Assembly (NCBI RefSeq): GCF_030284385.1
Contig: NZ_CP127221.1
Coordinates: forward strand, 1,860,001-1,924,000
Length of the DNA: 64,000 bases
Reading direction: 5' to 3'
Origin: Altererythrobacter rubellus
GTDB taxonomy: Bacteria > Pseudomonadota > Alphaproteobacteria > Sphingomonadales > Sphingomonadaceae
The notes under the pieces were generated by a model that saw only the letters and a list, made by a program, of their open reading frames with translations, was not told where the DNA came from and made no database searches. The translations under genes were made by a program, and so were the position numbers. Shown one piece after another: positions 1-64,000 of the stretch. The first letter of the stretch is position 1. Each line of letters starts with the position of its first letter.

Positions 1-2535
1 AACGCCTACACGGACCAGATCAACGGCACTGAAACGCTCGGTCAGGTCGTCAGTTACTGCAACGGCAAAAGCTGCCTTGCCATCATTCACTGCGACCGCC
101 GCCGCAATGCCTGAGCCGAGACGCTGCTTTGCCTCATCAAGCAGCGGGCGCAGCTCCTTTGGGCTAAGGCCGTCAAGCACCTGACCGCTGAACTTCACGC
201 CGGCAATTTCTTCGTCCGCAGATTGAGCCGGGCCGCCGCCGCCTGCAAGCGCGAGGGCCTTTTTGGCGTCCGCGAGTTCCTTCTCCAATGCTTTGCGCTC
301 GCTTAGCAGAGCGGCAATTCGTGCGGGCACCTCTTCCGGTGTGGCGCGAATCTCGCTTGCGGCGGACTTGAGCGCTTCTTCGCGGGATACGAGCCATTCT
401 CGCGCTGCTTCACCGGTCAGCGCTTCGATACGGCGTACGCCGGAGCTGACCGCGCCTTCTGACACAATCCGGAAGATGCCGATATCCCCTGTCGCTTTGA
501 CATGTGTGCCGCCGCACAGCTCGACTGAGTAGTTCCGATTGCCGTCGGCCTTGCGCCCGATGCTAAGCACGCGAACTTCATCGCCATACTTCTCGCCGAA
601 CAGCGCTAGGGCACCAGCTTCGACTGCATCATCCGGGCTCATAAGCCGTGTCTGAACAGCTTCGTTCGCGCGGATTTCTGCGTTTACTTCGGCTTCGACT
701 GCCGCAATCTCTTCAGTCGTCAATGGCTTAAGGTGGGAAAAGTCGAAGCGGAATTTGTCATCCGCAACCAGCGATCCCTTCTGCGTTACATGGTCACCCA
801 AGGCGTTCCGCAAAGCCGCATGGACAAGGTGCGTTGCCGAGTGGTTTGCACGAATGCGATCTCGACGCTCGACATCGACTTCGAGATGCAAACTATCGCC
901 CACCTTTATCGTACCGGTCGAAATCTTGGCGTGGTGTGCATGCAATCGGCCCAGCGGCTTGGATGTATCCGTAACATCGGCCGAAAGACCCTCGACATTG
1001 GTGATTGAACCCACATCCCCGGTCTGACCGCCACTCTCGCCATAGAAAGGCGTCTGGTTGGTTAGGATAACAACCTCGTCACCTGGGAACACAGCTTTAA
1101 CTTCCGCACCGTCTTTGACGATTGCGACAACGGTTCCTTCACCACTGGTGGACGTGTAGCCAGTGAACTCCGTGCCGCCTTCACGCTCGGCAATATCAAA
1201 CCAGACCTCGCCCGAAGCAGCGTCGCCCGAACCCTTCCAGGCCGCGCGTGCCGCCGCCTTCTGTTGCCCCATGGCGGCGTCGAAACCTGCGCGATCCACC
1301 CCAAGCCCACGCGCGCGTAGAGCGTCTTCGGTCAGATCATAAGGGAACCCGAACGTGTCATAGAGTTTGAATGCTGTCTCACCATCAAGCTCTCCCCCCT
1401 CGGCCATATCGCTGGTCGCATCGTCGAGCAGCCGCAGACCTTTTTCCAGTGTCCTGCGAAACTGCGATTCCTCGCGCTCAAGCACTTCTTCGATCAGCGC
1501 CTGCCCGCGAACCAATTCCGGATAGGCCTGCCCCATCTCGGCCACTAGCGCGGGTACAAGGCGATACATCAAAGGCTCTGACGCGCCCAGCAAATGTGCG
1601 TGCCGCATTGCGCGACGCATTATCCGGCGCAGCACATAACCGCGACCTTCGTTGGAAGGCAGAACGCCGTCCGCCATCAGGAAACTGGTCGACCGCAAAT
1701 GGTCCGCGATAACGCGGTGGCTCGCGGTATGATCCCCCTCCGCAGCCACACCAGTAAGTGACACAGAGGCACCGATCAGAGCTTTAAACGTGTCAGTATC
1801 GTAGTTGTTGTGCACACCGTGCATCACAGCTGCAATACGTTCGAGTCCCATACCAGTATCGATAGATGGCTTGGGCAAATTGCTGCGCGAACCATCCGCA
1901 GCCTGATCGAACTGCATGAAGACCAGGTTCCAGATCTCCACGAAACGATCGCCATCTGCATTAGGGCTGCCCGGAGGCCCACCTTCGATGTGATCGCCAT
2001 GGTCGAAGAAAATTTCCGAGCACGGACCGCAAGGACCAGTATCACCCATTGACCAGAAATTGTCATTGGTGGGGATACGAATGATCCGATCTTCCGGAAG
2101 ACCGGAAATCTTGCGCCACAGATCAAACGCTTCGTCATCCGTGTGATAAACAGTCGCAGTCAGCCTGTCGGGCGAAAGACCCCATTCCTTGGTGAGAAGT
2201 GTCCACGCATGATGGATCGCCTGTTCCTTGAAATAGTCACCGAAGGAAAAATTGCCGAGCATCTCGAAGAAGGTGTGATGCCGCGCGGTATAGCCAACAT
2301 TGTCGAGATCATTGTGCTTGCCACCCGCCCGCACACATTTTTGCGAGCTTGCTGCACGCAATGCCGGAGGCGCTTCAAGCCCGGTGAATGCATTCTTGAA
2401 CGGCACCATCCCCGCATTGACGAACATGAGGGTCGGATCATTGTAAGGCACAAGCGGCGAGCTCGCGATCTCGGCGTGATCAGCAGCGGAGAAGTACTCA
2501 AGAAAAGAGCGGCGGATATCATTGGTCGACGTCAT
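1..2535 (-). CDS. alaS: Alanyl-tRNA synthetase (3' end beyond the left edge)
   Basis: Attaches alanine to tRNA-Ala in the cytoplasm and clears mischarged serine or glycine. The frame is open from the ATG at 2535 to the window edge, about 845 codons. The family is usually about 880 aa, so only the C-terminal tail is missing. Seen in order: the class II catalytic N-terminus ([15 protein letters not shown]), the editing-site HSATH motif near residue 564, CGGTH near residue 674, and a charged helical stretch ending in a glycine run before the C-Ala domain. No internal stop was found when the whole frame was read. It is transcribed in the same direction as the methyltransferase to its right, 50 bp away, but nothing suggests a shared function. 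Identity is very secure. Confidence 0.97.
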
Positions 2536-2585
2536 GCTTGGGCAGTTAAAGGCTAAGCCAGCCAGCGACAAGCCAGATAAAGCAT

Positions 2586-3416
2586 TCAATCGCGTGTGGC
2601 CGTGACGATCCAGGCAGCTGCATCAAGTGCGACCTCATCTGCTGAAAGATGCTCTCTCACGAATCCCTCAAGTTTCATGCGGAATGATTGCTTTGCCACG
2701 TCATCCATCAGGGAGATCGCCCGTGCCGCCGGGCCGATCCTGCTGAAATAGCTTACCGCGTCGCTGACCGGATCTTCACCCGAACCAGCAATCATCTGGA
2801 AGTCAAACGGCACAATCGATACATTGCACCAACCAGCATCAGACAAAATTCCATGTACCCGCTCAGCACCCGCAAATGCGAAAGGCCCCGGTGCGTGGGG
2901 ATCGGGCAACGAAACCCCACCGTCGACCAGATTGCCAGCCAATCCGAAAAACGGATTTTCCTCTAACGAGCGAAAGCAGGAGAATATCAAGTTGGCGCCG
3001 GGCGCAGATATTGCCCGCAGATTGGCGAAAGCGGCAACAGGTTGATCGAAGAACATGACCCCGTGTCGTGAAACCTGAAGGTCAAAACTCTCCCCATCGC
3101 CAGGCCGCCAGCTGGCCGCGTCCGCGAGTTCAAACCGCACATTCGGTATACCGGCGGAGCGTAGCCGTGCGACATCGATAAGGTCAGGTGAGATATCAAC
3201 GCCCGTCACCCGCGCTTCCGGACGCGCCTGCGCCGCTACAAGCGACAGCTCTCCGGCCCCGCAACCGACATCGAGCAAATTCGCATATGGGCTTCCCGCA
3301 ATTCTGCGCTCTAACTCACTAGTTAGCATTCGGAAGCTTCGATCCGTGCGTTGCCACTCGCTTGCCCATGATTTGCCAACGCGGCCTTGCCATTCTTGAG
3401 TGTCGGAACTTGCCAT
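2586..3416 (-). CDS. Class I SAM-dependent methyltransferase
   Basis: A 276-residue cytosolic methyltransferase. The SAM-binding motif I is clear near residues 45-58 ([13 protein letters not shown]), followed by an acidic motif II region (VTGVDIS) and a motif III-like FELADAASW. The N-terminus ([21 protein letters not shown]) is typical of the small-molecule methyltransferase group close to the UbiE/Methyltransf_11 family. The substrate cannot be read from the sequence. It is encoded alone between alaS and recA. The 213 bp between it and recA show no gene and no convincing terminator. Confidence 0.85.
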
Positions 3417-3629
3417 AGATGTCTCCCACGTCAGTATCGGACCTGTCTGCTTACTACGCTATTGTATTGTCCCAACACGACAAAGTAACGCAAGGCATCC
3501 ATAAGCAGTATACGGAAAAGCCGATGTGGGCCGCTCGAGGAGAAGAGCTACGCACACCGGCTTTCCAGGTTTCCGGGAACGCTATCACGAGAGTTACTTG
3601 AACTCGGCGCGCCCGCTTGAAGATATGTG

Positions 3630-4688
3630 TCAGGCCTCCGCGTCAGGCCCTGCCATCATTTCCCCGGCGACTTCGTCGGTGCGGCCGCGAATAGCAGCTT
3701 CCAACTTGTCGCAAATTTCCGGGTTCTCCTTCAGATAGGTCTTGGCGTTCTCACGGCCCTGACCGATCCGGATACTGTCATAGGAGAACCAGCTACCTGA
3801 CTTCTCGACTATACCGGCCTTCACACCAAGATCGAGAATCTCACCAATCTTGGAGATCCCTTCTCCATACATGATGTCGAACTCGACCTGTTTGAATGGA
3901 GGTGCAACCTTGTTTTTGACTACTTTTACGCGGGTGGTGTTGCCAACCACTTCATCGCGATCCTTGATCTGACCTGTGCGGCGAATGTCCAGGCGAACCG
4001 ATGCGTAAAACTTCAGCGCATTGCCGCCAGTTGTGGTTTCAGGGTTACCATACATCACACCGATCTTCATGCGAAGCTGGTTGATAAAGATCACCATGCA
4101 TTTCGAACGGTTAATCGAACCAGTAAGCTTGCGCAGGGACTGCGACATTAGGCGCGCCTGCAAGCCGACGTGGGTGTCGCCCATTTCGCCTTCGATCTCA
4201 GCGCGCGGCACCAAAGCGGCCACCGAGTCCACCACCAATACGTCGATCGCGTTCGAGCGAACCAGCGTATCGGTGATCTCAAGTGCCTGCTCACCGGTGT
4301 CCGGCTGAGAAATAATAAGTTCGTCAATATCTACACCTAAAGCCTTGGCATAAACCGGATCCAGCGCATGCTCGGCGTCGACAAAGGCGACAGTACCGCC
4401 ATTCTTCTGCGCTTCTGCAAGAACATGGAGTGCCAGCGTGGTTTTGCCTGAACTTTCCGGACCGTAAACTTCGATGACACGGCCCTTAGGCAGGCCGCCA
4501 ATACCAAGCGCGATATCCAGGCCCAACGAACCGGTCGAAATCGATTCGACGTTCATCGCTTCTTTGGAGCCCAGCTTCATTGCCGAACCTTTACCAAAGG
4601 CCCGATCAATCTGTGCAAGTGCAGCGTCTAACGCCTTCTGACGATCCACGGATGATTCCTTTTCAACCAGTTTAAGATTAGTCGCCAT
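3630..4688 (-). CDS. recA: RecA recombinase
   Basis: ATP-dependent strand-exchange protein for homologous recombination and the co-protease that triggers LexA self-cleavage. At 352 residues it has the usual alphaproteobacterial length. Seen: the Walker A motif GPESSGKT near residue 75, the Walker B region, the L1/L2 DNA-binding loops with the [12 protein letters not shown] segment, and the acidic C-terminal tail ending GPDAEA. A ribosome binding site (GGGAGGCC) precedes the ATG. A canonical SOS box lies 86 bp upstream, so LexA control is expected. Nothing unusual was seen in the protein. Confidence 0.98.
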
Positions 4689-4773
4689 CGCATGGCCTCC
4701 CTTGCTTGCCTAGAGCTTTAAATCGGTTATCGACCGCCCTGTTTGAACAGTATGTACCTGATTTGTTCTTATA

Positions 4774-4788
4774 GAACAAGTAGGGAAC
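4774..4788 (-). promoter_or_regulatory. LexA (SOS) box upstream of recA
   Basis: Read on the minus strand this is GTTCCCTACTTGTTC, an exact match to the alphaproteobacterial LexA operator GTTC-N7-GTTC. It lies 86 bp before the recA start codon, where an operator overlapping the promoter would be expected. A further GAAC half-site is visible on the plus strand at 4745-4748. The operator form is established for alphaproteobacteria; its use here is inferred from position. Confidence 0.85.
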
Positions 4789-4832
4789 TTAATTTTTTTC
4801 ACCCGGGTGTTTTTGTTCGAATTGCTGGGCTT

Positions 4833-5108
4833 TTAGCGCTTAGACCTCTCGTACCAGAGGACGAACTTGCGTTCCTCCCCGGCGCCAAGACTGGTCTTAA
4901 TGATATACTCCCCATTACGAAGTTTTAATCCACGTGTGCGGCGCACTTCGAGACTTGCGGAACTCCCGATCCCGAACCGAACCTGTGCGCTTTGCGAGCC
5001 GGAGTTCCTGACAACCGCGCGCAGTTCGCGCCAGCCGGCCTGGCCTTCACCCGTTCTTTCGATCTCGCCTGTTCGACGACTATTTGCGCGCGGACCCTCG
5101 CATGACAT
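4833..5108 (-). CDS. Unrecognised short reading frame after cckA, possibly a gene remnant
   Basis: Between the cckA stop and the recA promoter a minus-strand frame encodes up to 91 residues, overlapping the last 29 bp of cckA if the ATG at 5108 is used. The last 65 or so residues read like real protein: a WRELRAVVRNSGSQS strand, a central KLRNGEYIIKTSL segment and a GEERKFVLWYE end, which suggests a beta-sandwich tail. It loosely recalls the C-terminus of DUF4139 proteins, but that is only an impression. No good ribosome binding site was found. It could be the decayed 3' end of a longer gene or a small gene translated after cckA. Confidence 0.35.
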   Translation of the reverse strand: MSCEGPRANSRRTGEIERTGEGQAGWRELRAVVRNSGSQSAQVRFGIGSSASLEVRRTRGLKLRNGEYIIKTSLGAGEERKFVLWYERSKR

Positions 5109-7542
5109 CGGCAACCTTGTCGCCGATCTGCTGCACGCTGAATGGCTTTGGCAGAAAATACATCTTCGGGATATCGATATCCTTGCGCAACTGCTCCTCG
5201 GCATAGCCCGACATGAACAGTACCGGCAGGTCCGGATGCGTTTCACGAATGACGCGCGCCATAGTTGGCCCGTCCATCCCAGGCATCACAACGTCACTCA
5301 CAATCACATCGAACTCGCCGCCTGATGTGATCGCAGAAAGGCCGACCTCGCCATCATCACATGCGGTCACATCATATCCGGCGCGCGTGAGCGCACGTTC
5401 CGCAACTGCGCGCACCATGTCTTCGTCTTCAACCAGCAGGATGCGGCCTCCGCCGGACCACTCGCTCGATGGAACTTCGACCGGAGCTTCTGGCGCAGGC
5501 GCCATGGGTCCTTCGTGCACTGGCAGGTACATTGTGAAGCGCGCGCCGATCGTGCGCCCGCCAGTGCCTTTGACATTGTCCGCGAACAAAAACCCACCTG
5601 ACTGCTTTACGATACCGTAAGCTGTCGAAAGCCCAAGCCCTGTGCCCTTGCCTTGCTCTTTGGTTGTAAAGAATGGCTCGAACAGCTTGGGCATCACCTC
5701 TTCCGGAATGCCGCCACCAGTGTCCTCAATAACCAGAACGGTATAGTTGGCCACGGGCAGGATTTCAGACCCCATCTGCTCGACCTCGCGCATGTTGACA
5801 CGCTGCGTGGTCAGAGAGATTTTTCCAGTCCCTCCGCGGTGCATGTTGATCGCATCGCGCGCATTCACCGCCAGATTCATGATCACTTGCTCAAGTTGCT
5901 GCGGGTCAGCCCGCACCACACCCAGATCGCGGTCATGTTTGATGCTATACTTGATCTTTTCGCCTAACAGCCGGGTGATCAGCGGACCAACTTCGCTCAC
6001 CACATCGGGCAATTGCAGTATCTCGGGGCGAAGGGTTTGTTGGCGAGAGAAGGCGAGCAACTGGCGCGTCAGGGAAGCTGCACGGTTGGAGTTTTGCTGG
6101 ATCTGCTGGATATCATCATAATCGCTGTCGCCGGGCGTGTGGCGGAGCAGCATCAGATCACAGGTACCAATGATTGCGGTGAGCACATTGTTAAAGTCGT
6201 GCGCAACGCCGCCAGCGAGCTGACCCACGGCTTGCATCTTTGTCGCTTGTGCGACTTGCCGCTTGAGCTGTGTTTCCTGACTGGAATCGGTCAAGCTAAG
6301 CAAGACTGATGCATTACCCATCCCCCGAACGCCAGCCAGTCCCAATGAGACCGTATTATCAGGCGCGCTAGCGAGCCTGATTGCCATGTTCCCACTAGTT
6401 GATGGGCCTCGCCCATGGCGGCGCACCGCATCAGACAATGCCGCTTTGTCATCACGCACAACCAGATCGGTCGGGAATGCGGGTAGTCCCAGTTCATCGC
6501 GGTTGACGGCCCTTAGGAATGCCTGATTGCCGAACAAGAAACGGCCATCTCGATCCGTCATCGCCAAGCCAAGCGGCAATTGCCCAAGCAACCTTTCCAA
6601 CTGGGCTGTACCTTGGGAAGAATTTTCCCATCCGCCGCCAATCCCGACTCCTGCATCGATGAGTAGCATCAGCGAAGGTACTTCGTCAGGACCTAGGGCT
6701 CGCTCGTCATTGGGATCATCCAGCGGAATATGAATGAGCGTCTGCGGCGTGCCGCTTCGTCCCTCTCGAGAGAAGAATATCCGGTCTCGATCATCCGAGC
6801 GCAGGAACGAAACGAAGTCTTGTCCAGCCAACGTAGTCTTCTCGTCCCCGGCGGCGCGGCGTGCAAAGCCGGCACTTGCATTTTTGATCGTCCCGTCGGG
6901 CGCGGTGATCGCCGCTTCAATCCCGGCCTTTGCCAGCATTCGCCCGAACGCACCGGTTACGTCATAACTTGCCAGCGGATCGGCAATTTCGGTCTCGATC
7001 TTTCGGAAACGCCAAATCAGATGATCATCGCCGCGACCGACGCGTTGGGCTGTCACTTTCCATTGGCGTTCGATATCCAGCCCTTCCAGCCGATCCGAAT
7101 GGGCAGATCCATCGCGCCATGCTTGACGGATCAAACGCAGCATTTCCTCTTGGCTTGCACGTGTCAGAGCAAGGTTTGGTAGCGCTGAATCCAACCCGAA
7201 CCATTCGATGTAAGCCGAATTGGCACAAGTAAGACGATTGGCGCGGTCTGTTATCGCAACAGCTTCGCCCGGCTGTTCAATAGCAGCGACGGTGACGGAC
7301 CAGTCGGGAATCCCAAGCGCTTCAGTTTCGGGCGCAGCTTGCATCCTCTGAAAGGCCAAACCGCCGGCAAGCAGGACGGCAAGCCCCAGCGCATAGGCCA
7401 GAACCAACAGTACTTCGCCCGTTGCGAACCATAGTACGGCAGTGCTCGCGATGAGCGCGAGAGTCAGGCCCAAGAAGAGCTTCAAACGCTGATCTCCGAC
7501 CTGTTTCGAAAGCGCCCCCCGCGCGCCCTCCAGATATGTCAT
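5080..7542 (-). CDS. cckA: Hybrid histidine kinase CckA
   Basis: Membrane-bound hybrid kinase that in Caulobacter and relatives phosphorylates CtrA and CpdR through ChpT to time the cell cycle. At 820 residues: two N-terminal membrane segments (about 20-40 and 44-64), tandem PAS-like regions (about 80-420), a HisKA domain with the phospho-acceptor in VAHDFNN (about residue 447), an ATPase domain with DTGGGIPEE (about 610) and GTGLGLS, and a C-terminal receiver with its aspartate in SDVVMPGMDG (about 750). The domain order and HDFNN H-box are diagnostic. Its start overlaps the DUF2062 gene stop by four bases, so the two are probably co-transcribed. Confidence 0.93.
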   Translation of the reverse strand: MTYLEGARGALSKQVGDQRLKLFLGLTLALIASTAVLWFATGEVLLVLAYALGLAVLLAGGLAFQRMQAAPETEALGIPDWSVTVAAIEQPGEAVAITDRANRLTCANSAYIEWFGLDSALPNLALTRASQEEMLRLIRQAWRDGSAHSDRLEGLDIERQWKVTAQRVGRGDDHLIWRFRKIETEIADPLASYDVTGAFGRMLAKAGIEAAITAPDGTIKNASAGFARRAAGDEKTTLAGQDFVSFLRSDDRDRIFFSREGRSGTPQTLIHIPLDDPNDERALGPDEVPSLMLLIDAGVGIGGGWENSSQGTAQLERLLGQLPLGLAMTDRDGRFLFGNQAFLRAVNRDELGLPAFPTDLVVRDDKAALSDAVRRHGRGPSTSGNMAIRLASAPDNTVSLGLAGVRGMGNASVLLSLTDSSQETQLKRQVAQATKMQAVGQLAGGVAHDFNNVLTAIIGTCDLMLLRHTPGDSDYDDIQQIQQNSNRAASLTRQLLAFSRQQTLRPEILQLPDVVSEVGPLITRLLGEKIKYSIKHDRDLGVVRADPQQLEQVIMNLAVNARDAINMHRGGTGKISLTTQRVNMREVEQMGSEILPVANYTVLVIEDTGGGIPEEVMPKLFEPFFTTKEQGKGTGLGLSTAYGIVKQSGGFLFADNVKGTGGRTIGARFTMYLPVHEGPMAPAPEAPVEVPSSEWSGGGRILLVEDEDMVRAVAERALTRAGYDVTACDDGEVGLSAITSGGEFDVIVSDVVMPGMDGPTMARVIRETHPDLPVLFMSGYAEEQLRKDIDIPKMYFLPKPFSVQQIGDKVADVMRGSARK

Positions 7543-8126
7543 CCCTGTTGCGCTCCCAGCCGCTCATCTAGCCGTGCTTCCATCCGGCGCAATCGCTTCG
7601 TGCGACGGCGCGCAACCATCACGCGCCAAGTGCCGCCTGCGATCAGATAACCCATCGCAGCCGACACGACTGCAAGCACCACAAATCCGAATGCCGTTAC
7701 ACCCGCGAGCTGCCAGAACTCCGCAAGCCATGCGAACTGGTCAGCGGCCATACCTTCGGTTGCAACCCCGGTAGTCGCAGCATCAATCGCGAGCGTAAAA
7801 TTGCCAACCCGATTGGCAATTACCAGCCAGAACGGGAGAGTGAACGGGTTCGTGACAAATGTGACCGCGGCCGCAAGCGGCATGTTTGCTCTGAAAGGCA
7901 ACGCCAGAAATGCAGCCAGGAAGATTTGTCCGATGGGCACGATAAATGCGGCAAACAGCCCAAGCGCGACGCCGCGCGGCACAGAACGGCGCGTAAAGCG
8001 CCACAACTCAGGCGACAAAAACCGATGCGCTATGGGAGCCAGATAGCGATTGCTGGCCAATTCTTCCCGATCTGGGAAGTGTGACTTCAGCTTATCTGCC
8101 AACCAGGTTTTTGAACGTGTCGCCAT
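7539..8126 (-). CDS. DUF2062 membrane protein
   Basis: A 195-residue inner-membrane protein of the DUF2062 family. Seen: a cationic N-terminal region, the family signature RRSVPRGVALGLFAAFIVP, then VTNPFTLPFW, and about three hydrophobic segments before a basic C-terminal tail (RRRTKRLRRMEARLDERLG). The family function is not established. It overlaps the cckA start by four bases and lies directly upstream of that kinase, so the two are likely translated together. The 152 bp between it and smpB hold no recognisable feature. Confidence 0.88.
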   Translation of the reverse strand: MATRSKTWLADKLKSHFPDREELASNRYLAPIAHRFLSPELWRFTRRSVPRGVALGLFAAFIVPIGQIFLAAFLALPFRANMPLAAAVTFVTNPFTLPFWLVIANRVGNFTLAIDAATTGVATEGMAADQFAWLAEFWQLAGVTAFGFVVLAVVSAAMGYLIAGGTWRVMVARRRTKRLRRMEARLDERLGAQQG

Positions 8127-8278
8127 TTCGATTCCGTGTTCGCCTTGCGCTTCTGAACGCGTGTCCGCAAGTGCAGCGAGCCACGTAATTCGGCAAAGCG
8201 TTTACTCTTGTCGATATGGGTAGCAGAAACAGTCTGACAATATTGTGAATTCGCGACAGAACGCGCTTAGCTGTCTGC

Positions 8279-8761
8279 TCAGCCTTTTTCGCGCATCAAT
8301 CGCGCCTTGTCGCGTTTCCAATCGCGGTCCTTGATATAGTCACGCTTGTCTTGCGCCTTGCGCCCTTTGCCCAGCGCCAGCTCTACCTTCGCGCGGCCAG
8401 TCTTGTTGAAGTACATCGACATCGGGATCAATGTCATGCCCTTGCGTTCGACCGCACCAAACAATTTGTTGATCTCACGCGCCGATAACAGCAGTTTTCG
8501 CGGACGCTTCGGCTCGTGGTTGAGGCGATTGCCGTGGCTGTATTCGGGAATGTTGGCGTTGATCAGCCAAACCTCACCATCGCGAACCTCAGCGTAGCTC
8601 TCGGCGATCGTCGCCTGACCCGCACGCAGAGCCTTCACTTCCGTGCCTTGAAGCGCCAAACCGGCTTCAAACTTATCCTCGATGGCATAGTCAAACTTCG
8701 CGCGACGATTGTCAGCGACGATATTGTGCTTGTCGAAGGTTTCAGGTTTCGGGCGAGCCAT
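8279..8761 (-). CDS. smpB: SsrA-binding protein SmpB
   Basis: Binds tmRNA and delivers it to stalled ribosomes for trans-translation. The protein is 160 residues from the ATG at 8761 ([20 protein letters not shown]). An in-frame ATG ten codons upstream exists, but the shorter start fits the family. Seen: the OB-fold core with [28 protein letters not shown], the conserved [12 protein letters not shown], and the basic tail [20 protein letters not shown] that folds on the decoding centre. No ssrA gene was recognised in the window. Confidence 0.96.
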
Positions 8762-8876
8762 GGTGACGCCCATGTAGGCATTTGTGAGCAAATGCGAAAG
8801 GGTTGAGAGACAACCGATTATTCTTGCTTTGACGCGGGCTTCAGGGAAAGCGCTGCAAGAGAGGAGTCGACGGGTA

Positions 8877-9947
8877 ATGGGCGAAGCAGAGCAGAACGAG
8901 TTCGAGATTGGCGGGCATCATGTCCCGGCATGTAGCTCCTCTGACATTTCCATACCGATCACTACCTTGGCGACTGGATATTCATCGATGTTGTCCGTTC
9001 GCGTTTTTCATGGTGCGGAGCCTGGTCCGACCGTATTCGTCAGCGGCGCTGTTCATGGTGACGAGATTGTCGGCACGGCTGTGATCCAGCATCTGGCGCA
9101 ACAGATTGATCCCAGCAGGCTTTCCGGAACCGTTCTGCTCGTGCCGGTCACGAATATCTTCGGGTTTCTCAATCGGTCACGCTACCTGCCTGACAGGCGC
9201 GATCTCAACCGCTCGTTCCCGGGCAGCGTAAGCGGCTCACTCGCTTCGCAGTTGGCTCAGGTTTTCTTCTCGGAAGTGGTACAACGCGCATCGCTCGGGA
9301 TCGACATACATACCGCCGCTGTACACCGGTATAATCTGCCACAGATCCGTATCGACAAAGGAAACCCCCGCCTGGTCAAGCTGGCGATGGCATTTGGTGC
9401 GCCGGTGATCATCGAGAGCCCATTGCGCGAAGGTTCCTTGCGATCCAAAGCCAAGGAAGAAGGCGTGGATATGCTTCTACTTGAGGCGGGTGAAGCGCTG
9501 AGGTTTGACAATCTATCAATCGAAACGGGGGTAGCCGGAGTTTTGAGAGTTCTGGCACATCTGGGAATGATCGACGCCGATGATGGGCTCGCAGGGGTCA
9601 GTGTGCCCGCCCGTTCGAACAAGTCCACCTGGGTCCGGTCGACACGCGGCGGCGTAGCGCATCCCGCGAAAACTTCAGGCGATCCGGTGCGCAAGGGGGA
9701 CTTGCTCGCAACTGTCGCAGGGCTGTTGGGAGAAGAACCAGAGGCCGTCATAAGTCCAATCGACGGAATCATTATCGGACACGCGACTCTGCCAGTGGTG
9801 CATCAGGGAGACGCGCTGTTCCATATCGCAGAAGTGTCCCACCCGGAGCAAGTCGGTGCTCAGATAGACTCGATTAAAGAAGCGATCCGCGCGAGCGAAC
9901 CGGAAGGTCTGGCTGAAGTTCTGCTCGACGAAGACGAAGTGCTCTAG
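8877..9947 (+). CDS. Succinylglutamate desuccinylase/aspartoacylase-family zinc hydrolase
   Basis: A 356-residue member of the AstE/AspA-like zinc-hydrolase family. The zinc-binding HGDE motif ([14 protein letters not shown]) lies near residues 58-71, followed by [11 protein letters not shown], the second zinc histidine in IDIHTAA, and a glutamate segment [11 protein letters not shown]. The C-terminal 90 residues look like the biotinyl/lipoyl-type beta domain seen in this subfamily. The ATG at 8877 is preceded by AGAGGAG and removes an unlikely 31-residue extension. The substrate is unknown; close families remove acyl groups from amino acids. Its 3' end overlaps dapA by four bases in convergent orientation. 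Confidence 0.82.
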
Positions 9948-10825
9948 ATCAATCCGGCGATTTCCAGCGCTTCATCGACCTGCCGCTTGGCCTCATCCGA
10001 GCATTCCACCAATGGCAGGCGCACGGTCGGCTCAACCCAGTCGTGCACGCGGCTGAGCGCATACTTCACTGGCGCCGGCGAAGCATCGCTGAACATTGCA
10101 TAATGCAGCGGGAACAGCTTGTCGTTCAGCTCGCGCGCGCGCTTCAATTCATTGGCTGCAATCGCTTCATGAAACTCCACGCACAGCGCCGGGGCAACAT
10201 TGGCGGTCACCGAAATCGCACCTTTGCCGCCAGCAGCCGAATGCGGCAGCCACAGTTCGTCATTGCCTGAAAGCTGACAGAATTCGCGCCCGATGCCCAT
10301 GCGGTGATCAGCGACTCGAGACAGGTCTCCACTCGCATCCTTGATCGCCACGATCCGCTCCGGGTATTTGCGCACCAGTTCGACCACCGTTTCATCTTCG
10401 ATATCTGTCACGGTGCGGCCCGGCACATTGTAAAGAACAATCGGCAAGTCGCTGTTTTCCGAAAGAAAGCTGAAATGGGCAATCAGCCCGCGTTGGCTCG
10501 GGCGATTATAGTAAGGCGCAACGCAAAGCCCCGCGGCAGCGCCGGCCTTCTTGGAAAAATTCATATGCAGCAACGCGTTGCGCGTATCATTCGATCCGCA
10601 GCCGGCGATAATCGGAACACGGCCCGCTGCTTGCTCTATGCAAACTTCGATCACCCGGTGATGCTCTGCATTCGAAAGAGTCGATGCTTCACCGGTTGTT
10701 CCGCATGGCACCAATGCCGAGCTGCCCTGCTCGATTTGCCAATCGACCAGGCGGCGAAAGGCCCCTTCATCAAATTGTCCACCGCGAAATGGTGTAACCA
10801 GAGCCGGTATTGAGCCAGAGAACAT
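9944..10825 (-). CDS. dapA: 4-hydroxy-tetrahydrodipicolinate synthase
   Basis: Condenses pyruvate with aspartate semialdehyde in the first committed step to diaminopimelate and lysine. With the ATG at 10825 (MFSGSIPALVTPF) it is 293 residues, the family norm. Seen: LVPCGTTGEASTL near residue 40, the catalytic tyrosine in APYYNRPSQRG, and the Schiff-base lysine in AIKDASGD. A much longer upstream frame exists, but it is antisense to the start of the neighbouring transglycosylase and is not part of the enzyme. The last pathway gene, dapF, is at 49.3 kb in this window. Confidence 0.96.
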   Translation of the reverse strand: MFSGSIPALVTPFRGGQFDEGAFRRLVDWQIEQGSSALVPCGTTGEASTLSNAEHHRVIEVCIEQAAGRVPIIAGCGSNDTRNALLHMNFSKKAGAAAGLCVAPYYNRPSQRGLIAHFSFLSENSDLPIVLYNVPGRTVTDIEDETVVELVRKYPERIVAIKDASGDLSRVADHRMGIGREFCQLSGNDELWLPHSAAGGKGAISVTANVAPALCVEFHEAIAANELKRARELNDKLFPLHYAMFSDASPAPVKYALSRVHDWVEPTVRLPLVECSDEAKRQVDEALEIAGLI

Positions 10826-10928
10826 TGATTTCAGACCTTTCTTGATGGCATAATGCAATTGAGGGGAAATCTTAGCGCCGTGAGCTTTTCCAAGCCGTTC
10901 ACAGCCTGATAAGGAGCGCACTGGCAAG

Positions 10929-12920
10929 ATGTCCAGCATGCAAAACACCTCGAGCCGAAAATTCGGTATGAAATACCTTGTCGCGACAGTCCTTCTCGGC
11001 ACGACCGGGCTGGCCATGGGGGCGCCTGCAGCAACGCAGAACGCCAGTGCATCAGACATGGCACGCGCGCAAATGGTGGCGCAGCAGCCAACCCGCATGG
11101 AGCAAGTCATCAACCGTTGGGAATATCTCAACGAGAATGATGATCTGGATTTTGATGCCTATTCCGGCTTCCTGCTTGCCTATCCCGATTTTCCGCGCAC
11201 AGCCCGCTTGCAAATACGCGCCGAGAATGTGCTGGACAGCACAGCCGCGTCTTCGGAACAGCTGGTCGCCTATTTCGATGCGCACCCACCGCTAACCAAT
11301 ACCGGGCGTGCGCGCTACGCTCTGGCGCTCAACACTCTACGACGCCCTGAAGCCGCCGAAATGGCGCGTGCTGCCTGGCGCGGTGGGCCAATGAAGGAAA
11401 CCACCGAAGTCTACCTTCTCGGCCTGTTTGCAGGGCAATTTACACAGGCCGACAATGACGCTCGGATGGAAGCGTTGCTGTGGGAAGGTGATGCTGATGG
11501 CGCAGTTCGCCATATGCTCATGACGTCTCTCGACAAGCGTGACCTGTTTGGCAAACGCCTCGCCCTGGTGCAGGATAAACTTCCGCAAGACGAAGGGCTG
11601 GCAATTCCGCGCACCGCGCTCGACAATCCGGGCACGGTGTACAACCTTGTACGCTACTACCGTGAAAACCGGCAGATGAACCAGGCGATCAATATTCTGA
11701 CTAATCGCCCGCAAGCGACTTCATTGCCGTTTGAAGAATCTGACATTATCAATGAGATGCTGATTGCTGCAAAGGGCGCCGGTGCACGCCGTGCGGTCCA
11801 GATTGCCGCATCGGCGGATGACCTTTTTGCCCCAAACACCGACATTAGCGAGGGGTCGTTCCGTCTTCGGGACAAATACACCGATCTGATGTGGCTGGGT
11901 GGCACACAAGCTCTGTGGGATTTGGGTGACGGCGCAGCCGCTGCCCCTCTGTTCTATCGTTATGGCGCAGCAGCAAAGACTCCGCTGACGCGGGCCAAGG
12001 GATTCTACTGGGCGGGCAGAGCGTCGAGCCAGGCAGGCAACGCAGGCGAAGCAACCCGCTACTACGAAATGGCCGGGCAATATGCCGATCAGTATTATGG
12101 CCAGCTTGCGCTGAGCGCTTTGAACAAGCCGGTGCCAGAATTCGCGCAGCTTCCCGAACTTGAAGTCAGCGACGAGCAGCGCCGTGAGTTTCGTGCGAAA
12201 CCGCTTGCGCAGGCGCTGCGTACACTTGCTTCCTCACGCCGCGACTGGCGCACAGAACGCGCATTCTTTGAAGCGCTGGCCGACAAGGCGAGAACTCCCG
12301 AAGATATGGTCTTGCTGTCCGAGCTATCGCAAGAGCTGTTGATGGATGAATTCGCTGTCGTGGCTGGCGCAACAGCGCCGGAGCATGGCCTGACAGGGTT
12401 TGAAAGGTTCGCGCATCCGACAGTACGCGTGCCATCAACTTCAAACTGGACCATGGCACATGCGATCATGCGCCAGGAAAGTGAGTTCGACCAGAACCGC
12501 GTCAGCCATGCCGGCGCACGCGGGATGATGCAGCTGATGCCGGGCACCGCGCGTGAGCAGGCGGGCAAGCTGGGCGTCAATTACATGTCAGCCAGCCTGA
12601 CCGATGACACACAATACAACATTCGCCTGGGCGATGCATATTTCCGCCGGATGCTGGACTATTACGGCGGGTCATACCCGCTTGCGCTGGGTGCCTACAA
12701 CGCGGGCCCGGGTCGCGTAAACCAGTGGCTGCGCCTGAACGGTGATCCGCGGACCGGGGCTATCGATTACGTCACCTGGATCGAGAAGATCCCGGCCAAT
12801 TTCGAGACACGCTATTACATTATGCGCGTTCTCGGTAACGCAGTGGCATATGACAATATGCACCCCGATCGCGCGCCTGGCGGCCAACCGCGGCACATCG
12901 ATTACTTCCTTCGTAGCTAG
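10929..12920 (+). CDS. Soluble lytic murein transglycosylase
   Basis: Periplasmic enzyme that cleaves peptidoglycan glycan strands to 1,6-anhydromuropeptides. It is 663 residues, with a signal peptide at the N-terminus (KYLVATVLLGTTGLAMGAPA), a long alpha-helical superhelix of about 450 residues, then the SLT catalytic domain. The catalytic glutamate is in IMRQESEFD near residue 517, followed by GARGMMQLMPGTA and ALGAYNAGPGRV. It matches Slt70-type proteins of alphaproteobacteria. It diverges from dapA with 103 bp between starts and ends six bases before greB, so it probably shares a transcript with it. Confidence 0.93.
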   Translation: MSSMQNTSSRKFGMKYLVATVLLGTTGLAMGAPAATQNASASDMARAQMVAQQPTRMEQVINRWEYLNENDDLDFDAYSGFLLAYPDFPRTARLQIRAENVLDSTAASSEQLVAYFDAHPPLTNTGRARYALALNTLRRPEAAEMARAAWRGGPMKETTEVYLLGLFAGQFTQADNDARMEALLWEGDADGAVRHMLMTSLDKRDLFGKRLALVQDKLPQDEGLAIPRTALDNPGTVYNLVRYYRENRQMNQAINILTNRPQATSLPFEESDIINEMLIAAKGAGARRAVQIAASADDLFAPNTDISEGSFRLRDKYTDLMWLGGTQALWDLGDGAAAAPLFYRYGAAAKTPLTRAKGFYWAGRASSQAGNAGEATRYYEMAGQYADQYYGQLALSALNKPVPEFAQLPELEVSDEQRREFRAKPLAQALRTLASSRRDWRTERAFFEALADKARTPEDMVLLSELSQELLMDEFAVVAGATAPEHGLTGFERFAHPTVRVPSTSNWTMAHAIMRQESEFDQNRVSHAGARGMMQLMPGTAREQAGKLGVNYMSASLTDDTQYNIRLGDAYFRRMLDYYGGSYPLALGAYNAGPGRVNQWLRLNGDPRTGAIDYVTWIEKIPANFETRYYIMRVLGNAVAYDNMHPDRAPGGQPRHIDYFLRS

Positions 12921-12926
12921 CGACCG

Positions 12927-13406
12927 ATGAAACCAATCGGTGATCCGATCACGCCGTCAGGGATGGCGGCGCTAAAAGAGCGATATCACCATCTGCTGGG
13001 GACTGAACGCCCTGAAATCGTAGAGATCGTCAGCTGGGCGGCGGGCAATGGTGACCGCAGCGAAAACGGCGATTATCTCTATGGCCGCAAACGCATGCGC
13101 GAGATCGACCGCGAACTGAGCCATCTCTCGCGCCGTATGAAAAAGCTGCGTGTTGTCGATCCCAGCGAGCAACCCGATCAATCGCGGGTGTTTTTTGGTG
13201 CCACTGTCGAGCTGGCCGATGAAAACGACAATCGCAAAACCGTTACACTGGTCGGCGATGACGAGCAGGATGCGGGCAATGGCCGGATTGGCTGGAATTC
13301 GCCCATGGCCAAGGCCTTGCGCGGCGCATCAATCGGGGATTTGCGAACAGTCAGGCTTCCCACTGGGCTGAAGGAATGGGAAGTTTTGGCGATTAGCTAT
13401 GATTAG
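12927..13406 (+). CDS. greB: Transcription elongation factor GreB
   Basis: Enters the RNA polymerase secondary channel and stimulates cleavage of backtracked RNA. The protein is 159 residues, with an N-terminal coiled coil carrying the acidic tip (AAGNGDRSENGDYLYGRKR) and a C-terminal FKBP-like domain. The segment YGRKRMREIDRELSHLSRRM favours GreB over GreA. It starts six bases after the transglycosylase stop and overlaps the next gene by eight bases, so translation is probably coupled. Confidence 0.93.
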   Translation: MKPIGDPITPSGMAALKERYHHLLGTERPEIVEIVSWAAGNGDRSENGDYLYGRKRMREIDRELSHLSRRMKKLRVVDPSEQPDQSRVFFGATVELADENDNRKTVTLVGDDEQDAGNGRIGWNSPMAKALRGASIGDLRTVRLPTGLKEWEVLAISYD

Positions 13407-13923
13407 ATCGCTCGCTCCTGTTCTGGCCATTCTGGCCGTTGCCTCGCCGTTCGCAGCCAAAGACAGCCTCGGCGTGTTTTCTGATTGGGCAGCGTTTCGC
13501 GATCTCGAGGCACCAAGATGCTATGCGATCACCGCAGCCGAACCGGTTGGCCCACGTACAGATGCCGCGCGCGACTATGAGCCCTATGCAAGTGTCGGCA
13601 CCTGGCCCCTGCGCAAGGTCCGCAATCAACTGCATTTGCGGCTATCTCGCGAGATGACGCAGGGCGCTTCGATCAGCCTGCGCGTCGGCGGGCGCAGCTT
13701 CGCTTTGACCGGCGGTGGCGGCGATGCATGGGCCGCAGATCAAGCAATGGATGCGGCGATCATTGGTGCCATGCGTTCCGCCGACACCATGCGCGTTACG
13801 TCGACTTCCAAGTCAGGCCGGCGTTTCACAGACACCTATCAGCTGTCTGGTGCAGCGACCGCAATTGATGCCGCCACGCTAGGCTGCGCGCCTGCGGCCT
13901 TGAACGAAGCGCGCCGCAGCTAG
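13399..13923 (+). CDS. Periplasmic protein similar to invasion-associated locus B (IalB)
   Basis: A 174-residue exported protein. Residues 1-20 form a signal peptide (MIRSLAPVLAILAVASPFAA). The mature part begins GVFSDWAAFRD and includes RCYAIT and a central SISLRVGGRSFALTGGGG, which resembles the IalB family (a DW-type N-terminus and one early cysteine with a second near the C-terminus at GCAP). Family members are periplasmic and poorly understood. It overlaps greB by eight bases and precedes rlmN by 36 bp. Family assignment is from pattern only. Confidence 0.6.
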   Translation: MIRSLAPVLAILAVASPFAAKDSLGVFSDWAAFRDLEAPRCYAITAAEPVGPRTDAARDYEPYASVGTWPLRKVRNQLHLRLSREMTQGASISLRVGGRSFALTGGGGDAWAADQAMDAAIIGAMRSADTMRVTSTSKSGRRFTDTYQLSGAATAIDAATLGCAPAALNEARRS

Positions 13924-13959
13924 CCAAACGGTCAAACCGGCCCTATATGCGCGGCCTCC

Positions 13960-15204
13960 ATGGCAGACACTGCACTCATGAGTATACCGGGACAGATTGA
14001 TCCCGTGCTCGCGCCGCGTGACGTCACGCCGCGCGCCGACGGTCGTATCGATCTGATGGGTTTGCCAAAAGAACGCATCCAGGAACTCTTCGCGGAAGCT
14101 GGCTTGGACGCCAAGCAGGCCAAACTGCGCAGCAAGCAGGTGTTCCACTGGATCTATCACCGCGGCGTTGGCGAGTTCGCGGATATGACTGATATCGCGA
14201 AAACCATGCGCCCTTGGCTGAGAGAGCGGTTTGTGATCGCCCGACCCGATGTGGTCGAGGCGCAGCATTCGACCGACGGAACGCGCAAATGGCTGCTCAA
14301 GACCGCTGATGGTCACGAATACGAAATGGTCTTCATCCCTGATGCCGATCGCGGAACTCTGTGTGTTTCCAGCCAGGTTGGCTGCACCTTGAATTGCACT
14401 TTCTGCCACACTGGTACGATGAAGTTGGTTCGCAATCTGACACCGGGCGAAATCGTAGGGCAAGTGATGCTCGCACGCGACGCGCTGGGGGAATGGCCCA
14501 AAGGCTCGATGGCCGGCCTTGATGGCGCTGAAGACAGCAGCGAATATCGCGCCGATGGCCGCCTGCTGACCAACATCGTGATGATGGGCATGGGAGAACC
14601 GCTGTATAATTTCGACAATGTCAAAGCTGCACTGAAGCTGGTGATGGATGGCGGAGGTCTTGCGCTGTCACGCCGGCGGATCACGCTTTCCACAAGCGGT
14701 GTTGTGCCGATGATGGAGAAGTGCGGCGAAGAAATCGGCGTGAACCTGGCGGTCTCACTCCACGCGGTGACCAAGGAGATCCGCGACGAAATCGTGCCGC
14801 TCAACAAGAAATACGGCATTGAAGAGCTGCTCGCGGCTTGTGCCGCCTATCCGGGTGCCAGCAATGCACGCCGGATTACATTCGAATATGTGATGCTGAA
14901 GGACAAGAATGACAGCGACGAGCACGCGCATGAGCTCGTCCGGCTAATCAAGGAATATGATCTTCCCGCCAAAGTGAACCTGATCCCGTTCAATCCATGG
15001 CCGGGATCAGCCTATGAATGCTCTACGCCGGAACGGATCAAGAGCTTCTCCAACATCGTGTTCGAGGCCGGGGTCAGCGCGCCAGTACGCACACCGCGTG
15101 GCCGCGATATCGATGCGGCCTGCGGTCAACTCAAAACGGCTGCGGAAAAGAAGAGCCGCGCCGAGCGTGACCGCGAAGCTGCCGCGGCCGCTGCGCAAGC
15201 GTGA
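13960..15204 (+). CDS. rlmN: Dual-specificity RNA methyltransferase RlmN
   Basis: Radical-SAM enzyme that methylates C2 of A2503 in 23S rRNA and of A37 in some tRNAs. It is 414 residues, with the 4Fe-4S motif [11 protein letters not shown] near residue 144. The family segment [12 protein letters not shown] is present, as is the catalytic C-terminal cysteine in ARDVDAACGQL-type context ([11 protein letters not shown]). The last 30 residues are a low-complexity Glu/Arg/Ala tail. The start at 13960 fits the family. It is followed by 135 bp without a gene, then the glycine-zipper protein. Confidence 0.95.
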
Positions 15205-15339
15205 GTTTCAACTATACTGAATTTCGTCGCAATTGAGGCTCGCTTAATTCCTAATACCGCGGAAACCGCCCGCGTTCATGCAAGGTTTTGATCGCGATCT
15301 GCATATGCTGCGCATGAAATTATCTTGGGAGGTACCCAA

Positions 15340-15705
15340 ATGAAGAAGCTCGCTTTGGCAATCGCCACCGCCACTTTGACAATTCCTGCGGCACCAGCGC
15401 TGGCTGATCCGCCCGCGCATGGCAAGCGCGCGAAAGGCCGTGCCGGTATCTACGAGGCCAATGGTTATTACATCTCGCCGCGCCGGATCTCTCGGGATTC
15501 ACGCATATGGCGCGGCCGCGACGGGAAATATTACTGCAAGCGGTATAACGGCACGACCGGCCTGGTGATCGGTGCTGGTGTTGGCGCATTGGCTGGTCAC
15601 GAGCTTCCCGGTGACGGTGACAAGACGCTGGGAGTTTTGCTCGGCGCGGCGCTTGGTGGCGTGCTAGGCCGCGCCATTGATCGAGGCGATCTGCAGTGCC
15701 GCTGA
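15340..15705 (+). CDS. Exported glycine-zipper protein
   Basis: A 121-residue envelope protein. The start at 15340 gives a clean signal peptide (MKKLALAIATATLTIPAAPALA) after a GGGAGG ribosome binding site. The middle is basic and tyrosine-rich (WRGRDGKYYCKRYNGTTG). The C-terminal half is a glycine-zipper hairpin (GVGALAGHELPGDGDKTLG, then LLGAALGGVLGRAID), typical of the glycine zipper 2TM family found in outer-membrane lipoproteins and small stress proteins. The two cysteines may pair in the periplasm. It has its own terminator and is monocistronic. Role unknown. Confidence 0.75.
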   Translation: MKKLALAIATATLTIPAAPALADPPAHGKRAKGRAGIYEANGYYISPRRISRDSRIWRGRDGKYYCKRYNGTTGLVIGAGVGALAGHELPGDGDKTLGVLLGAALGGVLGRAIDRGDLQCR

Positions 15706-15737
15706 TCAGAGGATAACATTGCTAAAGATTCGGTACC

Positions 15738-15774
15738 GGGCCGTCTCTCATCTTAAGAGGCGGCCCTTTTCTTT
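15738..15774 (+). terminator. Rho-independent terminator after the glycine-zipper gene
   Basis: A 10-bp stem (GGGCCGTCTC pairing with GAGGCGGCCC, one G-U pair) with a nine-base loop is followed by TTTTCTTT. It begins 32 bp after the stop codon. The convergent PhzF-like gene ends three bases beyond it. Confidence 0.85.
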
Positions 15775-15776
15775 AC

Positions 15777-16622
15777 CTAAGCGATCGGTTGCAGCGCCCC
15801 ACCCTGCGCAACCATCGCACAGCGCCCCCCGATCCAGATACTTCCATCTGTTTCCTGTCTGCAATCGACCAGACCGTCCGCACCGGTCTCGCGCCCCTGC
15901 GCAGCGCGGTAACTGCCTCGCGCCAGCCCGCTGCCGAACAAATGCATCGCCACGCCCGCGTTGAAACTGCCGGTCACGGGGTCCTCTACAAAACGACCCG
16001 CGGCGTTGACGAAGAATGCGCGCAATTCCCAATCCGCATCCGCACGTTCCTCGCATGGCCCGGCTAGCCCGATGTCGGTTCCCAACGGCGCTTTCGATAC
16101 CGGATCCGCTGCCAAAACATCTGCCGCGCTTGCGAGCCTGAGCAATTGCCATTGCGGGCCATTTTGAACATGCACCGCTTCGACAACAGCATCTGGGTCA
16201 ACCCCTGTCAGCTTGATCGCATTGTCGCGCTCTTCGGCAGTCAGATCGCCTTGCTTGGTAAACGGCGGCGCCTTGAATGCCAGTTGAGTTCCGTTTCGAC
16301 GAACTTCGACCAGCCCCACCCCGCATTCCTGTATCACCACCCCGTCTTGCTGTGGCGATCCGCCCGCCTCGAGCCAAGCGTAACAGCTTCCCAATGTGGG
16401 GTGGCCGGCAAACGGCAGTTCGCCGCCCGGATAGAATATCCGCACACGATAATCGGCCGCAGAATCGCTAGGTGGCAACAGAAAGGTCGTCTCGGAAAAC
16501 CCCAACCATTTTGTAAGCGCCAGCATCTGATCTGCTGACAAGTCGCCCGCACCATGAACCACCGCCAACCGATTGCCGCTGAGCGGGCCGGATCCGAATA
16601 CATCCACCAGATCAATTTTCAT
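15777..16622 (-). CDS. PhzF-family isomerase-like protein
   Basis: A 281-residue protein of the PhzF/diaminopimelate-epimerase fold. Seen: the N-terminal IDLVDVFGSGPLSGNRLAVV, then ELPFAGHPTLGSCYAWL around residues 70-85, and the symmetrical second half with FVEDPVTGSFNAG. These are the family signatures around the catalytic cleft. Most PhzF relatives outside phenazine clusters have no known substrate, and no phenazine genes are nearby. It converges on the glycine-zipper gene and diverges from the FolM-like reductase. Confidence 0.85.
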   Translation of the reverse strand: MKIDLVDVFGSGPLSGNRLAVVHGAGDLSADQMLALTKWLGFSETTFLLPPSDSAADYRVRIFYPGGELPFAGHPTLGSCYAWLEAGGSPQQDGVVIQECGVGLVEVRRNGTQLAFKAPPFTKQGDLTAEERDNAIKLTGVDPDAVVEAVHVQNGPQWQLLRLASAADVLAADPVSKAPLGTDIGLAGPCEERADADWELRAFFVNAAGRFVEDPVTGSFNAGVAMHLFGSGLARGSYRAAQGRETGADGLVDCRQETDGSIWIGGRCAMVAQGGALQPIA

Positions 16623-16685
16623 CGCGTTTCTCCAACCTTCGCACGCTCTCTAGCCAAGTTGACGCATTTCTGCTGAATAGATTTG

Positions 16686-17459
16686 ATGTCCAGGCCAGCA
16701 ATTCTCGTTACCGGCGGAGCAGCGCGTATCGGCGCAAGCATCGTTCAGGCATTTGCGAATGCAGGCTGGCACTGTGTGATCCACTATCGCGGCTCTGACG
16801 AGGAAGCGCGCGCACTGGCAAATACATTGTCCTCAGCCGAGATTTTCCGATGCGATCTGCTAGACGGGGATGCGGCAGTCGCAATGGTGCACGAGCTTGC
16901 GGGCAAGCTGACCGACTGGCGCGTGCTGGTCAACAATGCTTCGGTATTTTCATATGACGATGCAACCAAACTTGATCCCGCAACGAACAAGTATGCGATG
17001 CAGGTTAACGCAGAAACTCCCACGCGCATGGCGCAAGCATTCCTGGCGGCAGCGCGAAGCGGCGCCGGGCGCACTGTAATCCACGTCACAGATCAAAAGC
17101 TCGAGAATACCAATCCGGACTTCTTCAGTTACACCATGAGCAAACATGCGCTCGCATCGACGATCAAAATGCTGGCAAAGGACACGACCGATCCCGATGA
17201 CCGCGTGTACGGCATCGCTCCAGGTGCGATACTGCCTAGTCACGACCAATCACCCGACGAAATCGAAATCTCGCATCGCTTGAATCCACTTGGCCGTAAG
17301 ACTGGCCCGGATGAAATTGCCGATGCTGCACTTATGCTGTCACGCGGTCATGTTCGCAGCGGCGAGTCCATCTTTGTCGATAGCGGGCAGCATCTGCTCG
17401 ATCAGGATCGCGATGTGATCTATCTCGCTCGCGAAATGGCTAAGGGAACCGCACGATGA
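16686..17459 (+). CDS. Short-chain dehydrogenase, FolM/pteridine-reductase-like
   Basis: A 257-residue NAD(P)H-dependent reductase. The ATG at 16686 gives MSRPAILVTGGAARIGASIV with the Rossmann glycine motif; a TTG one codon upstream is unlikely. Seen: VLVNNASVF, and the active-site tyrosine and lysine in FSYTMSKHAL. The serine normally before the tyrosine is replaced by an HVTDQK segment, which is typical of the FolM/PTR1 group that reduces pterins or dihydrofolate. It overlaps the next gene by four bases and stands first in an operon with a cytochrome b and a molybdenum enzyme. A link to pterin chemistry is possible but is only inference. Confidence 0.78.
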   Translation: MSRPAILVTGGAARIGASIVQAFANAGWHCVIHYRGSDEEARALANTLSSAEIFRCDLLDGDAAVAMVHELAGKLTDWRVLVNNASVFSYDDATKLDPATNKYAMQVNAETPTRMAQAFLAAARSGAGRTVIHVTDQKLENTNPDFFSYTMSKHALASTIKMLAKDTTDPDDRVYGIAPGAILPSHDQSPDEIEISHRLNPLGRKTGPDEIADAALMLSRGHVRSGESIFVDSGQHLLDQDRDVIYLAREMAKGTAR

Positions 17460-18127
17460 AAAAGAAGCACTCCCTGCTCACGCGTATCTGGCACTGGCTC
17501 AATACGCTATGTGTGATTGTGTTGTTTATGAGCGGTCTCGGCATCTCCAACGCGCACAGATACCTCTATTGGGGTGATGCGGGGTCGCAGCCGTCAGAGG
17601 CGTGGACCGCAGTCATCCGGTTCCCGGATTGGGCGACACTTCCGCAGCGCTATGATCTGGCCGAATCGCGCGATTGGCACGTGCTGTTTTCATGGCCTTT
17701 TGGCGTCGGATTGCTAGTGTTCTGGATCGCGATGCTGATCGGCGGGCATTTCTGGCGTGACCTGCGAACACGCCAGGAAGAATGGAAACCAGCTGCAATA
17801 TGGGCTGATGTTGTTAAACACGCGAAGCTCGATTTCACCCATGTTGGCGCGAAATACAGCTTTCTGCAAAAGCTGACTTACGGGATCGTACTGGGTGTCT
17901 TGCTGCCCGTTATGGTTTTCACCGGCCTTGCAATCAGCCCCGGTTTCGAGCCGGCCGCGCCGTGGCTGGTGGATATCTTCGGGGGGCGGCAAAGCGCCCG
18001 GTCGATCCACTTTCTTGCTGCTTGGACGCTGTTCGCATTCTTCGTCATTCACATCCTGCTCGTGCTGCTTTCCGGCCCTGCGAAGCAAATGCGCGACATG
18101 ATCACCGGAGGCGTGGATGAAACGTAG
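17456..18127 (+). CDS. Membrane cytochrome b (b561/b6-type) electron carrier
   Basis: A 223-residue integral membrane protein with about four helices. Candidate haem-ligating histidines sit in LTRIWHWLNTLC in helix 1, at HVLFSWPFGV, and in HFLAAWTLFAFFVIHILLVL near the C-terminus. The pattern matches the bacterial cytochrome b561/hydrogenase cytochrome b group. Its start overlaps the FolM-like gene by four bases and its end overlaps the molybdenum enzyme by 11 bases. It is therefore likely to pass electrons between the quinone pool and that periplasmic enzyme. Confidence 0.82.
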   Translation: MKKKHSLLTRIWHWLNTLCVIVLFMSGLGISNAHRYLYWGDAGSQPSEAWTAVIRFPDWATLPQRYDLAESRDWHVLFSWPFGVGLLVFWIAMLIGGHFWRDLRTRQEEWKPAAIWADVVKHAKLDFTHVGAKYSFLQKLTYGIVLGVLLPVMVFTGLAISPGFEPAAPWLVDIFGGRQSARSIHFLAAWTLFAFFVIHILLVLLSGPAKQMRDMITGGVDET

Positions 18128-18857
18128 AGCAGCCCTCGTTGGCCTTGGTGCGTTATTCGCCGGGGCATGCTCGAAAACCTCTGAAAGCCGTGCGGGCCAA
18201 TCGCTGTTCGACATGGCGGAAAACTGGCATATGAAGGCGCATCGCGCGCTGGCAAACCGTCTGGCTCTTGCTCCTGAATTTGCCAAGTCCGATATTTCTC
18301 CGGTCTTTAAGGGCAATGGTTCGATAACGGTCGACAGTGACATCTATCGCGATCAGCTGAGCAAAGGCTTCCCCGATTGGCGTCTGCGGATCGGCGGATT
18401 GGTCAAGAACGAGATGTCATTCTCGCTCGAAAACCTTCGCACCCTGCCCCAGCGGACACAGATTACCCGGCACGATTGTGTCGAAGGTTGGAGTGCGATC
18501 GGGGAATGGACCGGGCCGCAGCTATCGTTGCTGCTTGACGCCGCCGAAGTGCTTCCGGCAGCCAACTTCATTGCCTTCTATTGCGCGGATATTCTCTACG
18601 GCAAGCGCTATTACGAGAGCGTCGATATGGTCGATGCCTACCATCCACAGACAATCGTGGCGCATGCACTCAATGGCGAGCCGCTACCGGAAAAGAACGG
18701 CGCTCCGTTGCGGATGCGCATTGAACGTCAACTTGGCTACAAGCATCCCAAGTATCTTACCGGCATCGAAGCGGTAGCCAGCCTTGACGATATCGAAGGC
18801 GGCAAAGGCGGCTTCTGGGAAGATAACTACGGATATCAGTGGTATGCGGGGATGTGA
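18117..18857 (+). CDS. Periplasmic molybdopterin-dependent oxidoreductase (MsrP/sulfite-oxidase fold)
   Basis: A 246-residue enzyme with a twin-arginine signal (MKRRAALVGLGALFAGAC). The FAGAC also makes a plausible lipobox, so it may be a Tat-exported lipoprotein. The molybdenum-ligating cysteine is in RHDCVEGWSAIGEW near residue 120, as in sulfite-oxidase-fold enzymes. Later segments NFIAFYCADILYGKRYYESV and PLRMRIERQLGYKHPKYL match the family. MsrP (YedY) reduces oxidised methionine in periplasmic proteins with a membrane cytochrome partner, and the cytochrome encoded just upstream fits that arrangement. The substrate is not shown by the sequence. Confidence 0.83.
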   Translation: MKRRAALVGLGALFAGACSKTSESRAGQSLFDMAENWHMKAHRALANRLALAPEFAKSDISPVFKGNGSITVDSDIYRDQLSKGFPDWRLRIGGLVKNEMSFSLENLRTLPQRTQITRHDCVEGWSAIGEWTGPQLSLLLDAAEVLPAANFIAFYCADILYGKRYYESVDMVDAYHPQTIVAHALNGEPLPEKNGAPLRMRIERQLGYKHPKYLTGIEAVASLDDIEGGKGGFWEDNYGYQWYAGM

Positions 18858-18864
18858 TTGATCC

Positions 18865-19410
18865 CTATTTGGCGGGCTTCCGTCCGAGATAGTGCTCAAT
18901 CACTAGCGGTGCGCGCATCATTTCATCCGGCGTGCCGGAAAAAATTACCCGCCCTTCATCCATTACGTATGCACGCTCAATCAGGCTGAGCATTTCGGGC
19001 ACGTTCTGATCGGTGAGCAAGACATCAATGCCGCGCGTCCGCATCTCGCGGATCAGTTGCTTGATGCTGGCGATGGTAAGCGGATCAATGCCCGAGAATG
19101 GTTCATCAAGCAGCATGAACGCCGGATCAAGCGCGAGCGCCTTAGCCACTTCGCATCGCCGCCTTTCACCGCCCGAAAGGGAATTGGCCGACGCCTTGCG
19201 CAGCCGGGCAAGATCGAGCGACTCAAGAATCTCCTCGAGTTTGGCGTCCCGTTGCTCGCGCACGGGTTCGACTATTTCCAGCATGGACAGGATGTTCTGC
19301 TCGACGGTAAGTCCACGAAAGATCGATGGTTGCTCGGGCAAATACGCAAGTCCCAGCATCGCCCGACGGTAAAACGGCAATGCCGTCACGTCCGCGCTGG
19401 CAAGCCTGGC
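18865..19410 (-). pseudogene. 3' part of an lptB-like ABC ATPase gene, 5' end deleted
   Basis: About 180 codons of an LptB-type ATPase are readable: ADVTALPFYRRAMLGLAYLP, then PSIFRGLTVEQNIL, the signature LSGGERRR, Walker B MLLDEPFSGIDP, and an SGTPDEM tail. The Walker A region and the first 55-60 residues are absent. Beyond about 19410 the frame continues only as antisense of the cfa fragment, so the apparent 274-residue ORF starting at 19689 is chimeric. The switch histidine expected in TDHNV is glutamine here (TDQNV). An ATPase without Walker A cannot work, so a functional lptB must lie elsewhere if this species needs it. Confidence 0.75.
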
Positions 19411-19824
19411 TTCACCGATGCCTGGACGCGCAAATACATCTTTCCTGGCGGCTACATTCCGGCACTGTCCGAACTTGTCTCTCAAAGCGAGAAGACCGGC
19501 TGGCAGATTATGGATGTGGAGGCGATGCGCTTCCACTAGTCCTACACGCTTGAGGAATGGTACAAACGCACCGTCATGCACCGCGAGGAAATCACGGAGA
19601 TGTCTGACGAGACGTTTTACCGCATGTGGTTGTTCTACCTCGCCGGCGCAGAGCAAAGCTTCCGTAATGGCACGATGGTGAACTGGCAAATCCAGTATGT
19701 GAAAGATCGCGCAGCGGTGCCGATGACCCGCGAGTATATAGTCGAGGAGTCGGCCCGCTTGCGCGAGAAAGGCGAAGTACCCAAATGGCGCTTCGATCCG
19801 GAGTTAAAGGAAGCGGCAGAGTAG
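19402..19824 (+). pseudogene. 3' part of a cyclopropane-fatty-acyl-phospholipid synthase gene, 5' end deleted
   Basis: The last 140 codons of a Cfa-type SAM-dependent lipid methyltransferase are readable: KYIFPGGYIPALSEL, GWQIMDVEAMRF, then EEWYKRTVMHRE and FYRMWLFYLAGAEQSFR, ending near KWRFDPELKEAAE. The N-terminal two thirds, including the SAM-binding site, are missing. An in-frame TAG at 19537-19539 interrupts the frame where a tyrosine is expected (RFH-stop-SYTLEEW). The fragment begins at the same junction that cuts the lptB-like fragment. The DUF1295 gene at its 3' side is of a type often found near cfa genes. Confidence 0.8.
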
Positions 19825-19830
19825 CCACCC

Positions 19831-20712
19831 TCACCCCTTTGGCGGGCGCGGAAACAGTTTTGGCGTGTTCTTGCGATAATTCTGATAATCCGGATCATCC
19901 CCCCAGCGTTCTTTGGCGATGCCATCGAGCAGGTTGATCCCGCTCACCCGCGTCAGCAGCAGGAAGACGAAAATGGGCGATATCACCGCCAGCCATGACC
20001 AGCCTGAAAGCAGCGGCATCGCAATCACAAGAATGCCGGTCCACAGCGTGATCTCTCCGAAATAGTTCGGATGTTGAGACCATGCCCACAGGCCGCTCTG
20101 GATGAATTTGCCCTTGTTCGCCGGATCTTTCTTGAACTGCCGTTTCTGGTTATCCGCGACCACTTCCAAGCCGAATCCGATCACCCAGATCGCTGCGCCC
20201 ACCCAGAAGAATAGTCCCAGCGGCGCGCTTTCTTGCGCTGTGATAATAACCAGTGCTGCGGACGCGGTGAAGATCACCCACACCGCTTGCAATGTCCATG
20301 CAACCAGGAAACGCGGAGGATTTACCTTGATCTTCTCGAACCGTTCATCCGCACCACCTGCGGCATGAATGCGTGTAAACAGGAAGCTGCCCAGCCGGAT
20401 AGTCCAGATACCTACCATCGCTGCCACCACCATCGCGCGCGCGTCCAGCGGCGCCGAATTATACGCCGCCACCGCGATGACAGAGAGATAGGACAGCGCG
20501 CCGACCGTGTCATAATAGGTATCCTTCTGCGCCAAAGCCGAGGGGATGAACGCCAGCCAGTTCACCGCAAAGGCCACCATGGCGCACACGAAAACCGCTG
20601 AATGCACACCCATCGACACGCTGTTTGCGCCCGCAAGGTAGGCAAAACCTGCCCCCAGAATTGTCGCGAAGACGACAACCGTCAAACTTTTCGCAGCACC
20701 TTTGAATGTCAT
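19831..20712 (-). CDS. DUF1295 (steroid 5-alpha-reductase-like) membrane protein
   Basis: A 293-residue multi-spanning protein from the ATG at 20712, which is preceded by GGGGGAG on the minus strand. An in-frame start 45 codons upstream gives an unlikely extension. Seen: about seven hydrophobic helices and the family segments GIWTIRLGSFLFTRI, FIQSGLWAWSQHPNYFGEIT and GIAKERWGDDPDYQNYRKNT. The HPNYFGE motif is shared with isoprenylcysteine methyltransferase and 5-alpha-reductase relatives. The reaction is unknown. It converges on the cfa fragment with six bases between stops, so the two may once have served one lipid pathway. Confidence 0.85.
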   Translation of the reverse strand: MTFKGAAKSLTVVVFATILGAGFAYLAGANSVSMGVHSAVFVCAMVAFAVNWLAFIPSALAQKDTYYDTVGALSYLSVIAVAAYNSAPLDARAMVVAAMVGIWTIRLGSFLFTRIHAAGGADERFEKIKVNPPRFLVAWTLQAVWVIFTASAALVIITAQESAPLGLFFWVGAAIWVIGFGLEVVADNQKRQFKKDPANKGKFIQSGLWAWSQHPNYFGEITLWTGILVIAMPLLSGWSWLAVISPIFVFLLLTRVSGINLLDGIAKERWGDDPDYQNYRKNTPKLFPRPPKG

Positions 20713-20895
20713 TATCTGCTCCCCCGAAAATTGCTTTGTCCTGGAACGAGTAGCAATACAAATCGATCCGGCAAAGATGCAGGCGATTAACAAGTCGCAG
20801 CTTGAAACGCCAAACTCGGCTTGGGATGGGGATTGCGCCTTGTTCAACGGGCTGCGGAACTATAGGCCGGACCCTGCATCAAGGGAGACAGCAAA

Positions 20896-21309
20896 ATGGG
20901 ACAGCTAAGCATCACAATCGGAAGGGTTCTGCTGGGGCTATATTTCCTGATGCCGGGTTTGATAAAGATCGCAGGACCCGCCCAAACCATCGCCTATATG
21001 GAAAGCCACGCGATCCCCTTTGCTGCACCGCTGATGTGTTTTTCTGCCTCCATAAACATATTGGGCGGGCTGGCGCTGATCGCGGGTCGGCATGTCCGAC
21101 TGGTCGCCTATGGCTTCGTAATCTATGTTTTGCTGGTCAATTTCATGCTGCACGATTTCTGGACAATAGGTCCGGATATGGTCGAGCGCGAAACACAGAA
21201 TTTCTTCAAGAATTTGGGAATTCTTGCCGGACTGCTGGTGCTGGCAGGCACGGCAACAGTCAGGCCACTATCGATAGCGGGTTGGTGGCTAAGCGACAAA
21301 TCTGTCTAG
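20896..21309 (+). CDS. DoxX-family membrane protein
   Basis: A 137-residue protein with four hydrophobic helices. The N-terminus (GQLSITIGRVLLGLYFLMPG) and the segment ILGGLALIAGRHVRLVAYG are typical of DoxX/DoxD family members. These are often linked to thiol or oxidative-stress chemistry, but without a firm general function. It has a GGGAGAC ribosome binding site and diverges from DUF1295. It is the last chromosomal gene before the tRNA-Met-associated insertion that begins 147 bp further right. Confidence 0.8.
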   Translation: MGQLSITIGRVLLGLYFLMPGLIKIAGPAQTIAYMESHAIPFAAPLMCFSASINILGGLALIAGRHVRLVAYGFVIYVLLVNFMLHDFWTIGPDMVERETQNFFKNLGILAGLLVLAGTATVRPLSIAGWWLSDKSV

Positions 21310-21455
21310 GGCTAAGCGCCGCAACCACGCGAAATATTGAGAAGCCATGACATCTGTTCAGCAATGCGATCCCTGCAAGCATTGCTGCGATCAATTCGCT
21401 TGAAATATTCTGAGACTGCTGCGCACACTCATACGCATGAGACTTCGGCAGTGGG

Positions 21456-21490
21456 AATGGTAGCGGAGGTCCGCTGCACGCGTTACCCCC
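21456..21490. repeat. 35-bp direct repeat, left copy (attachment-site-like)
   Basis: Identical over 35 bp to 27292-27326. Its first 14 bp equal the complement of the tRNA-Met 3' end at 33714-33727, and the remaining 21 bp are not in the tRNA. It contains the dyad AGCGGA-GG-TCCGCT at 21462-21475. To its left the sequence has no resemblance to the AT-rich element ends, as expected of the original chromosomal flank. Confidence 0.85.
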
Positions 21491-21576
21491 GCGATGAAGC
21501 CTCGAACGATGTTTGCCTTAGATTAGCGAGGCAAATTGCAGAACTAGGTAGATTCAGTGCACGAAAGTCCGTTTAG
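21457..21576 (+). CDS. 39-codon ORF at the left end of element 1
   Basis: Starts at an ATG inside the attachment-site repeat and encodes 39 residues beginning MVAEVRCTRYP. The counterpart at 27293-27412 has exactly the same length. After the 11 residues encoded by the identical repeat, the two share N, R, L, I, L, R and K at matching positions, mostly with different synonymous codons, plus D/E, V/I and Q/K pairs. That pattern suggests selection on a protein. No known family was recognised. The only possible ribosome binding site is a weak GGGA. In this frame the reading also stays open upstream to 21337, but that part is chromosomal flank. Confidence 0.4.
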   Translation: MVAEVRCTRYPRDEASNDVCLRLARQIAELGRFSARKSV

Positions 21577-21586
21577 TTACAACGCT

Positions 21587-22075
21587 TTAGTTGTGCTGAG
21601 CGAAAGCCTCGGTGGCTCCATCGTGCCCAATCGCAAAGACTGTGTAAGGTTGCGTCTGGCCACCAGCCTCCATCCCAGGGGAACCCAAAGGCATTCCAGG
21701 AACGCTGAGGCCTGCAATATCAGGTCGTTCATCTAGCAGACGCTTTATGTCCTCTGCCGGGATGTGACCTTCCAATGCATAGCCATCGACCTCACCTGTG
21801 TGACAGGAGCGCATATTATCCGGCACGCCAAGACGGCTGGCGATAGGTGTGGTGTTTTCGACATCAATAGCACTCACCTCAAAACCGTTCTCGCGCAAAT
21901 GATCTATCCAAGCGTTACAACACCCACATGTCGGTGTTTTATGAACTGTAATTAGCGGCAGAGCGGACACTTCCTCAACCGCGATATTTTCAGCATTTTG
22001 GGGTTCTTCTTCCGAGCAGGCAGCCAAGCCTAGCGGCACTGAAAAAAGAAAAATTGTAAGTAGTAAGCGTATCAT
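21587..22075 (-). CDS. DUF411 metal-binding lipoprotein
   Basis: A 162-residue exported protein. The N-terminus is a lipoprotein signal (LLLTIFLFSVPLGLAAC). The DUF411 domain follows: TVHKTPTCGCCNAWIDHLRENGF with its CxCC cluster, then SRLGVPDNMRSCHTGEVDGYALEGHIPAEDI, and the exit PGMPLGSPGME. DUF411 proteins recur in copper and silver clusters and are thought to bind metal through these cysteines. It lies three bases after the copB stop and is probably the last gene of a copA-copB-DUF411 transcript. The C-terminal HDGATEAFAQHN tail is not recognised. Confidence 0.88.
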   Translation of the reverse strand: MIRLLLTIFLFSVPLGLAACSEEEPQNAENIAVEEVSALPLITVHKTPTCGCCNAWIDHLRENGFEVSAIDVENTTPIASRLGVPDNMRSCHTGEVDGYALEGHIPAEDIKRLLDERPDIAGLSVPGMPLGSPGMEAGGQTQPYTVFAIGHDGATEAFAQHN

Positions 22076-22078
22076 GAT

Positions 22079-23188
22079 TTAGAACCAAAACTTCACACCT
22101 GCAACGAATACGGTGCGATCCGGGTCTCCCCCTTCCGTTTGTGTTATATTACGTGTTTCACCAAGGTCGGTTTGATATTCGACGCCGATGTAAGGCGCGA
22201 ATTCAGGCACAAATTCGTATCTCAATCGAAGTCCCGCATCGAGGCTGGTAAGCCCGCTTCCGATATCAAGTTCGGGGATGTCCTGAGCTGACATATTCAG
22301 CTCAACGCGCGGTTGCAAAATCAGCTGTTGCGTAATGCGCTGGTCGTATTCAGCCTCTGCCCGTGCGGTAAAATCACCCTCATCAGAGACAAAGCCTGCA
22401 ACATCGACCTCGAAAAGATAGGGGGCTAATCCCTGCACACCCAACACGAGGTGTGAGGTGTCAGGTTCAGATGGGCGATAATCATATCGCACGCCTGTTT
22501 GAAAATCGAACCAAGGGCTGATGGCACGGCTCCATAAAGCTTGCACCTCAGCATCATCAAGGGACTCTTCAAATTCGCCCTCGCCTTCGGTTTTAATCCA
22601 AAGTTTGTTGAGATCGCCGCCAACCCATGCGTTGGCTTCCCAAACGTAAGCATCTGCACCTTCACCCGATTGCAGTTCCAATCGGTCGATGCTGATGAGC
22701 GAGTTGATCGCACCGCCTTGTTCGCGGCGAAGCTGTTCACGCGATGCTGCCATCTCAGAGTCAGAGAAAATGGTATCGGCGGCATGCTCAGGGCCGGAAA
22801 AAGCCTCAGGAGGCGGGCCTGATTGTGGAAGAGACATCGCGTCCATACCACCCATATCATGTCCTGCATGCGGGTCCGCATCGTCGCTGCCTTGCTCTTG
22901 CATGTCACTCATATCGTGACCGGCATGGGGGTCGGGTTCGGTTGTGTCCTGGCCTTGCATAATTCCCATGTCATGGCCCGCGTGAGGATCGGTTGCCGCG
23001 TCTGAACTCTCAGACATATCGCCCATGTCGTGACCTTCATGCGGATTAGACATGTCATGGCCTGCGCGAGGGTCTTCTATCTGTGCGTCTTGAGCAGGTG
23101 CTTCCATCCTATGTGCGCTATGGTGCATCTGCTGTGCAGCGACAGGAATTGGAAGAGCTAGTGCGGCAATAATAAGGGCTGTTCTCAT
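22079..23188 (-). CDS. copB: Copper resistance protein B (outer-membrane PcoB/CopB)
   Basis: Outer-membrane beta-barrel protein of the copABCD/pco system, thought to bind or move copper across the outer membrane. It is 369 residues with a signal peptide (MRTALIIAALALPIPVAAQ). A histidine/methionine-rich region of about 110 residues contains several HAGHDM-type repeats. The barrel domain contains DRLELQSGEGADAYVWEANA and ends in the outer-membrane signature phenylalanine (VAGVKFWF). Its start overlaps the copA stop by four bases. The number of HAGHDM repeats is high for the family and may vary between strains. Confidence 0.92.
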   Translation of the reverse strand: MRTALIIAALALPIPVAAQQMHHSAHRMEAPAQDAQIEDPRAGHDMSNPHEGHDMGDMSESSDAATDPHAGHDMGIMQGQDTTEPDPHAGHDMSDMQEQGSDDADPHAGHDMGGMDAMSLPQSGPPPEAFSGPEHAADTIFSDSEMAASREQLRREQGGAINSLISIDRLELQSGEGADAYVWEANAWVGGDLNKLWIKTEGEGEFEESLDDAEVQALWSRAISPWFDFQTGVRYDYRPSEPDTSHLVLGVQGLAPYLFEVDVAGFVSDEGDFTARAEAEYDQRITQQLILQPRVELNMSAQDIPELDIGSGLTSLDAGLRLRYEFVPEFAPYIGVEYQTDLGETRNITQTEGGDPDRTVFVAGVKFWF

Positions 23189-24948
23189 GTCGGTTCACCT
23201 TCCATCGGGCGAACCTTCACAACGTTGAACATGCCTGCGTGCATGTGCATCAAAAGGTGGCAGTGAAACGCCCAGTCTCCTGGTGCATCGGCAGTGAGGT
23301 CGAACTTCACATAGCCTCCGGGAAGGACATTGACGGTGTGCTTCCTCGGCTGGTGCCCGTCCTGCCCATTGACGATCTCAAAGAAATGTCCGTGCAGGTG
23401 AATCGGGTGCGTCATCATCGTATTATTCACGAGTTTGACGCGCACCCGCTCGTCGCGTGCAAAACGGATTGGCTCTACGATTTCGGCAAAGCGTCGTCCG
23501 TCGAGGGACCACATATAACGCTCCATATTCCCTGTCAGATGGATGACTAGCTCGCGGCTCGGACTGCGTGGATCGGGGTTAGGATTAAGCGAACGAAGTT
23601 GCGTGTAAGTCAAAACACGGTGCGGGACGTTTTCGAGGCCGAGGCCGCGATCACCTGTTCGGTCGGCAGGGTTAGGGGCAATCATATCAACACCCGGATT
23701 GACGTCGATTCCAGGAGCGTTTTCAGGGTCACGCATGCTCATGTCCCCATGATCCATGCTGCCGTGGTCCATGCCGGAGTGATCTTCACCATCGCCCATA
23801 CTGGCCATGCCGCCCATGCCCATGTCGCGCATGGTGAGCGTTGGACGTTCCCTGAGAGCTGGCACGGGAGCTTCCATACCGAGGCGCGGTGCTAGCGTTG
23901 CACGGCCTAGTCCTGAACGATCAATGCTTTCTGCGACGAAGCTGTAAGCCCGATCCTCGCGCGGTGTGACCACCACGTCATAGGTTTCGGCAACACCGAT
24001 TTGGAATTCGTCTGTCTCAACAGGCTGGACGTTTTCTCCGTCAGCATTGACCACAGTCATCGAAAGGCCAGGAATTCGCACATTAAATATGCTCATGGCA
24101 GAGGCGTTGATGATACGTAGGCGAACGCGCTCACCCGGCTCGAACAGCCCTGTCCAATTCTCGTTCGGACCGTGACCATTGATAAGGTAGGTGTAGGTTG
24201 CGCCCGTCACATCGGCGATATCTGAGGGCATCATGCGCATGCCTGCCCAGCGAATGCGCTCTTCTATATCCTGACCTTCACCTGCCAGAAGGCCTGCTAG
24301 GGTTTGCTGCTGGCGGTTGAAATAGTCGGGCGATTGCTTGAGCGTTCGCATGATCTCATGCGGGTGCATGAAGCTCCAGTCCGAGAGCACAATAATGTGT
24401 TCGCGGTCATATTGAATGGGGTCAGTACCTGCGGGATCAACAACAATCGGACCGTAATGCCCCATCGCTTCCTGCAAGCCCGAATGGCTGTGATACCAAT
24501 ATGTCCCCGACTGAATAATCGGGAATTCATAAACGAATGTCTCATGCGGCTTAATGCCCGGGAAGCTAACGCCCGGAACGCCGTCCATCTGGAAAGGCAA
24601 AAGAAGGCCGTGCCAGTGGATAGATGTATCTTCTTCAAGATGATTGGTGACAGCCAATCTAACATTTTGCCCTTCGCGCAGGCGAATGAGCGGTGCGGGA
24701 AGTGAACCATTGACGGTCACAGCATGTCCGGTGCGGTTACCAATCGAAAAGGACGAGTTGGCAATTGATAGCGCGATGTCCTCGCCTGACAGCGTGGCAC
24801 CATTCTTCGTCGCAGGCGCGTGGGCCAAACCTTTTGGAGAAGCCCAGGCGGGCATCATTGAGTGGAGGGCAAACATGCCGCCAACGGCTAGTGAGCCCTT
24901 GAGAAGGTTTCTTCGCGACTGGTCGATGGGGGCAGGTTTACGCTTCAT
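23185..24948 (-). CDS. copA: Copper resistance multicopper oxidase CopA
   Basis: Periplasmic multicopper oxidase that oxidises Cu(I) and sequesters copper. It is 587 residues. Residues 10-40 hold a twin-arginine signal (QSRRNLLKGSLAVGGMF). All four copper-binding clusters are visible: HWHGLLLPFQ, YWYHSHSG, HPIHLHGHFFE, and HCHLLMHMHAGM. A Met/His-rich loop near residues 375-400 (GMGGMASMGDG, then MDHGSMDHGDM) is typical of CopA/PcoA copper storage segments. It starts two bases after the CsoR-type gene, suggesting a csoR-copA-copB-DUF411 operon. Confidence 0.95.
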   Translation of the reverse strand: MKRKPAPIDQSRRNLLKGSLAVGGMFALHSMMPAWASPKGLAHAPATKNGATLSGEDIALSIANSSFSIGNRTGHAVTVNGSLPAPLIRLREGQNVRLAVTNHLEEDTSIHWHGLLLPFQMDGVPGVSFPGIKPHETFVYEFPIIQSGTYWYHSHSGLQEAMGHYGPIVVDPAGTDPIQYDREHIIVLSDWSFMHPHEIMRTLKQSPDYFNRQQQTLAGLLAGEGQDIEERIRWAGMRMMPSDIADVTGATYTYLINGHGPNENWTGLFEPGERVRLRIINASAMSIFNVRIPGLSMTVVNADGENVQPVETDEFQIGVAETYDVVVTPREDRAYSFVAESIDRSGLGRATLAPRLGMEAPVPALRERPTLTMRDMGMGGMASMGDGEDHSGMDHGSMDHGDMSMRDPENAPGIDVNPGVDMIAPNPADRTGDRGLGLENVPHRVLTYTQLRSLNPNPDPRSPSRELVIHLTGNMERYMWSLDGRRFAEIVEPIRFARDERVRVKLVNNTMMTHPIHLHGHFFEIVNGQDGHQPRKHTVNVLPGGYVKFDLTADAPGDWAFHCHLLMHMHAGMFNVVKVRPMEGEPT

Positions 24949-24950
24949 AC

Positions 24951-25223
24951 TTACCTGCCCATCTTTCCAAAGAGTTCGACGAGTTCCGTAAACTTTTCGC
25001 GCTGAGCCTCGCGGTCGCCGCTTTCAATCGCTTCGTTCACACAGCATCCTGCATGAATCGAAAGCACCTTCTGTCTCGTTGACTTCAGAGCCGCTTCCAT
25101 TGCCTGCATCTGTTGCAGGATGTCGATGCAATAGCGTCCTTCCTCCATCATTTTGGAGATGCCGCGTGCCTGTCCTTCAATCCGCTTCATGCGGGCGATT
25201 TCTTTTTGGAACTTCTCGCTCAT
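24951..25223 (-). CDS. csoR: CsoR/RcnR-family metal-sensing repressor
   Basis: A 90-residue all-helical DNA-binding repressor that releases DNA on binding metal. The ATG at 25223 (MSEKFQKEIARMKRIEGQARG) is preferred over the TTG seven codons upstream. The metal site Cys-His-Cys is visible: cysteine in RYCIDIL, then histidine and cysteines in LSIHAGCCV. This is the CsoR Cu(I) pattern rather than the RcnR His-Cys-His-His pattern. Its position next to CopA and a CsoR-like operator supports copper sensing, with probable autoregulation. Confidence 0.88.
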   Translation of the reverse strand: MSEKFQKEIARMKRIEGQARGISKMMEEGRYCIDILQQMQAMEAALKSTRQKVLSIHAGCCVNEAIESGDREAQREKFTELVELFGKMGR

Positions 25224-25254
25224 CGTCTCGTATGTCCTCGGCAAGGTTGCAAAA

Positions 25255-25273
25255 TATACCCTAGGGGAGTATG
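25255..25273. promoter_or_regulatory. CsoR-type operator in the divergent promoter
   Basis: The sequence ATACCC-TA-GGGGAGTAT is a G/C-tract inverted repeat flanked by A/T, the form expected of CsoR operators. It lies 31 bp upstream of the csoR start and 46 bp upstream of the DUF2231 start, so one bound repressor could control both directions. The match to the operator class is by pattern; binding is inferred. Confidence 0.65.
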
Positions 25274-25319
25274 GTATAGCAATTAGATAGATCGATCAAT
25301 GACGACGACAAGGGACCGC

Positions 25320-25949
25320 ATGCACAAAAATTTATTTAAACCGCGCTTGGCGGTTTTTGGCGTGTTGCTTGTCATTGTCGCTCTGGTCTTTTCGGTTGGG
25401 TCGCCTGTGACAGCACATGAGGCTCACCGACAGGATCAAACCGAGCAGGAAATTGCGACAGAAAGCTCCGCACCGAAGGTTGATCAAGATCCAGCAATCG
25501 TTGTCGACGAAAGTGCATTTGATGTTGCCGATTTTCTGGGTCGCCTTCACCCGGCAGCCGTTCACTTCCCGATTGCTCTTCTTTTTTTCGCTGCCATTGC
25601 CGAACTTGCGCTTCTCATTCGACCAACTCTTGGACTGGAGAGGACGGTTGGCTTTTTGGTATGGTCGGGTGCGTTGACCGGAATAGGGGCGGTTATCCTC
25701 GGATGGTTTGCAGGCGGTTTCCGTTTGACCGACCGATCCGAAACACTGTTCTGGCATCGCTGGAACGGAACGGCGCTTGTCGCAATTGCACTGATTGCTG
25801 CGCTCATTCACGCACGAAAATGGAACCGCAACCTGTTCCGCCTGTTAGTGTTTTCAGTTGCTATTGCATTGATAGTTCAGGGTTATTTGGGTGGCGAGCT
25901 CGCCTTGGGCCCTGACCACCTTAACTTAAATCCGAAAGGGGGCTCTTAA
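25320..25949 (+). CDS. DUF2231 membrane protein
   Basis: A 209-residue membrane protein. The ATG at 25320 has AGGGA four bases upstream; the ATG at 25299 has no visible ribosome binding site. Seen: a first hydrophobic segment (LAVFGVLLVIVALVFSV), a hydrophilic loop with one HEAH, then the DUF2231 core of four helices starting LGRLHPAAVHFPIALLFFAA and including FWHRWNGTALVAIALIAALI. DUF2231 proteins carry conserved histidines in the membrane and are of unknown function. It is first of a three-gene run with DUF305 and glutaredoxin-MauE, driven away from csoR. Confidence 0.82.
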   Translation: MHKNLFKPRLAVFGVLLVIVALVFSVGSPVTAHEAHRQDQTEQEIATESSAPKVDQDPAIVVDESAFDVADFLGRLHPAAVHFPIALLFFAAIAELALLIRPTLGLERTVGFLVWSGALTGIGAVILGWFAGGFRLTDRSETLFWHRWNGTALVAIALIAALIHARKWNRNLFRLLVFSVAIALIVQGYLGGELALGPDHLNLNPKGGS

Positions 25950-26459
25950 ATGAGTTACGGAAGATTTGCGGCCATGATCCTGGCCTCTACAGTCATCATG
26001 TATGGCTTGATGTATTTGAACACTTACGAACTAGGCCACGTGTTTTTCAGTGAGACGCGCGCCTGGATGGCGCTCTACATGGGCGCGATGATGGCAATCA
26101 TCATGCTCGCCTTCATGCTGGGCATGTATAAGAAAACGAAAGTCAACATTGCAATCTTTGTGGGCGCAGCGGTTGTGTTCGCAGGATCGCTTTTCCTTGT
26201 GCGAAGTCAGAACACGATTGCTGATGAGGCGTGGATGAGCGCGATGATCCCGCATCACTCGATTGCCATTCTCACCAGTGAGCGCGCCAATATCGAAGAT
26301 CAGCGCGTGCGCGAATTGGCAGACGAAATCATTAAGGCGCAACGCCGCGAAATCGATGAGATGAAGTGGTTACTTGATGACATCGAGACGAACGGGCGCG
26401 CGACCACGGAAGCTGAGGCCGAGGCTCGGCCTGTGCCTGAATTTGAAGGTGAACTGTAA
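25950..26459 (+). CDS. DUF305 protein with N-terminal membrane anchor
   Basis: A 169-residue protein with two or three N-terminal hydrophobic segments (about residues 5-25, 35-55 and 60-82), then the DUF305 four-helix domain. The family motif is clear in AWMSAMIPHHSIAILTSERA, followed by RELADEIIKAQRREIDEMKW. DUF305 proteins commonly accompany copper and silver genes, and the HH plus Met/Glu residues may bind metal. It starts directly after the DUF2231 stop with AAAGGGGG upstream, so the two are translated from one message. The function is not established. Confidence 0.88.
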   Translation: MSYGRFAAMILASTVIMYGLMYLNTYELGHVFFSETRAWMALYMGAMMAIIMLAFMLGMYKKTKVNIAIFVGAAVVFAGSLFLVRSQNTIADEAWMSAMIPHHSIAILTSERANIEDQRVRELADEIIKAQRREIDEMKWLLDDIETNGRATTEAEAEARPVPEFEGEL

Positions 26460-26476
26460 GCGGGAGGGTAGTGGAC

Positions 26477-27223
26477 ATGGCACAGACCAAAACAGCAAAG
26501 CTCTATCGGATGGTCATGGAAAAGCATGTCTGCCCCTACGGCCTTAAATCAAAACACCTGCTCAAAAAGCAGGGATTTGAGGTCGAGGATCACCACTTGA
26601 CTACGCGCGAAGAAACCGACGCCTTCAAGGAAAAGCATGGGGTTAAGACCACTCCGCAAACTTTCATCGATGGCAAGCGTATCGGTGGTTATGACGATTT
26701 GCGTGCGCATTTTGGAGAAGAGCCAAAGGGCGAAGACGAGACGACCTATCGCCCTGTTATCGCGCTATTTGCGATGACTTTCCTGATGGCGCTAATGGCA
26801 GCCTTCGTTGCCGAAGGTGAGTGGATAACGCTGCGCACCTTCGAGTGGTTTATCGCATTCTCCATGTGCGGACTTGCCTATCTCAAGCTGCGCGATGTCG
26901 AGAGCTTTTCGACCATGTTTCTCAATTACGACCTGCTGGCAAAGAAGTGGGTGCCCTATGGCTACGTCTATCCCTATGGCGAAGGCTTGGCAGGATTACT
27001 GATGATTGGCGGAATTTTGCCATTCATCTCGATTCCGGTCGCGCTTTTCATCGGAACGGTAGGAGCGGTCTCGGTCTTCAAGGCTGTTTACATCGACAAG
27101 CGCGAACTCAAATGCGCCTGTGTCGGCGGGGATAGCAATGTGCCCCTTGGCTTTATATCGCTCACTGAGAATTTAATGATGATGGGCATGGCTATTTGGA
27201 TGATCGTGAAAATGAACCTGTAG
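26477..27223 (+). CDS. Glutaredoxin fused to a MauE/DoxX-type membrane domain
   Basis: A 248-residue two-domain protein from the ATG at 26477 (a GTG two codons upstream is less likely). Residues 1-80 are a glutaredoxin with CPYGLKSK as active site, TTPQTFIDGKRIGGYDDL for glutathione contact, and a single usable CPYG pair lacking the second cysteine. Residues 95-248 form about four helices of the MauE type, with YDLLAKKWVPYGYVYPYGEG and the CACVGGDSNVPLG segment that would sit in a loop. It probably moves reducing or oxidising equivalents across the membrane for metal-related thiols. It is last of the operon with DUF2231 and DUF305. Confidence 0.82.
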   Translation: MAQTKTAKLYRMVMEKHVCPYGLKSKHLLKKQGFEVEDHHLTTREETDAFKEKHGVKTTPQTFIDGKRIGGYDDLRAHFGEEPKGEDETTYRPVIALFAMTFLMALMAAFVAEGEWITLRTFEWFIAFSMCGLAYLKLRDVESFSTMFLNYDLLAKKWVPYGYVYPYGEGLAGLLMIGGILPFISIPVALFIGTVGAVSVFKAVYIDKRELKCACVGGDSNVPLGFISLTENLMMMGMAIWMIVKMNL

Positions 27224-27291
27224 AAATGCGTTCATTGACAGATGTTGACAACCAGTCAAATTCGTCTTAAGCTATTGATATTAAACAAAAA

Positions 27292-27326
27292 AATGGTAGC
27301 GGAGGTCCGCTGCACGCGTTACCCCC
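27292..27326. repeat. 35-bp direct repeat, middle copy (attachment-site-like)
   Basis: Identical to 21456-21490 and marking the join of the two elements. On its left is the AT-rich right end of element 1 and on its right the left end of element 2. The dyad AGCGGA-GG-TCCGCT is at 27298-27311. The first 14 bp equal the tRNA-Met 3' end (33714-33727) in the same orientation, so all three sites are direct repeats. Confidence 0.85.
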
Positions 27327-27412
27327 AGTATAATGAGGACAATGAGATAGTTGAACGACTTTCCAATAAAATCAGAGCTTTAGCTAGAACATACTTGCAT
27401 AAAGCTGCCTGA
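27293..27412 (+). CDS. 39-codon ORF at the left end of element 2
   Basis: Counterpart of the ORF at 21457-21576: same start inside the repeat, same length, 39 residues (MVAEVRCTRYP, then an acidic stretch, RLSNKIRALART and KAA). The divergent part uses AT-rich codons such as TTA and AGA, unlike neighbouring core genes. Its first 11 codons are constrained as part of the attachment site, but the later synonymous changes at shared residues argue for translation. No ribosome binding site is seen upstream (an A-run). Function unknown. It ends 28 bp before the czcA stop codon on the other strand. Confidence 0.4.
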   Translation: MVAEVRCTRYPQYNEDNEIVERLSNKIRALARTYLHKAA

Positions 27413-27440
27413 AAACGTCAAATACCTACCGCAAAATATC

Positions 27441-30400
27441 CTAATGATAGTCTTGGCAATGATTGGCCTCGGTTTGATTACTATCTCTACGCTTAAGAAC
27501 AAGTCGCGAAATTGCGGGGAGCACGAATAGGGTGAGCGCGGTTGCGGTTATCAATCCGCCGATTACAACGGTCGCAAGAGGGCGTTGAACTTCGGCGCCA
27601 GTGCCAGTGGCAATGGCCATCGGCACAAACCCCATCGAGGCGACCAGTGCCGTCATTAAAACGGGGCGGAATCTTGCCAGTGCGCCTTCGACGATTGCCT
27701 TGTCCAAAGGCATACCACTCTCCAGTCTTTGGCGTATCGCAGTCATCATCACGAGGCCGTTCAAAACGGCCACGCCTGATAATGCGATGAAACCAACCGC
27801 AGCGGAGATCGAGAAAGGGATGTCGCGCAGCCAGAGCGAGAACACGCCTCCGGCAAGAGCCATCGGGATCGCACTAAACACTGCAAGTGTGGAAAGCCAA
27901 CTTCCCAAAGCCATATAGAGCAGGAGAAGAATTAGGAAAAAGCATAGCGGAACGATGAGGCTTAGCCTGCTTTTGGCAGCTTGCAGGTTTTCAAACTGAC
28001 CGCCCCATTCGATATACGCACCTTCCGGCAAGGAAACCGTCTCACTCACTGCCGCCTGGGCTTCTTCGACATAGCTGCCGAGATCGCGCTCGCGCACATT
28101 GGCGGACACGATGACAAGGCGACTGCCTTGTTCACGCCTGACTTCCGCCAATCCGTCGCTCACCTCGAAGCTCGCCAGTTCCCGCAAAGGCAATGTTGCG
28201 CCGTTCGGCGTCTTAACCGGCAATGCTCCTAAACGATCAAAGTCACTTCTCAGAGTTTCAGGCAAGCGCACGACAATATCGAAACGCTTGTCGCCCTGAA
28301 AAACCGGACCTGCGGGACGACCCCCAACGGCAATAGCGACAAGTTCGGCTACCTCTTCAACGCTTAAGCCGTAGCGCCCGATAGCAGTACGGTCGAAACG
28401 GACATCAAGTGTCGGAAAGCCGGTGGTCTGCTGCACTTTTACGTCTGCCGCCCCGTCAATTCCCCGAAGTACGTTTGCCACTTCATTAGCTGATGCCGAT
28501 AACACTTCGATATTGTCGCCATAGAGTTTGACGGCGATGTCACCGCGCACACCTGCAATCAGTTCATTGAAACGCAGCTCAATTGGCTGGCTGAACTCAT
28601 AGAGGTTCCCGATCAAGCCGTTCAGCTCACTCTCCATATTTGCGACAAGAGCGTCCTTGCTAAGTGAGGGGTCTGGCCATTCGTCCCTAGGGTTGAGAAG
28701 AACGTAAGCATCGGAGATATTTGGCGGCATCGGATCGCTTGCTACCTCGGCTGTGCCCGTTCTGGAAAAAGCGGTCGCCACTTCCGGAAACTCGACTAAA
28801 GTCCGCTCGACCTGCCTTTGCATTGCCACCGACTGCTCAAGCGAGGTCGAGGGAATACGCAAACTCTGCACGGCCAAGTCGCCCTCATCGAGCTGCGGCG
28901 TAAACTCACTCCCCAAAGTCGTGAAGAGAAGCGCAGCAACGGCAAAGAGTGCGGCACCGCCGCCGATCACCGGCCAGGGTCGTGCGATGGCTTTGACAAG
29001 TAGCGGTTCGTAACGCTCCTTCGAGGCGCGGATGACCCGTACTTCCTTTTCCGAGATACGCCCTTTGAGAAGCACTGCGATCATCGCAGGTACGAAAGTC
29101 AGCGACAGAACAAAGGCAGAGGCCAGTGCGAGCAGCATCGTGATTGCCATAGGCGAGAAGGTTTTGCCCTCAACGCCTGTGAAGGTCAGAAGTGGTGCAA
29201 AGACGAGCAGGATGATGGCCTGACCGTAGACGGTCGGTTTAATCATTTCTTGTGCGGCAAGGCGGGTTTCTGCGAGCCTCTCGCCAAGGGACAGCAAGCG
29301 CCCCTCTTGATGTTGACGCGCGGCCAACCTTGCCACCGAATTCTCAACGATGATGACTGCACCGTCCACAATCAGTCCGAAGTCGAGTGCGCCCAGGCTC
29401 ATCAGATTCCCTGAAACACCCAAGCGGTTCATGCCGATGGCGGCCATCAGCATGGAAAGCGGGATGACTAGGGCTGTAATGAGTGCTGCGCGGATGTTTC
29501 CCAACAGCAGAAATAAGATGACGATGACAAGAAGCGCGCCTTCGACGAGGTTTTTTTCGACTGTTGCGATCGTCGCATCCACGAGGGTTGAGCGATTGTA
29601 GATGATCTCGCCGACAACACCGTCGGGCAAGACCGATCTCACCTCCTCAAAGCGTTCCGCAGCCCCGGCTGCTACAGTCCGGCTGTTCTCCCCGCTTCTC
29701 ATTAAAACGGTGCCGATGACGGCTTCCTCGCCGTTGTAACTGCCTGCCCCTGTGCGCAGATCACCGCCAAGGCTTACCTCGGCCACGTCGGCTACTCGCA
29801 CAGGCACGCTACCCCGATTGGCAACGATGGCCTGCGCGATGTCTTCCACCGAACCCACCCGCGCATCGACGCGCACGAGCAAGGCCTCTCCGTCGCGGTT
29901 GAAGAAGTTTGCGCCCACCGCAAGATTGGCGCGCTCGATTGCATCGACAAGTTCGTTAAATGCGATGTCATAGCCGTTCATGCGGGTTGGATCGGGCTGC
30001 ACCAGAAACTGCTTTTCATAGCCACCAATCGAATCCACGCCTGCCACGCCGGGAGACGCGCGCATGAGCGGTGCGATTACCCAGTCCTGCAAACTGCGTA
30101 GGTAAGCTGCCTGCGCGACCTCATCGGCAAGTCGTTCACCTTCGGTGGTGACAAAACTGCCGTCAGCCTGCCAACCTGTTGCACCGCTAGATGCACCACC
30201 TTCCTCGCGCTCGGCAAAGCCGATGCGATACATGAGAACTTCTCCAAGCCCTGTTGAGATTGGCCCCATGACGGGCTGTGCGCCTTCGGGAAGGTCGGAG
30301 GCTATCGCGGTCAAGCGTTCATTGACCTGTTGGCGGGCGAAATAGATGTCGGTGCCTTCGTCGAAGATGGCCGTGACTTGCGAAAAGCCGTTGCGTGAAA

Positions 30401-30677
30401 TTGAGCGGGTCATGTCTAACCCCTCAATCCCCGCAAGCCCTGTTTCGACCGGATAGGTGATTTGCTGTTCGACCTGTGCAGGCGAGAGCGCCGGCACGAC
30501 CGTATTGATCTGCACCTGCGTATTGGTGATGTCGGGAACGGCATCAATTGGCAGTTTGAAGAGATTGAACGCTCCCCAAGCCGCGACAAGAACGGTCAGG
30601 ACTATCACCGGCAGACGGAAGCGGACAGCGTAATCGAGGATGCTCCCGATAAAGCCGTGCTGTGTATCAGTGGCCAT
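27441..30677 (-). CDS. czcA: Heavy-metal RND efflux pump, inner-membrane subunit CzcA
   Basis: Proton-driven trimeric pump of the HME-RND family that exports divalent metal through CzcB and CzcC. It is 1078 residues from the ATG at 30677, overlapping czcB by 11 bases; an upstream ATG-type start at 30698 lies inside czcB. Twelve membrane helices and two large periplasmic loops are apparent. Helix 4 carries DFGLIVDGAVIIVEN, an exact match to the HME1 signature DFG-x3-DGA-x3-VEN associated with Zn, Co and Cd, not the AIG-x3-DAA-x3-IEN form of Cu/Ag pumps. The C-terminus ends in a histidine after an acidic/asparagine stretch. Confidence 0.93.
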   Translation of the reverse strand: MATDTQHGFIGSILDYAVRFRLPVIVLTVLVAAWGAFNLFKLPIDAVPDITNTQVQINTVVPALSPAQVEQQITYPVETGLAGIEGLDMTRSISRNGFSQVTAIFDEGTDIYFARQQVNERLTAIASDLPEGAQPVMGPISTGLGEVLMYRIGFAEREEGGASSGATGWQADGSFVTTEGERLADEVAQAAYLRSLQDWVIAPLMRASPGVAGVDSIGGYEKQFLVQPDPTRMNGYDIAFNELVDAIERANLAVGANFFNRDGEALLVRVDARVGSVEDIAQAIVANRGSVPVRVADVAEVSLGGDLRTGAGSYNGEEAVIGTVLMRSGENSRTVAAGAAERFEEVRSVLPDGVVGEIIYNRSTLVDATIATVEKNLVEGALLVIVILFLLLGNIRAALITALVIPLSMLMAAIGMNRLGVSGNLMSLGALDFGLIVDGAVIIVENSVARLAARQHQEGRLLSLGERLAETRLAAQEMIKPTVYGQAIILLVFAPLLTFTGVEGKTFSPMAITMLLALASAFVLSLTFVPAMIAVLLKGRISEKEVRVIRASKERYEPLLVKAIARPWPVIGGGAALFAVAALLFTTLGSEFTPQLDEGDLAVQSLRIPSTSLEQSVAMQRQVERTLVEFPEVATAFSRTGTAEVASDPMPPNISDAYVLLNPRDEWPDPSLSKDALVANMESELNGLIGNLYEFSQPIELRFNELIAGVRGDIAVKLYGDNIEVLSASANEVANVLRGIDGAADVKVQQTTGFPTLDVRFDRTAIGRYGLSVEEVAELVAIAVGGRPAGPVFQGDKRFDIVVRLPETLRSDFDRLGALPVKTPNGATLPLRELASFEVSDGLAEVRREQGSRLVIVSANVRERDLGSYVEEAQAAVSETVSLPEGAYIEWGGQFENLQAAKSRLSLIVPLCFFLILLLLYMALGSWLSTLAVFSAIPMALAGGVFSLWLRDIPFSISAAVGFIALSGVAVLNGLVMMTAIRQRLESGMPLDKAIVEGALARFRPVLMTALVASMGFVPMAIATGTGAEVQRPLATVVIGGLITATALTLFVLPAISRLVLKRRDSNQTEANHCQDYH

Positions 30678-31812
30678 GTTCTGCCTCCGATTTTCCAAGC
30701 TCGGCCTTTAGCAAAAAGGCGTTTTCCGAAGCGATGACGGCTCCTGCTTCAAGCCCCGAAATGATCGTAATCATCCCTGCCGAACGCGCGCCTGTTTGAA
30801 CCTCGACGGGCTCGAACGCATCACCCTCGCGCACGAAAACGACCGACCTACCTTCAACCGTCTGGACAGCAACTTCCGGCACCGAAATCACGTTCGGATC
30901 AGAATCCGATGTGCTCTCAATTCTCACCTCCACAAAGGCGTCAGCTTGGAGTGCAGCCACCAGTCTATCGGGAATGATGATCGCCGTAGCTGCCCTGCTA
31001 GAAGGATCAAGAGCAGGTGTCATCGAGCGGATGCGTCCGCCGATGTCCTGCGAACCAATCACAATGGTCACACCGTCGCCACTGGAAACGCGCGAGACAT
31101 CACCGAGTGGTATCGCCGCCTCGATCTGAACCCGTGCTGGGTCAACGACCTCCATCAACTCTGTTCCTGCCGTGACAAAAGCCCCGAGCACAGCGGGTGC
31201 ATCTGTAATCCGGCCTACGATGGGACTTGTAATCGCAATTGAGCCGCCACCGCTCACTCCGGCGGCGGTAGCTGTATTGCGCGCTCGTTGAAGGTCGGCT
31301 CTAGCCACGGAAAGCTGGGTTTGGGCTGCCTCCAAATCCTGACGCGCGGTCACATTTGCATTGAAGAGGCGCTGCTCGCGCTCAAAATTGGCTTGCGCCT
31401 CTATGAGACGAGCTTGGGCTGCTGCAATATCGGATGAATATTGTGCGGCCTGCGCGCTCTCAATAACCGCCACGGTTTCGCCGCGAGCGACAGTATCGCC
31501 AAGTGTCTTGGTGATACGGACAATCGTGCCATCGGCACGCGCGTCAAGCCGTGCCGCCCCGCTCGGATTGGCCTTTACCGTTCCCGGAACGATGATCTGT
31601 GCATTGCCGCCTAATGTGACGGTATGAAGTTCAATCCCGGACGCAGCCATCTGCTCGTCGGTAATCAACAGCCGTTCTTCATCATCGTGTTCGGCGAATT
31701 CCTCCGCATGACCATGTTCTTCGTCGGCAAAGGAACTCGGAAGTGAAAACCATATGATCGCTGCTGCAATCAACAGGACCGAAAGGATAGTGAGGAGTCT
31801 TTGCCTGGTCAT
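30667..31812 (-). CDS. czcB: Periplasmic adaptor subunit CzcB
   Basis: Membrane-fusion protein that links CzcA to the outer-membrane channel and may bind metal. It is 381 residues. An N-terminal signal/anchor (LLTILSVLLIAAAIIWFSL) is followed by a His/Asp/Glu-rich stretch (EEHGHAEEFAEHDDEER), then the lipoyl half-motifs, a long coiled coil (AAQARLIEAQANFEREQRLF), and a beta-barrel with RSAGMITIISGLEAG. It ends EAEHGH. The start overlaps the czcC stop by four bases, so the czcCBA genes are translationally coupled. Confidence 0.92.
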   Translation of the reverse strand: MTRQRLLTILSVLLIAAAIIWFSLPSSFADEEHGHAEEFAEHDDEERLLITDEQMAASGIELHTVTLGGNAQIIVPGTVKANPSGAARLDARADGTIVRITKTLGDTVARGETVAVIESAQAAQYSSDIAAAQARLIEAQANFEREQRLFNANVTARQDLEAAQTQLSVARADLQRARNTATAAGVSGGGSIAITSPIVGRITDAPAVLGAFVTAGTELMEVVDPARVQIEAAIPLGDVSRVSSGDGVTIVIGSQDIGGRIRSMTPALDPSSRAATAIIIPDRLVAALQADAFVEVRIESTSDSDPNVISVPEVAVQTVEGRSVVFVREGDAFEPVEVQTGARSAGMITIISGLEAGAVIASENAFLLKAELGKSEAEHGH

Positions 31813-33053
31813 GACTCACCTCCTTGTCGCTGGGTGAGCTGCATGAGCGTGGCGGTAGCTTGTGCCAGGTCCGTCCTTGCAGAGATCAAGTCGGCAAGTG
31901 CTGCGTCCCTGACCGACGCCGCATCAAGGACATCAATGAGCGTGAATCTGCCGTAGCGATAACCGATTTGCGCGAGTTCAAGCGTTTCTTCCGCACGGGG
32001 CAGAATAACCCTGGACAGTCTCTCAACGCGCATCTCGGCGGCACTGATGGTGGTCAAAAGCGTGGTGCACTCGCGCTGCAATTGGAGCCTCAAAAGCAAC
32101 AAGCGGCCTTCGGTTGCTCGGGCGCTCGCTTCTGCTGCTTCGATGCCTCCTTGATTGCGGTTGCGCAAAGGGATCGCCATCGACGCGCCGATAGTAAAAG
32201 CGGTGTCGCCGGTTTCCTCAAAACGGCGGATGCCCGCACCAACATTGAGATCAGGAATAGCTGCACGTCTCTCACGCACAATTCCGGCCTCGGCAGCATT
32301 GAGCTCAGCTTCTGCACGCGCCAAAGTGAGCGTGCCCGCAATATCGCCCGTGCCTGAAACTGTATCAGGCGTAAGCCAGAATGTTTCGATGGTTTCGGGT
32401 GGTGTGCTTGCCCCCCAAAGCTCGGCAAGATTTGTTCTCGCATTAAGATATTCGGCCTCGGTGGCACGAAGGTCTGTCTCGGCCTCTGCCATTGCAGCCT
32501 CTGCCCGAATGGCACGAAGGGGTGGCTCGCGTCCTGCCTCGACCAGTTCACTCGCGATGCGGTAAAGTTCTGCCGAGCGCTCATAAATACTCTGCTGCAA
32601 AGCGACATTTTCTTTGGCTGCTACGGCTTGGGTAAAACGCTGCCGCACGGCAAGTACGAGATCAGCGCGCGATATAAGCGCGTCAAGTTCGGCAACGCTC
32701 GATTGTGCCTGTGCTGCGAGCACCCTTGCACTCCGTTTACCGCCAAGCTCGATTGGCTGGGTCAACATCAGGGTGGTTTCATTCGAGCGCAGTCCCGAGA
32801 AAGTACCGCTGCCAGCGATGTTCTCGACCTCGAGCGAGACTTCGGGGTTCGGGCCATAGCCTGCTTGCCGCTCATTGCCTCGGGCAATATCGACTTCGGC
32901 CTCTGCTATGCTTGCAACAGGAGATTTTGCTCCCGCTAATTGCAAGGCTTCATCCAGGCTCAAGCCCTGCTGTTGGGCCGAAACTGTAATGGGTATGAGC
33001 GCAAGCACAATTGCTGCGTATATCGGGCGCAAAAGCGCCAAGTTTGGTGACAT
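31809..33053 (-). CDS. czcC: Outer-membrane channel subunit CzcC
   Basis: TolC-like outer-membrane factor completing the CzcCBA efflux pump. It is 414 residues from the ATG at 33053, which is preceded by AGAGGA at a good distance. The longer frame to 33116 runs into the czcI-like gene region and lacks support. A signal peptide (ALLRPIYAAIVLALIPITVSA) is followed by two repeats of long coiled-coil helices, including LDEALQLAGAKSPVA, GYGPNPEVSLEVENIAGSG and the second-half LAQIGYRYGRFTLIDVLDA. It overlaps czcB by four bases. Confidence 0.9.
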   Translation of the reverse strand: MSPNLALLRPIYAAIVLALIPITVSAQQQGLSLDEALQLAGAKSPVASIAEAEVDIARGNERQAGYGPNPEVSLEVENIAGSGTFSGLRSNETTLMLTQPIELGGKRSARVLAAQAQSSVAELDALISRADLVLAVRQRFTQAVAAKENVALQQSIYERSAELYRIASELVEAGREPPLRAIRAEAAMAEAETDLRATEAEYLNARTNLAELWGASTPPETIETFWLTPDTVSGTGDIAGTLTLARAEAELNAAEAGIVRERRAAIPDLNVGAGIRRFEETGDTAFTIGASMAIPLRNRNQGGIEAAEASARATEGRLLLLRLQLQRECTTLLTTISAAEMRVERLSRVILPRAEETLELAQIGYRYGRFTLIDVLDAASVRDAALADLISARTDLAQATATLMQLTQRQGGES

Positions 33054-33117
33054 GGAAAGTCCTCTGGTCTGGTTTGTGTTGGGGGGGGACCGCGAACACG
33101 CGGTCAGGGAACACAAA

Positions 33118-33483
33118 TCAGATGCGTGGAGGACGCTTCAGTTTTGAGAGATTTGCCTCGGGCAAGGCATTATCGCGCCTGGGACCCAGCAGTGACGCCG
33201 CTAGGCTAAGGCCTTCTGCCGAAGCAACAGGTGCCACGATCTGCGCCAGATGATGACAATGCCCGTGCGCGCAAACAGCATGTTTGTCGCCTGTGTCGCC
33301 GTCCTCATCGGAATGGCTTTCATCGGCCAAATCAGATGATATGTGGGAGATTTCCGGTTGCACTTCGCCTTCACAAGCGGCTGCCTCTGCGACCGTCGAG
33401 AATGCGAACATGGCAAGCAACAGCACGGCGATGACACGCATCGCAGCACTTTGAAACCTTGCCTGATGTGTTCGAGCATTCAT
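33118..33483 (-). CDS. Small His-rich periplasmic protein, CzcI-like
   Basis: About 121 residues from the ATG at 33483; another possible start is at 33441. A signal peptide (MRVIAVLLLAMFAFSTVAEA) precedes an acidic, histidine-rich stretch with HSDEDGDTGDKHAVCAHGHCHH, split here for length as DESHSDEDGD and HAVCAHGHCHH. It lies directly upstream of czcC in the same direction, the position of czcI in known czc operons. CzcI proteins are small periplasmic metal-binding proteins thought to tune induction. Sequence similarity could not be tested, so the assignment rests on context and composition. Confidence 0.6.
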   Translation of the reverse strand: MNARTHQARFQSAAMRVIAVLLLAMFAFSTVAEAAACEGEVQPEISHISSDLADESHSDEDGDTGDKHAVCAHGHCHHLAQIVAPVASAEGLSLAASLLGPRRDNALPEANLSKLKRPPRI

Positions 33484-33713
33484 GGTGCGAGTATCTGCCA
33501 AATCTATTTCACGGTCAACAAAAGAAGTAATAATCTTTCGCAGGAAAGATATAACATTAACTTTCGGAAGTTTGAATTTGACGACACTTGAGCAGCAAAA
33601 TCTTCAATTAACAAACTAGTGTCTAAGAAAGATTTATCTCGCTAGCTGAATCAAATCTCATGCCAAAATGCGTGTGGAAGATATTGAGCTAAGTAATTGA
33701 TTTAAAACAATAA

Positions 33714-33727
33714 AATGGTAGCGGAGG
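33714..33727. repeat. Attachment core shared with the two 35-bp repeats, inside tRNA-Met
   Basis: The 14 bp AATGGTAGCGGAGG cover the CCA end and part of the acceptor stem of tRNA-Met and occur as the first 14 bp of both 35-bp repeats. Only the left arm of the repeat dyad (AGCGGA) is present here; the right arm is absent. This is the expected appearance of a reconstituted tRNA end after integration. Confidence 0.75.
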
Positions 33728-33792
33728 AGGGACTCGAACCCCCGACACGTGGATTATGATTCCACTGCTCTAACCACCTGAGCTACTCCGCC
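33716..33792 (-). tRNA. tRNA-Met (anticodon CAU)
   Basis: Folds as a 77-nt cloverleaf on the minus strand with CCA encoded. The acceptor stem is GGCGGAG/CTCCGCT (one G-U), the D arm GCTC/GAGC, and the anticodon stem GTGGA/TCCAC around loop ATCATAA. The T arm is GGGGG-TTCGAGT-CCCTC. The ATCATAA loop and overall sequence suggest elongator Met rather than the lysidine-modified Ile2, though the anticodon alone cannot separate them. Its 3' end is the target of the adjacent elements and has been kept intact. Confidence 0.93.
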
Positions 33793-33869
33793 CCGAAAGG
33801 CATGCCGGAAACGAAATCAACCGCTCGGCAGGCGGCGCATTTAGGGCGCGTGTCGCCCTTGGTCAACCG

Positions 33870-34379
33870 CTATTGCCCGCGAAATGCGCAGCGTTTGACT
33901 GCATCCCATGGACCGCCACGATAGATGTGCATCTCAATCGCGGGAAAGTGGAAGCTGCGCGGCTCGATCTGCGCCTTCAATTCGGCTTGAAGAGCCCGCG
34001 CTTCTTCCTTGCTGACCTTGTTCTGGATCGTGATATGCGGCCGTGGTTCATACAGATCCTGAGCAGTCAGCGCGCCATGGAAATGCTCAGCAATGAATGC
34101 ACGGATTTCCAGCAATTCCTCGCTCTGGAGAGCGATCGCAGTCCCCTTCCCCAGATCCATTACGCCGGTCACGCGGCCAAGGGGTGGCGCAAACTCCGCC
34201 GCAACTCGAGATAGAAAATCCTTCAGTTCTTCGAACAGGGACGGCGCGAACGAGTGAAACATGGTGACATGGGCATGGAGCTTGTTGCGATGTGCGGGAT
34301 AGTGCGCGCGGCGCAGGCCCTCAGCCCAGCTTTGAATATCTTGCGGCAAGGCAGCGGTGACAATGAAAGGTTGCGACAT
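33870..34379 (-). CDS. 2'-5' RNA ligase-like 2H phosphoesterase
   Basis: A 169-residue protein of the 2H phosphoesterase superfamily. Both catalytic HxT motifs are visible: HAHVTMF near residue 36 and RPHITIQ near residue 114. The family acts on cyclic phosphates or 2'-5' linkages, but the natural substrate of most members is unknown. It lies 78 bp beyond the tRNA-Met gene on the intact chromosomal side and is followed on the same strand by mltG. Confidence 0.78.
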   Translation of the reverse strand: MSQPFIVTAALPQDIQSWAEGLRRAHYPAHRNKLHAHVTMFHSFAPSLFEELKDFLSRVAAEFAPPLGRVTGVMDLGKGTAIALQSEELLEIRAFIAEHFHGALTAQDLYEPRPHITIQNKVSKEEARALQAELKAQIEPRSFHFPAIEMHIYRGGPWDAVKRCAFRGQ

Positions 34380-34400
34380 AAACCTTGCGCCTAGCGCACC

Positions 34401-35363
34401 CTAGATCCCGTTCTCTTCGCGAAAGCGCCGCCATTTGGCCACGTTGCGATTATGCTCTTCCAATGTGTCCGCAAAAACGTGACCGCCGCTGCCATCTGCC
34501 ACATAAAACAGCGCACTCGTTTCTTCGGGATTGAGCGCGGCCTTGATTGCAGCCCGGCTCGGATTGGTGATGGGGCCAATTGGAAGGCCGAAAATCGCCC
34601 GCGTGTTGTAAGGATTGGGATCGCGCAGCTCGGATACCCGAATCATGCGGCCCAGCGGTTTTCCTTTGGTAATCGGATAGATCGTCGTCGCATCAGCGCC
34701 CAATTGCATGCCGATCCGAATACGATTGGACATAACGCCCGATACCTTGCCGAGTTCATCTTTCGCCTGCGTTTCCTTCTCGATGATCGAGGCAAGGATC
34801 ACCGCTTCAGCTTTCGATGTAACTGCGGCATCGGCGCTGCGCTCTTCCCACGCCTGGTCGAGATAGTCAGTCATTGCGCTTTGCATCCGTGCCAGCACGG
34901 CCGAACGCGCTTCGCCGCGCTCGAAATCATAAGTGTCGGGCAGCACCGATCCCTCAGGCGGGATTTCAATCTCTCCGCTCAGAAGTTCGTCCGCCATCAA
35001 CCGCTCGAACACCATGATCGAGGGCATGCCTTCCGGAATTGTGATGAAGCGCCGGATCACATCGCCGTTCTGGAACGCGCCGAGGATGTCCGCCTGACTC
35101 ATATCAGCGGTAAGTTCGAATTCACCTGCCTGGATTGCGTCGCCGCCACCAAACAGTTTGGCATTCAACAAGAAACCATCAGCTGAGCTGATCAAGCCTT
35201 GCTCCTCCATCCTGTTCGCGACCGCAGTCAGCGAGGATCCAGCCGGAATCGCAAACACCGTGTCTTCTTCAATGGTCGCTTCGCCCATGACAGAACCGAT
35301 GACGAGCCATCCTGCGATCAAAAGCGCCATCAGGGCCGCAACAAGGCAGCCGAGCTTTTTCAC
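34401..35363 (-). CDS. mltG: Endolytic murein transglycosylase MltG
   Basis: Inner-membrane enzyme that cuts nascent glycan strands and is thought to set their length. It is 320 residues: one N-terminal membrane helix (LVAALMALLIAGWLVIGS), a LysM-like region (IPAGSSLTAVANRMEEQGLI), then the YceG domain with SVLPDTYDFERGE. The catalytic glutamate is in ILASIIEKETQ, and GLPIGPITNPSRAAIKAALNP is the closing signature. It begins one base after the fabF stop, and fabF-mltG is a common alphaproteobacterial pairing. The family is usually 320-350 aa. Confidence 0.95.
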   Translation of the reverse strand: MKKLGCLVAALMALLIAGWLVIGSVMGEATIEEDTVFAIPAGSSLTAVANRMEEQGLISSADGFLLNAKLFGGGDAIQAGEFELTADMSQADILGAFQNGDVIRRFITIPEGMPSIMVFERLMADELLSGEIEIPPEGSVLPDTYDFERGEARSAVLARMQSAMTDYLDQAWEERSADAAVTSKAEAVILASIIEKETQAKDELGKVSGVMSNRIRIGMQLGADATTIYPITKGKPLGRMIRVSELRDPNPYNTRAIFGLPIGPITNPSRAAIKAALNPEETSALFYVADGSGGHVFADTLEEHNRNVAKWRRFREENGI

Positions 35364-35364
35364 G

Positions 35365-36627
35365 TCAGTCCTCTACCTGCTTCATAATCAGCGACGCGTT
35401 AGTACCGCCAAAGCCGAAGCTGTTATTCAGCGCTGCACGCACCTGACGCTTTTTCGCTTGATGCGGGACCAAGTCTGCACCTTCGGTGCCTTCATCCGGA
35501 TTGTCCAGATTGAGCGTCGGTGGCACAATCTGGTCGCGGATCGCAAGGATACAGAATACCGCTTCAACAGCGCCTGCACCGCCCAGCAGGTGACCGATGG
35601 CCGACTTGGTCGAGCTCATCGATGCTCCGCCCAGATCATCGCCCAATACGCGTTTCACCGCGCCCAACTCAATCGTATCGGCCATGGTCGATGTGCCATG
35701 CGCATTGACGTAATCGATGTCTGCCGGGGTAAGGCTAGCCTTGCGCAATGCCATTTCCATCGCGAGCTGCGCGCCCTTGCCCTCTGGGTGCGGTGCTGTG
35801 ACGTGATAGGCATCACCCGAAAGGCCATAGCCGACCACTTCGGCGTAGATCTTCGCGCCGCGCGCCTTGGCGTGTTCATACTCTTCGAGCACAACCACAC
35901 CCGCGCCTTCGCCCATCACAAACCCATCGCGATCCTTGTCGTATGGGCGGCTCGCCTCGGTTGGGCGGTCATTCATGCTCATGTTGAGTGCGCGTGCTTG
36001 CGCAAAGCCTGCAACACCCAGCGGATTGATCGTGCTTTCCGCGCCGCCGGCCAGCATAATATCGGCATCGCCATCTTTGATCATGCGGGCTGCGTCGCCA
36101 ATCGAGTGAGCGCCGGTTGAACAGGCGGTCACCACCGCGTGGTTCGGGCCCATCAGCCCGTATTTGATCGAAACCTGCCCGCTGATCAGGTTGATCAAGC
36201 GTCCATGGACAAAGTGCGGGCTCACACGGCCTGGGCCGCGTTCTTTCAGGACGATCGATTCGCTTTCAATACCCGGCAATCCACCGATGCCTGAACCGAT
36301 CGAGCAGCCGGTGCGCATCTTGAGATCGTCATCCATCTCGGTCAGGCCTGCATCTTCCAGCGCCTGTCCTGCTGCATCGATCCCATAAACGATGAAAGGA
36401 TCAACCTGACGCTGGACCTTGTGATCAACGCGTTTGTTCGGATCGAAACCGTCCGGATGATCCGCCGGCTTCACTTCGCAGGCGATCTGGCACTTCTGGT
36501 CAGACGCATCAAAACGCGTAATCGGCCCCGCCCCGCTCTTGCCAGCGATGAGATTGCTCCAGCTGGTCTCCACATCGCCGCCCAATGGGGTAACGAGGCC
36601 AAGACCGGTAACGACGACACGACGCAT
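35365..36627 (-). CDS. fabF: 3-oxoacyl-ACP synthase II
   Basis: Condenses malonyl-ACP with acyl-ACP in fatty-acid elongation. It is 420 residues with the catalytic triad visible: cysteine in VVTACSTGAHSIG, histidine in VNAHGTSTMADT, and histidine in KSAIGHLLGGAGA. The C-terminus ends FGFGGTNASLIMKQVED. It follows acpP on the same strand, separated by 142 bp that contain a strong hairpin. The start codon is at 36627 with GAGAAT upstream. Confidence 0.97.
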   Translation of the reverse strand: MRRVVVTGLGLVTPLGGDVETSWSNLIAGKSGAGPITRFDASDQKCQIACEVKPADHPDGFDPNKRVDHKVQRQVDPFIVYGIDAAGQALEDAGLTEMDDDLKMRTGCSIGSGIGGLPGIESESIVLKERGPGRVSPHFVHGRLINLISGQVSIKYGLMGPNHAVVTACSTGAHSIGDAARMIKDGDADIMLAGGAESTINPLGVAGFAQARALNMSMNDRPTEASRPYDKDRDGFVMGEGAGVVVLEEYEHAKARGAKIYAEVVGYGLSGDAYHVTAPHPEGKGAQLAMEMALRKASLTPADIDYVNAHGTSTMADTIELGAVKRVLGDDLGGASMSSTKSAIGHLLGGAGAVEAVFCILAIRDQIVPPTLNLDNPDEGTEGADLVPHQAKKRQVRAALNNSFGFGGTNASLIMKQVED

Positions 36628-36680
36628 CGAATTCTCCGTACTTCAGCGAAACGCTGACAATTCAGTAGACCAGATAGCAA

Positions 36681-36709
36681 CAGGCTCAACCCCTAGGGGG
36701 CCGAGCCTG
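36681..36709 (-). promoter_or_regulatory. Strong hairpin between acpP and fabF
   Basis: CAGGCTC pairs with GAGCCTG, and an inner CCCC-TA-GGGG extends the stem. On the minus strand the hairpin sits 60 bp after the acpP stop and 54 bp before the fabF start. It lacks a following T-run, so it may be a partial terminator or an mRNA-stabilising stem that keeps acpP message in excess over fabF. The role is inferred. Confidence 0.5.
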
Positions 36710-36769
36710 TCAATAACCCGCTAAAACGTGGCCAAAGCCGCGCCGTGGCGGGGCAAAGACGAAAAGGCC

Positions 36770-37006
36770 TTAGCCCTTGTTGTCTTCGATGAATTTGGTT
36801 GCGTCACCAACGGTGCTGATTTTCTCAGCAGCGTCGTCAGGGATTTCAACGCCGAATTCTTCTTCGAACGCCATAACCAGTTCAACGATGTCCAGGCTGT
36901 CTGCGCCCAGATCGTCAATGAAGCTGGCTTCCTGAGTAACCTTGTCGCCTTCGACGCCAAGATGCTCGACAACAATTTTCTGCACGCGGTCGGCAGTATC
37001 GCTCAT
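36770..37006 (-). CDS. acpP: Acyl carrier protein
   Basis: Carries fatty-acyl chains on a phosphopantetheine arm. It is a 78-residue, strongly acidic protein with the attachment serine in [19 protein letters not shown] near residue 37. The length, DSL motif and position upstream of fabF are standard. The 119 bp upstream hold no gene and probably contain its promoter. Confidence 0.97.
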
Positions 37007-37125
37007 AGTGATCCCTCTGCTTATGGGGTTTAGAATTGGCTTTCGCCCTAATGAACGGCGCTGAATAGCGCAAGGGCTGTTCGCAATAGATGGTGGGACT
37101 AGGCCGATCTGTCAAACAGGCATAG

Positions 37126-38118
37126 CTATTCAATTGACGCATCTTGCGGGCTTGCAGAGGCTAGCGCAACCGCTGGCAGACTTAGCGATGCCAATTGTTC
37201 GCGCGCCAGAAACCGACTGTCCACACGTGCCATCCCGTTGCGAAAACGGTCTTTGTCGGATGCAAGCATCAATTGACCATACGCTTCAGCGGCGAGTTCC
37301 AGCTGGCCGTCCGCCTCGCGGCAAAGAGCAGCATTGTAGAGCGCGGAACGCTGGTATGGATTGCGAGAGAGGATATCTTCAAACGCGATGCATGCGCCGA
37401 CCGGATCGGTCTTGGTCAGCTTGATGGCATTCTTGAAAGCTCGGCGGTCACTCCTCTCCAGCCCGCTGCGGCTTTCCAGGATGCGAATCCGGTCAAAACG
37501 CTGCTTCGGCGCCAGGTCCAGTCGCACTGCCCGCGCAAAGCGCGATATCATCGGTTTGATTATCGCTTCGGCTGATGGGATATAGGAGCTATCCGCGCAG
37601 TAACGTTCTGAATTTACGAAGCTATCCTGACGCTGATAAAGCGCGCCCTCATCTGAGAACAGTGCTACATCAGGCCGGAACTCGACGTGTAGGCGTCGGC
37701 ACTCATAGACGGCCTTGACGCTTTCGACGCACTCTTTCTCGCCGTCTTCATGTTTGATCTTGCGCAGACAGCGGGTGCGCTCAATCTCTCCATCCGAAGC
37801 GTCGTAAACGCGTGAATTGGCAAAGCCGCGCAGCTCTGCATGGCCGGGTTGTGATCCTTCATTGTCGAAAGACGAAGGCACAATGCGAAAGTATTGCTCG
37901 CCATAGATTCGCGCCGAGCCAAGTTGATCCGCAAGCGCGTTTTCCAATGCGATACCTTCACGGCCGCGAATTGGCTCGATGGATATCTCCGTCACGCCAC
38001 GCCCGCCATCAGTTCGCGCTGCATACACGCCCTCAACGGCCAGCTGCTCTGCCCGCACTGCGCCGCTTGACACAGCACAGGCCGCCACCAGCGAGAGAAC
38101 CCATTTCGAAAACGCCAT
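37126..38118 (-). CDS. Exported protein of unknown function with a TPR-like C-terminus
   Basis: A 330-residue protein with a signal peptide (MAFSKWVLSLVAACAVSSGAVRA). The N-terminal half is a beta-rich region with a cysteine-rich stretch (ERTRCLRKIKHEDGEKEC, then AVYECRRLHV) that could form disulfides in the periplasm. The C-terminal third looks helical, with a TPR-like repeat (RNPYQRSALYNAALCREADG). The family was not recognised. It sits between aspS and acpP on the same strand, 78 bp after aspS. The first two codons are both ATG; the second is chosen. Confidence 0.7.
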   Translation of the reverse strand: MAFSKWVLSLVAACAVSSGAVRAEQLAVEGVYAARTDGGRGVTEISIEPIRGREGIALENALADQLGSARIYGEQYFRIVPSSFDNEGSQPGHAELRGFANSRVYDASDGEIERTRCLRKIKHEDGEKECVESVKAVYECRRLHVEFRPDVALFSDEGALYQRQDSFVNSERYCADSSYIPSAEAIIKPMISRFARAVRLDLAPKQRFDRIRILESRSGLERSDRRAFKNAIKLTKTDPVGACIAFEDILSRNPYQRSALYNAALCREADGQLELAAEAYGQLMLASDKDRFRNGMARVDSRFLAREQLASLSLPAVALASASPQDASIE

Positions 38119-38199
38119 CACTCTTCCCCTTAGAAGGTCGAAGAGGTGATTTTATTCAGATAAATACAACCTAAGCTGAACAAATGGGCTGTGGGTCGC

Positions 38200-39987
38200 T
38201 TATTTCTGTTCCTTGGGCGGCTCAATCACACGCAAATGCAATTCACGCAGCGACTTCGGTTCTGCGGGGCTTGGCGCACCCATCAGCAGGTCTTCCGCCT
38301 TCTGGTTCATCGGGAACAGCGTGATCTCGCGCAAATTCTGCGCGCCGCAAAGCAGCATCACGATCCGATCGACGCCCGCAGCCATCCCGCCATGCGGCGG
38401 CGCGCCATACTGGAACGCGCGGTACATACCGCCAAAATCGCGCTCGACGTCTGCCTGTGAAAGGCCAACCAATTCAAACGCCTTCACCATGGTTTCAGGC
38501 TTGTGGTTACGGATAGAGCCCGATGCGAGTTCAAAGCCGTTGCAGACCAGATCATACTGGTAAGCCTTGATGGTCAGCGGGTCCTGCGTTTCGAGCGCTT
38601 CCATCCCGCCTTGCGGCATAGAGAACGGGTTGTGGCTGAAATCGACCTTCTTCTCGTCTTCGTCATATTCGTAGAACGGGAAATCGACGATCCATGCGAA
38701 TGCAAAACGATTTGTGTCGATCAGCTCAAGAATTTCACCAACGCGGGTACGCGCTGCCCCGGCCAGTTTAGCCGCATCGGCTTCCTTGCTAGCAGCGAAG
38801 AACAGACCGTCATTTTCACCCAGACCCAGCTCTGCATAGAGCTCGGCCATGCGCTCAGGCCCGTGGTTCTTGGCAATCGGCCCACCAAATTCGCCGCCCT
38901 TGCGCGTTACATAGCCCAAGCCGGCAAAGCCTTCCTTGCGTGCCCAATCGTTCATATCGTCGAAGAACTTGCGGCTCTTCTCATGCGTGTTCGGCGCAGG
39001 GATCACACGGACGCGGCCACCGCCGCCCACGATCTTTTCGAACAGGCCAAAGCCGGACTTTTCGAAGTGGCTGGTCACATCGCTGATGATCAGCGGATTG
39101 CGCAAATCGGGCTTGTCCGTGCCGTATTTGATCATCGCTTCGGCATAAGGAATGCGCGGAAATTCGCCTGCTGGCGTCACATGCTTGCCTTCAGCGAAAG
39201 TTTCGAATGTGCCAGCGATCACCGGCTCCATAGTATCCCACACCTCTTCCTGAGTGACGAAGCTCATTTCCAGATCGAGCTGGTAGAATTCGCCCGGCAG
39301 GCGGTCAGCACGCGGATCTTCATCGCGGAAACACGGTGCGATTTGGAAATAGCGGTCGAAGCCAGAGACCATCAGCAGCTGCTTGTAGATCTGCGGCGCC
39401 TGGGGCAGCGCGTAGAATTTGCCCGCGTGGATTCGGCTGGGCACCAGGAAGTCACGCGCGCCCTCTGGCGAAGATGCGGTCAGGATTGGAGTCGAAAATT
39501 CATTAAAGCCGATCGCGTTCATCCGCTGGCGCAGGTCAGCCACAATCCGTGTGCGTTTCATCAGGTTTGTGTGCAGCGTTTCACGGCGCAGATCGAGGAA
39601 ACGGTATTTCAGGCGGACGTCTTCCGGATATTCCTGCTCGCCGGCTACCGGCATAGGCAATTCTTCAGATGCGCTCTGCACGGTGATCGAACGCGCAAAC
39701 ACTTCAATCGCTCCGGTAGGCAGGTCTTTATTGACCGTCTCTGGAGTACGGGCCTTCACCTCGCCGTCGATCGTCACAACCGATTCGAGACGAAGCTTTT
39801 CAAGCACCGAAAGTGCAGGCGAATCTTCGTCCGCTACGATCTGCGTCATGCCGTAATGATCGCGCAGGTCGATAAACAAAACCCCGCCATGATCGCGTTT
39901 ACGGTGGATCCAGCCCGATAAACGGACTGAATCGCCAACATTTTCCGCGGAAAGCTGTGCGCAGTTGTGGGTACGATAGGCGTGCAT
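38200..39987 (-). CDS. aspS: Aspartyl-tRNA synthetase
   Basis: Charges tRNA-Asp, and in organisms lacking AsnRS also tRNA-Asn. It is 595 residues with the N-terminal OB anticodon domain ([20 protein letters not shown]), class II motif 2 ([20 protein letters not shown]), the bacterial GAD insertion around residues 290-420, and motif 3 ([15 protein letters not shown]). The length is typical of bacterial AspRS. It reads divergently from rnd, with 181 bp between starts and no further gene in that gap. Confidence 0.97.
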
Positions 39988-40168
39988 CTAAAATCTTGTC
40001 CTGTTCGGGTGTATGCGGCTAAGGGCGCGCGCAAAGAATAAGCACGATGACCTCTAGCGGTTTCAAGCGCGCGCTAACAGGGGATGAGGGTGCTTTTGTC
40101 AAGGCTGACCTCACTAACTGGACTAAGTGTCCGAGAGCGGTACTCCGCTCAACGAAAAGAAATGATGC

Positions 40169-41371
40169 ATGAAAATACATGATCTGATTACCACAACCGA
40201 CGCTTTGGCAGACTTATGCGAGCGTCTTTCCAAATCCGAATTTGTTACCGTCGATACCGAATTCATGCGCGAGAACACCTATTGGCCAGAGCTTTGCCTG
40301 GTCCAGATCGCGAATGACAAAGAGGCCGCTGCGATCGATCCCTTGGCCGATGGCATCGACTTGCAGCCGCTGCTGGATCTGCTAACCGAGAATGAGGACG
40401 TTCTGAAAGTCTTCCATGCCGGCGGGCAGGATGTCGAGATTATCGTCAATCTGACCGGCAAGACCCCGCATCCCATATTCGACACTCAAATCGCTATGAT
40501 GGCGATCAGTCAGAGCGAACAAATCGGCTATGCCAATCTGGTCGAAAGCTGGCTCAGCATTACGATTGATAAGGGCGCGCGCTTTACCGACTGGAGCCGC
40601 CGCCCGCTGACCGACCGTCAGATCGAGTACGCGATCGGGGATGTCACACATCTCTCGGAAATCTTCCCCGAGATTCTGAAGAAACTTGTGAAAACAGGTC
40701 GCGGCGCGTGGCTCGACGCGGAAATGGAAAAGCTCGCGGAGGTTTCCAACTACGTCACAGACCCCGACCTGGCATGGCGCCGGATTCGTTCGCAAGGCCG
40801 CAATCCGCAGGTGCTCGGGCGGTTGAAAGCGCTTGCCGCATGGCGCGAAAGCGAAGCGCAACACAAGAACATCCCGCGCGGTCGCATCATGCGCGACGAA
40901 ACACTGGCAGACATCGCAAGCCATCCACCCAAGCAGCAGAAAGACCTTGCGAAGGTTCGCGGGCTGTCGGCGGCATGGCGGGAAAACGACATCGGCAAGC
41001 GATTGATGAAGGTGATCGAGAAGGCCGGACCGCTCGACAAAGACGAAATGCCCGAGAAGATGAAGCGCGGCGCGCCGCTTGGCAAAGAGGGAGCCCTGGT
41101 TGCCGATTTGCTCAAGCTGCTGCTCAAGATTCGCGCGCGAGAAATTGATGTCGCGGCGCGATTGCTGACAAAAGCTGACGAGATGGAGGCGCTGGCCGCT
41201 GGAATCCGCGAACTGCCTGTATTGAATGGGTGGCGATATGACGTTTTCGGCCGTGACGCTCTCGAACTGGTGGAAGGTAAGCTCGCTTTCGCCGTGAAGG
41301 ACGGCAAACTCACCATGACGCATATCGACGATATGCAAGCAGCGATGGAAGAATCGCTCGCGGCTGAGTGA
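40169..41371 (+). CDS. rnd: Ribonuclease D
   Basis: 3'-5' exoribonuclease that trims tRNA precursors and other stable RNAs. It is 400 residues. The DEDD catalytic residues are visible: VTVDTEFMRE near residue 29, FHAGGQDVEI near residue 86, and YAIGDVTHL near residue 158. An HRDC domain follows (around residues 205-285). A ribosome binding site AAAAGAAA lies before the ATG. The gene stands alone between aspS and oxyR. Confidence 0.94.
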   Translation: MKIHDLITTTDALADLCERLSKSEFVTVDTEFMRENTYWPELCLVQIANDKEAAAIDPLADGIDLQPLLDLLTENEDVLKVFHAGGQDVEIIVNLTGKTPHPIFDTQIAMMAISQSEQIGYANLVESWLSITIDKGARFTDWSRRPLTDRQIEYAIGDVTHLSEIFPEILKKLVKTGRGAWLDAEMEKLAEVSNYVTDPDLAWRRIRSQGRNPQVLGRLKALAAWRESEAQHKNIPRGRIMRDETLADIASHPPKQQKDLAKVRGLSAAWRENDIGKRLMKVIEKAGPLDKDEMPEKMKRGAPLGKEGALVADLLKLLLKIRAREIDVAARLLTKADEMEALAAGIRELPVLNGWRYDVFGRDALELVEGKLAFAVKDGKLTMTHIDDMQAAMEESLAAE

Positions 41372-41676
41372 GGGCGCACCTCAATTATCATTGCCAGCAG
41401 AGGCCGGGCTTTCCAGCCCAATTGCGGTCATTGATCAACACCGTTTATCAGCGCGGATGCGGGGCTGAATAAGGTACTGGTTTGTTTTCCTACTTGCTGC
41501 ATTGAGGGCTAGACACCGTGTCATGCCCGCCCGCCAATTCCTCTCCGCACCCGCCACAGGGTCACACTCAGCACCCGCGCATTCACACAATGGCGTTTTC
41601 CGCCCTTGGACAGTGTTCCATGTGTTCCATCCTGTAGGGCTTTGCGACCGTGCGGCGGCGGGCTAAGGGCTTAGCG
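41372..41676. other. 305-bp intergenic region between rnd and oxyR
   Basis: No gene or RNA was recognised. It contains a perfect tandem 9-bp repeat, GTGTTCCAT twice, at 41613-41630, 46 bp before the oxyR ATG, and GC-rich, pyrimidine-rich sequence upstream of that. It probably includes the oxyR promoter. In many bacteria OxyR binds its own promoter, but the classic spaced ATAG-type operator was not seen here. Confidence 0.5.
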
Positions 41677-42585
41677 ATGTCAACTTACCTCCCCACCATC
41701 AAGCAGCTGCAATATCTGGTCGCGCTGCACGAGCACGGGCATTTCGGGCGCGCGGCGGAAAGCTGTTTCGTATCTCAATCAACCTTGTCGGCCGGATTGC
41801 GCGAGCTGGAATCCTTGCTTGGGGTAACGCTGGTCGAGCGCAGTCGCCGGGTGGTGCGTTTTACTGCTTTGGGAGAGCAGGTGGTGGCCAAGGCACACAG
41901 GCTGCTGCGCGAAGCAGAGGAATTGTCCGATCTGGTGCAGGCATCGGGAAAGCCGTTGACGGGGACCATCCGGATGAGCGTGATCCCCACAATCGCGCCC
42001 TTCATGCTGCCAAAGATCCTGCCGCGCCTGCGCAGCGAACGCCCTGAGCTAAAACTTCTGCTGCGCGAAGAAACGAGCCAGGACGCTGTCGAATCGCTGC
42101 ATCACGGCAGGGTTGATTGCGTGCTGCTGGCTTTGCCTTTCGCGACCGGCGAGGTGGAGATGGCGCATATTGCCGATGATCGCCTGTTCGTGGCGTTCCC
42201 AAAGGATGATCCAAGAGACCCGCCGGAGACAGTATCAGCGAGTATGATTGACACCATGACATCCGGAGGGCGCTTGCTGTTGCTGGAGGATGGTCACTGT
42301 CTAAAGGAACACGCGCTGGCCGCCTGCAATCGGCCTGAATTGCGCGCATCGGCCACGATGATCGGCACGTCACTGCACACGCTGGTGCAGATGGTGAACA
42401 ATGATCTGGGGCTAACGATGCTGCCAGAGATGGCTCTGGATGCCGGTATTTTGGGAGGAACAGATGTTGTTGCGCGGCCGCTCAAGAACAAGAGCGCCAA
42501 GCGGGAGATTGCGCTGATCTGGCGCAAGAATAGCCCCCGTGCGGAGGAATTCGAGTTGTTGGCAGAGGAACTGAGAGCGGGTTAG
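41677..42585 (+). CDS. oxyR: Peroxide-sensing LysR regulator OxyR
   Basis: LysR-type activator turned on by an intramolecular disulfide in response to hydrogen peroxide. It is 302 residues from the ATG at 41677; a GTG nine codons upstream is less likely. Seen: the winged helix-turn-helix (FGRAAESCFVSQSTLSAGLR), and the two redox cysteines at residues 208 and 217 in GHCLKEHALAAC, with exactly the nine-residue spacing of E. coli Cys199 and Cys208. The effector domain ends IALIWRKNSPRAEEF. No catalase or peroxidase gene is adjacent. Confidence 0.93.
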   Translation: MSTYLPTIKQLQYLVALHEHGHFGRAAESCFVSQSTLSAGLRELESLLGVTLVERSRRVVRFTALGEQVVAKAHRLLREAEELSDLVQASGKPLTGTIRMSVIPTIAPFMLPKILPRLRSERPELKLLLREETSQDAVESLHHGRVDCVLLALPFATGEVEMAHIADDRLFVAFPKDDPRDPPETVSASMIDTMTSGGRLLLLEDGHCLKEHALAACNRPELRASATMIGTSLHTLVQMVNNDLGLTMLPEMALDAGILGGTDVVARPLKNKSAKREIALIWRKNSPRAEEFELLAEELRAG

Positions 42586-42848
42586 GCGTTCACCGGAACC
42601 GGTTTGAGCAGCTTCTCGTCCGCGAACTTCTGAATCTTTCTCGCTGCGATCAGCGGTAGCTCCACTGACAAGGCGATACCGACGAGCGAACAGAAACCAA
42701 CCCAGATCGCCATCCACGAACCGCCCGCCTGATACATGTCGTAAAGCACCGGCACAGCCAGGATTGCTCCACGCACCTCATTGAAGATCAAGGCAATCCA
42801 GCCGACCTTCAGAAATGCCGCGAGCAGGGTTGAAAGCGTTGCGCTCAT
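42582..42848 (-). CDS. Small membrane protein of unknown function
   Basis: An 88-residue protein with two or three hydrophobic segments (LSTLLAAFLKVGWIALIF, then MAIWVGFCSLVGIALSVELP) and a basic tail (AARKIQKFADEKLLKPVP). It is not recognised. It overlaps the oxyR stop by four bases in convergent orientation and lies 76 bp downstream of pgsA. Its frame is clean and its composition suits a real inner-membrane protein. Confidence 0.6.
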   Translation of the reverse strand: MSATLSTLLAAFLKVGWIALIFNEVRGAILAVPVLYDMYQAGGSWMAIWVGFCSLVGIALSVELPLIAARKIQKFADEKLLKPVPVNA

Positions 42849-42924
42849 GAGGCCTGACTAGGCCCCAAATATTGAGAATAGGTTGACGCGGCATTCACCA
42901 ATGCACGCGCCGCCTCAATTCACA

Positions 42925-43518
42925 TCAATCCATATGTTTAAGGCCAACCCTCAGATAGTCCCAGCCGGTCATCACTGTTAGAATGGCTGCAGCCCATAGT
43001 GTGATCAGCCCGACCGTATGCGGAACATTCGCCAGCACATCGACAATCATCACATTCCATTGCGGCAGCCCCTGCCCCAATATCAGCGCGCCCAACCCAA
43101 TTATCTGGAATGTCGTCTTCCACTTGGCGAGCTTCGTGACGGGAACGGAGACTTGCAGACCACCAAGAAATTCGCGCAGGCCCGAGACCGTGATCTCACG
43201 AACGAGAATGATCAATCCAGCGATTACATGCAGATCGCCCACATATGGTCCGGTCAAAATGCCCTTTGCTGTCAGCACGAGAATGACAGACGCGACCATA
43301 ATCTTGTCCGCAATCGGATCGAGAAAGACGCCCAGCTTGGACACCGTACCGCTTGATCGCGCGAGGTAGCCGTCGAAATAGTCCGTAATCCCCATCAGGC
43401 TGTAAAGGCCGAATGCCAGCAAATAGCCGAGCTCCCAACCCGGCCACCACAAAAGAAAGGCCAATAGCGGCACGGCACAGATGCGCGAGAGTGTGAGGAT
43501 GTTCGGCAAAGTAAGCAT
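42925..43518 (-). CDS. pgsA: CDP-diacylglycerol-glycerol-3-phosphate 3-phosphatidyltransferase
   Basis: Makes phosphatidylglycerol phosphate, the precursor of phosphatidylglycerol and cardiolipin. From the ATG at 43518 (MLTLPNILTLSRICAVPLL) it is 197 residues; the frame extends 29 codons upstream but the family starts here. The CDP-alcohol phosphotransferase motif DG-x2-AR-x8-G-x3-D-x3-D is visible in DGYLARSSGTVSKLGVFLD followed by PIAD. About five membrane helices are apparent. It diverges from the LplT-like transporter, which would handle lysophospholipids. Confidence 0.94.
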   Translation of the reverse strand: MLTLPNILTLSRICAVPLLAFLLWWPGWELGYLLAFGLYSLMGITDYFDGYLARSSGTVSKLGVFLDPIADKIMVASVILVLTAKGILTGPYVGDLHVIAGLIILVREITVSGLREFLGGLQVSVPVTKLAKWKTTFQIIGLGALILGQGLPQWNVMIVDVLANVPHTVGLITLWAAAILTVMTGWDYLRVGLKHMD

Positions 43519-43631
43519 CGATTTCACCCCTAGCGCGAAGGTGCGTTGGGAAAAAGCCGGAGTTTCAGGCTTGTTCACGGCTACGCCCACCCCTAGGGTC
43601 CGCAATAGGGAGCAGCTACAGGGCAGATGAT

Positions 43632-44948
43632 TTGACTACTTCAACCCATTTGCTGCGTCGCAGCCGTTTTCTGCCGCTGTTTTGCACACAGCTGTTCAAC
43701 GCGTTCAATGACAATCTCTACAAGACCGCGATGGTCCTGTTCGTGGTCTATACCGTCTATAATGACGAGAGCGCGGAAGGTATTTTCAGCGGCGTCGCGT
43801 CATTTCTGTTCATCCTGCCATTCTTTCTTCTGTCCGCGCTAGCGGGGCAGCTGGCTGACATGCGCGACAAGGCAAAGATCATCCGCACAGTCAAAATGTG
43901 CGAAATCGGGTTGATGATCATCGGCGCATCCGGGCTTTATCTGGCGTGGAAAGGGATCGCTGTCGACACAGTCGCTATCCCGCTGATGTTGCTCGCTCTG
44001 CTTTTGACAGGAGTGCAATCCACCTTCCTTGGCCCGATCAAATACGCAATCCTGCCACAGCATCTGAAAAAGGATGAAGTGTTGGCCGGGACAGGTCTGG
44101 TGGAGGCTGGCACATATATCGCGATTTTGGCGGGCACGATTTTGGCAGGCTGGATTCCGGTTGAATGGGCCGCTGGCGGTATCATTCTGACCTCCGTGCT
44201 TGGCTATCTCACCAGCCGTTCGATCCCGGACGCACCGGCGCAAGGCAAGGTGGAAAAGCTTGACCGACACATCATCCGTGCATCGATCAACCTGATCCGC
44301 AATGTAATGCTGGACCGGCAGATCTTTTACGCAATCATCGCGATCAGCTTCTTCTGGACGATCGGCGCAGTGCTGTTCATCCAGTTTCCTCCGCTCGCCA
44401 AGAATACATTGATGGCAAGCAAAGAGGTCGCGAGCCTGTTTCTCGTGATCTTCTCTGTCGGAATTGCGATCGGTTCGGTTTCGATCAACGCGCTGCTGAA
44501 GGGCGAGGTGTCGGCCCGCTACTCACCAATCTCCGTGGTCATAATGGGCGCATTTGTCGTCGCGTTCTATTTCGTGTGCCGCTTATGGCAATCCTACGAA
44601 ATAACCGAGATTATGGGTGTGACCGAGTTCTTAGCCTGGCCGCTGGCAAGTTTGATCATGCTCACCTTGATAGGCATCGCAATCGCAGGCGGCATGTTTG
44701 TGGTGCCGCTCTATGCGTTCCTGACGACGCGCTGCGCGCCGGATCAAGCCGCACGCACCATCGCTGCGAACAATATCGTCAACTCCGGATCCATGGTTGC
44801 AGGGTCGCTCGTTGCGATGGCGCTTAGCGCAATCGGCGTGCCTGTGGTGGAGCAATTGCTGCTCAGCGCGGGAATGTGTCTGGTTTCGGCGTGGCTGGGC
44901 CACCGTTTGCACCAGGCAGAGCTGGACGAAGGGCAAAGCCCTGCCTGA
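43632..44948 (+). CDS. MFS transporter similar to lysophospholipid transporter LplT
   Basis: A 438-residue protein with about 12 membrane helices. The N-terminus (RFLPLFCTQLFNAFNDNLYK) and the segment GVQSTFLGPIKYAILPQHL match the MFS domain of LplT and of the fused acyltransferase-ligase proteins. In those proteins it flips lysophospholipids inward for re-acylation. Here the transporter stands alone without an acyltransferase domain. Translation appears to start at TTG (43632), with AGGGCAG upstream. It diverges from pgsA, which supports a phospholipid role. Confidence 0.8.
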   Translation: MTTSTHLLRRSRFLPLFCTQLFNAFNDNLYKTAMVLFVVYTVYNDESAEGIFSGVASFLFILPFFLLSALAGQLADMRDKAKIIRTVKMCEIGLMIIGASGLYLAWKGIAVDTVAIPLMLLALLLTGVQSTFLGPIKYAILPQHLKKDEVLAGTGLVEAGTYIAILAGTILAGWIPVEWAAGGIILTSVLGYLTSRSIPDAPAQGKVEKLDRHIIRASINLIRNVMLDRQIFYAIIAISFFWTIGAVLFIQFPPLAKNTLMASKEVASLFLVIFSVGIAIGSVSINALLKGEVSARYSPISVVIMGAFVVAFYFVCRLWQSYEITEIMGVTEFLAWPLASLIMLTLIGIAIAGGMFVVPLYAFLTTRCAPDQAARTIAANNIVNSGSMVAGSLVAMALSAIGVPVVEQLLLSAGMCLVSAWLGHRLHQAELDEGQSPA

Positions 44949-45140
44949 TCAGGCGACAAAGACCAATACTGCTGCAAAGACAGAGAAATATACAGTTGCA
45001 AAGCCGCGCACATCATCGCAGGTCAGCTTCCACAAGACGTCAGCCGGAGCCTCATATTCATTGCTGCGTACATGAGCAGGCAGGCTTGCCCGGAACGGGT
45101 GGCGCGCTTGCTCGTCGGTCAGGACCAATGCTCTCTTCAT
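44949..45140 (-). CDS. Small protein with a C-terminal membrane helix
   Basis: A 63-residue frame: a charged N-terminus (MKRALVLTDEQARHPFRAS), a middle segment VRSNEYEAPADVLWKL, and a C-terminal hydrophobic helix (RGFATVYFSVFAAVLVFVA) reaching the stop. The stop abuts the LplT-like gene stop in convergent orientation. The composition resembles a tail-anchored small membrane protein rather than noise, but no strong ribosome binding site was seen and no family was recognised. Confidence 0.45.
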   Translation of the reverse strand: MKRALVLTDEQARHPFRASLPAHVRSNEYEAPADVLWKLTCDDVRGFATVYFSVFAAVLVFVA

Positions 45141-45279
45141 GGATCAGAGTCTTAACCCGATACTAACCATCGTGCGCGGCAGAAATCCTGACTGTCGCAG
45201 AGCGGGACATTAAGCATGTGTGTTCATGCTGAGCTGTGGATGATTGCCTCTTGAGCGTACCAAAGCTAAGCGGCGAACC

Positions 45280-46941
45280 ATGACAACACGCACAACACCT
45301 GACGCAGCAAAACTGCTGGTCGATTGCCTTGCAGAACAAGGCGCGGACCGTATTTTCACAGTTCCGGGCGAAAGCTTCCTGCAGGTGCTCGATGCGCTGC
45401 ATGGCCGCGAAGACATTGATGTCGTCACTTGCCGGCAAGAAGGCGGTGTCAGTTTCATGGCTTGCGCGGATGGAGCCATGACCGGCCGCCCCGGTATCGC
45501 CTTCGTAACGCGCGGTCCCGGAGCAACCAATGCCAGCATTGGGGTGCATGTTGCGCATCAGGATTCGCAGCCGATGATCATGTTTGTGGGCGATGTGGCG
45601 CGCGACATGCACGAACGTGAAGGATTTCAGGAAGTCGATTTTCCTGCGTTCTTCGGCCCGATCTGCAAATGGGCAGCGCGGATCGACAATGCTGACCGGA
45701 TTCCGGAATTTGTTTCGCGAGCCTATGCGACCGCAATCTCGGGGCGTCCGGGGCCAGTTGTATTGGCTCTGCCTGAGGACATGCTGGACGATGCGACCTC
45801 CGCATCCCCTCGCCCGTTCGTCGTACGGCCGCCGCAAGCGGCCTGTCCCGATGCGATGCAAACACTGATGGCAATGATAGCAGATGCGGCCAGCCCCATT
45901 GCGATTATCGGCGGTGCGGGCTGGAATCCGAAAGCGCGCGAACACTTCCAGCAATTCGCTGAACGGAACGGGCTTCCCGTCGCGACTGCTTTTCGGCGTC
46001 AGGACGCTATCTCTCCTTCATCGCCGGTTTATGCGGGCAATCTGGGCTATGGCCCCAATCCGAAACTGGTTGAGCGCGTAAAGCAGGCCGATCTGGTGAT
46101 CGCAGTGGGTGCGCGGCTTGGTGAAGCAACCACTGATGGTTACACTTTCCCGGAGCTTGATCGCGCCGAGCAATTGCTGGTGCATATTCATCCAGACCCC
46201 GAAGAACTGCACCGTGTCTACCGCACCGATCTCGCGATCTGTTGCGCAATGGATGAATTCGCTGAAACTGCTGCCTTGTGGGAAGACAATTCCATCCTGT
46301 CTTTCGACGCAGGCGCTGAAGCTCACGCAGAATGGGAGGCTTGGGCCACCCCTCAGCCGAACGATTTCGCGCTCGACATGGGGCAAGCGGTTGCATTCAT
46401 GCGCGAAACCCTGCCGTCTGACAGCATCATCTGCAATGGTGCGGGTAACTTCTCAGGCTGGTGGCACCGCTACTGGCGGTATGAGGGTTTCCCGACGCAA
46501 CTCGCCCCCACTGCCGGCGCAATGGGCTACGGCGTCCCTGCTGCCGTTGCCGCTGCGCAGCGCCACCCGGACCGCACGGTGGTTGCGTTGGCCGGTGACG
46601 GTGACTTTCTGATGAATGGTCAGGAATTGGCGACAGCCGCACAGCATGGGTGCGACATGATCGTGTTGGTCATAGATAATAGTGCCTATGGCACGATCCG
46701 CATGCATCAGGAGCGTGAATTCCCCGAACGCGTTTCAGCAACAGAACTTGCCAACCCGGATTTCGCGGCGCTCGGCGCAGCGTTCGGGGCTTGGAGTGCG
46801 CGGGCTGAAACAACCGATCAGTTCAAGCAAGCTCTTACTGAAGCGAATACTCGCAAGGGATTACGGATGATCCATTGCAAGATTGACGTTGAACAATTGG
46901 CCGCAAGCGGAGCGACGATTAGCGGGCTTCGCAAGCGGTAA
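45280..46941 (+). CDS. Thiamine diphosphate-dependent enzyme, acetolactate-synthase-like
   Basis: A 553-residue ThDP enzyme of the acetolactate synthase/oxalyl-CoA decarboxylase/benzoylformate decarboxylase superfamily. The ATG at 45280 is chosen. Seen: the catalytic glutamate in FTVPGESFLQVLDAL, RGPGATNASIGVHVAHQDSQP, and the ThDP/Mg motif GDGDFLMNGQELATAAQ with VIDNSAYGTI about 30 residues on. No ilvN-like small subunit is nearby, so it is probably not the biosynthetic acetohydroxyacid synthase. The substrate is unknown. Its 3' end overlaps the EVE gene by 23 bases. Confidence 0.85.
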   Translation: MTTRTTPDAAKLLVDCLAEQGADRIFTVPGESFLQVLDALHGREDIDVVTCRQEGGVSFMACADGAMTGRPGIAFVTRGPGATNASIGVHVAHQDSQPMIMFVGDVARDMHEREGFQEVDFPAFFGPICKWAARIDNADRIPEFVSRAYATAISGRPGPVVLALPEDMLDDATSASPRPFVVRPPQAACPDAMQTLMAMIADAASPIAIIGGAGWNPKAREHFQQFAERNGLPVATAFRRQDAISPSSPVYAGNLGYGPNPKLVERVKQADLVIAVGARLGEATTDGYTFPELDRAEQLLVHIHPDPEELHRVYRTDLAICCAMDEFAETAALWEDNSILSFDAGAEAHAEWEAWATPQPNDFALDMGQAVAFMRETLPSDSIICNGAGNFSGWWHRYWRYEGFPTQLAPTAGAMGYGVPAAVAAAQRHPDRTVVALAGDGDFLMNGQELATAAQHGCDMIVLVIDNSAYGTIRMHQEREFPERVSATELANPDFAALGAAFGAWSARAETTDQFKQALTEANTRKGLRMIHCKIDVEQLAASGATISGLRKR

Positions 46942-47377
46942 CACGCGGGCTTTGAACCTCGCCTGACAGGCCCCCGCCCATCTCAAGGATAGTGTCCCAC
47001 TCTGCCTTGGTCAGCTCTGCCACTGACAATCGCCCAAGTCGGATAAGCTCGCATTCCGCCAGTTTGGGCTCGGCCTTGATCTGCTTCAGCGTCACCGGCC
47101 GATTGAGCTTCGATTTGGGCTTGATCTTTACCGCCGCCCATTTGCCTTCTGGATCTGTCGGATCGAGGATGCCTTCCACGCTAATCGTCGCAACGCCTAC
47201 AATTTCCAGCCCTTCGCGCGAGTGGTAGAAAAAGGCTTCCTCGCCAACTTTCATCGCAGCCAGATTATTCTTTGCGCGATGGTTGCGGACACCATCCCAT
47301 AGGCCTTCCTTTTCGGCCACAAGATCGTCCCAACTGTATTTGAAGGGTTCCGATTTCATCAGCCAATAGCGTGCCAA
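46919..47377 (-). CDS. EVE-domain protein
   Basis: A 152-residue protein consisting of one EVE (PUA-like) domain, a fold that binds modified bases in DNA or RNA. A TTG start at 47377 gives the family N-terminus (M)ARYWLMKSEPFKYSWDDL and has GGAGAAAG at the right distance. Starting at the next ATG would cut into the domain. Later segments WDGVRNHRAKNNLAAMKVG, FFYHSREGLEIVG and KWAAVKIKP are characteristic. It converges on the ThDP gene with a 23-bp overlap. Confidence 0.88.
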   Translation of the reverse strand: MARYWLMKSEPFKYSWDDLVAEKEGLWDGVRNHRAKNNLAAMKVGEEAFFYHSREGLEIVGVATISVEGILDPTDPEGKWAAVKIKPKSKLNRPVTLKQIKAEPKLAECELIRLGRLSVAELTKAEWDTILEMGGGLSGEVQSPRVTACEAR

Positions 47378-47557
47378 ATTCTTTCTCCAAACTGGATTGG
47401 TAAACTTTGATAGCCCTACGCAAGCCACGCTTCGGTTTCCACCCCGGCTGCGATGAGAAGTCACAATTAACCCGATTTTTAATCATCGGCGTCATACGTA
47501 ATGCGAGTTAGTCCGTAGGATTGAGGGCAGCGCCGACAAGGCCTGTAAGACGCAAGA

Positions 47558-49216
47558 GTGGCTGAAGACGACAACCAGCAAAAGCTAGGCAAAGCCGAGC
47601 GCGACATCGTAGCGCTGGGAATTGCAGCGGCAGCGATCATCCTTTTTGTTGTGACGGGCAGCTCGGTTCTGCCGCTTGTTGCCGCATCGATCATGGGCAC
47701 CGGAGCCGCGCCGGACAATCTGCTGGTCAATGCCATGTTGCTCAACATTGCGCTGATGATTTTCGGATGGCGGCGTTATCGCGATCTCACAAGCGAGATT
47801 GCGGTGCGGAAGCAGGCTGAAGAAATTGCGCGCAAACTGGCTGAAACAGACCCCCTGACCAACTGCCTGAACCGCAGAAGTATTGGGAGCGCGACCGAGA
47901 AGTTGCGCCGCATGGCCAATGCACGCGGTCAAGCCACCGCGTTTGTAATGATCGATCTGGACAACTTCAAACAGGTCAATGACATGAATGGCCATGGCAT
48001 GGGCGACAAGGTGTTGACGGTAATGGCAAAGCGCTTGCGCGATGCAGTGCCGGACACGTCACCTGTAGCGCGACTGGGTGGAGACGAGTTTGCGTTCGCA
48101 ATGTCATACTCGCCTGATCACCCTGAGAAAGTTGATGAGCTGATTGCCGTCTTGTTTGAAAAAGTATCTGGCAAGGTCGAGATCGAAGGGTCCAGCGTGG
48201 ATACGACAATGTCGATCGGCATCTCTACTGACCACGATTTGAAAGGCAAGGCCGCGGGGATCGAGGACAGCGAAAATCTGATACACCATGCTGACATCGC
48301 GATGTATCAGGCAAAGAAGAACGGAAAGAACCGCTATTTCTGGTTCGAACCTACGATGGAGAATGAGCTACGCTTCCGCAATGAGCTGGAGAATGGCATT
48401 CGTCGCGGGTTGAAACGAGGCGAATTCGTCCCGTTCTACGAGCAGCAGGTTGACATTTCGACTGGCGAATTGGTCGGGTTCGAAATGCTGGCGCGCTGGA
48501 AATCGCCTGAGCTTGGCCTGGTCAATCCGGACGTATTCATCCCGATTGCGGAAGAGATCGGCGTCATTGCCGAGATGTCCGAGCAGTTGATGGTTCAGGC
48601 ATTCACTGATGCTCAGGCCTGGGATTCCAGCCTGACCCTGTCAGTCAATATCTCGCCAGTTCAACTGCGTGATCCGTGGTTCTCACAGCGGCTGCTGAAG
48701 CTGTTGATTGAGAACAATTTCCCGGCACACCGCTTGGAAATCGAAGTCACTGAAACCTGTCTGCATGAGAATCTGGGACTGGTGAAATCGATGATCGCCA
48801 GCCTGCGCAACCAGGGTGTTCGAGTAAGCCTTGATGATTTCGGCGCCGGATACTCCAGCCTTTCGCAATTGCGCAGCTTGCCGCTTGACCGGATCAAGAT
48901 CGATCGCAGCTTTGTCAGCGAGCTCCGCAACAAGGACAGCAGCAAGATCGTCGACGCGATCATCTCACTAGGTGACGGGTTGCAGATGCCGATCACGGCG
49001 GAAGGTATCGAGAACGAAGACATTCTCGCGCAGCTTCGCGAAATGGGCGAGCTAAAGGGGCAAGGATATCACTATGGCCGTCCGGAGGATGGATCCCAGA
49101 TGCTTGAGCGATTGGCAGAGAACGGCAAGCTCGCGAAGACCCCTCCGGTCGTGACAAAGACCGCTACTGAGGCCGTTGACGAAATCGACGCAGCACAAGA
49201 GCAACGCCGCGCATAA
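47558..49216 (+). CDS. Membrane GGDEF-EAL protein (cyclic di-GMP turnover)
   Basis: A 552-residue protein that may both make and degrade cyclic di-GMP. Translation probably starts at GTG (47558). Two N-terminal membrane helices (about 20-44 and 52-72) are followed by a short linker. A GGDEF domain follows with the intact active site RLGGDEFAFAM near residue 170. The EAL domain has GFEMLARW, NISPVQL, EVTET, DDFGAGYSSL, KIDRSF and EGIEN. The signature reads EML instead of EAL, but the metal-binding glutamates, DDFG and lysine are present, so the phosphodiesterase may be active. Confidence 0.9.
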   Translation: MAEDDNQQKLGKAERDIVALGIAAAAIILFVVTGSSVLPLVAASIMGTGAAPDNLLVNAMLLNIALMIFGWRRYRDLTSEIAVRKQAEEIARKLAETDPLTNCLNRRSIGSATEKLRRMANARGQATAFVMIDLDNFKQVNDMNGHGMGDKVLTVMAKRLRDAVPDTSPVARLGGDEFAFAMSYSPDHPEKVDELIAVLFEKVSGKVEIEGSSVDTTMSIGISTDHDLKGKAAGIEDSENLIHHADIAMYQAKKNGKNRYFWFEPTMENELRFRNELENGIRRGLKRGEFVPFYEQQVDISTGELVGFEMLARWKSPELGLVNPDVFIPIAEEIGVIAEMSEQLMVQAFTDAQAWDSSLTLSVNISPVQLRDPWFSQRLLKLLIENNFPAHRLEIEVTETCLHENLGLVKSMIASLRNQGVRVSLDDFGAGYSSLSQLRSLPLDRIKIDRSFVSELRNKDSSKIVDAIISLGDGLQMPITAEGIENEDILAQLREMGELKGQGYHYGRPEDGSQMLERLAENGKLAKTPPVVTKTATEAVDEIDAAQEQRRA

Positions 49217-49278
49217 GTCGCAACCGACTCGACAAATACTGGACGCAGACGCGCCCGCCGCATAGAGCGCGTTTCGCT

Positions 49279-50103
49279 ATGCGAGTTGATTTCACCAAGA
49301 TGCACGGGCTCGGAAATGACTTTGTGATCCTAGATGGTCGCAAAGAAGCTCTGCCTGTCTTGGATACTGTCACCGCCGCTGCGATCGCGGATCGCCGCAA
49401 GGGGATTGGCTGCGATCAACTCATCCTGCTGGAAAACTGTGATCAGGGTGACGCGGATTTCCGCATGCGGATATTCAATTCAGATGGCGGCGAAGTGGAA
49501 GCATGCGGCAATGCCGCCCGTGCCGTGGCGCTGTTGCATGGAGTGTCGGCAAAAGTTTTGACTGACGGCGCCGTCATATCGCTGGAACCAACTGATGGCG
49601 GCGCAACCGTCGATATGGGTGAACCTCGCTTCGATTGGCAATCGATACCGCTCGACTATGCAATGGATACAGCCTCGATGCCGGTCAGTTGGGGGCCGCT
49701 ATGCAACCCGATTGCCGTCAATGTTGGCAATCCGCATGTGATTTTCTTTGTCGGCGATACGGATGCGATCGACCTTGGCAATATCGGCCTTGAGATCGAA
49801 CATGATCCTTTATTCCCCGAGCGGGTCAATGTGAATGTCGCCACAGTGCAGTCCAAAGAGCGGATCAAGCTAAACGTTTGGGAACGCGGCGCCGGCTTGA
49901 CGCGAGCATGCGGCACAGGTGCTTGCGCGACGGCAGTGGGTGCCATGAGGCGTGGCTTGGTAGAGCGCAAAGTAATGGTCGAATTGCCCGGAGGGGCGCT
50001 TCAAATAAAATGGACTGATGACAACCGCATCCTAATGAGCGGCCCAGCCACCGAAAGCTTTCGCGGCAGCTTTGAATGGTCGGACTACGCGGACGGCGAA
50101 TGA
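49279..50103 (+). CDS. dapF: Diaminopimelate epimerase
   Basis: Converts LL- to meso-diaminopimelate for lysine and peptidoglycan. It is 274 residues with both catalytic cysteines: EACGNAARAVAL near residue 76 and TRACGTGACATAV near residue 215. The N-terminus (DFTKMHGLGNDFVILDG) is diagnostic. Its stop overlaps the start of mtaB, and it leads a tightly packed dapF-mtaB-ftsY-ispZ run. Confidence 0.97.
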   Translation: MRVDFTKMHGLGNDFVILDGRKEALPVLDTVTAAAIADRRKGIGCDQLILLENCDQGDADFRMRIFNSDGGEVEACGNAARAVALLHGVSAKVLTDGAVISLEPTDGGATVDMGEPRFDWQSIPLDYAMDTASMPVSWGPLCNPIAVNVGNPHVIFFVGDTDAIDLGNIGLEIEHDPLFPERVNVNVATVQSKERIKLNVWERGAGLTRACGTGACATAVGAMRRGLVERKVMVELPGGALQIKWTDDNRILMSGPATESFRGSFEWSDYADGE

Positions 50104-51278
50104 TGAGCGGGCCAGAGCTGATCACATTGGGCTGCCGCCTGAATATCGCCGAAAGCGAACGCATGCGCGGTATGCTTTCCGGCGAAGACAATCTGGTGGT
50201 GATCAATAGCTGTGCGGTAACTTCCGAAGCGGTCCGTCAGACGCGCCAGGCTATTCGCAAGGCGCGGAAGGCGCGGCCCGATGCGCGGCTGTTGGTCACG
50301 GGTTGCGCGGCGGATATCGAGCGCGAGCAGATCGCAGACATGCCTGAGGTAGATGGGCTGATTGCCAACCAGGCAAAGCTTGATCCGCGCGCATGGAATG
50401 TGCCGATGGAGGTACCTCCTCTACCGCCAACCCGCACGCGCGCCTTTATCGCGATCCAAAACGGATGTGACCATGCCTGTACCTTTTGCGTGATTCCGCA
50501 AGGGCGCGGGCAAAGCCGTTCGATGACCGTCGATGCGGTCAAACGCGAGGTCGAGCAACATCTGGCGCTCGGCGCGCAAGAGGTCGTGCTGACGGGTGTC
50601 GACGTGACAAGCTGGGGCTATGACCTGCCCGATAAGCCGCCGCTCGGTGCAATGGTGGGAGAGATTCTGGATGCTTTTCCAGAGCTGCAACGCTTGCGCA
50701 TGTCCTCGCTCGACGGAATCGAAATTGACGAACAGTTGTTCGAGCTTTTCGCCAGCGAGCGTCGATTGATGCCCCATCTCCATCTCTCACTGCAGCATGG
50801 GCATGATTTGATCCTCAAGCGCATGAAACGCAGGCATTTGCGGAATGACGCAGTGGATTTGGTCGCTAAGCTCAAGCGACGCCGTCCGGAGATCGCGATT
50901 GGCGCTGACCTGATCGCGGGTTTCCCGACCGAAACCGAAGAACACCACCAGGCGAACCTTTCCATTATCCGTGAATGCGACATCGTGCACGGGCACATCT
51001 TCCCCTATTCGCCCCGCCCCGGCACACCCGCGGCGCGCATGCCGCAGCTGGATCGTTCCGCCATCAAGGCACGCGCGAGCGAACTACGCGCGGCAGTCAT
51101 CGACATGCGCAGCCAATGGTTGCAATCGCTCGTGGGCAAACAGCTTTCTGTCCTCGCCGAACGCGACGGTACGGGCTATGCGCCGAACTTCGCGCGAGTT
51201 TCAGTGCCGCAAGGCATTGCGGCGGGGCAAATCGCCACCATCTCGCCTGACGAAGTGATTGAGGGAATGCTCGTATGA
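50103..51278 (+). CDS. mtaB: tRNA (t6A37) methylthiotransferase MtaB
   Basis: Radical-SAM enzyme of the MiaB group that adds a methylthio group to t6A37 of tRNA. It is 391 residues from the ATG at 50103; an ATG at 50100 directly before it is equally possible, and both overlap the dapF stop. The N-terminal cluster cysteines are in TLGCRLNIAESERM, INSCAVTSEAVRQTR and VTGCAAD. The radical-SAM motif is CDHACTFCVIPQGRGQSRS. The MtaB rather than MiaB assignment follows from the LGCRLN start. It overlaps ftsY by four bases. Confidence 0.92.
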   Translation: MSGPELITLGCRLNIAESERMRGMLSGEDNLVVINSCAVTSEAVRQTRQAIRKARKARPDARLLVTGCAADIEREQIADMPEVDGLIANQAKLDPRAWNVPMEVPPLPPTRTRAFIAIQNGCDHACTFCVIPQGRGQSRSMTVDAVKREVEQHLALGAQEVVLTGVDVTSWGYDLPDKPPLGAMVGEILDAFPELQRLRMSSLDGIEIDEQLFELFASERRLMPHLHLSLQHGHDLILKRMKRRHLRNDAVDLVAKLKRRRPEIAIGADLIAGFPTETEEHHQANLSIIRECDIVHGHIFPYSPRPGTPAARMPQLDRSAIKARASELRAAVIDMRSQWLQSLVGKQLSVLAERDGTGYAPNFARVSVPQGIAAGQIATISPDEVIEGMLV

Positions 51279-52213
51279 GCGAGGCGGAAGCCCCGAAAAA
51301 GAGCTGGAGCGAGCGTCTGTTTGGCGGCTTTCGCAAAACCTCTGACCGGTTGAGCGAGAACCTGACCACAGTGGTTAGCACGGCCAAGCTGGACGATGCG
51401 ACGCTGGACGATGTCGAAGACGCGCTGATTATGTCAGATCTCGGTCCGTCGGCAGCCGCACGCATTCGCGAGCGCTTGCGTGAAAAACGCTTCGGCCTTG
51501 AAATCAGCGAGCGCGAGTTGAAAGAAGCCGTAGCGGAGGAGATCGCAGAGATCCTGCGCCCAGTGGCCAAGCCGCTTGAGATCACAGCCTTCCCACGCCC
51601 GCAAGTGTTGCTGGTTATCGGCGTCAACGGGTCAGGCAAAACAACCACCATCGCCAAGCTCGCGCATCTGCTTCAGGAAGATGATTACGGCGTGATGCTG
51701 GCCGCAGGCGATACTTTCCGCGCCGCTGCGATCGGACAACTCGCCACATGGGCAGAGCGTGTGGGTGTGCCGATTATTCGCGGCCCCGAGGGCGGGGATC
51801 CGGCGAGCATCGTTTTTGACGCGGTCAAAGCCGCAACTGACACTGGTATTGATGCATTGATCGTCGACACTGCCGGGCGGCTCCAGAACAAACGCGAGCT
51901 GATGGATGAGCTTGCGAAGATCCGCAAAGTCCTCGGACGGCTCAATCCGGAAGCCCCGCATGATGTCATACTCGTGCTTGATGCCACCAACGGCCAGAAC
52001 GCGCTCGCCCAAATCGACGTGTTCAAGGAAGTGGCTGGGGTGACGGGCCTCATCATGACCAAGCTCGATGGCACCGCGCGCGGCGGTGTGCTGGTCGCCG
52101 CAGCTGAGCAATACGGCCTGCCGATACATGCTATCGGCGTAGGCGAGAAAATTGACGATTTGCGTCCGTTCGATCCCGATCTGGTCGCCAAAGTTATTGC
52201 AGGGGTGGCGTAA
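51275..52213 (+). CDS. ftsY: Signal recognition particle receptor FtsY
   Basis: SRP receptor GTPase that docks ribosome-SRP complexes at the membrane translocon. It is 312 residues, with a short N-terminal region in place of the long acidic A domain of E. coli, as is usual in alphaproteobacteria. Seen: the N domain (LDDATLDDVEDALIMSDLG), G1 GVNGSGKTTTIAKLA, G3 DTAGRLQNKRELMDEL and G4 TKLDGTARGG. It overlaps mtaB by four bases and ispZ by one base. Confidence 0.97.
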   Translation: MSEAEAPKKSWSERLFGGFRKTSDRLSENLTTVVSTAKLDDATLDDVEDALIMSDLGPSAAARIRERLREKRFGLEISERELKEAVAEEIAEILRPVAKPLEITAFPRPQVLLVIGVNGSGKTTTIAKLAHLLQEDDYGVMLAAGDTFRAAAIGQLATWAERVGVPIIRGPEGGDPASIVFDAVKAATDTGIDALIVDTAGRLQNKRELMDELAKIRKVLGRLNPEAPHDVILVLDATNGQNALAQIDVFKEVAGVTGLIMTKLDGTARGGVLVAAAEQYGLPIHAIGVGEKIDDLRPFDPDLVAKVIAGVA

Positions 52214-52866
52214 TGTCCGAACAGAGAAGCGCGCCCGCCAAGAAGGGTTCTGGCTGGCTCAATGTCCTGGTCGATTATGGCCCACTGCTGGTGTTCCTTG
52301 GTGTCTATCGCTGGAATGCGCCTGCAGAGGCAAACCCGGCCGACGAAATTCTCGCGATCATCTACGGCACCATGGCCTTCATGGCCGCCGCCGTAGTGGC
52401 GCTGATCACTTCCAAATGGCGGCTTGGCAAAGTCTCCCCCATGCTGTGGTTTTCAACCGCGCTGATCGTGGGATTTGGCGCGCTGACGATATTCTTTGGC
52501 GATCCGGTGTTTGTCCAAACAAAGCCGACGATCATCTACGGCGTCTTGGGTGTCGCATTGCTGATCGGGGTCTGGCGCGGGCGGGCTCTGCTGCAGATAT
52601 TGCTCGAAGCCGCCTTCGAAGGGCTGACCCATGAGGGCTGGCTTAAGCTTTCGCGCAATTGGGGCATTTTCTTCCTGGCTTTGGCAGCGCTAAACGAAGG
52701 ATTGCGCGCAAATCTCAGCTTTGAAAGCTGGCTCTGGGCCAAGCTATGGGTGTTCTTACCTCTCACATTCCTGTTCACTTTCAGCCAGATACCCATGCTG
52801 CTCAAGAACGGGCTGTCATTGGATGATGGCGACGAAGACGCGGAAACTCCTCCACCAGCGAGTTAA
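52213..52866 (+). CDS. ispZ: Septation protein A (IspZ/YciB family)
   Basis: A 217-residue inner-membrane protein with five or six helices. The family pattern is clear: VDYGPLLVFLGVYRW, TLFFGDPVFVQTKPTI-like DPVFVQTKPTIIYGVLG, and FEGLTHEGWLKLSRNWGIFF. Family members are implicated in envelope integrity and septation. It starts on the last base of the ftsY stop codon. The same ftsY-ispZ pairing is common in alphaproteobacteria. Confidence 0.92.
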   Translation: MSEQRSAPAKKGSGWLNVLVDYGPLLVFLGVYRWNAPAEANPADEILAIIYGTMAFMAAAVVALITSKWRLGKVSPMLWFSTALIVGFGALTIFFGDPVFVQTKPTIIYGVLGVALLIGVWRGRALLQILLEAAFEGLTHEGWLKLSRNWGIFFLALAALNEGLRANLSFESWLWAKLWVFLPLTFLFTFSQIPMLLKNGLSLDDGDEDAETPPPAS

Positions 52867-52964
52867 TCGCGCTCTTGCCATTTTTGTGTCAATCTGCGCA
52901 GTGTCCGCGCGTAGCGGGGATTGGCTGACCATTGCCCCCGCGAAAGCTCATAAGGGGGAGTATA

Positions 52965-53537
52965 ATGGCAAAACTTTTTGGAAATCTTCATCTGGTGCTG
53001 GCGATTGGTCTCGTCTCAGCATTCGCACTCATGTTCGGCTTTGCAGATTCGGTTGCGATTGACGGAAACTCGATCGGGCGTTGGCTGCACCTATTCTTCG
53101 GCGTGCTATGGATCGGCCTGCTGTACTATTTCAACTTCGTACAGGTACCCGGAATGCCCAAGATCGCGGACGAGCATAAGCCGGCTGTGACGAAGACAAT
53201 CGCACCAAGCGCATTGTTCTTCTTCCGCTGGGCGGCTCTGCTGACCGTGGTGACCGGTCTGTGGATCGCGATGATCAATGGCTACATGGTCAACGCGTTG
53301 ACCTTCGCCGGAAACTCGTACGAAAACCTGATCGGTGCCGGCATGTGGATGGCGCTGATCATGGCGTTCAACGTGTGGTTCATCATTTGGCCAGCGCAGA
53401 AGAAAGTGCTCGGCATTGTCGAGGCAAGCGCTGACGAGAAAGCCGCTGCTGCACCGCGCGCACTTATCGCCAGCCGTCTCAACACGCTGCTGTCATTCCC
53501 GATGATGTATGCGATGGTGAGCGCAAATCTGGGCTAA
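52965..53537 (+). CDS. PuuD-like (urate hydroxylase N-terminal-like) membrane protein
   Basis: A 190-residue membrane protein with about five helices from the ATG at 52965, which is preceded by AAGGGGGAG. It resembles the membrane part of PuuD urate hydroxylases: GRWLHLFFGVLWIGLLYYFN, FFFRWAALLTVVTGLWIAMI, GAGMWMALIMAFNVWFIIWP. The cytochrome-type domain present in full urate hydroxylases is absent, so activity on urate cannot be claimed. It stands alone and ends in a terminator. Confidence 0.75.
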   Translation: MAKLFGNLHLVLAIGLVSAFALMFGFADSVAIDGNSIGRWLHLFFGVLWIGLLYYFNFVQVPGMPKIADEHKPAVTKTIAPSALFFFRWAALLTVVTGLWIAMINGYMVNALTFAGNSYENLIGAGMWMALIMAFNVWFIIWPAQKKVLGIVEASADEKAAAAPRALIASRLNTLLSFPMMYAMVSANLG

Positions 53538-53566
53538 CGCCCGGCGATCACTCACTACGAATAACG

Positions 53567-53598
53567 AAGGGCGCTGCGGGAAACCGTGGCGCCTTTTC
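53567..53598 (+). terminator. Rho-independent terminator after the PuuD-like gene
   Basis: AAGGGCGC pairs with GCGCCTTT around an inner GCGG-GAAA-CCGT tetraloop hairpin, followed by TTTTCTAT. It lies 30 bp after the stop. Confidence 0.75.
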
Positions 53599-53628
53599 TA
53601 TGTCTGATTATAGAGTGCAAAGCGGACA

Positions 53629-53865
53629 CTACTGATCCCGTGCACCCTGAATATTGGTAACGGCCTTCTGCCAGTCGCGCCACGACGCGGGGTCGCCCGG
53701 CATTTGATTAGACCAAATTTCGCGGCTCAAGTCTGACATAAGGATTGCGATGTCATCCGATAACTTGCCTCTTCTCTCCCAATAACTGTTTAGAAACCAA
53801 ACCATCGCGTCATATGCTTCAAGTTCGTTCAGAGTGCGGAGTTTGTCTGCCGGAAAATCAGTCAT
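53629..53865 (-). CDS. Small soluble protein of unknown function
   Basis: A 78-residue acidic protein, MTDFPADKLRTLNELEAYDA then MVWFLNSYWERRGKLSDDIAI and LMSDLSREIW, ending IQGARDQ. The pattern of an LEAYDAM helix, an FL-x2-YWER segment and SDDIA-x2-MSDL recalls a widespread group of small proteins sometimes found as immunity or orphan proteins, but this is only a resemblance. It is monocistronic between the PuuD-like gene and kup. No partner toxin was seen. Confidence 0.55.
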   Translation of the reverse strand: MTDFPADKLRTLNELEAYDAMVWFLNSYWERRGKLSDDIAILMSDLSREIWSNQMPGDPASWRDWQKAVTNIQGARDQ

Positions 53866-53919
53866 GCCACCATGTTACTTGAATATTGCCAACGTCCGCA
53901 AATGGGTCGTTAGCGGACC

Positions 53920-55842
53920 TTAAATCTCTACCTGGCTACCCAGCTCCACCACGCGGTTGGTGGGCAGTTTGAAGAAATCCATCGCAGTCGCCGAGTTTCG
54001 TAGCATCCAGGCAAAAATCTTCTCGCGCCAGATCGGCATGCCCGGCTTGTCAGACGGAAGCAGCGTCTGCCGGCTCAAGAAGAAGCTCGTCTGCATCATG
54101 TCAAACTCGCCGCCGCACTGCTCCATCTGCTTCAAGCCCGCTGGAACGTCGGTTTTCTCCATGAAACCATAGTGCAGGATGGCGCGATAGAAGCCGTCAC
54201 CTATATCGTGATATTCACAGCGTTCGCCCGGATCGACATAGGGCACTTCCTCGATATTGACCGTCAGGATCACCACGCGTTCATGTAGCACCTTGTTGTG
54301 CTTGATATTGTGCAGCAGCGCGGACGGTACGCCGTTGGTGCTCGAGGCCATAAAGATCGCCGTACCAGGCACCCGCACCGCAGAGTTCTTAGCTGACTTG
54401 GCAAAGATCTCCATAGGCAGGCCGCCCTCGGCCATCTGTGCGCGCATCAGCTTGCGCCCGCGCGCCCAGGTCGTCAGCAACGTAAAGGCAATGAAACCGA
54501 CCATCAATGGGAACCAGCCCCCATCGGGAACTTTGGTGAGGTTTGCCGCGAAATAAGCACCATCCACGATCAGGAACAGGGCGACTACGGGGCCCGCGTA
54601 CCACCACTTCCATTTCCATACCCCGACCAGCAATACCGCCATCAGCAGCGTATCGATCGTGACTGCACCGGTCACCGCAATACCGTAGGCGCTGGCGAGA
54701 GCGGACGAACTCTGGAACGTCAGCACGAGGATGATAACCGCCACCATCAGCGCCCAGTTCACGACCGGAATGTAGATCTGGCCGCCTTCCGTTTCGCTGG
54801 TGTGGCGCACATTCAAACGCGGCATGAAGCCCATCTGGATCGCCTGGTGGGTGATGGAGAACGCACCGGAGATAACCGCCTGGCTGGCGATGAAGGTGGC
54901 GACAGTTGCCAGGATCACCAATGGCAAGCGCCATTCTTCGCTGGCGAGCAGGAAGAACGGATTGCGCACCACTTCTGCGGCCTGTTCAGGCGGCAAGCCT
55001 GCGATCATCGCGCCTTGCCCGAAGTAGTTGAGCAGCAGGCACGGCATCACAAAACCGAACCAGCTCAAGCGCATCGGACCGCGCCCGAAATGGCCCATGT
55101 CCGAATAGAGCGCTTCAGAGCCTGTCACCGCGAGCACCACCGCGCCAAGCGCCAGGAACGCCACCACGCCGTCTGTCACGAAAAACATCACCGCATAATA
55201 GGGGTTGAGCGCCCACAGAATGTCGGGGTTCTGGACTATCTGCCATCCGCCCAGGCCGGCAATAACCGTGAAATAGACGATCATAACGGGCGCAAACAGC
55301 GCGCCTACCTTGGCGGTCCCGCGTGCTTGCAACATGAACAGGAACACCAGCAAACCCAGCGCAATCGGGATAACAAACGGCTGTAGTCCAGCGTCAACCA
55401 CGGTCAGACCTTCGACCGCTGACAAGACCGAGATCGCAGGCGTAATCATACTGTCGCCGTAGAACAGCGATGTCGCAAACACCCCAAGCAGAACGACCAA
55501 CCAGCCGTAGCTTGACTTGCCGATATGCCGCGAAAGCAAAGCGACCAGTGCGAGCGAACCGCCCTGCCCCTTGTTATCGGCCCGCATCAGGATGGTGACA
55601 TACTGGATCGCCACAACCAGCAGCATGGACCAGAATATCAGGCTGACGACCCCCAGCACATGCATCCGGTCAATTGCAATATTGGCCGTACCGGCAAATG
55701 TCTCACGAAAGGCGTAAAGCGGGCTGGTACCGATATCGCCAAAAACGATACCGATAGCGCCCACAGCCAGCGCGGTTTTGGACGCACTGTGTGACTTTCC
55801 ACCCGTTGGTGGCTGATGTGCTGGCGCTGCTGCTTCGCTCAT
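53920..55842 (-). CDS. kup: Low-affinity potassium transporter Kup
   Basis: Proton-coupled K+ uptake system. It is 640 residues from the ATG at 55842 ([20 protein letters not shown]); the ATG at 55905 would add 21 residues and cannot be excluded. Twelve membrane helices are apparent. Signature segments: [52 protein letters not shown]. The C-terminal cytoplasmic domain ends in [13 protein letters not shown]. The gene is followed on the left by the small unknown and preceded by the ccm operon with a gap of about 130 bp. Confidence 0.95.
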
Positions 55843-55969
55843 ATCAAACGGATTTCCCGCTTTCCCGGTACTGCCCTCACGAGCCTGACTCGCGATCCCG
55901 AACATGCCCCCTGTGGCACAAGGCGGCGGCGCTTAGCACTGCGCTTCGCCCCCTGCAAGCCGCTGCGCG

Positions 55970-56659
55970 CTACTCTTCGACCACCTGCGCGCGTTGTTCA
56001 GCGGCATCTTGCGCTTCCATCATACGCCGCATGCTGTCCATTTGCGCTATCAACTGGTCCAATCCGGCCAAGCGAAACTCCAGATCTTGCCGCCAGGGCG
56101 CATCTTCCGGGCTGCGCTCCAGCAGTTCGGCCCACACGCGCCGCGCATCTTCTGGCTGTCCTGATCGCAGAAACGCCATACCCAGAAAATAGCCCGCGCC
56201 GGGATGCTCCGGGAAGGCTTCCTGCGCCTTGCTGAACGCGGCAATTGCGGGCGGCGTTACCTGACCCTCAGCATGTTCGACCAAAGCAATCGCCAATGCG
56301 AGCCAGGTTTCTGCGTCATTAGGATAATCCTTAATCGCATTGCGCAAGAAACCAGCCGCTTCCTCATACCGGCCTTGGCGCGCATAACCATCTGACGTCA
56401 CCAGATGGCTCGGAGGCGGCGAACCATCATCGAATAGGCTACGCCGCGCTTGCACCAGTTGCTCGCCTGAGCGCATTTGCTCTGCGCCTGCCGCCTTGGG
56501 TGCTGCGGGCTTTCCTGGAGAGCCGAACGTTCCATATCCGGCCAGGCCGAATATCAGCACCGCCGCGAACAACATCCAACCTTGCTTCGGCAGCCGCAAG
56601 ACCAGAATTGCAGTCAACATCGCGGCTATACCAAGCAGTAAAATGGGCATCCAGGCCAT
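55970..56659 (-). CDS. ccmI: Cytochrome c biogenesis protein CcmI (TPR protein)
   Basis: Apocytochrome c chaperone of the system I haem-lyase complex. It is 229 residues with two N-terminal membrane helices (about 5-20 and 28-46) and a periplasmic TPR domain (GRYEEAAGFLRNAIKDYPND, then AEGQVTPPAIAAFSKAQEAF and PGAGYFLGMAFLRSG). The ATG overlaps the last base of the ccmH stop. It is the last gene of the ccm operon. The C-terminal MDSMRRMMEAQDAAEQRA is probably a coiled coil. Confidence 0.88.
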   Translation of the reverse strand: MAWMPILLLGIAAMLTAILVLRLPKQGWMLFAAVLIFGLAGYGTFGSPGKPAAPKAAGAEQMRSGEQLVQARRSLFDDGSPPPSHLVTSDGYARQGRYEEAAGFLRNAIKDYPNDAETWLALAIALVEHAEGQVTPPAIAAFSKAQEAFPEHPGAGYFLGMAFLRSGQPEDARRVWAELLERSPEDAPWRQDLEFRLAGLDQLIAQMDSMRRMMEAQDAAEQRAQVVEE

Positions 56660-57105
56660 CAATCATCGCCCTCGTCGAGAATCTGGTCCAGTCCGCCGAC
56701 CGATTTACGGCCGATCCGCCGCCACAGAATTGCGCCTGCGACTAGCAAGAGCAGCAGGGGGATTGCGAACAAAGGCCAAGTCGAACTCGTCACACGCGGC
56801 GCATAGCTGACATAGTCACCATAGCGATCGATCAACCACTGGCGGATTTCTTCGGGTTCCTGACCCGCCGCGATTCGTGTGCGCACCTGATGGCGCATAT
56901 CGCCCGCCATTGGGGCATCGCTGTCTGCAATCGACTGGCTTTGGCATTTCAGGCAACGCAGGGATTCCATCAGCGCGACCGCCTCGGCTTCCTGCGCGGG
57001 GTCTTCCAACTGTGTGTAGGCATAGGGCGCAGGCGGCAAGTCATCCTGCGCCGCCAATGGCAGCGAAAGGCTGACTATTGCGAGAAGTGGCAGCACGCGC
57101 TTCAC
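56659..57105 (-). CDS. ccmH: Cytochrome c maturation protein CcmH
   Basis: Membrane-anchored thioredoxin-like reductant of apocytochrome c. It is 148 residues: a signal peptide (MKRVLPLLAIVSLSLPLAA), the redox motif LRCLKCQSQSIADSDAPMA near residue 50, the helical GQEPEEIRQWLIDRYGDYV, and a C-terminal membrane helix (PLFAIPLLLLLVAGAILW). It overlaps ccmG by four bases and ccmI by one. Confidence 0.95.
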   Translation of the reverse strand: MKRVLPLLAIVSLSLPLAAQDDLPPAPYAYTQLEDPAQEAEAVALMESLRCLKCQSQSIADSDAPMAGDMRHQVRTRIAAGQEPEEIRQWLIDRYGDYVSYAPRVTSSTWPLFAIPLLLLLVAGAILWRRIGRKSVGGLDQILDEGDD

Positions 57106-57626
57106 GATGCGTCCTCCAGGATTTCCAACAATCGCCGGACATCGCGCGCGCGAACATCGCCAATGTGCTGGTGAATGATATTGCCTTCCCCGTCTATCAC
57201 GAAGGTCTCAGGCACTCCGGACGAACCGATTTCGAGTTGTACTGCGGAGATTTCATCTGCGCCAATGCGGGTATATGGATTGCCGTGGGTCGCAAGAAAT
57301 TCATCTACGTCTTCACGCTTGTCACGAATGGCCACACCGATAATCTCGACGCCTTCTTCCTTGAGGCTTTCCAGATGCGGAGCTTCCGCAATACACGGCA
57401 AGCACCAACTGGCCCAGATATTGAGAAGCTTGGGCTTTCCGTCCTTGAAATCGGCAGTGGTCACACCAGGGCGGGTCTCGCTCGCCGCTGGCAGCTCGAA
57501 TTCTGGCAAGGCCCGCCCGATCATGGTCGATGGAATGAATTCGTCTTTGGGCTGAAACAGTTGATATCCCGCAACGCCCACGAAGAACGCAAACAGCATT
57601 AACGGGACCCATAATGTCCAACGCAT
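57102..57626 (-). CDS. ccmG: Thiol:disulfide interchange protein CcmG (DsbE)
   Basis: Periplasmic thioredoxin that keeps the apocytochrome haem-binding cysteines reduced. It is 174 residues with an N-terminal anchor (WVPLMLFAFFVGVAGYQLF). The active site is WASWCLPCIAEAPHL near residue 74, and the cis-proline segment is GVPETFVIDGEGNI. It overlaps ccmH by four bases and ccmF by one. Confidence 0.95.
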   Translation of the reverse strand: MRWTLWVPLMLFAFFVGVAGYQLFQPKDEFIPSTMIGRALPEFELPAASETRPGVTTADFKDGKPKLLNIWASWCLPCIAEAPHLESLKEEGVEIIGVAIRDKREDVDEFLATHGNPYTRIGADEISAVQLEIGSSGVPETFVIDGEGNIIHQHIGDVRARDVRRLLEILEDAS

Positions 57627-59617
57627 TACGCTGGCCCTCCTGCCGGTGCCGCACCATTTTCAACGCGAAGCGCCGCCATATCGGCACGCTCGTCAGCTTC
57701 GCGGGCAAGCCTTTGGCGGCGCCGGATATCGCTGGAAAGACGCCCGATGATTGAAAGCGTACCGCCCAAAGCAATCAGCAACCCGCCGTACCAGATCAGC
57801 GTGACCAGCGGCTTCCACCACAGCCGCAATTGCCATCTTCCGTCCGGAGACGGCGCGCCCACCACCGCATAAAGCTGCCCATCCCAACGCGTCAGCAACG
57901 CGCTTTCCGTAGTCTGCTGAACAGGTGCCCAGAAATGGCGCGACTGAGGGTTGAGAACTACAGGCGCTCCATCGCCGCGCTGCGCCGTGATCCGCGCTTC
58001 CACCGCTGTCCAATTTGGCCCGGCGATCGGGTCGACACTTTCCAATGTGATGGTGAAGCCTGAAAGCTGTGTCGCTTCGCCCGGTGCGACCGCAACCAGC
58101 TTCTCATCCGTAAATGCGCTTTCACTCGCCATTCCCAGCAGGGCAACTGCAATGCCGAAATGCGCAATGACCATGCCCCATGTCGCTAAGGGGACGCGCA
58201 GGAGATTGCGCCCGCGCAACGGCATGAAGCTCGCCACGCCCAAGCCCACAGCGAACGCCAGACCCAGCAGCGGCAGTACGCCGATATCGGATGTGAACAG
58301 CACGATTGCCAGTGCAGCCGTAACGACAAGAACCGTGACAATAGCGATCGGCAATTTGATGCGATCAATATTGTCTTCGCGCCAGCGCAGCATCGGGCCA
58401 ACGGCCATCACCGCCAGCATCGGAATGGTGAAGATCGCGCCGACCGGATTGAAATAGGGCGGGCCGACAGACACACGCACATCAAATGCTTCCGTAAGAA
58501 GCGGGTAAAGCGTCCCAAGCAACACAATTCCGAGGATCGCAGACAGCATCACATTGTTGAACACCAGTGCGCCCTCGCGGCTGACCAGAGCGAAACGCTG
58601 GCCCTCTGAAACGCTGCCCGCGCGCAAGGCAAACAGCAGCAACGCACCGCCGATGTAAAGGCACAAGAGAGCGAGGATAAATGACCCGCGTTCAGGATCG
58701 ACAGCGAAGGCATGAACGCTGGTCAGGATGCCCGAGCGCACAAGAAATGTACCCAACATCGACATGGAGAACGCCACAACGCCCAGCATGATCGTCCAGG
58801 CACGTAAAGCATCGCGAGCGGCCAGAACGCTGGCCGAATGCAGCAAAGCGGTCGCAGCGAGCCAAGGCATTAGTGAAGCGTTCTCGACCGGATCCCAGAA
58901 CCACCAGCCACCCCAGCCAAGCTCGTAATAAGCCCAATATGATCCGGCTGTGATACCCAGGGTGAGAAACACCCACGCACCCAGCACCCATGGGCGCATT
59001 ACGCGTGCAAATTCCGGGTTTACCTGACGTGTCAGCAGCGCGCCCACCGCAAAGCTGAACGCGACCGACAGTCCGACATAGCCCATGTAGAGCGTAGGTG
59101 GGTGGAAAGCCAAGCCGATGTCTTGCAACAATGGATTTAGTCCATTCCCCTCGACGGCAGGTGTTGCGAGCCGCTCAAACGGGTTCGAACTCAACAACAG
59201 AAACGCATAAAACCCAATGGCAACAAACCCTTGCGAGGCAAGCGTTGCCAGCATGGTCTTTTCAGGCAAGCGCCGTTCCAGCCACGCAATCAGAGCCCCT
59301 GCCAGTGCCATGACCGTGACCCACAGCAGCATCGAGCCTTCGTGATTACCCCAAGCGCCAGACAGCTTGAACATCATCGGCTTCATAGAATGAGAATTGG
59401 TCGCGACCAGCTTTACCGACAGGTCTGTAATCGCGAACACCCACAGCAGCATCGCAAAACTAAAAACTGCAAGGAAACCCTGCAAGATCGCGGCCGGCCT
59501 GACCAAGGCCGCCAACGGTGCATCCGGATTGCGTTGCGCAATCGCTCCGCCCACCAGCTGCAGGATCGCAAGCGCGGCGGACATCCACAGTGCGGCTAGG
59601 CCAAGCTCAGCGCTCAT
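57626..59617 (-). CDS. ccmF: Haem lyase subunit CcmF
   Basis: Large membrane subunit that attaches haem to apocytochrome c. It is 663 residues with about 15 helices. The WWD-type haem-handling region is visible: AWGNHEGSMLLWV near residue 90, then GWGGWWFWDPVENASLMPWL near residue 235. It starts three bases after the ccmE stop in the packed ccm operon. The C-terminal 30 residues are an Arg/Ala-rich tail. Confidence 0.96.
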   Translation of the reverse strand: MSAELGLAALWMSAALAILQLVGGAIAQRNPDAPLAALVRPAAILQGFLAVFSFAMLLWVFAITDLSVKLVATNSHSMKPMMFKLSGAWGNHEGSMLLWVTVMALAGALIAWLERRLPEKTMLATLASQGFVAIGFYAFLLLSSNPFERLATPAVEGNGLNPLLQDIGLAFHPPTLYMGYVGLSVAFSFAVGALLTRQVNPEFARVMRPWVLGAWVFLTLGITAGSYWAYYELGWGGWWFWDPVENASLMPWLAATALLHSASVLAARDALRAWTIMLGVVAFSMSMLGTFLVRSGILTSVHAFAVDPERGSFILALLCLYIGGALLLFALRAGSVSEGQRFALVSREGALVFNNVMLSAILGIVLLGTLYPLLTEAFDVRVSVGPPYFNPVGAIFTIPMLAVMAVGPMLRWREDNIDRIKLPIAIVTVLVVTAALAIVLFTSDIGVLPLLGLAFAVGLGVASFMPLRGRNLLRVPLATWGMVIAHFGIAVALLGMASESAFTDEKLVAVAPGEATQLSGFTITLESVDPIAGPNWTAVEARITAQRGDGAPVVLNPQSRHFWAPVQQTTESALLTRWDGQLYAVVGAPSPDGRWQLRLWWKPLVTLIWYGGLLIALGGTLSIIGRLSSDIRRRQRLAREADERADMAALRVENGAAPAGGPA

Positions 59618-59619
59618 TC

Positions 59620-60084
59620 TTAATCGACCACCGTATCTTCGGGCCGGTAGGCATTTTGATGTTCGGACATTTCCTGAAGCTCGCGCGGGACGTAGTTCTC
59701 ATCATGCTTGGCAAGCAAATTGTCCGCAATGAACACGCCCTTGGCATCCAGACTGCCCTCTGCGACCACTCCGGAATTTTCGACGAAAAGGTCGGGCAGA
59801 ATGCCTTTGTACATTACCGGAACGCGTGCGTCGCCCTGGTCAGTCACAACAAATGAAATGGTGATCCCATCAGGCTGCTTCTCGATCGAACCTTCAGCGA
59901 CCATCCCGCCAAGCCGAACGGCTTGTCCGACCGCGGGCGGGTCAGCCATCATCTGGTCAGGCAGATAGAAATAGTTCGCTTGATTGCGCAGCGCCCATGC
60001 GGCGAGCAATCCGGCAGCGACAATCGCCACCATCGCAAAGCTCACCAGCACTAATCGCTGATGTTTGGGTTTGATGCCGCTCAT
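59620..60084 (-). CDS. ccmE: Haem chaperone CcmE
   Basis: Periplasmic chaperone that covalently binds haem and hands it to CcmF. It is 154 residues with one N-terminal membrane helix (LVLVSFAMVAIVAAGLLAAW) and an OB-fold. The haem-binding histidine and tyrosine are in LLAKHDENYVPRE near residue 127. The start overlaps the ccmD stop by four bases. Confidence 0.96.
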   Translation of the reverse strand: MSGIKPKHQRLVLVSFAMVAIVAAGLLAAWALRNQANYFYLPDQMMADPPAVGQAVRLGGMVAEGSIEKQPDGITISFVVTDQGDARVPVMYKGILPDLFVENSGVVAEGSLDAKGVFIADNLLAKHDENYVPRELQEMSEHQNAYRPEDTVVD

Positions 60085-60221
60085 TTGCGCTTCACCTTAT
60101 CACGTATTGCCTCTGCGCGGCGCATGTCCCACCAGGCCCAAGCGACCATGCCAAGCGTTCCCGCAATGCCCACAGCATAGGCAGCGACAACAAAGTCCCA
60201 TTGATTGAGCGCCTCATACAT
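60081..60221 (-). CDS. ccmD: Haem exporter protein CcmD
   Basis: A 46-residue single-span protein that stabilises the haem-CcmE release complex with CcmABC. Read directly from the sequence: MYEALNQWDFVVAAYAVGIA, then a hydrophobic stretch to WAWWDMRRAEAI and a basic tail DKVKRK. The YEALNQWDFVVAAY start is typical of CcmD. It sits between ccmC (one-base overlap) and ccmE (four-base overlap). Confidence 0.9.
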   Translation of the reverse strand: MYEALNQWDFVVAAYAVGIAGTLGMVAWAWWDMRRAEAIRDKVKRK

Positions 60222-60943
60222 TACGCAATCTCCAGCGCCATGCGTCGAAGGCGGACTTCGGCTTGAAAGTCTGCCAGCAATGCGCGCATCCGCGCCAGCA
60301 CCACGCCGCCAAATAACAACGAGAAGCCCACCACTGCGAACGCCAAAGGCACAAGAAACGTGGGATCAATCGCGCTTTTCCCGATGGAAATGCTCGCAGG
60401 TTGATGCAGCGAGTTCCACCACACGACCGAGCGATTGATAATCGGAATATTGATCGCGCCGACAAGCCCGAAGATCGCGGCAATTCTCGGCGACACGCCC
60501 TCGCGCGCGACGGCTTGCGAAAGCGCGATATAGCCGAAGTAGAGAAACAGCAGCACTAGCATACTGGTAAGCCGACCATCCCATTCCCACCACGTACCCC
60601 ATGTTGGGCGCCCCCATATCGAGCCGGTGGCCAAACAAATCGCCGTGAAGACCATTCCCGGGACAGCCGCAGCGCGCGCTGAAATCGCGGCCAGTGGATG
60701 CTTCCAGACCAGATAGACAAGGCTGCTAATTGCAATGGCCGTCCAACCACCCATCCCGAGCCAGGCGCTCGGCACGTGGATGAATAGAATGCGCACCGTT
60801 TCGCCCATCAAGCGGTCAGGCGGGACATAGTACAAGCCCCAAACCAGGCTGATTGCCACCATGACCAACCCGCTCAGCAGCAAAAGCGGGGTTAGCCAGG
60901 CTGCTAGCTTGAGAAAACGGGTCGGATTGGCAAAGCCGTGCAT
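60221..60943 (-). CDS. ccmC: Haem exporter permease CcmC
   Basis: Membrane protein that loads haem onto CcmE. It is 240 residues with six helices. The WWD haem-binding motif is visible in GRPTWGTWWEWDGRLTSML, with flanking histidines in IHVPSAWLGMGGW and WNSLHQPASISIG. It is the first gene of the operon; no ccmA or ccmB precedes it, and leucine dehydrogenase lies 81 bp upstream on the same strand. Confidence 0.96.
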   Translation of the reverse strand: MHGFANPTRFLKLAAWLTPLLLLSGLVMVAISLVWGLYYVPPDRLMGETVRILFIHVPSAWLGMGGWTAIAISSLVYLVWKHPLAAISARAAAVPGMVFTAICLATGSIWGRPTWGTWWEWDGRLTSMLVLLFLYFGYIALSQAVAREGVSPRIAAIFGLVGAINIPIINRSVVWWNSLHQPASISIGKSAIDPTFLVPLAFAVVGFSLLFGGVVLARMRALLADFQAEVRLRRMALEIA

Positions 60944-61024
60944 TAACGAAGAGGTCCTTTAGGAGAGGGTATTACAGTGCCTCTCGCTCCTTGCAAGGCT
61001 GCAAATTTTCAAGTCCCGTTTCGT

Positions 61025-62056
61025 TCAACGCCCGATCAAGCGCTGCGCCATCTTGTCCGCCACCACGTCCGGCGTTTCGCCAGTGCTCTCGCTCTCTTGC
61101 CACACTTGTTCAAGGCGGTGGGGGATGCGATCAATCCGTGCATTGATCTCGCCATCACCGGCGTTGTCGATGTGGCGCAGAACGTTGATGATCCCACCTG
61201 CGTTGATGACATAATCGGGCGCGTAGAGGATACCGCGCTCTTGCAGCAGCTTTCCTTCGGTTCCTGTCGCCAACTGATTGTTAGCACCGCCTGCAACGAC
61301 TTTGGCCTTGAGCCCATCGATAGATCGCTCGTTCAGGATCGCTCCCAAAGCGTTCGGGCTGACGATATCGGCTTCTATGCCAAGGATCTCGTCAGTGCCC
61401 GCTATAGTTGCGCCAAGCTCCTCTGCCAGAGCGGCAGCGCGGCCGTGATTCACGTCCGAAAGAATCAACTGCGCGCCGTCTTCCGCAAGATAACGCGCCA
61501 TTCCGCCGCCAACGCTACCTACCCCTTGAACGGCGACACGCACCCCTTTGAGGTCATCTGTACCAAGCGCGCGCTTTGCCGCTGCTTTGATGCCCAAATA
61601 CACTCCGCGGGCTGTATATGGCCCCGGATCGCCGCCCTGGCCGGGAAGGCCCGCCACGTGCGATGTGTGCTGAGACAGGCTGACCATGTCATCCTGAGAC
61701 ATGCCGACATCTTGCGCGGTAATGTATTTTCCGCCCAGACCTTCCACCGCGCGCGCAAATGCTGCCAACATTTCCGGCGTCTTGGTGCGGTTGGCATCAG
61801 CCAGGATCACGGCTTTACCGCCACCGGCAGGTAGGCCGGCCATAGCGTTCTTATAGCTCATACCGCGGCTGAGGCGCAGCGCATCGCGCATGCCAGAGGC
61901 AGGATCGGCATAGTGCCAGAACCGCGTGCCGCCCGCCGCCGGGCCAAGATGTGTCGAGTGAATGGCAATAATACCGGACAGGCCCGATGCTGCGTCGCGC
62001 ACGAACACAACTTGTTCGTGATCATCAAAATCGGATTCATTCCAGAAAGCCGTCAT
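61025..62056 (-). CDS. Leucine dehydrogenase (Glu/Leu/Phe/Val dehydrogenase family)
   Basis: NAD-dependent oxidative deaminase of branched-chain amino acids. It is 343 residues from the ATG at 62056 (MTAFWNESDFDDHEQVVFVR); the longer frame runs into the tRNA-His gene. Seen: HSTHLGPAAGGTRFWHYA, the catalytic lysine region GMSYKNAMAGLPAGGGKAVI, the NAD-binding VAVQGVGSVGGGMARYLAED, and VAGGANNQLA. Length and sequence fit leucine dehydrogenase rather than hexameric glutamate dehydrogenase. Confidence 0.9.
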   Translation of the reverse strand: MTAFWNESDFDDHEQVVFVRDAASGLSGIIAIHSTHLGPAAGGTRFWHYADPASGMRDALRLSRGMSYKNAMAGLPAGGGKAVILADANRTKTPEMLAAFARAVEGLGGKYITAQDVGMSQDDMVSLSQHTSHVAGLPGQGGDPGPYTARGVYLGIKAAAKRALGTDDLKGVRVAVQGVGSVGGGMARYLAEDGAQLILSDVNHGRAAALAEELGATIAGTDEILGIEADIVSPNALGAILNERSIDGLKAKVVAGGANNQLATGTEGKLLQERGILYAPDYVINAGGIINVLRHIDNAGDGEINARIDRIPHRLEQVWQESESTGETPDVVADKMAQRLIGR

Positions 62057-62106
62057 TTGCCCATCCTTGTCTCGGGCAGCTTCACAATCGCGCTGAAGAG
62101 GAGAAA

Positions 62107-62184
62107 TGGGGCGATCGAGGGGTCTCGAACCCCCGACCTCCGGTACCACAAACCGGCGCTCTAACCAACTGAGCTACGATCGCC
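62107..62184 (-). tRNA. tRNA-His (anticodon GTG)
   Basis: A 78-nt cloverleaf with CCA encoded. The extra G at position -1 pairs with C73, the hallmark of tRNA-His. The acceptor stem is GCGATCG/CGATCGC, and the anticodon stem CCGG/CCGG encloses the GTG anticodon. The T arm is TCGGGGGTTCGAGACCCC-type. Confidence 0.95.
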
Positions 62185-62370
62185 ATATGCCCCGCCTCAC
62201 ATTCGCAAGTCGAGCCGCGCAAGCGGGGCTGATAAGCTTTGTGGCCGGATGGTCAAGACCGGCCTCAACGGGGGCGAGCCTGTTGCATAGCTCGGCCCAT
62301 TTGGGAAGCGAAAACTGCGCATTTCCCTGTTGAACGCAAGATTATTTCGCGCTTTCGCTGGGCCGCCCAA

Positions 62371-63021
62371 ATGCCTATCGTGCAATCCATGGCGGGACCG
62401 GGCGAATCTTCTACCGATCGACTCTTGGCAAAGGCGGGCATGCAGCGCGCGCCCTCCGCCAAGATAGAGCTGTTTCAGTGCCGGGACTTTCTTTCCGCTG
62501 AGCTGTGCGAAGAGCTGATCGCACTGATAGATGCAGGCCGCCGTCCCAGCACCATCGCTGACGATAATGGTGACAGCTATTTCCGCACCAGTGAGACTTG
62601 TGATCTTTCAGCGAGCGAACCTGCGGTGCAACGGTTGGAAGCCATGCTGTTAGAGTTGAACGGCATCGATCCTGCGCATGGAGAGCCGGTACAAGGCCAA
62701 CGCTATGCCGTGGGACAGGAATTTAAAGCACATACTGACTATTTCGCGCCCGACGGTCTGGACTTTCACAAGTTCTGTTCAGTCGCCGGGCAAAGAACCT
62801 GGACTTTCATGATCTATCTCAATGAAGTCGTCGCCGGAGGAGCTACACGCTTCAAGACGGTAGGCAAAACATTTCAGCCGGAGGCAGGCAAACTGCTCTG
62901 CTGGAATAACCGCCGCCCGGACGGCAGCGTGAACCCGAATACGCTCCATCACGGTATGAAAGTCCGCAAGGGCGTGAAATATGTGATAACCAAATGGTAT
63001 CGGGAGAAGGAGTGGGGTTAG
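62371..63021 (+). CDS. 2-oxoglutarate/Fe(II) oxygenase, prolyl-4-hydroxylase-like
   Basis: About 216 residues from the ATG at 62371; an ATG at 62389 is also possible, and the frame is open further upstream. The iron-binding facial triad is visible: HTDYF near residue 120 and HHGMKVRKGVKYVITKWY near residue 195. The latter also gives the lysine that binds 2-oxoglutarate. FMIYLNEVVAGGATRF is typical of prolyl-4-hydroxylase-like double-stranded beta-helix enzymes. The substrate is unknown. It is followed one base later by the broken TraR/DksA-type gene. Confidence 0.83.
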   Translation: MPIVQSMAGPGESSTDRLLAKAGMQRAPSAKIELFQCRDFLSAELCEELIALIDAGRRPSTIADDNGDSYFRTSETCDLSASEPAVQRLEAMLLELNGIDPAHGEPVQGQRYAVGQEFKAHTDYFAPDGLDFHKFCSVAGQRTWTFMIYLNEVVAGGATRFKTVGKTFQPEAGKLLCWNNRRPDGSVNPNTLHHGMKVRKGVKYVITKWYREKEWG

Positions 63022-63022
63022 A

Positions 63023-63337
63023 ATGAGCGACTACACGGATATGGCAGAGAAGCTGCGCAAGCGGCTTGATGACTTGCTAGAGCGAACAGAAGTGATCGAA
63101 GATGATTTGCGTCATCCGCTTGATGCTGACTGGAGTGAGTAAGCGGTTGATCTGGCAGATGACGAGGCGCTCGAAGGAGTCGACGACGTTCTGCGTGCGG
63201 AAATCCAGCAGATCAGGCTGGCGTTGCTCAGGATCGAGAACGGCACATACGGAACTTGCTCCAAATGCGGAAAGGACATCCGCCGCGAACGGCTCGAAGC
63301 GCGGCCGATCGCGACACGGTGTATCGATTGCGCCTAG
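63023..63337 (+). pseudogene. TraR/DksA-type zinc-finger gene interrupted by one stop codon
   Basis: From the ATG at 63023 the frame reads MSDYTDMAEKLRKRLDDLL, and on to HPLDADWSE, then TAA at 63140-63142. It then continues in the same frame as AVDLADDEALEGVDDVL, and ends with the zinc finger CSKCGKDIRRERLEARP and CIDCA at 63337. The uninterrupted protein would be about 104 residues, a normal length for small DksA relatives that modulate RNA polymerase. The stop replaces what is probably CAA (Gln in DWSEQAVDLADDE). A sequencing error is an alternative. Confidence 0.82.
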
Positions 63338-63354
63338 CGCCCGCGCCAAATGCG

Positions 63355-63380
63355 AAAAAGGCGGCCCTATGGACCGCCTT
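63355..63380 (-). terminator. Terminator for rpmE (minus strand)
   Basis: AAGGCGG pairs with CCGCCTT around a short loop. On the minus strand the stem is followed by TTTTTCGC, giving a standard terminator 68 bp after the rpmE stop. On the plus strand the T-run is poor (CTCTAT), so it serves rpmE primarily but may also stop readthrough from the left. Confidence 0.75.
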
Positions 63381-63447
63381 CTCTATCCGGCATGCCAACG
63401 GATTGGGGTCGGAAAACTTGTGAAGCCGCTTATTTTTTAAGCGCCCT

Positions 63448-63672
63448 TTACTTCTTAAGGGAAAGCCCGCCGAAGCGCTTGTTGAACGCTGCCACACGGC
63501 CGCCTTCTTGAATCTGCTGCTTGCCGCCGGTCCATGCCGGGTGGCTGGTCGGGTCGATTTCGAGCGCGAGCGTGTCGCCTTCTTTGCCCCAAGTCGAGCG
63601 TGTCTGGAATTCTGTGCCATCGGTCATCTTGACCGTGATCATGTGGTAGTCTGGGTGCCCTTCGGCTTTCAT
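63448..63672 (-). CDS. rpmE: 50S ribosomal protein L31
   Basis: A 74-residue ribosomal protein, [19 protein letters not shown], then [19 protein letters not shown], and the conserved [18 protein letters not shown] end. It has no cysteine, so it is the zinc-independent type found in sphingomonads, in contrast to the four-cysteine E. coli RpmE. A good ribosome binding site (AAAGGA) precedes the ATG. It has its own terminator. Confidence 0.93.
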
Positions 63673-63778
63673 CTCAAATATCCTTTATAGCTTGCGCCGG
63701 TACCGACCGGCGGTGCTGTATTCTGGGAAAGGCGCGCGGATAGAGGTGCGCTGCCCAAAAATCAAGCGATTCTGCCCA

Positions 63779-64000
63779 TCAACTCGGTGGATCGGCGATC
63801 ATCGCAGTAAATTCACATTCCGTGGTGGTCTTGCCTTCAACGCTGGCGCGCCCTTTGAACTTATAGACCCGGCTGCGTTTCTGCAGGAATTGAACCTCAA
63901 GATCGAGCAGGCATCCCGGCGTCACCGGCGAACGGAACTTAGCCCCGTCAATACCCATGAAAAAAACCAGTTTGCCCGTGCCCGCCAGCTCTAGCGTCTC
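63779..64000 (-). CDS. fabZ: 3-hydroxyacyl-ACP dehydratase FabZ (5' end beyond the right edge)
   Basis: The last 73 residues of FabZ are visible, in a frame open to the window edge: [39 protein letters not shown] and [13 protein letters not shown] before TGA. The MGIDGAKFR-x-PV-x-PG signature is diagnostic. The catalytic histidine and glutamate lie in the missing part. It is on the same strand as rpmE with 106 bp between, and no feature was seen in that gap. Confidence 0.92.

Follow-up and report, generated by a model that had tools for sequence, protein, structure and literature searches.

Islands that hold cargo only are common at tRNA genes, and their movement is largely unexplained. Small cargo islands at tRNA genes of marine bacteria, as are the two units described here (cassettes A and B), include the tycheposons, which typically carry a tyrosine recombinase, whereas A and B do not. 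Tycheposons (PMC10872708, PMC11389934) are among the closest known systems to A and B. The ssrA genomic islands of Dehalococcoides, 15 of which have no integration module, resemble A and B in that they stand in tandem, are bounded by short repeats of an RNA-gene end with conserved bases beside the repeat, in several cases contain cargo only, and have a reading frame (dsiB) that overlaps attL (PMC3146451). However, what overlaps attL in those islands is a serine integrase gene, by its variable 3' end, whereas a complete frame with a constant length of 39 codons starts in the core of A and B; the target of A and B is tRNA-Met, and no island of their array has an integrase. CIMEs and the tandem accretion of ICEs and IMEs (named in PMC5704250 and PMC3146451) are like A and B in being att-flanked and devoid of integrase and transfer genes. 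CIMEs are presumed to be decayed ICEs that move with a neighbour, however, whereas no ICE remnant was found in A or B and no autonomous neighbour accompanies them. Integron gene cassettes and CALINs also change their order and need an integrase in trans (PMC11389934), but in A and B the site is a tRNA end and the cassettes are 6-kb operons. An integron-like attC folding of the 35-bp repeat described below was rejected, as the repeat folds no better than shuffled sequences do (fold z-scores of -0.4 and -1.1). In short, A and B belong with the integrase-less, att-flanked tRNA islands and fit the loosely defined group of cis-mobilizable elements. A narrow literature search found no complete short frame that begins in an att core and keeps the same length.

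The window (the whole stretch of 64,000 nucleotides that was analysed) comes from the complete 2.3-Mb genome of Altererythrobacter rubellus. In this region, the 3' end of a tRNA-Met gene is occupied by two elements in tandem, A with copper genes and B with genes of CusA/CzcA-type efflux. The 12-bp core, TGGTAGCGGAGG, is the complement of the tRNA-Met terminus, CCTCCGCTACCA, and exists in three copies in the complete genome (at tRNA-Met, 21458 and 27294); direct repeats of the tRNA 3' end are thereby present at both boundaries of the units. The features are as follows.

21457-27291, no strand: cassette A, copper genes, without a recombinase (from order and identity in the second genome, and from contents)
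21456-21490, plus strand: first copy of the 35-bp repeat, forming the left attachment site of cassette A; the 12-bp core, which matches the tRNA-Met 3' end exactly, spans 21458-21469
21457-21576, plus strand: 39-codon frame A, MVAEVRCTRYPRDEASNDVCLRLARQIAELGRFSARKSV; ATG at 21457, stop TAG at 21574-21576
21587-25244, minus strand: cargo of A, namely a DUF411 protein (21587-22075), CopB (22079-23188), CopA multicopper oxidase (23185-24948) and a CsoR/RicR-like repressor (24951-25244)
25299-27223, plus strand: cargo of A, namely DUF2231 (25299-25949), DUF305 (25950-26459) and a glutaredoxin-MauE protein (26471-27223)
27268-27291, plus strand: motif at the right end of A, TAAGCTATTGATATTAAACAAAAA; with the core included, its similarity to the right end of B is 87%
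27293-33715, no strand: cassette B, metal efflux, without a recombinase (from order and identity in the second genome, allele comparison and contents)
27292-27326, plus strand: second copy of the 35-bp repeat, forming the left attachment site of cassette B
27293-27412, plus strand: 39-codon frame B, MVAEVRCTRYPQYNEDNEIVERLSNKIRALARTYLHKAA; ATG at 27293, stop TGA at 27410-27412
27298-27311, minus strand: terminator-like hairpin from core and left motif, with its T run from the right end of A
27441-33501, minus strand: cargo of B, namely a CusA/CzcA RND pump (27441-30698), an adaptor (30667-31812), an outer-membrane channel (31809-33116) and a small protein (33118-33501)
33690-33715, plus strand: right-end motif of B
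33716-33792, minus strand: tRNA-Met (CAT), the target gene; core at 33716-33727

The two 35-bp direct repeats (21456-21490 and 27292-27326) are identical, and the left ends of A and B accordingly have 21 further bases in common beyond the core. The motif common to the right ends begins with TAAG, contains ATTGAT and stands directly before the core. The terminator-like minus-strand hairpin is formed by the repeat together with the A tract of the preceding right end; it follows the cargo of B and gives another reason for the conservation of part of the left motif.

The explanation that we favour, with restrained confidence, is that A and B are non-autonomous tRNA-Met cassettes moved in trans, and that their left end also encodes an element-serving protein of 39 residues, conserved as protein in its last 28 codons. 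Each cassette consists of a metal-resistance block and a shared attachment site, the latter made up of a right motif of about 25 bp, a core of 12-14 bp identical to the tRNA-Met end and a left motif of 21 bp. A site-specific recombinase provided in trans would have inserted the cassettes one by one at tRNA-Met. The start and the first 11 codons of the putative protein would be imposed by the recombination site, and the last 28 codons, a predicted amphipathic helix, would be conserved as protein. Because the two cassettes have no frame in common outside the cargo except this one of 39 codons, the putative peptide most likely serves the element (as a recombination accessory, a regulator or in maintenance). 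If real, the mini-gene does not belong to the cargo but accompanies the attachment site, and it offers a way to learn what the cassettes need from a helper.

Each repeat opens, by its own ATG, a frame of exactly 39 codons, and the start codon lies inside the recombination site, as the preliminary description had it: the repeats are the attachment sites of the two elements, with the ATG in the core. The first 11 codons of both frames belong to the repeat; their DNA being identical, they are uninformative on the protein. In codons 12-39, seven of the 28 residues are common to A and B (N17, R22, L23, I27, L30, R32 and K37). Six of these residues use different codons, as was put forward earlier, and R32 is AGA in both.

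The in-register BLOSUM62 score of the two tails is 27, against a mean of -18.7 (sd 10.6) for shuffles, of which 42 in 500,000 reached that value; random pairs of open 28-codon stretches from the window reach it at a rate of 3.5e-5, and the remaining eight frame pairs of A and B all score below 0. This simple shuffle test overstated the case, however, because DNA-related, non-coding left ends score high too: other left ends at the core, with 37-42 of 84 nucleotides identical and in-frame stops, sometimes reach 27-34. It was replaced by a test at equal nucleotide identity, in which unconstrained DNA divergence was simulated to 33 identical nucleotides of 84, the number in A and B. By this simulation, the p-value of a score of 27 is 0.0004, rising to 0.0013 when the frames have to be open, and none of the 152 pairs of left ends with 30-36 identities reached the score. 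Identity of the tails at codon positions 1, 2 and 3 is 12/28, 14/28 and 7/28, respectively (26/56 at the first two positions versus 7/28 at the third, p 0.047), and p by composition is about 0.02 for both frames being open and about 0.03 for their equal length. By these comparisons conservation as protein is likely to account for the similarity of the tails better than conservation as DNA, and the mini-gene is probably real, two independent peptides being the basis of this view. The selection on protein claimed in the preliminary description would thus hold for the part past the repeat and not for the part inside it, where the third positions are identical too and the sequence is constrained as DNA.

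Rather unlikely, though the most serious alternative, is that the constraint on the left ends acts on DNA alone, through recombinase arm sites and the minus-strand terminator hairpin, with the 39-codon frame as a by-product of distant DNA homology. The identity of the repeat even at third positions, the presence of the terminator-like hairpin and the ability of non-coding left ends to match the score in the same frame are as this alternative predicts, and so is the comparison of the B alleles of the two genomes of the species, in which a single difference in the first 141 bp stands against 15 in the next 150 bp and the conserved stretch extends 21 bp beyond the stop. Past the repeat, however, local nucleotide similarity of A and B is not above that of shuffles (p 0.36), the score has the low probability given above at the observed nucleotide identity, and open frames of equal length demand further coincidence. 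The sole change in the first 141 bp of the B alleles is D16G, which is nonsynonymous, and synonymous changes number zero; because divergence along B is patchy, recombination could explain the conserved left end of B. The within-species evidence on the frame is neutral.

Evidence for movement comes from a second genome of the same species, Altererythrobacter sp. XM-24bin4 (QCWG01000001; G398/G400), which is a MAG. There the order of the cassettes is swapped, B preceding A, and every junction is at the core. Identity between this genome and the window is 99.6% in the left flank, 99.93% in A, 99.7% on the tRNA side and 92.4% in B, the alleles of which differ by 7.6% across 6.4 kb. The swapped order, together with the identity of B, indicates that A and B were inserted separately, i.e., that the units move singly, and the contrast of B with the near-identical A and flanks indicates different sources for the two copies of B. 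The units would thus be able to move as such. Since two units change order and allele between two genomes of one species, the question of movement can be put to the test on a known site of about 60 bp. An empty site was not found across the genus, and in the nearest relative the left flank was found only beside other genes. Divergence between the B alleles (27441-33715 in the window) is itself patchy, with 1 to 33 differences in each 150 bp, which suggests a mosaic ancestry of the efflux operon.

We consider it improbable that the swapped order is an artefact of assembly, or arose by homologous recombination at the repeats, and not by site-specific movement. The second genome is indeed a MAG, and identical repeats can mislead an assembler, but the distance between the B alleles indicates a history of B separate from that of A and the flanks, every junction is located at the core, and 35 bp is short for homologous recombination.

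For site-specific movement in trans, the reading that we prefer, a recombinase has to be sought outside the cassettes. Inspection of contents and a whole-genome integrase scan found no integrase or conjugation genes inside A or B, and no integrase gene lies near any copy of the core in either genome of the species. In the complete genome, four recombinases were identified, three of them tyrosine recombinases (two of the Xer type by score and size, and an orphan) and the fourth a serine recombinase, a kind not found in the second genome; none of the four is near a core copy. The orphan, of 314 aa, is located between polysaccharide genes and fabI (L112:6654-7598, i.e., G000:C1, about 469650-470600), and in the second genome (G398:C1:568579, C7 and C9) it has an orthologue (91.5%) and two paralogues (60-69%) on small contigs. 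Its matches to Xer-type models are far below the cut-offs and it does not match the integron integrase model; given its neighbours and the absence of a core copy nearby, this gene (G000:C1:469677) was not assigned as the helper. We infer that the recombinase acting in trans is the integrase of a helper element that is now absent. A more speculative idea, to which we give little credence, is that of a minimal mobility tag: an att site with its own 39-residue helper peptide would suffice to make an operon a tRNA-Met cassette, the peptide would recruit or steer an integrase supplied in trans by a helper, and only an intact core would provide the start codon of the peptide.

Relatives of the peptide were found neither in Pfam, PHROGs, NCBIfam, PDB, plasmids, phages and IMG/VR nor in the sampled genomes (398 of the family, 398 of the order and 385 of the class). 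The tblastn search proposed earlier likewise yielded no homologue, its matches in Rhodococcus, Roseomonas, Halomarina and two phages having E-values of about 1 or worse; with the tails only 25% identical, a further member that lacks the repeat might have escaped detection. A match in G156 (E 9e-6) was set aside as chance, being antisense to an apparent glycosidase gene (as judged by eye) and without an att core. The IMG/VR matches to ATGGTAGCGGAGGTCCGC (L049, L050) and to the right-end pattern (L143) were also rejected, as they are without cassette context and approximately as numerous as expected by chance.

The structure model of the peptide consists of a coil and then one helix (residues 15-38; mean pLDDT 72), and the last 28 codons are predicted to form one amphipathic helix. 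Neither a sigma-70-like promoter match nor a Shine-Dalgarno sequence was seen upstream of either ATG, and Rfam and promoter scans gave nothing for the frame. The notion of a promoter that changes with the integration state is not supported, and every junction seen supplies the ATG. It is very doubtful that the peptide acts as a recombination directionality (excision) factor, encoded from the att site and working with an integrase provided in trans: it adjoins att in both cassettes, is their sole common non-cargo frame and has a basic, helical tail, but this factor, first suggested in the preliminary description, would have only 39 residues and one predicted helix in place of a winged-helix fold, matches no family, RDF (Xis) or other, in PHROGs, Pfam or NCBIfam, is not encoded next to an integrase, and has none to assist in either cassette.

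The refuting condition named in the preliminary description was applied to other left ends at the core, about 60 in number and drawn from 100 genomes of the genus, which were read in the same frame. No peptide-like frame was found among them, their frames ranging from 5 to more than 90 codons, but they belong to other element families and are without the 35-bp repeat. Further copies of that repeat exist only in the second genome of the species, where the 39-codon frame is kept. The left ends of G433 and G447, with TCCG or TGCG after the core, were rejected as members, since their frames of 21 and 17 codons are unlike the peptide.

Other groups of elements were observed at the same core. Six copies of the tRNA-Met core, all on one strand, delimit units of about 1.4 to 19 kb in one genome (L080-L081; G181:C1:2921500-2961000); four left ends there have about 46-49 bp of tRNA sequence, in most cases followed by a motif like GGTAGACGCGTCTACGTAGACG, and this array has the appearance of another cassette family at tRNA-Met, larger than the first. 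A GGTAGACGCGTCTACGTAGACG-like motif is also present at tRNA-Met in L061/L099, L093 and L095. Another family of left ends (L051, L063, L068, L082:11106, L083, L084, L090 and L097:1253) has a TATAA-TGATTT stretch and then, about 75 bp in, doubled TACCCCCA boxes (TACCCCCATCGATACCCCC), which are possibly integrase arm sites. Finally, the tRNA-Met gene of another species has an element of 25 kb (L082-L083; G224:C6, between cores at 60605 and 85738) with copper genes that are 65-75% identical to parts of A, so that copper cargo must have arrived at the tRNA-Met site repeatedly.
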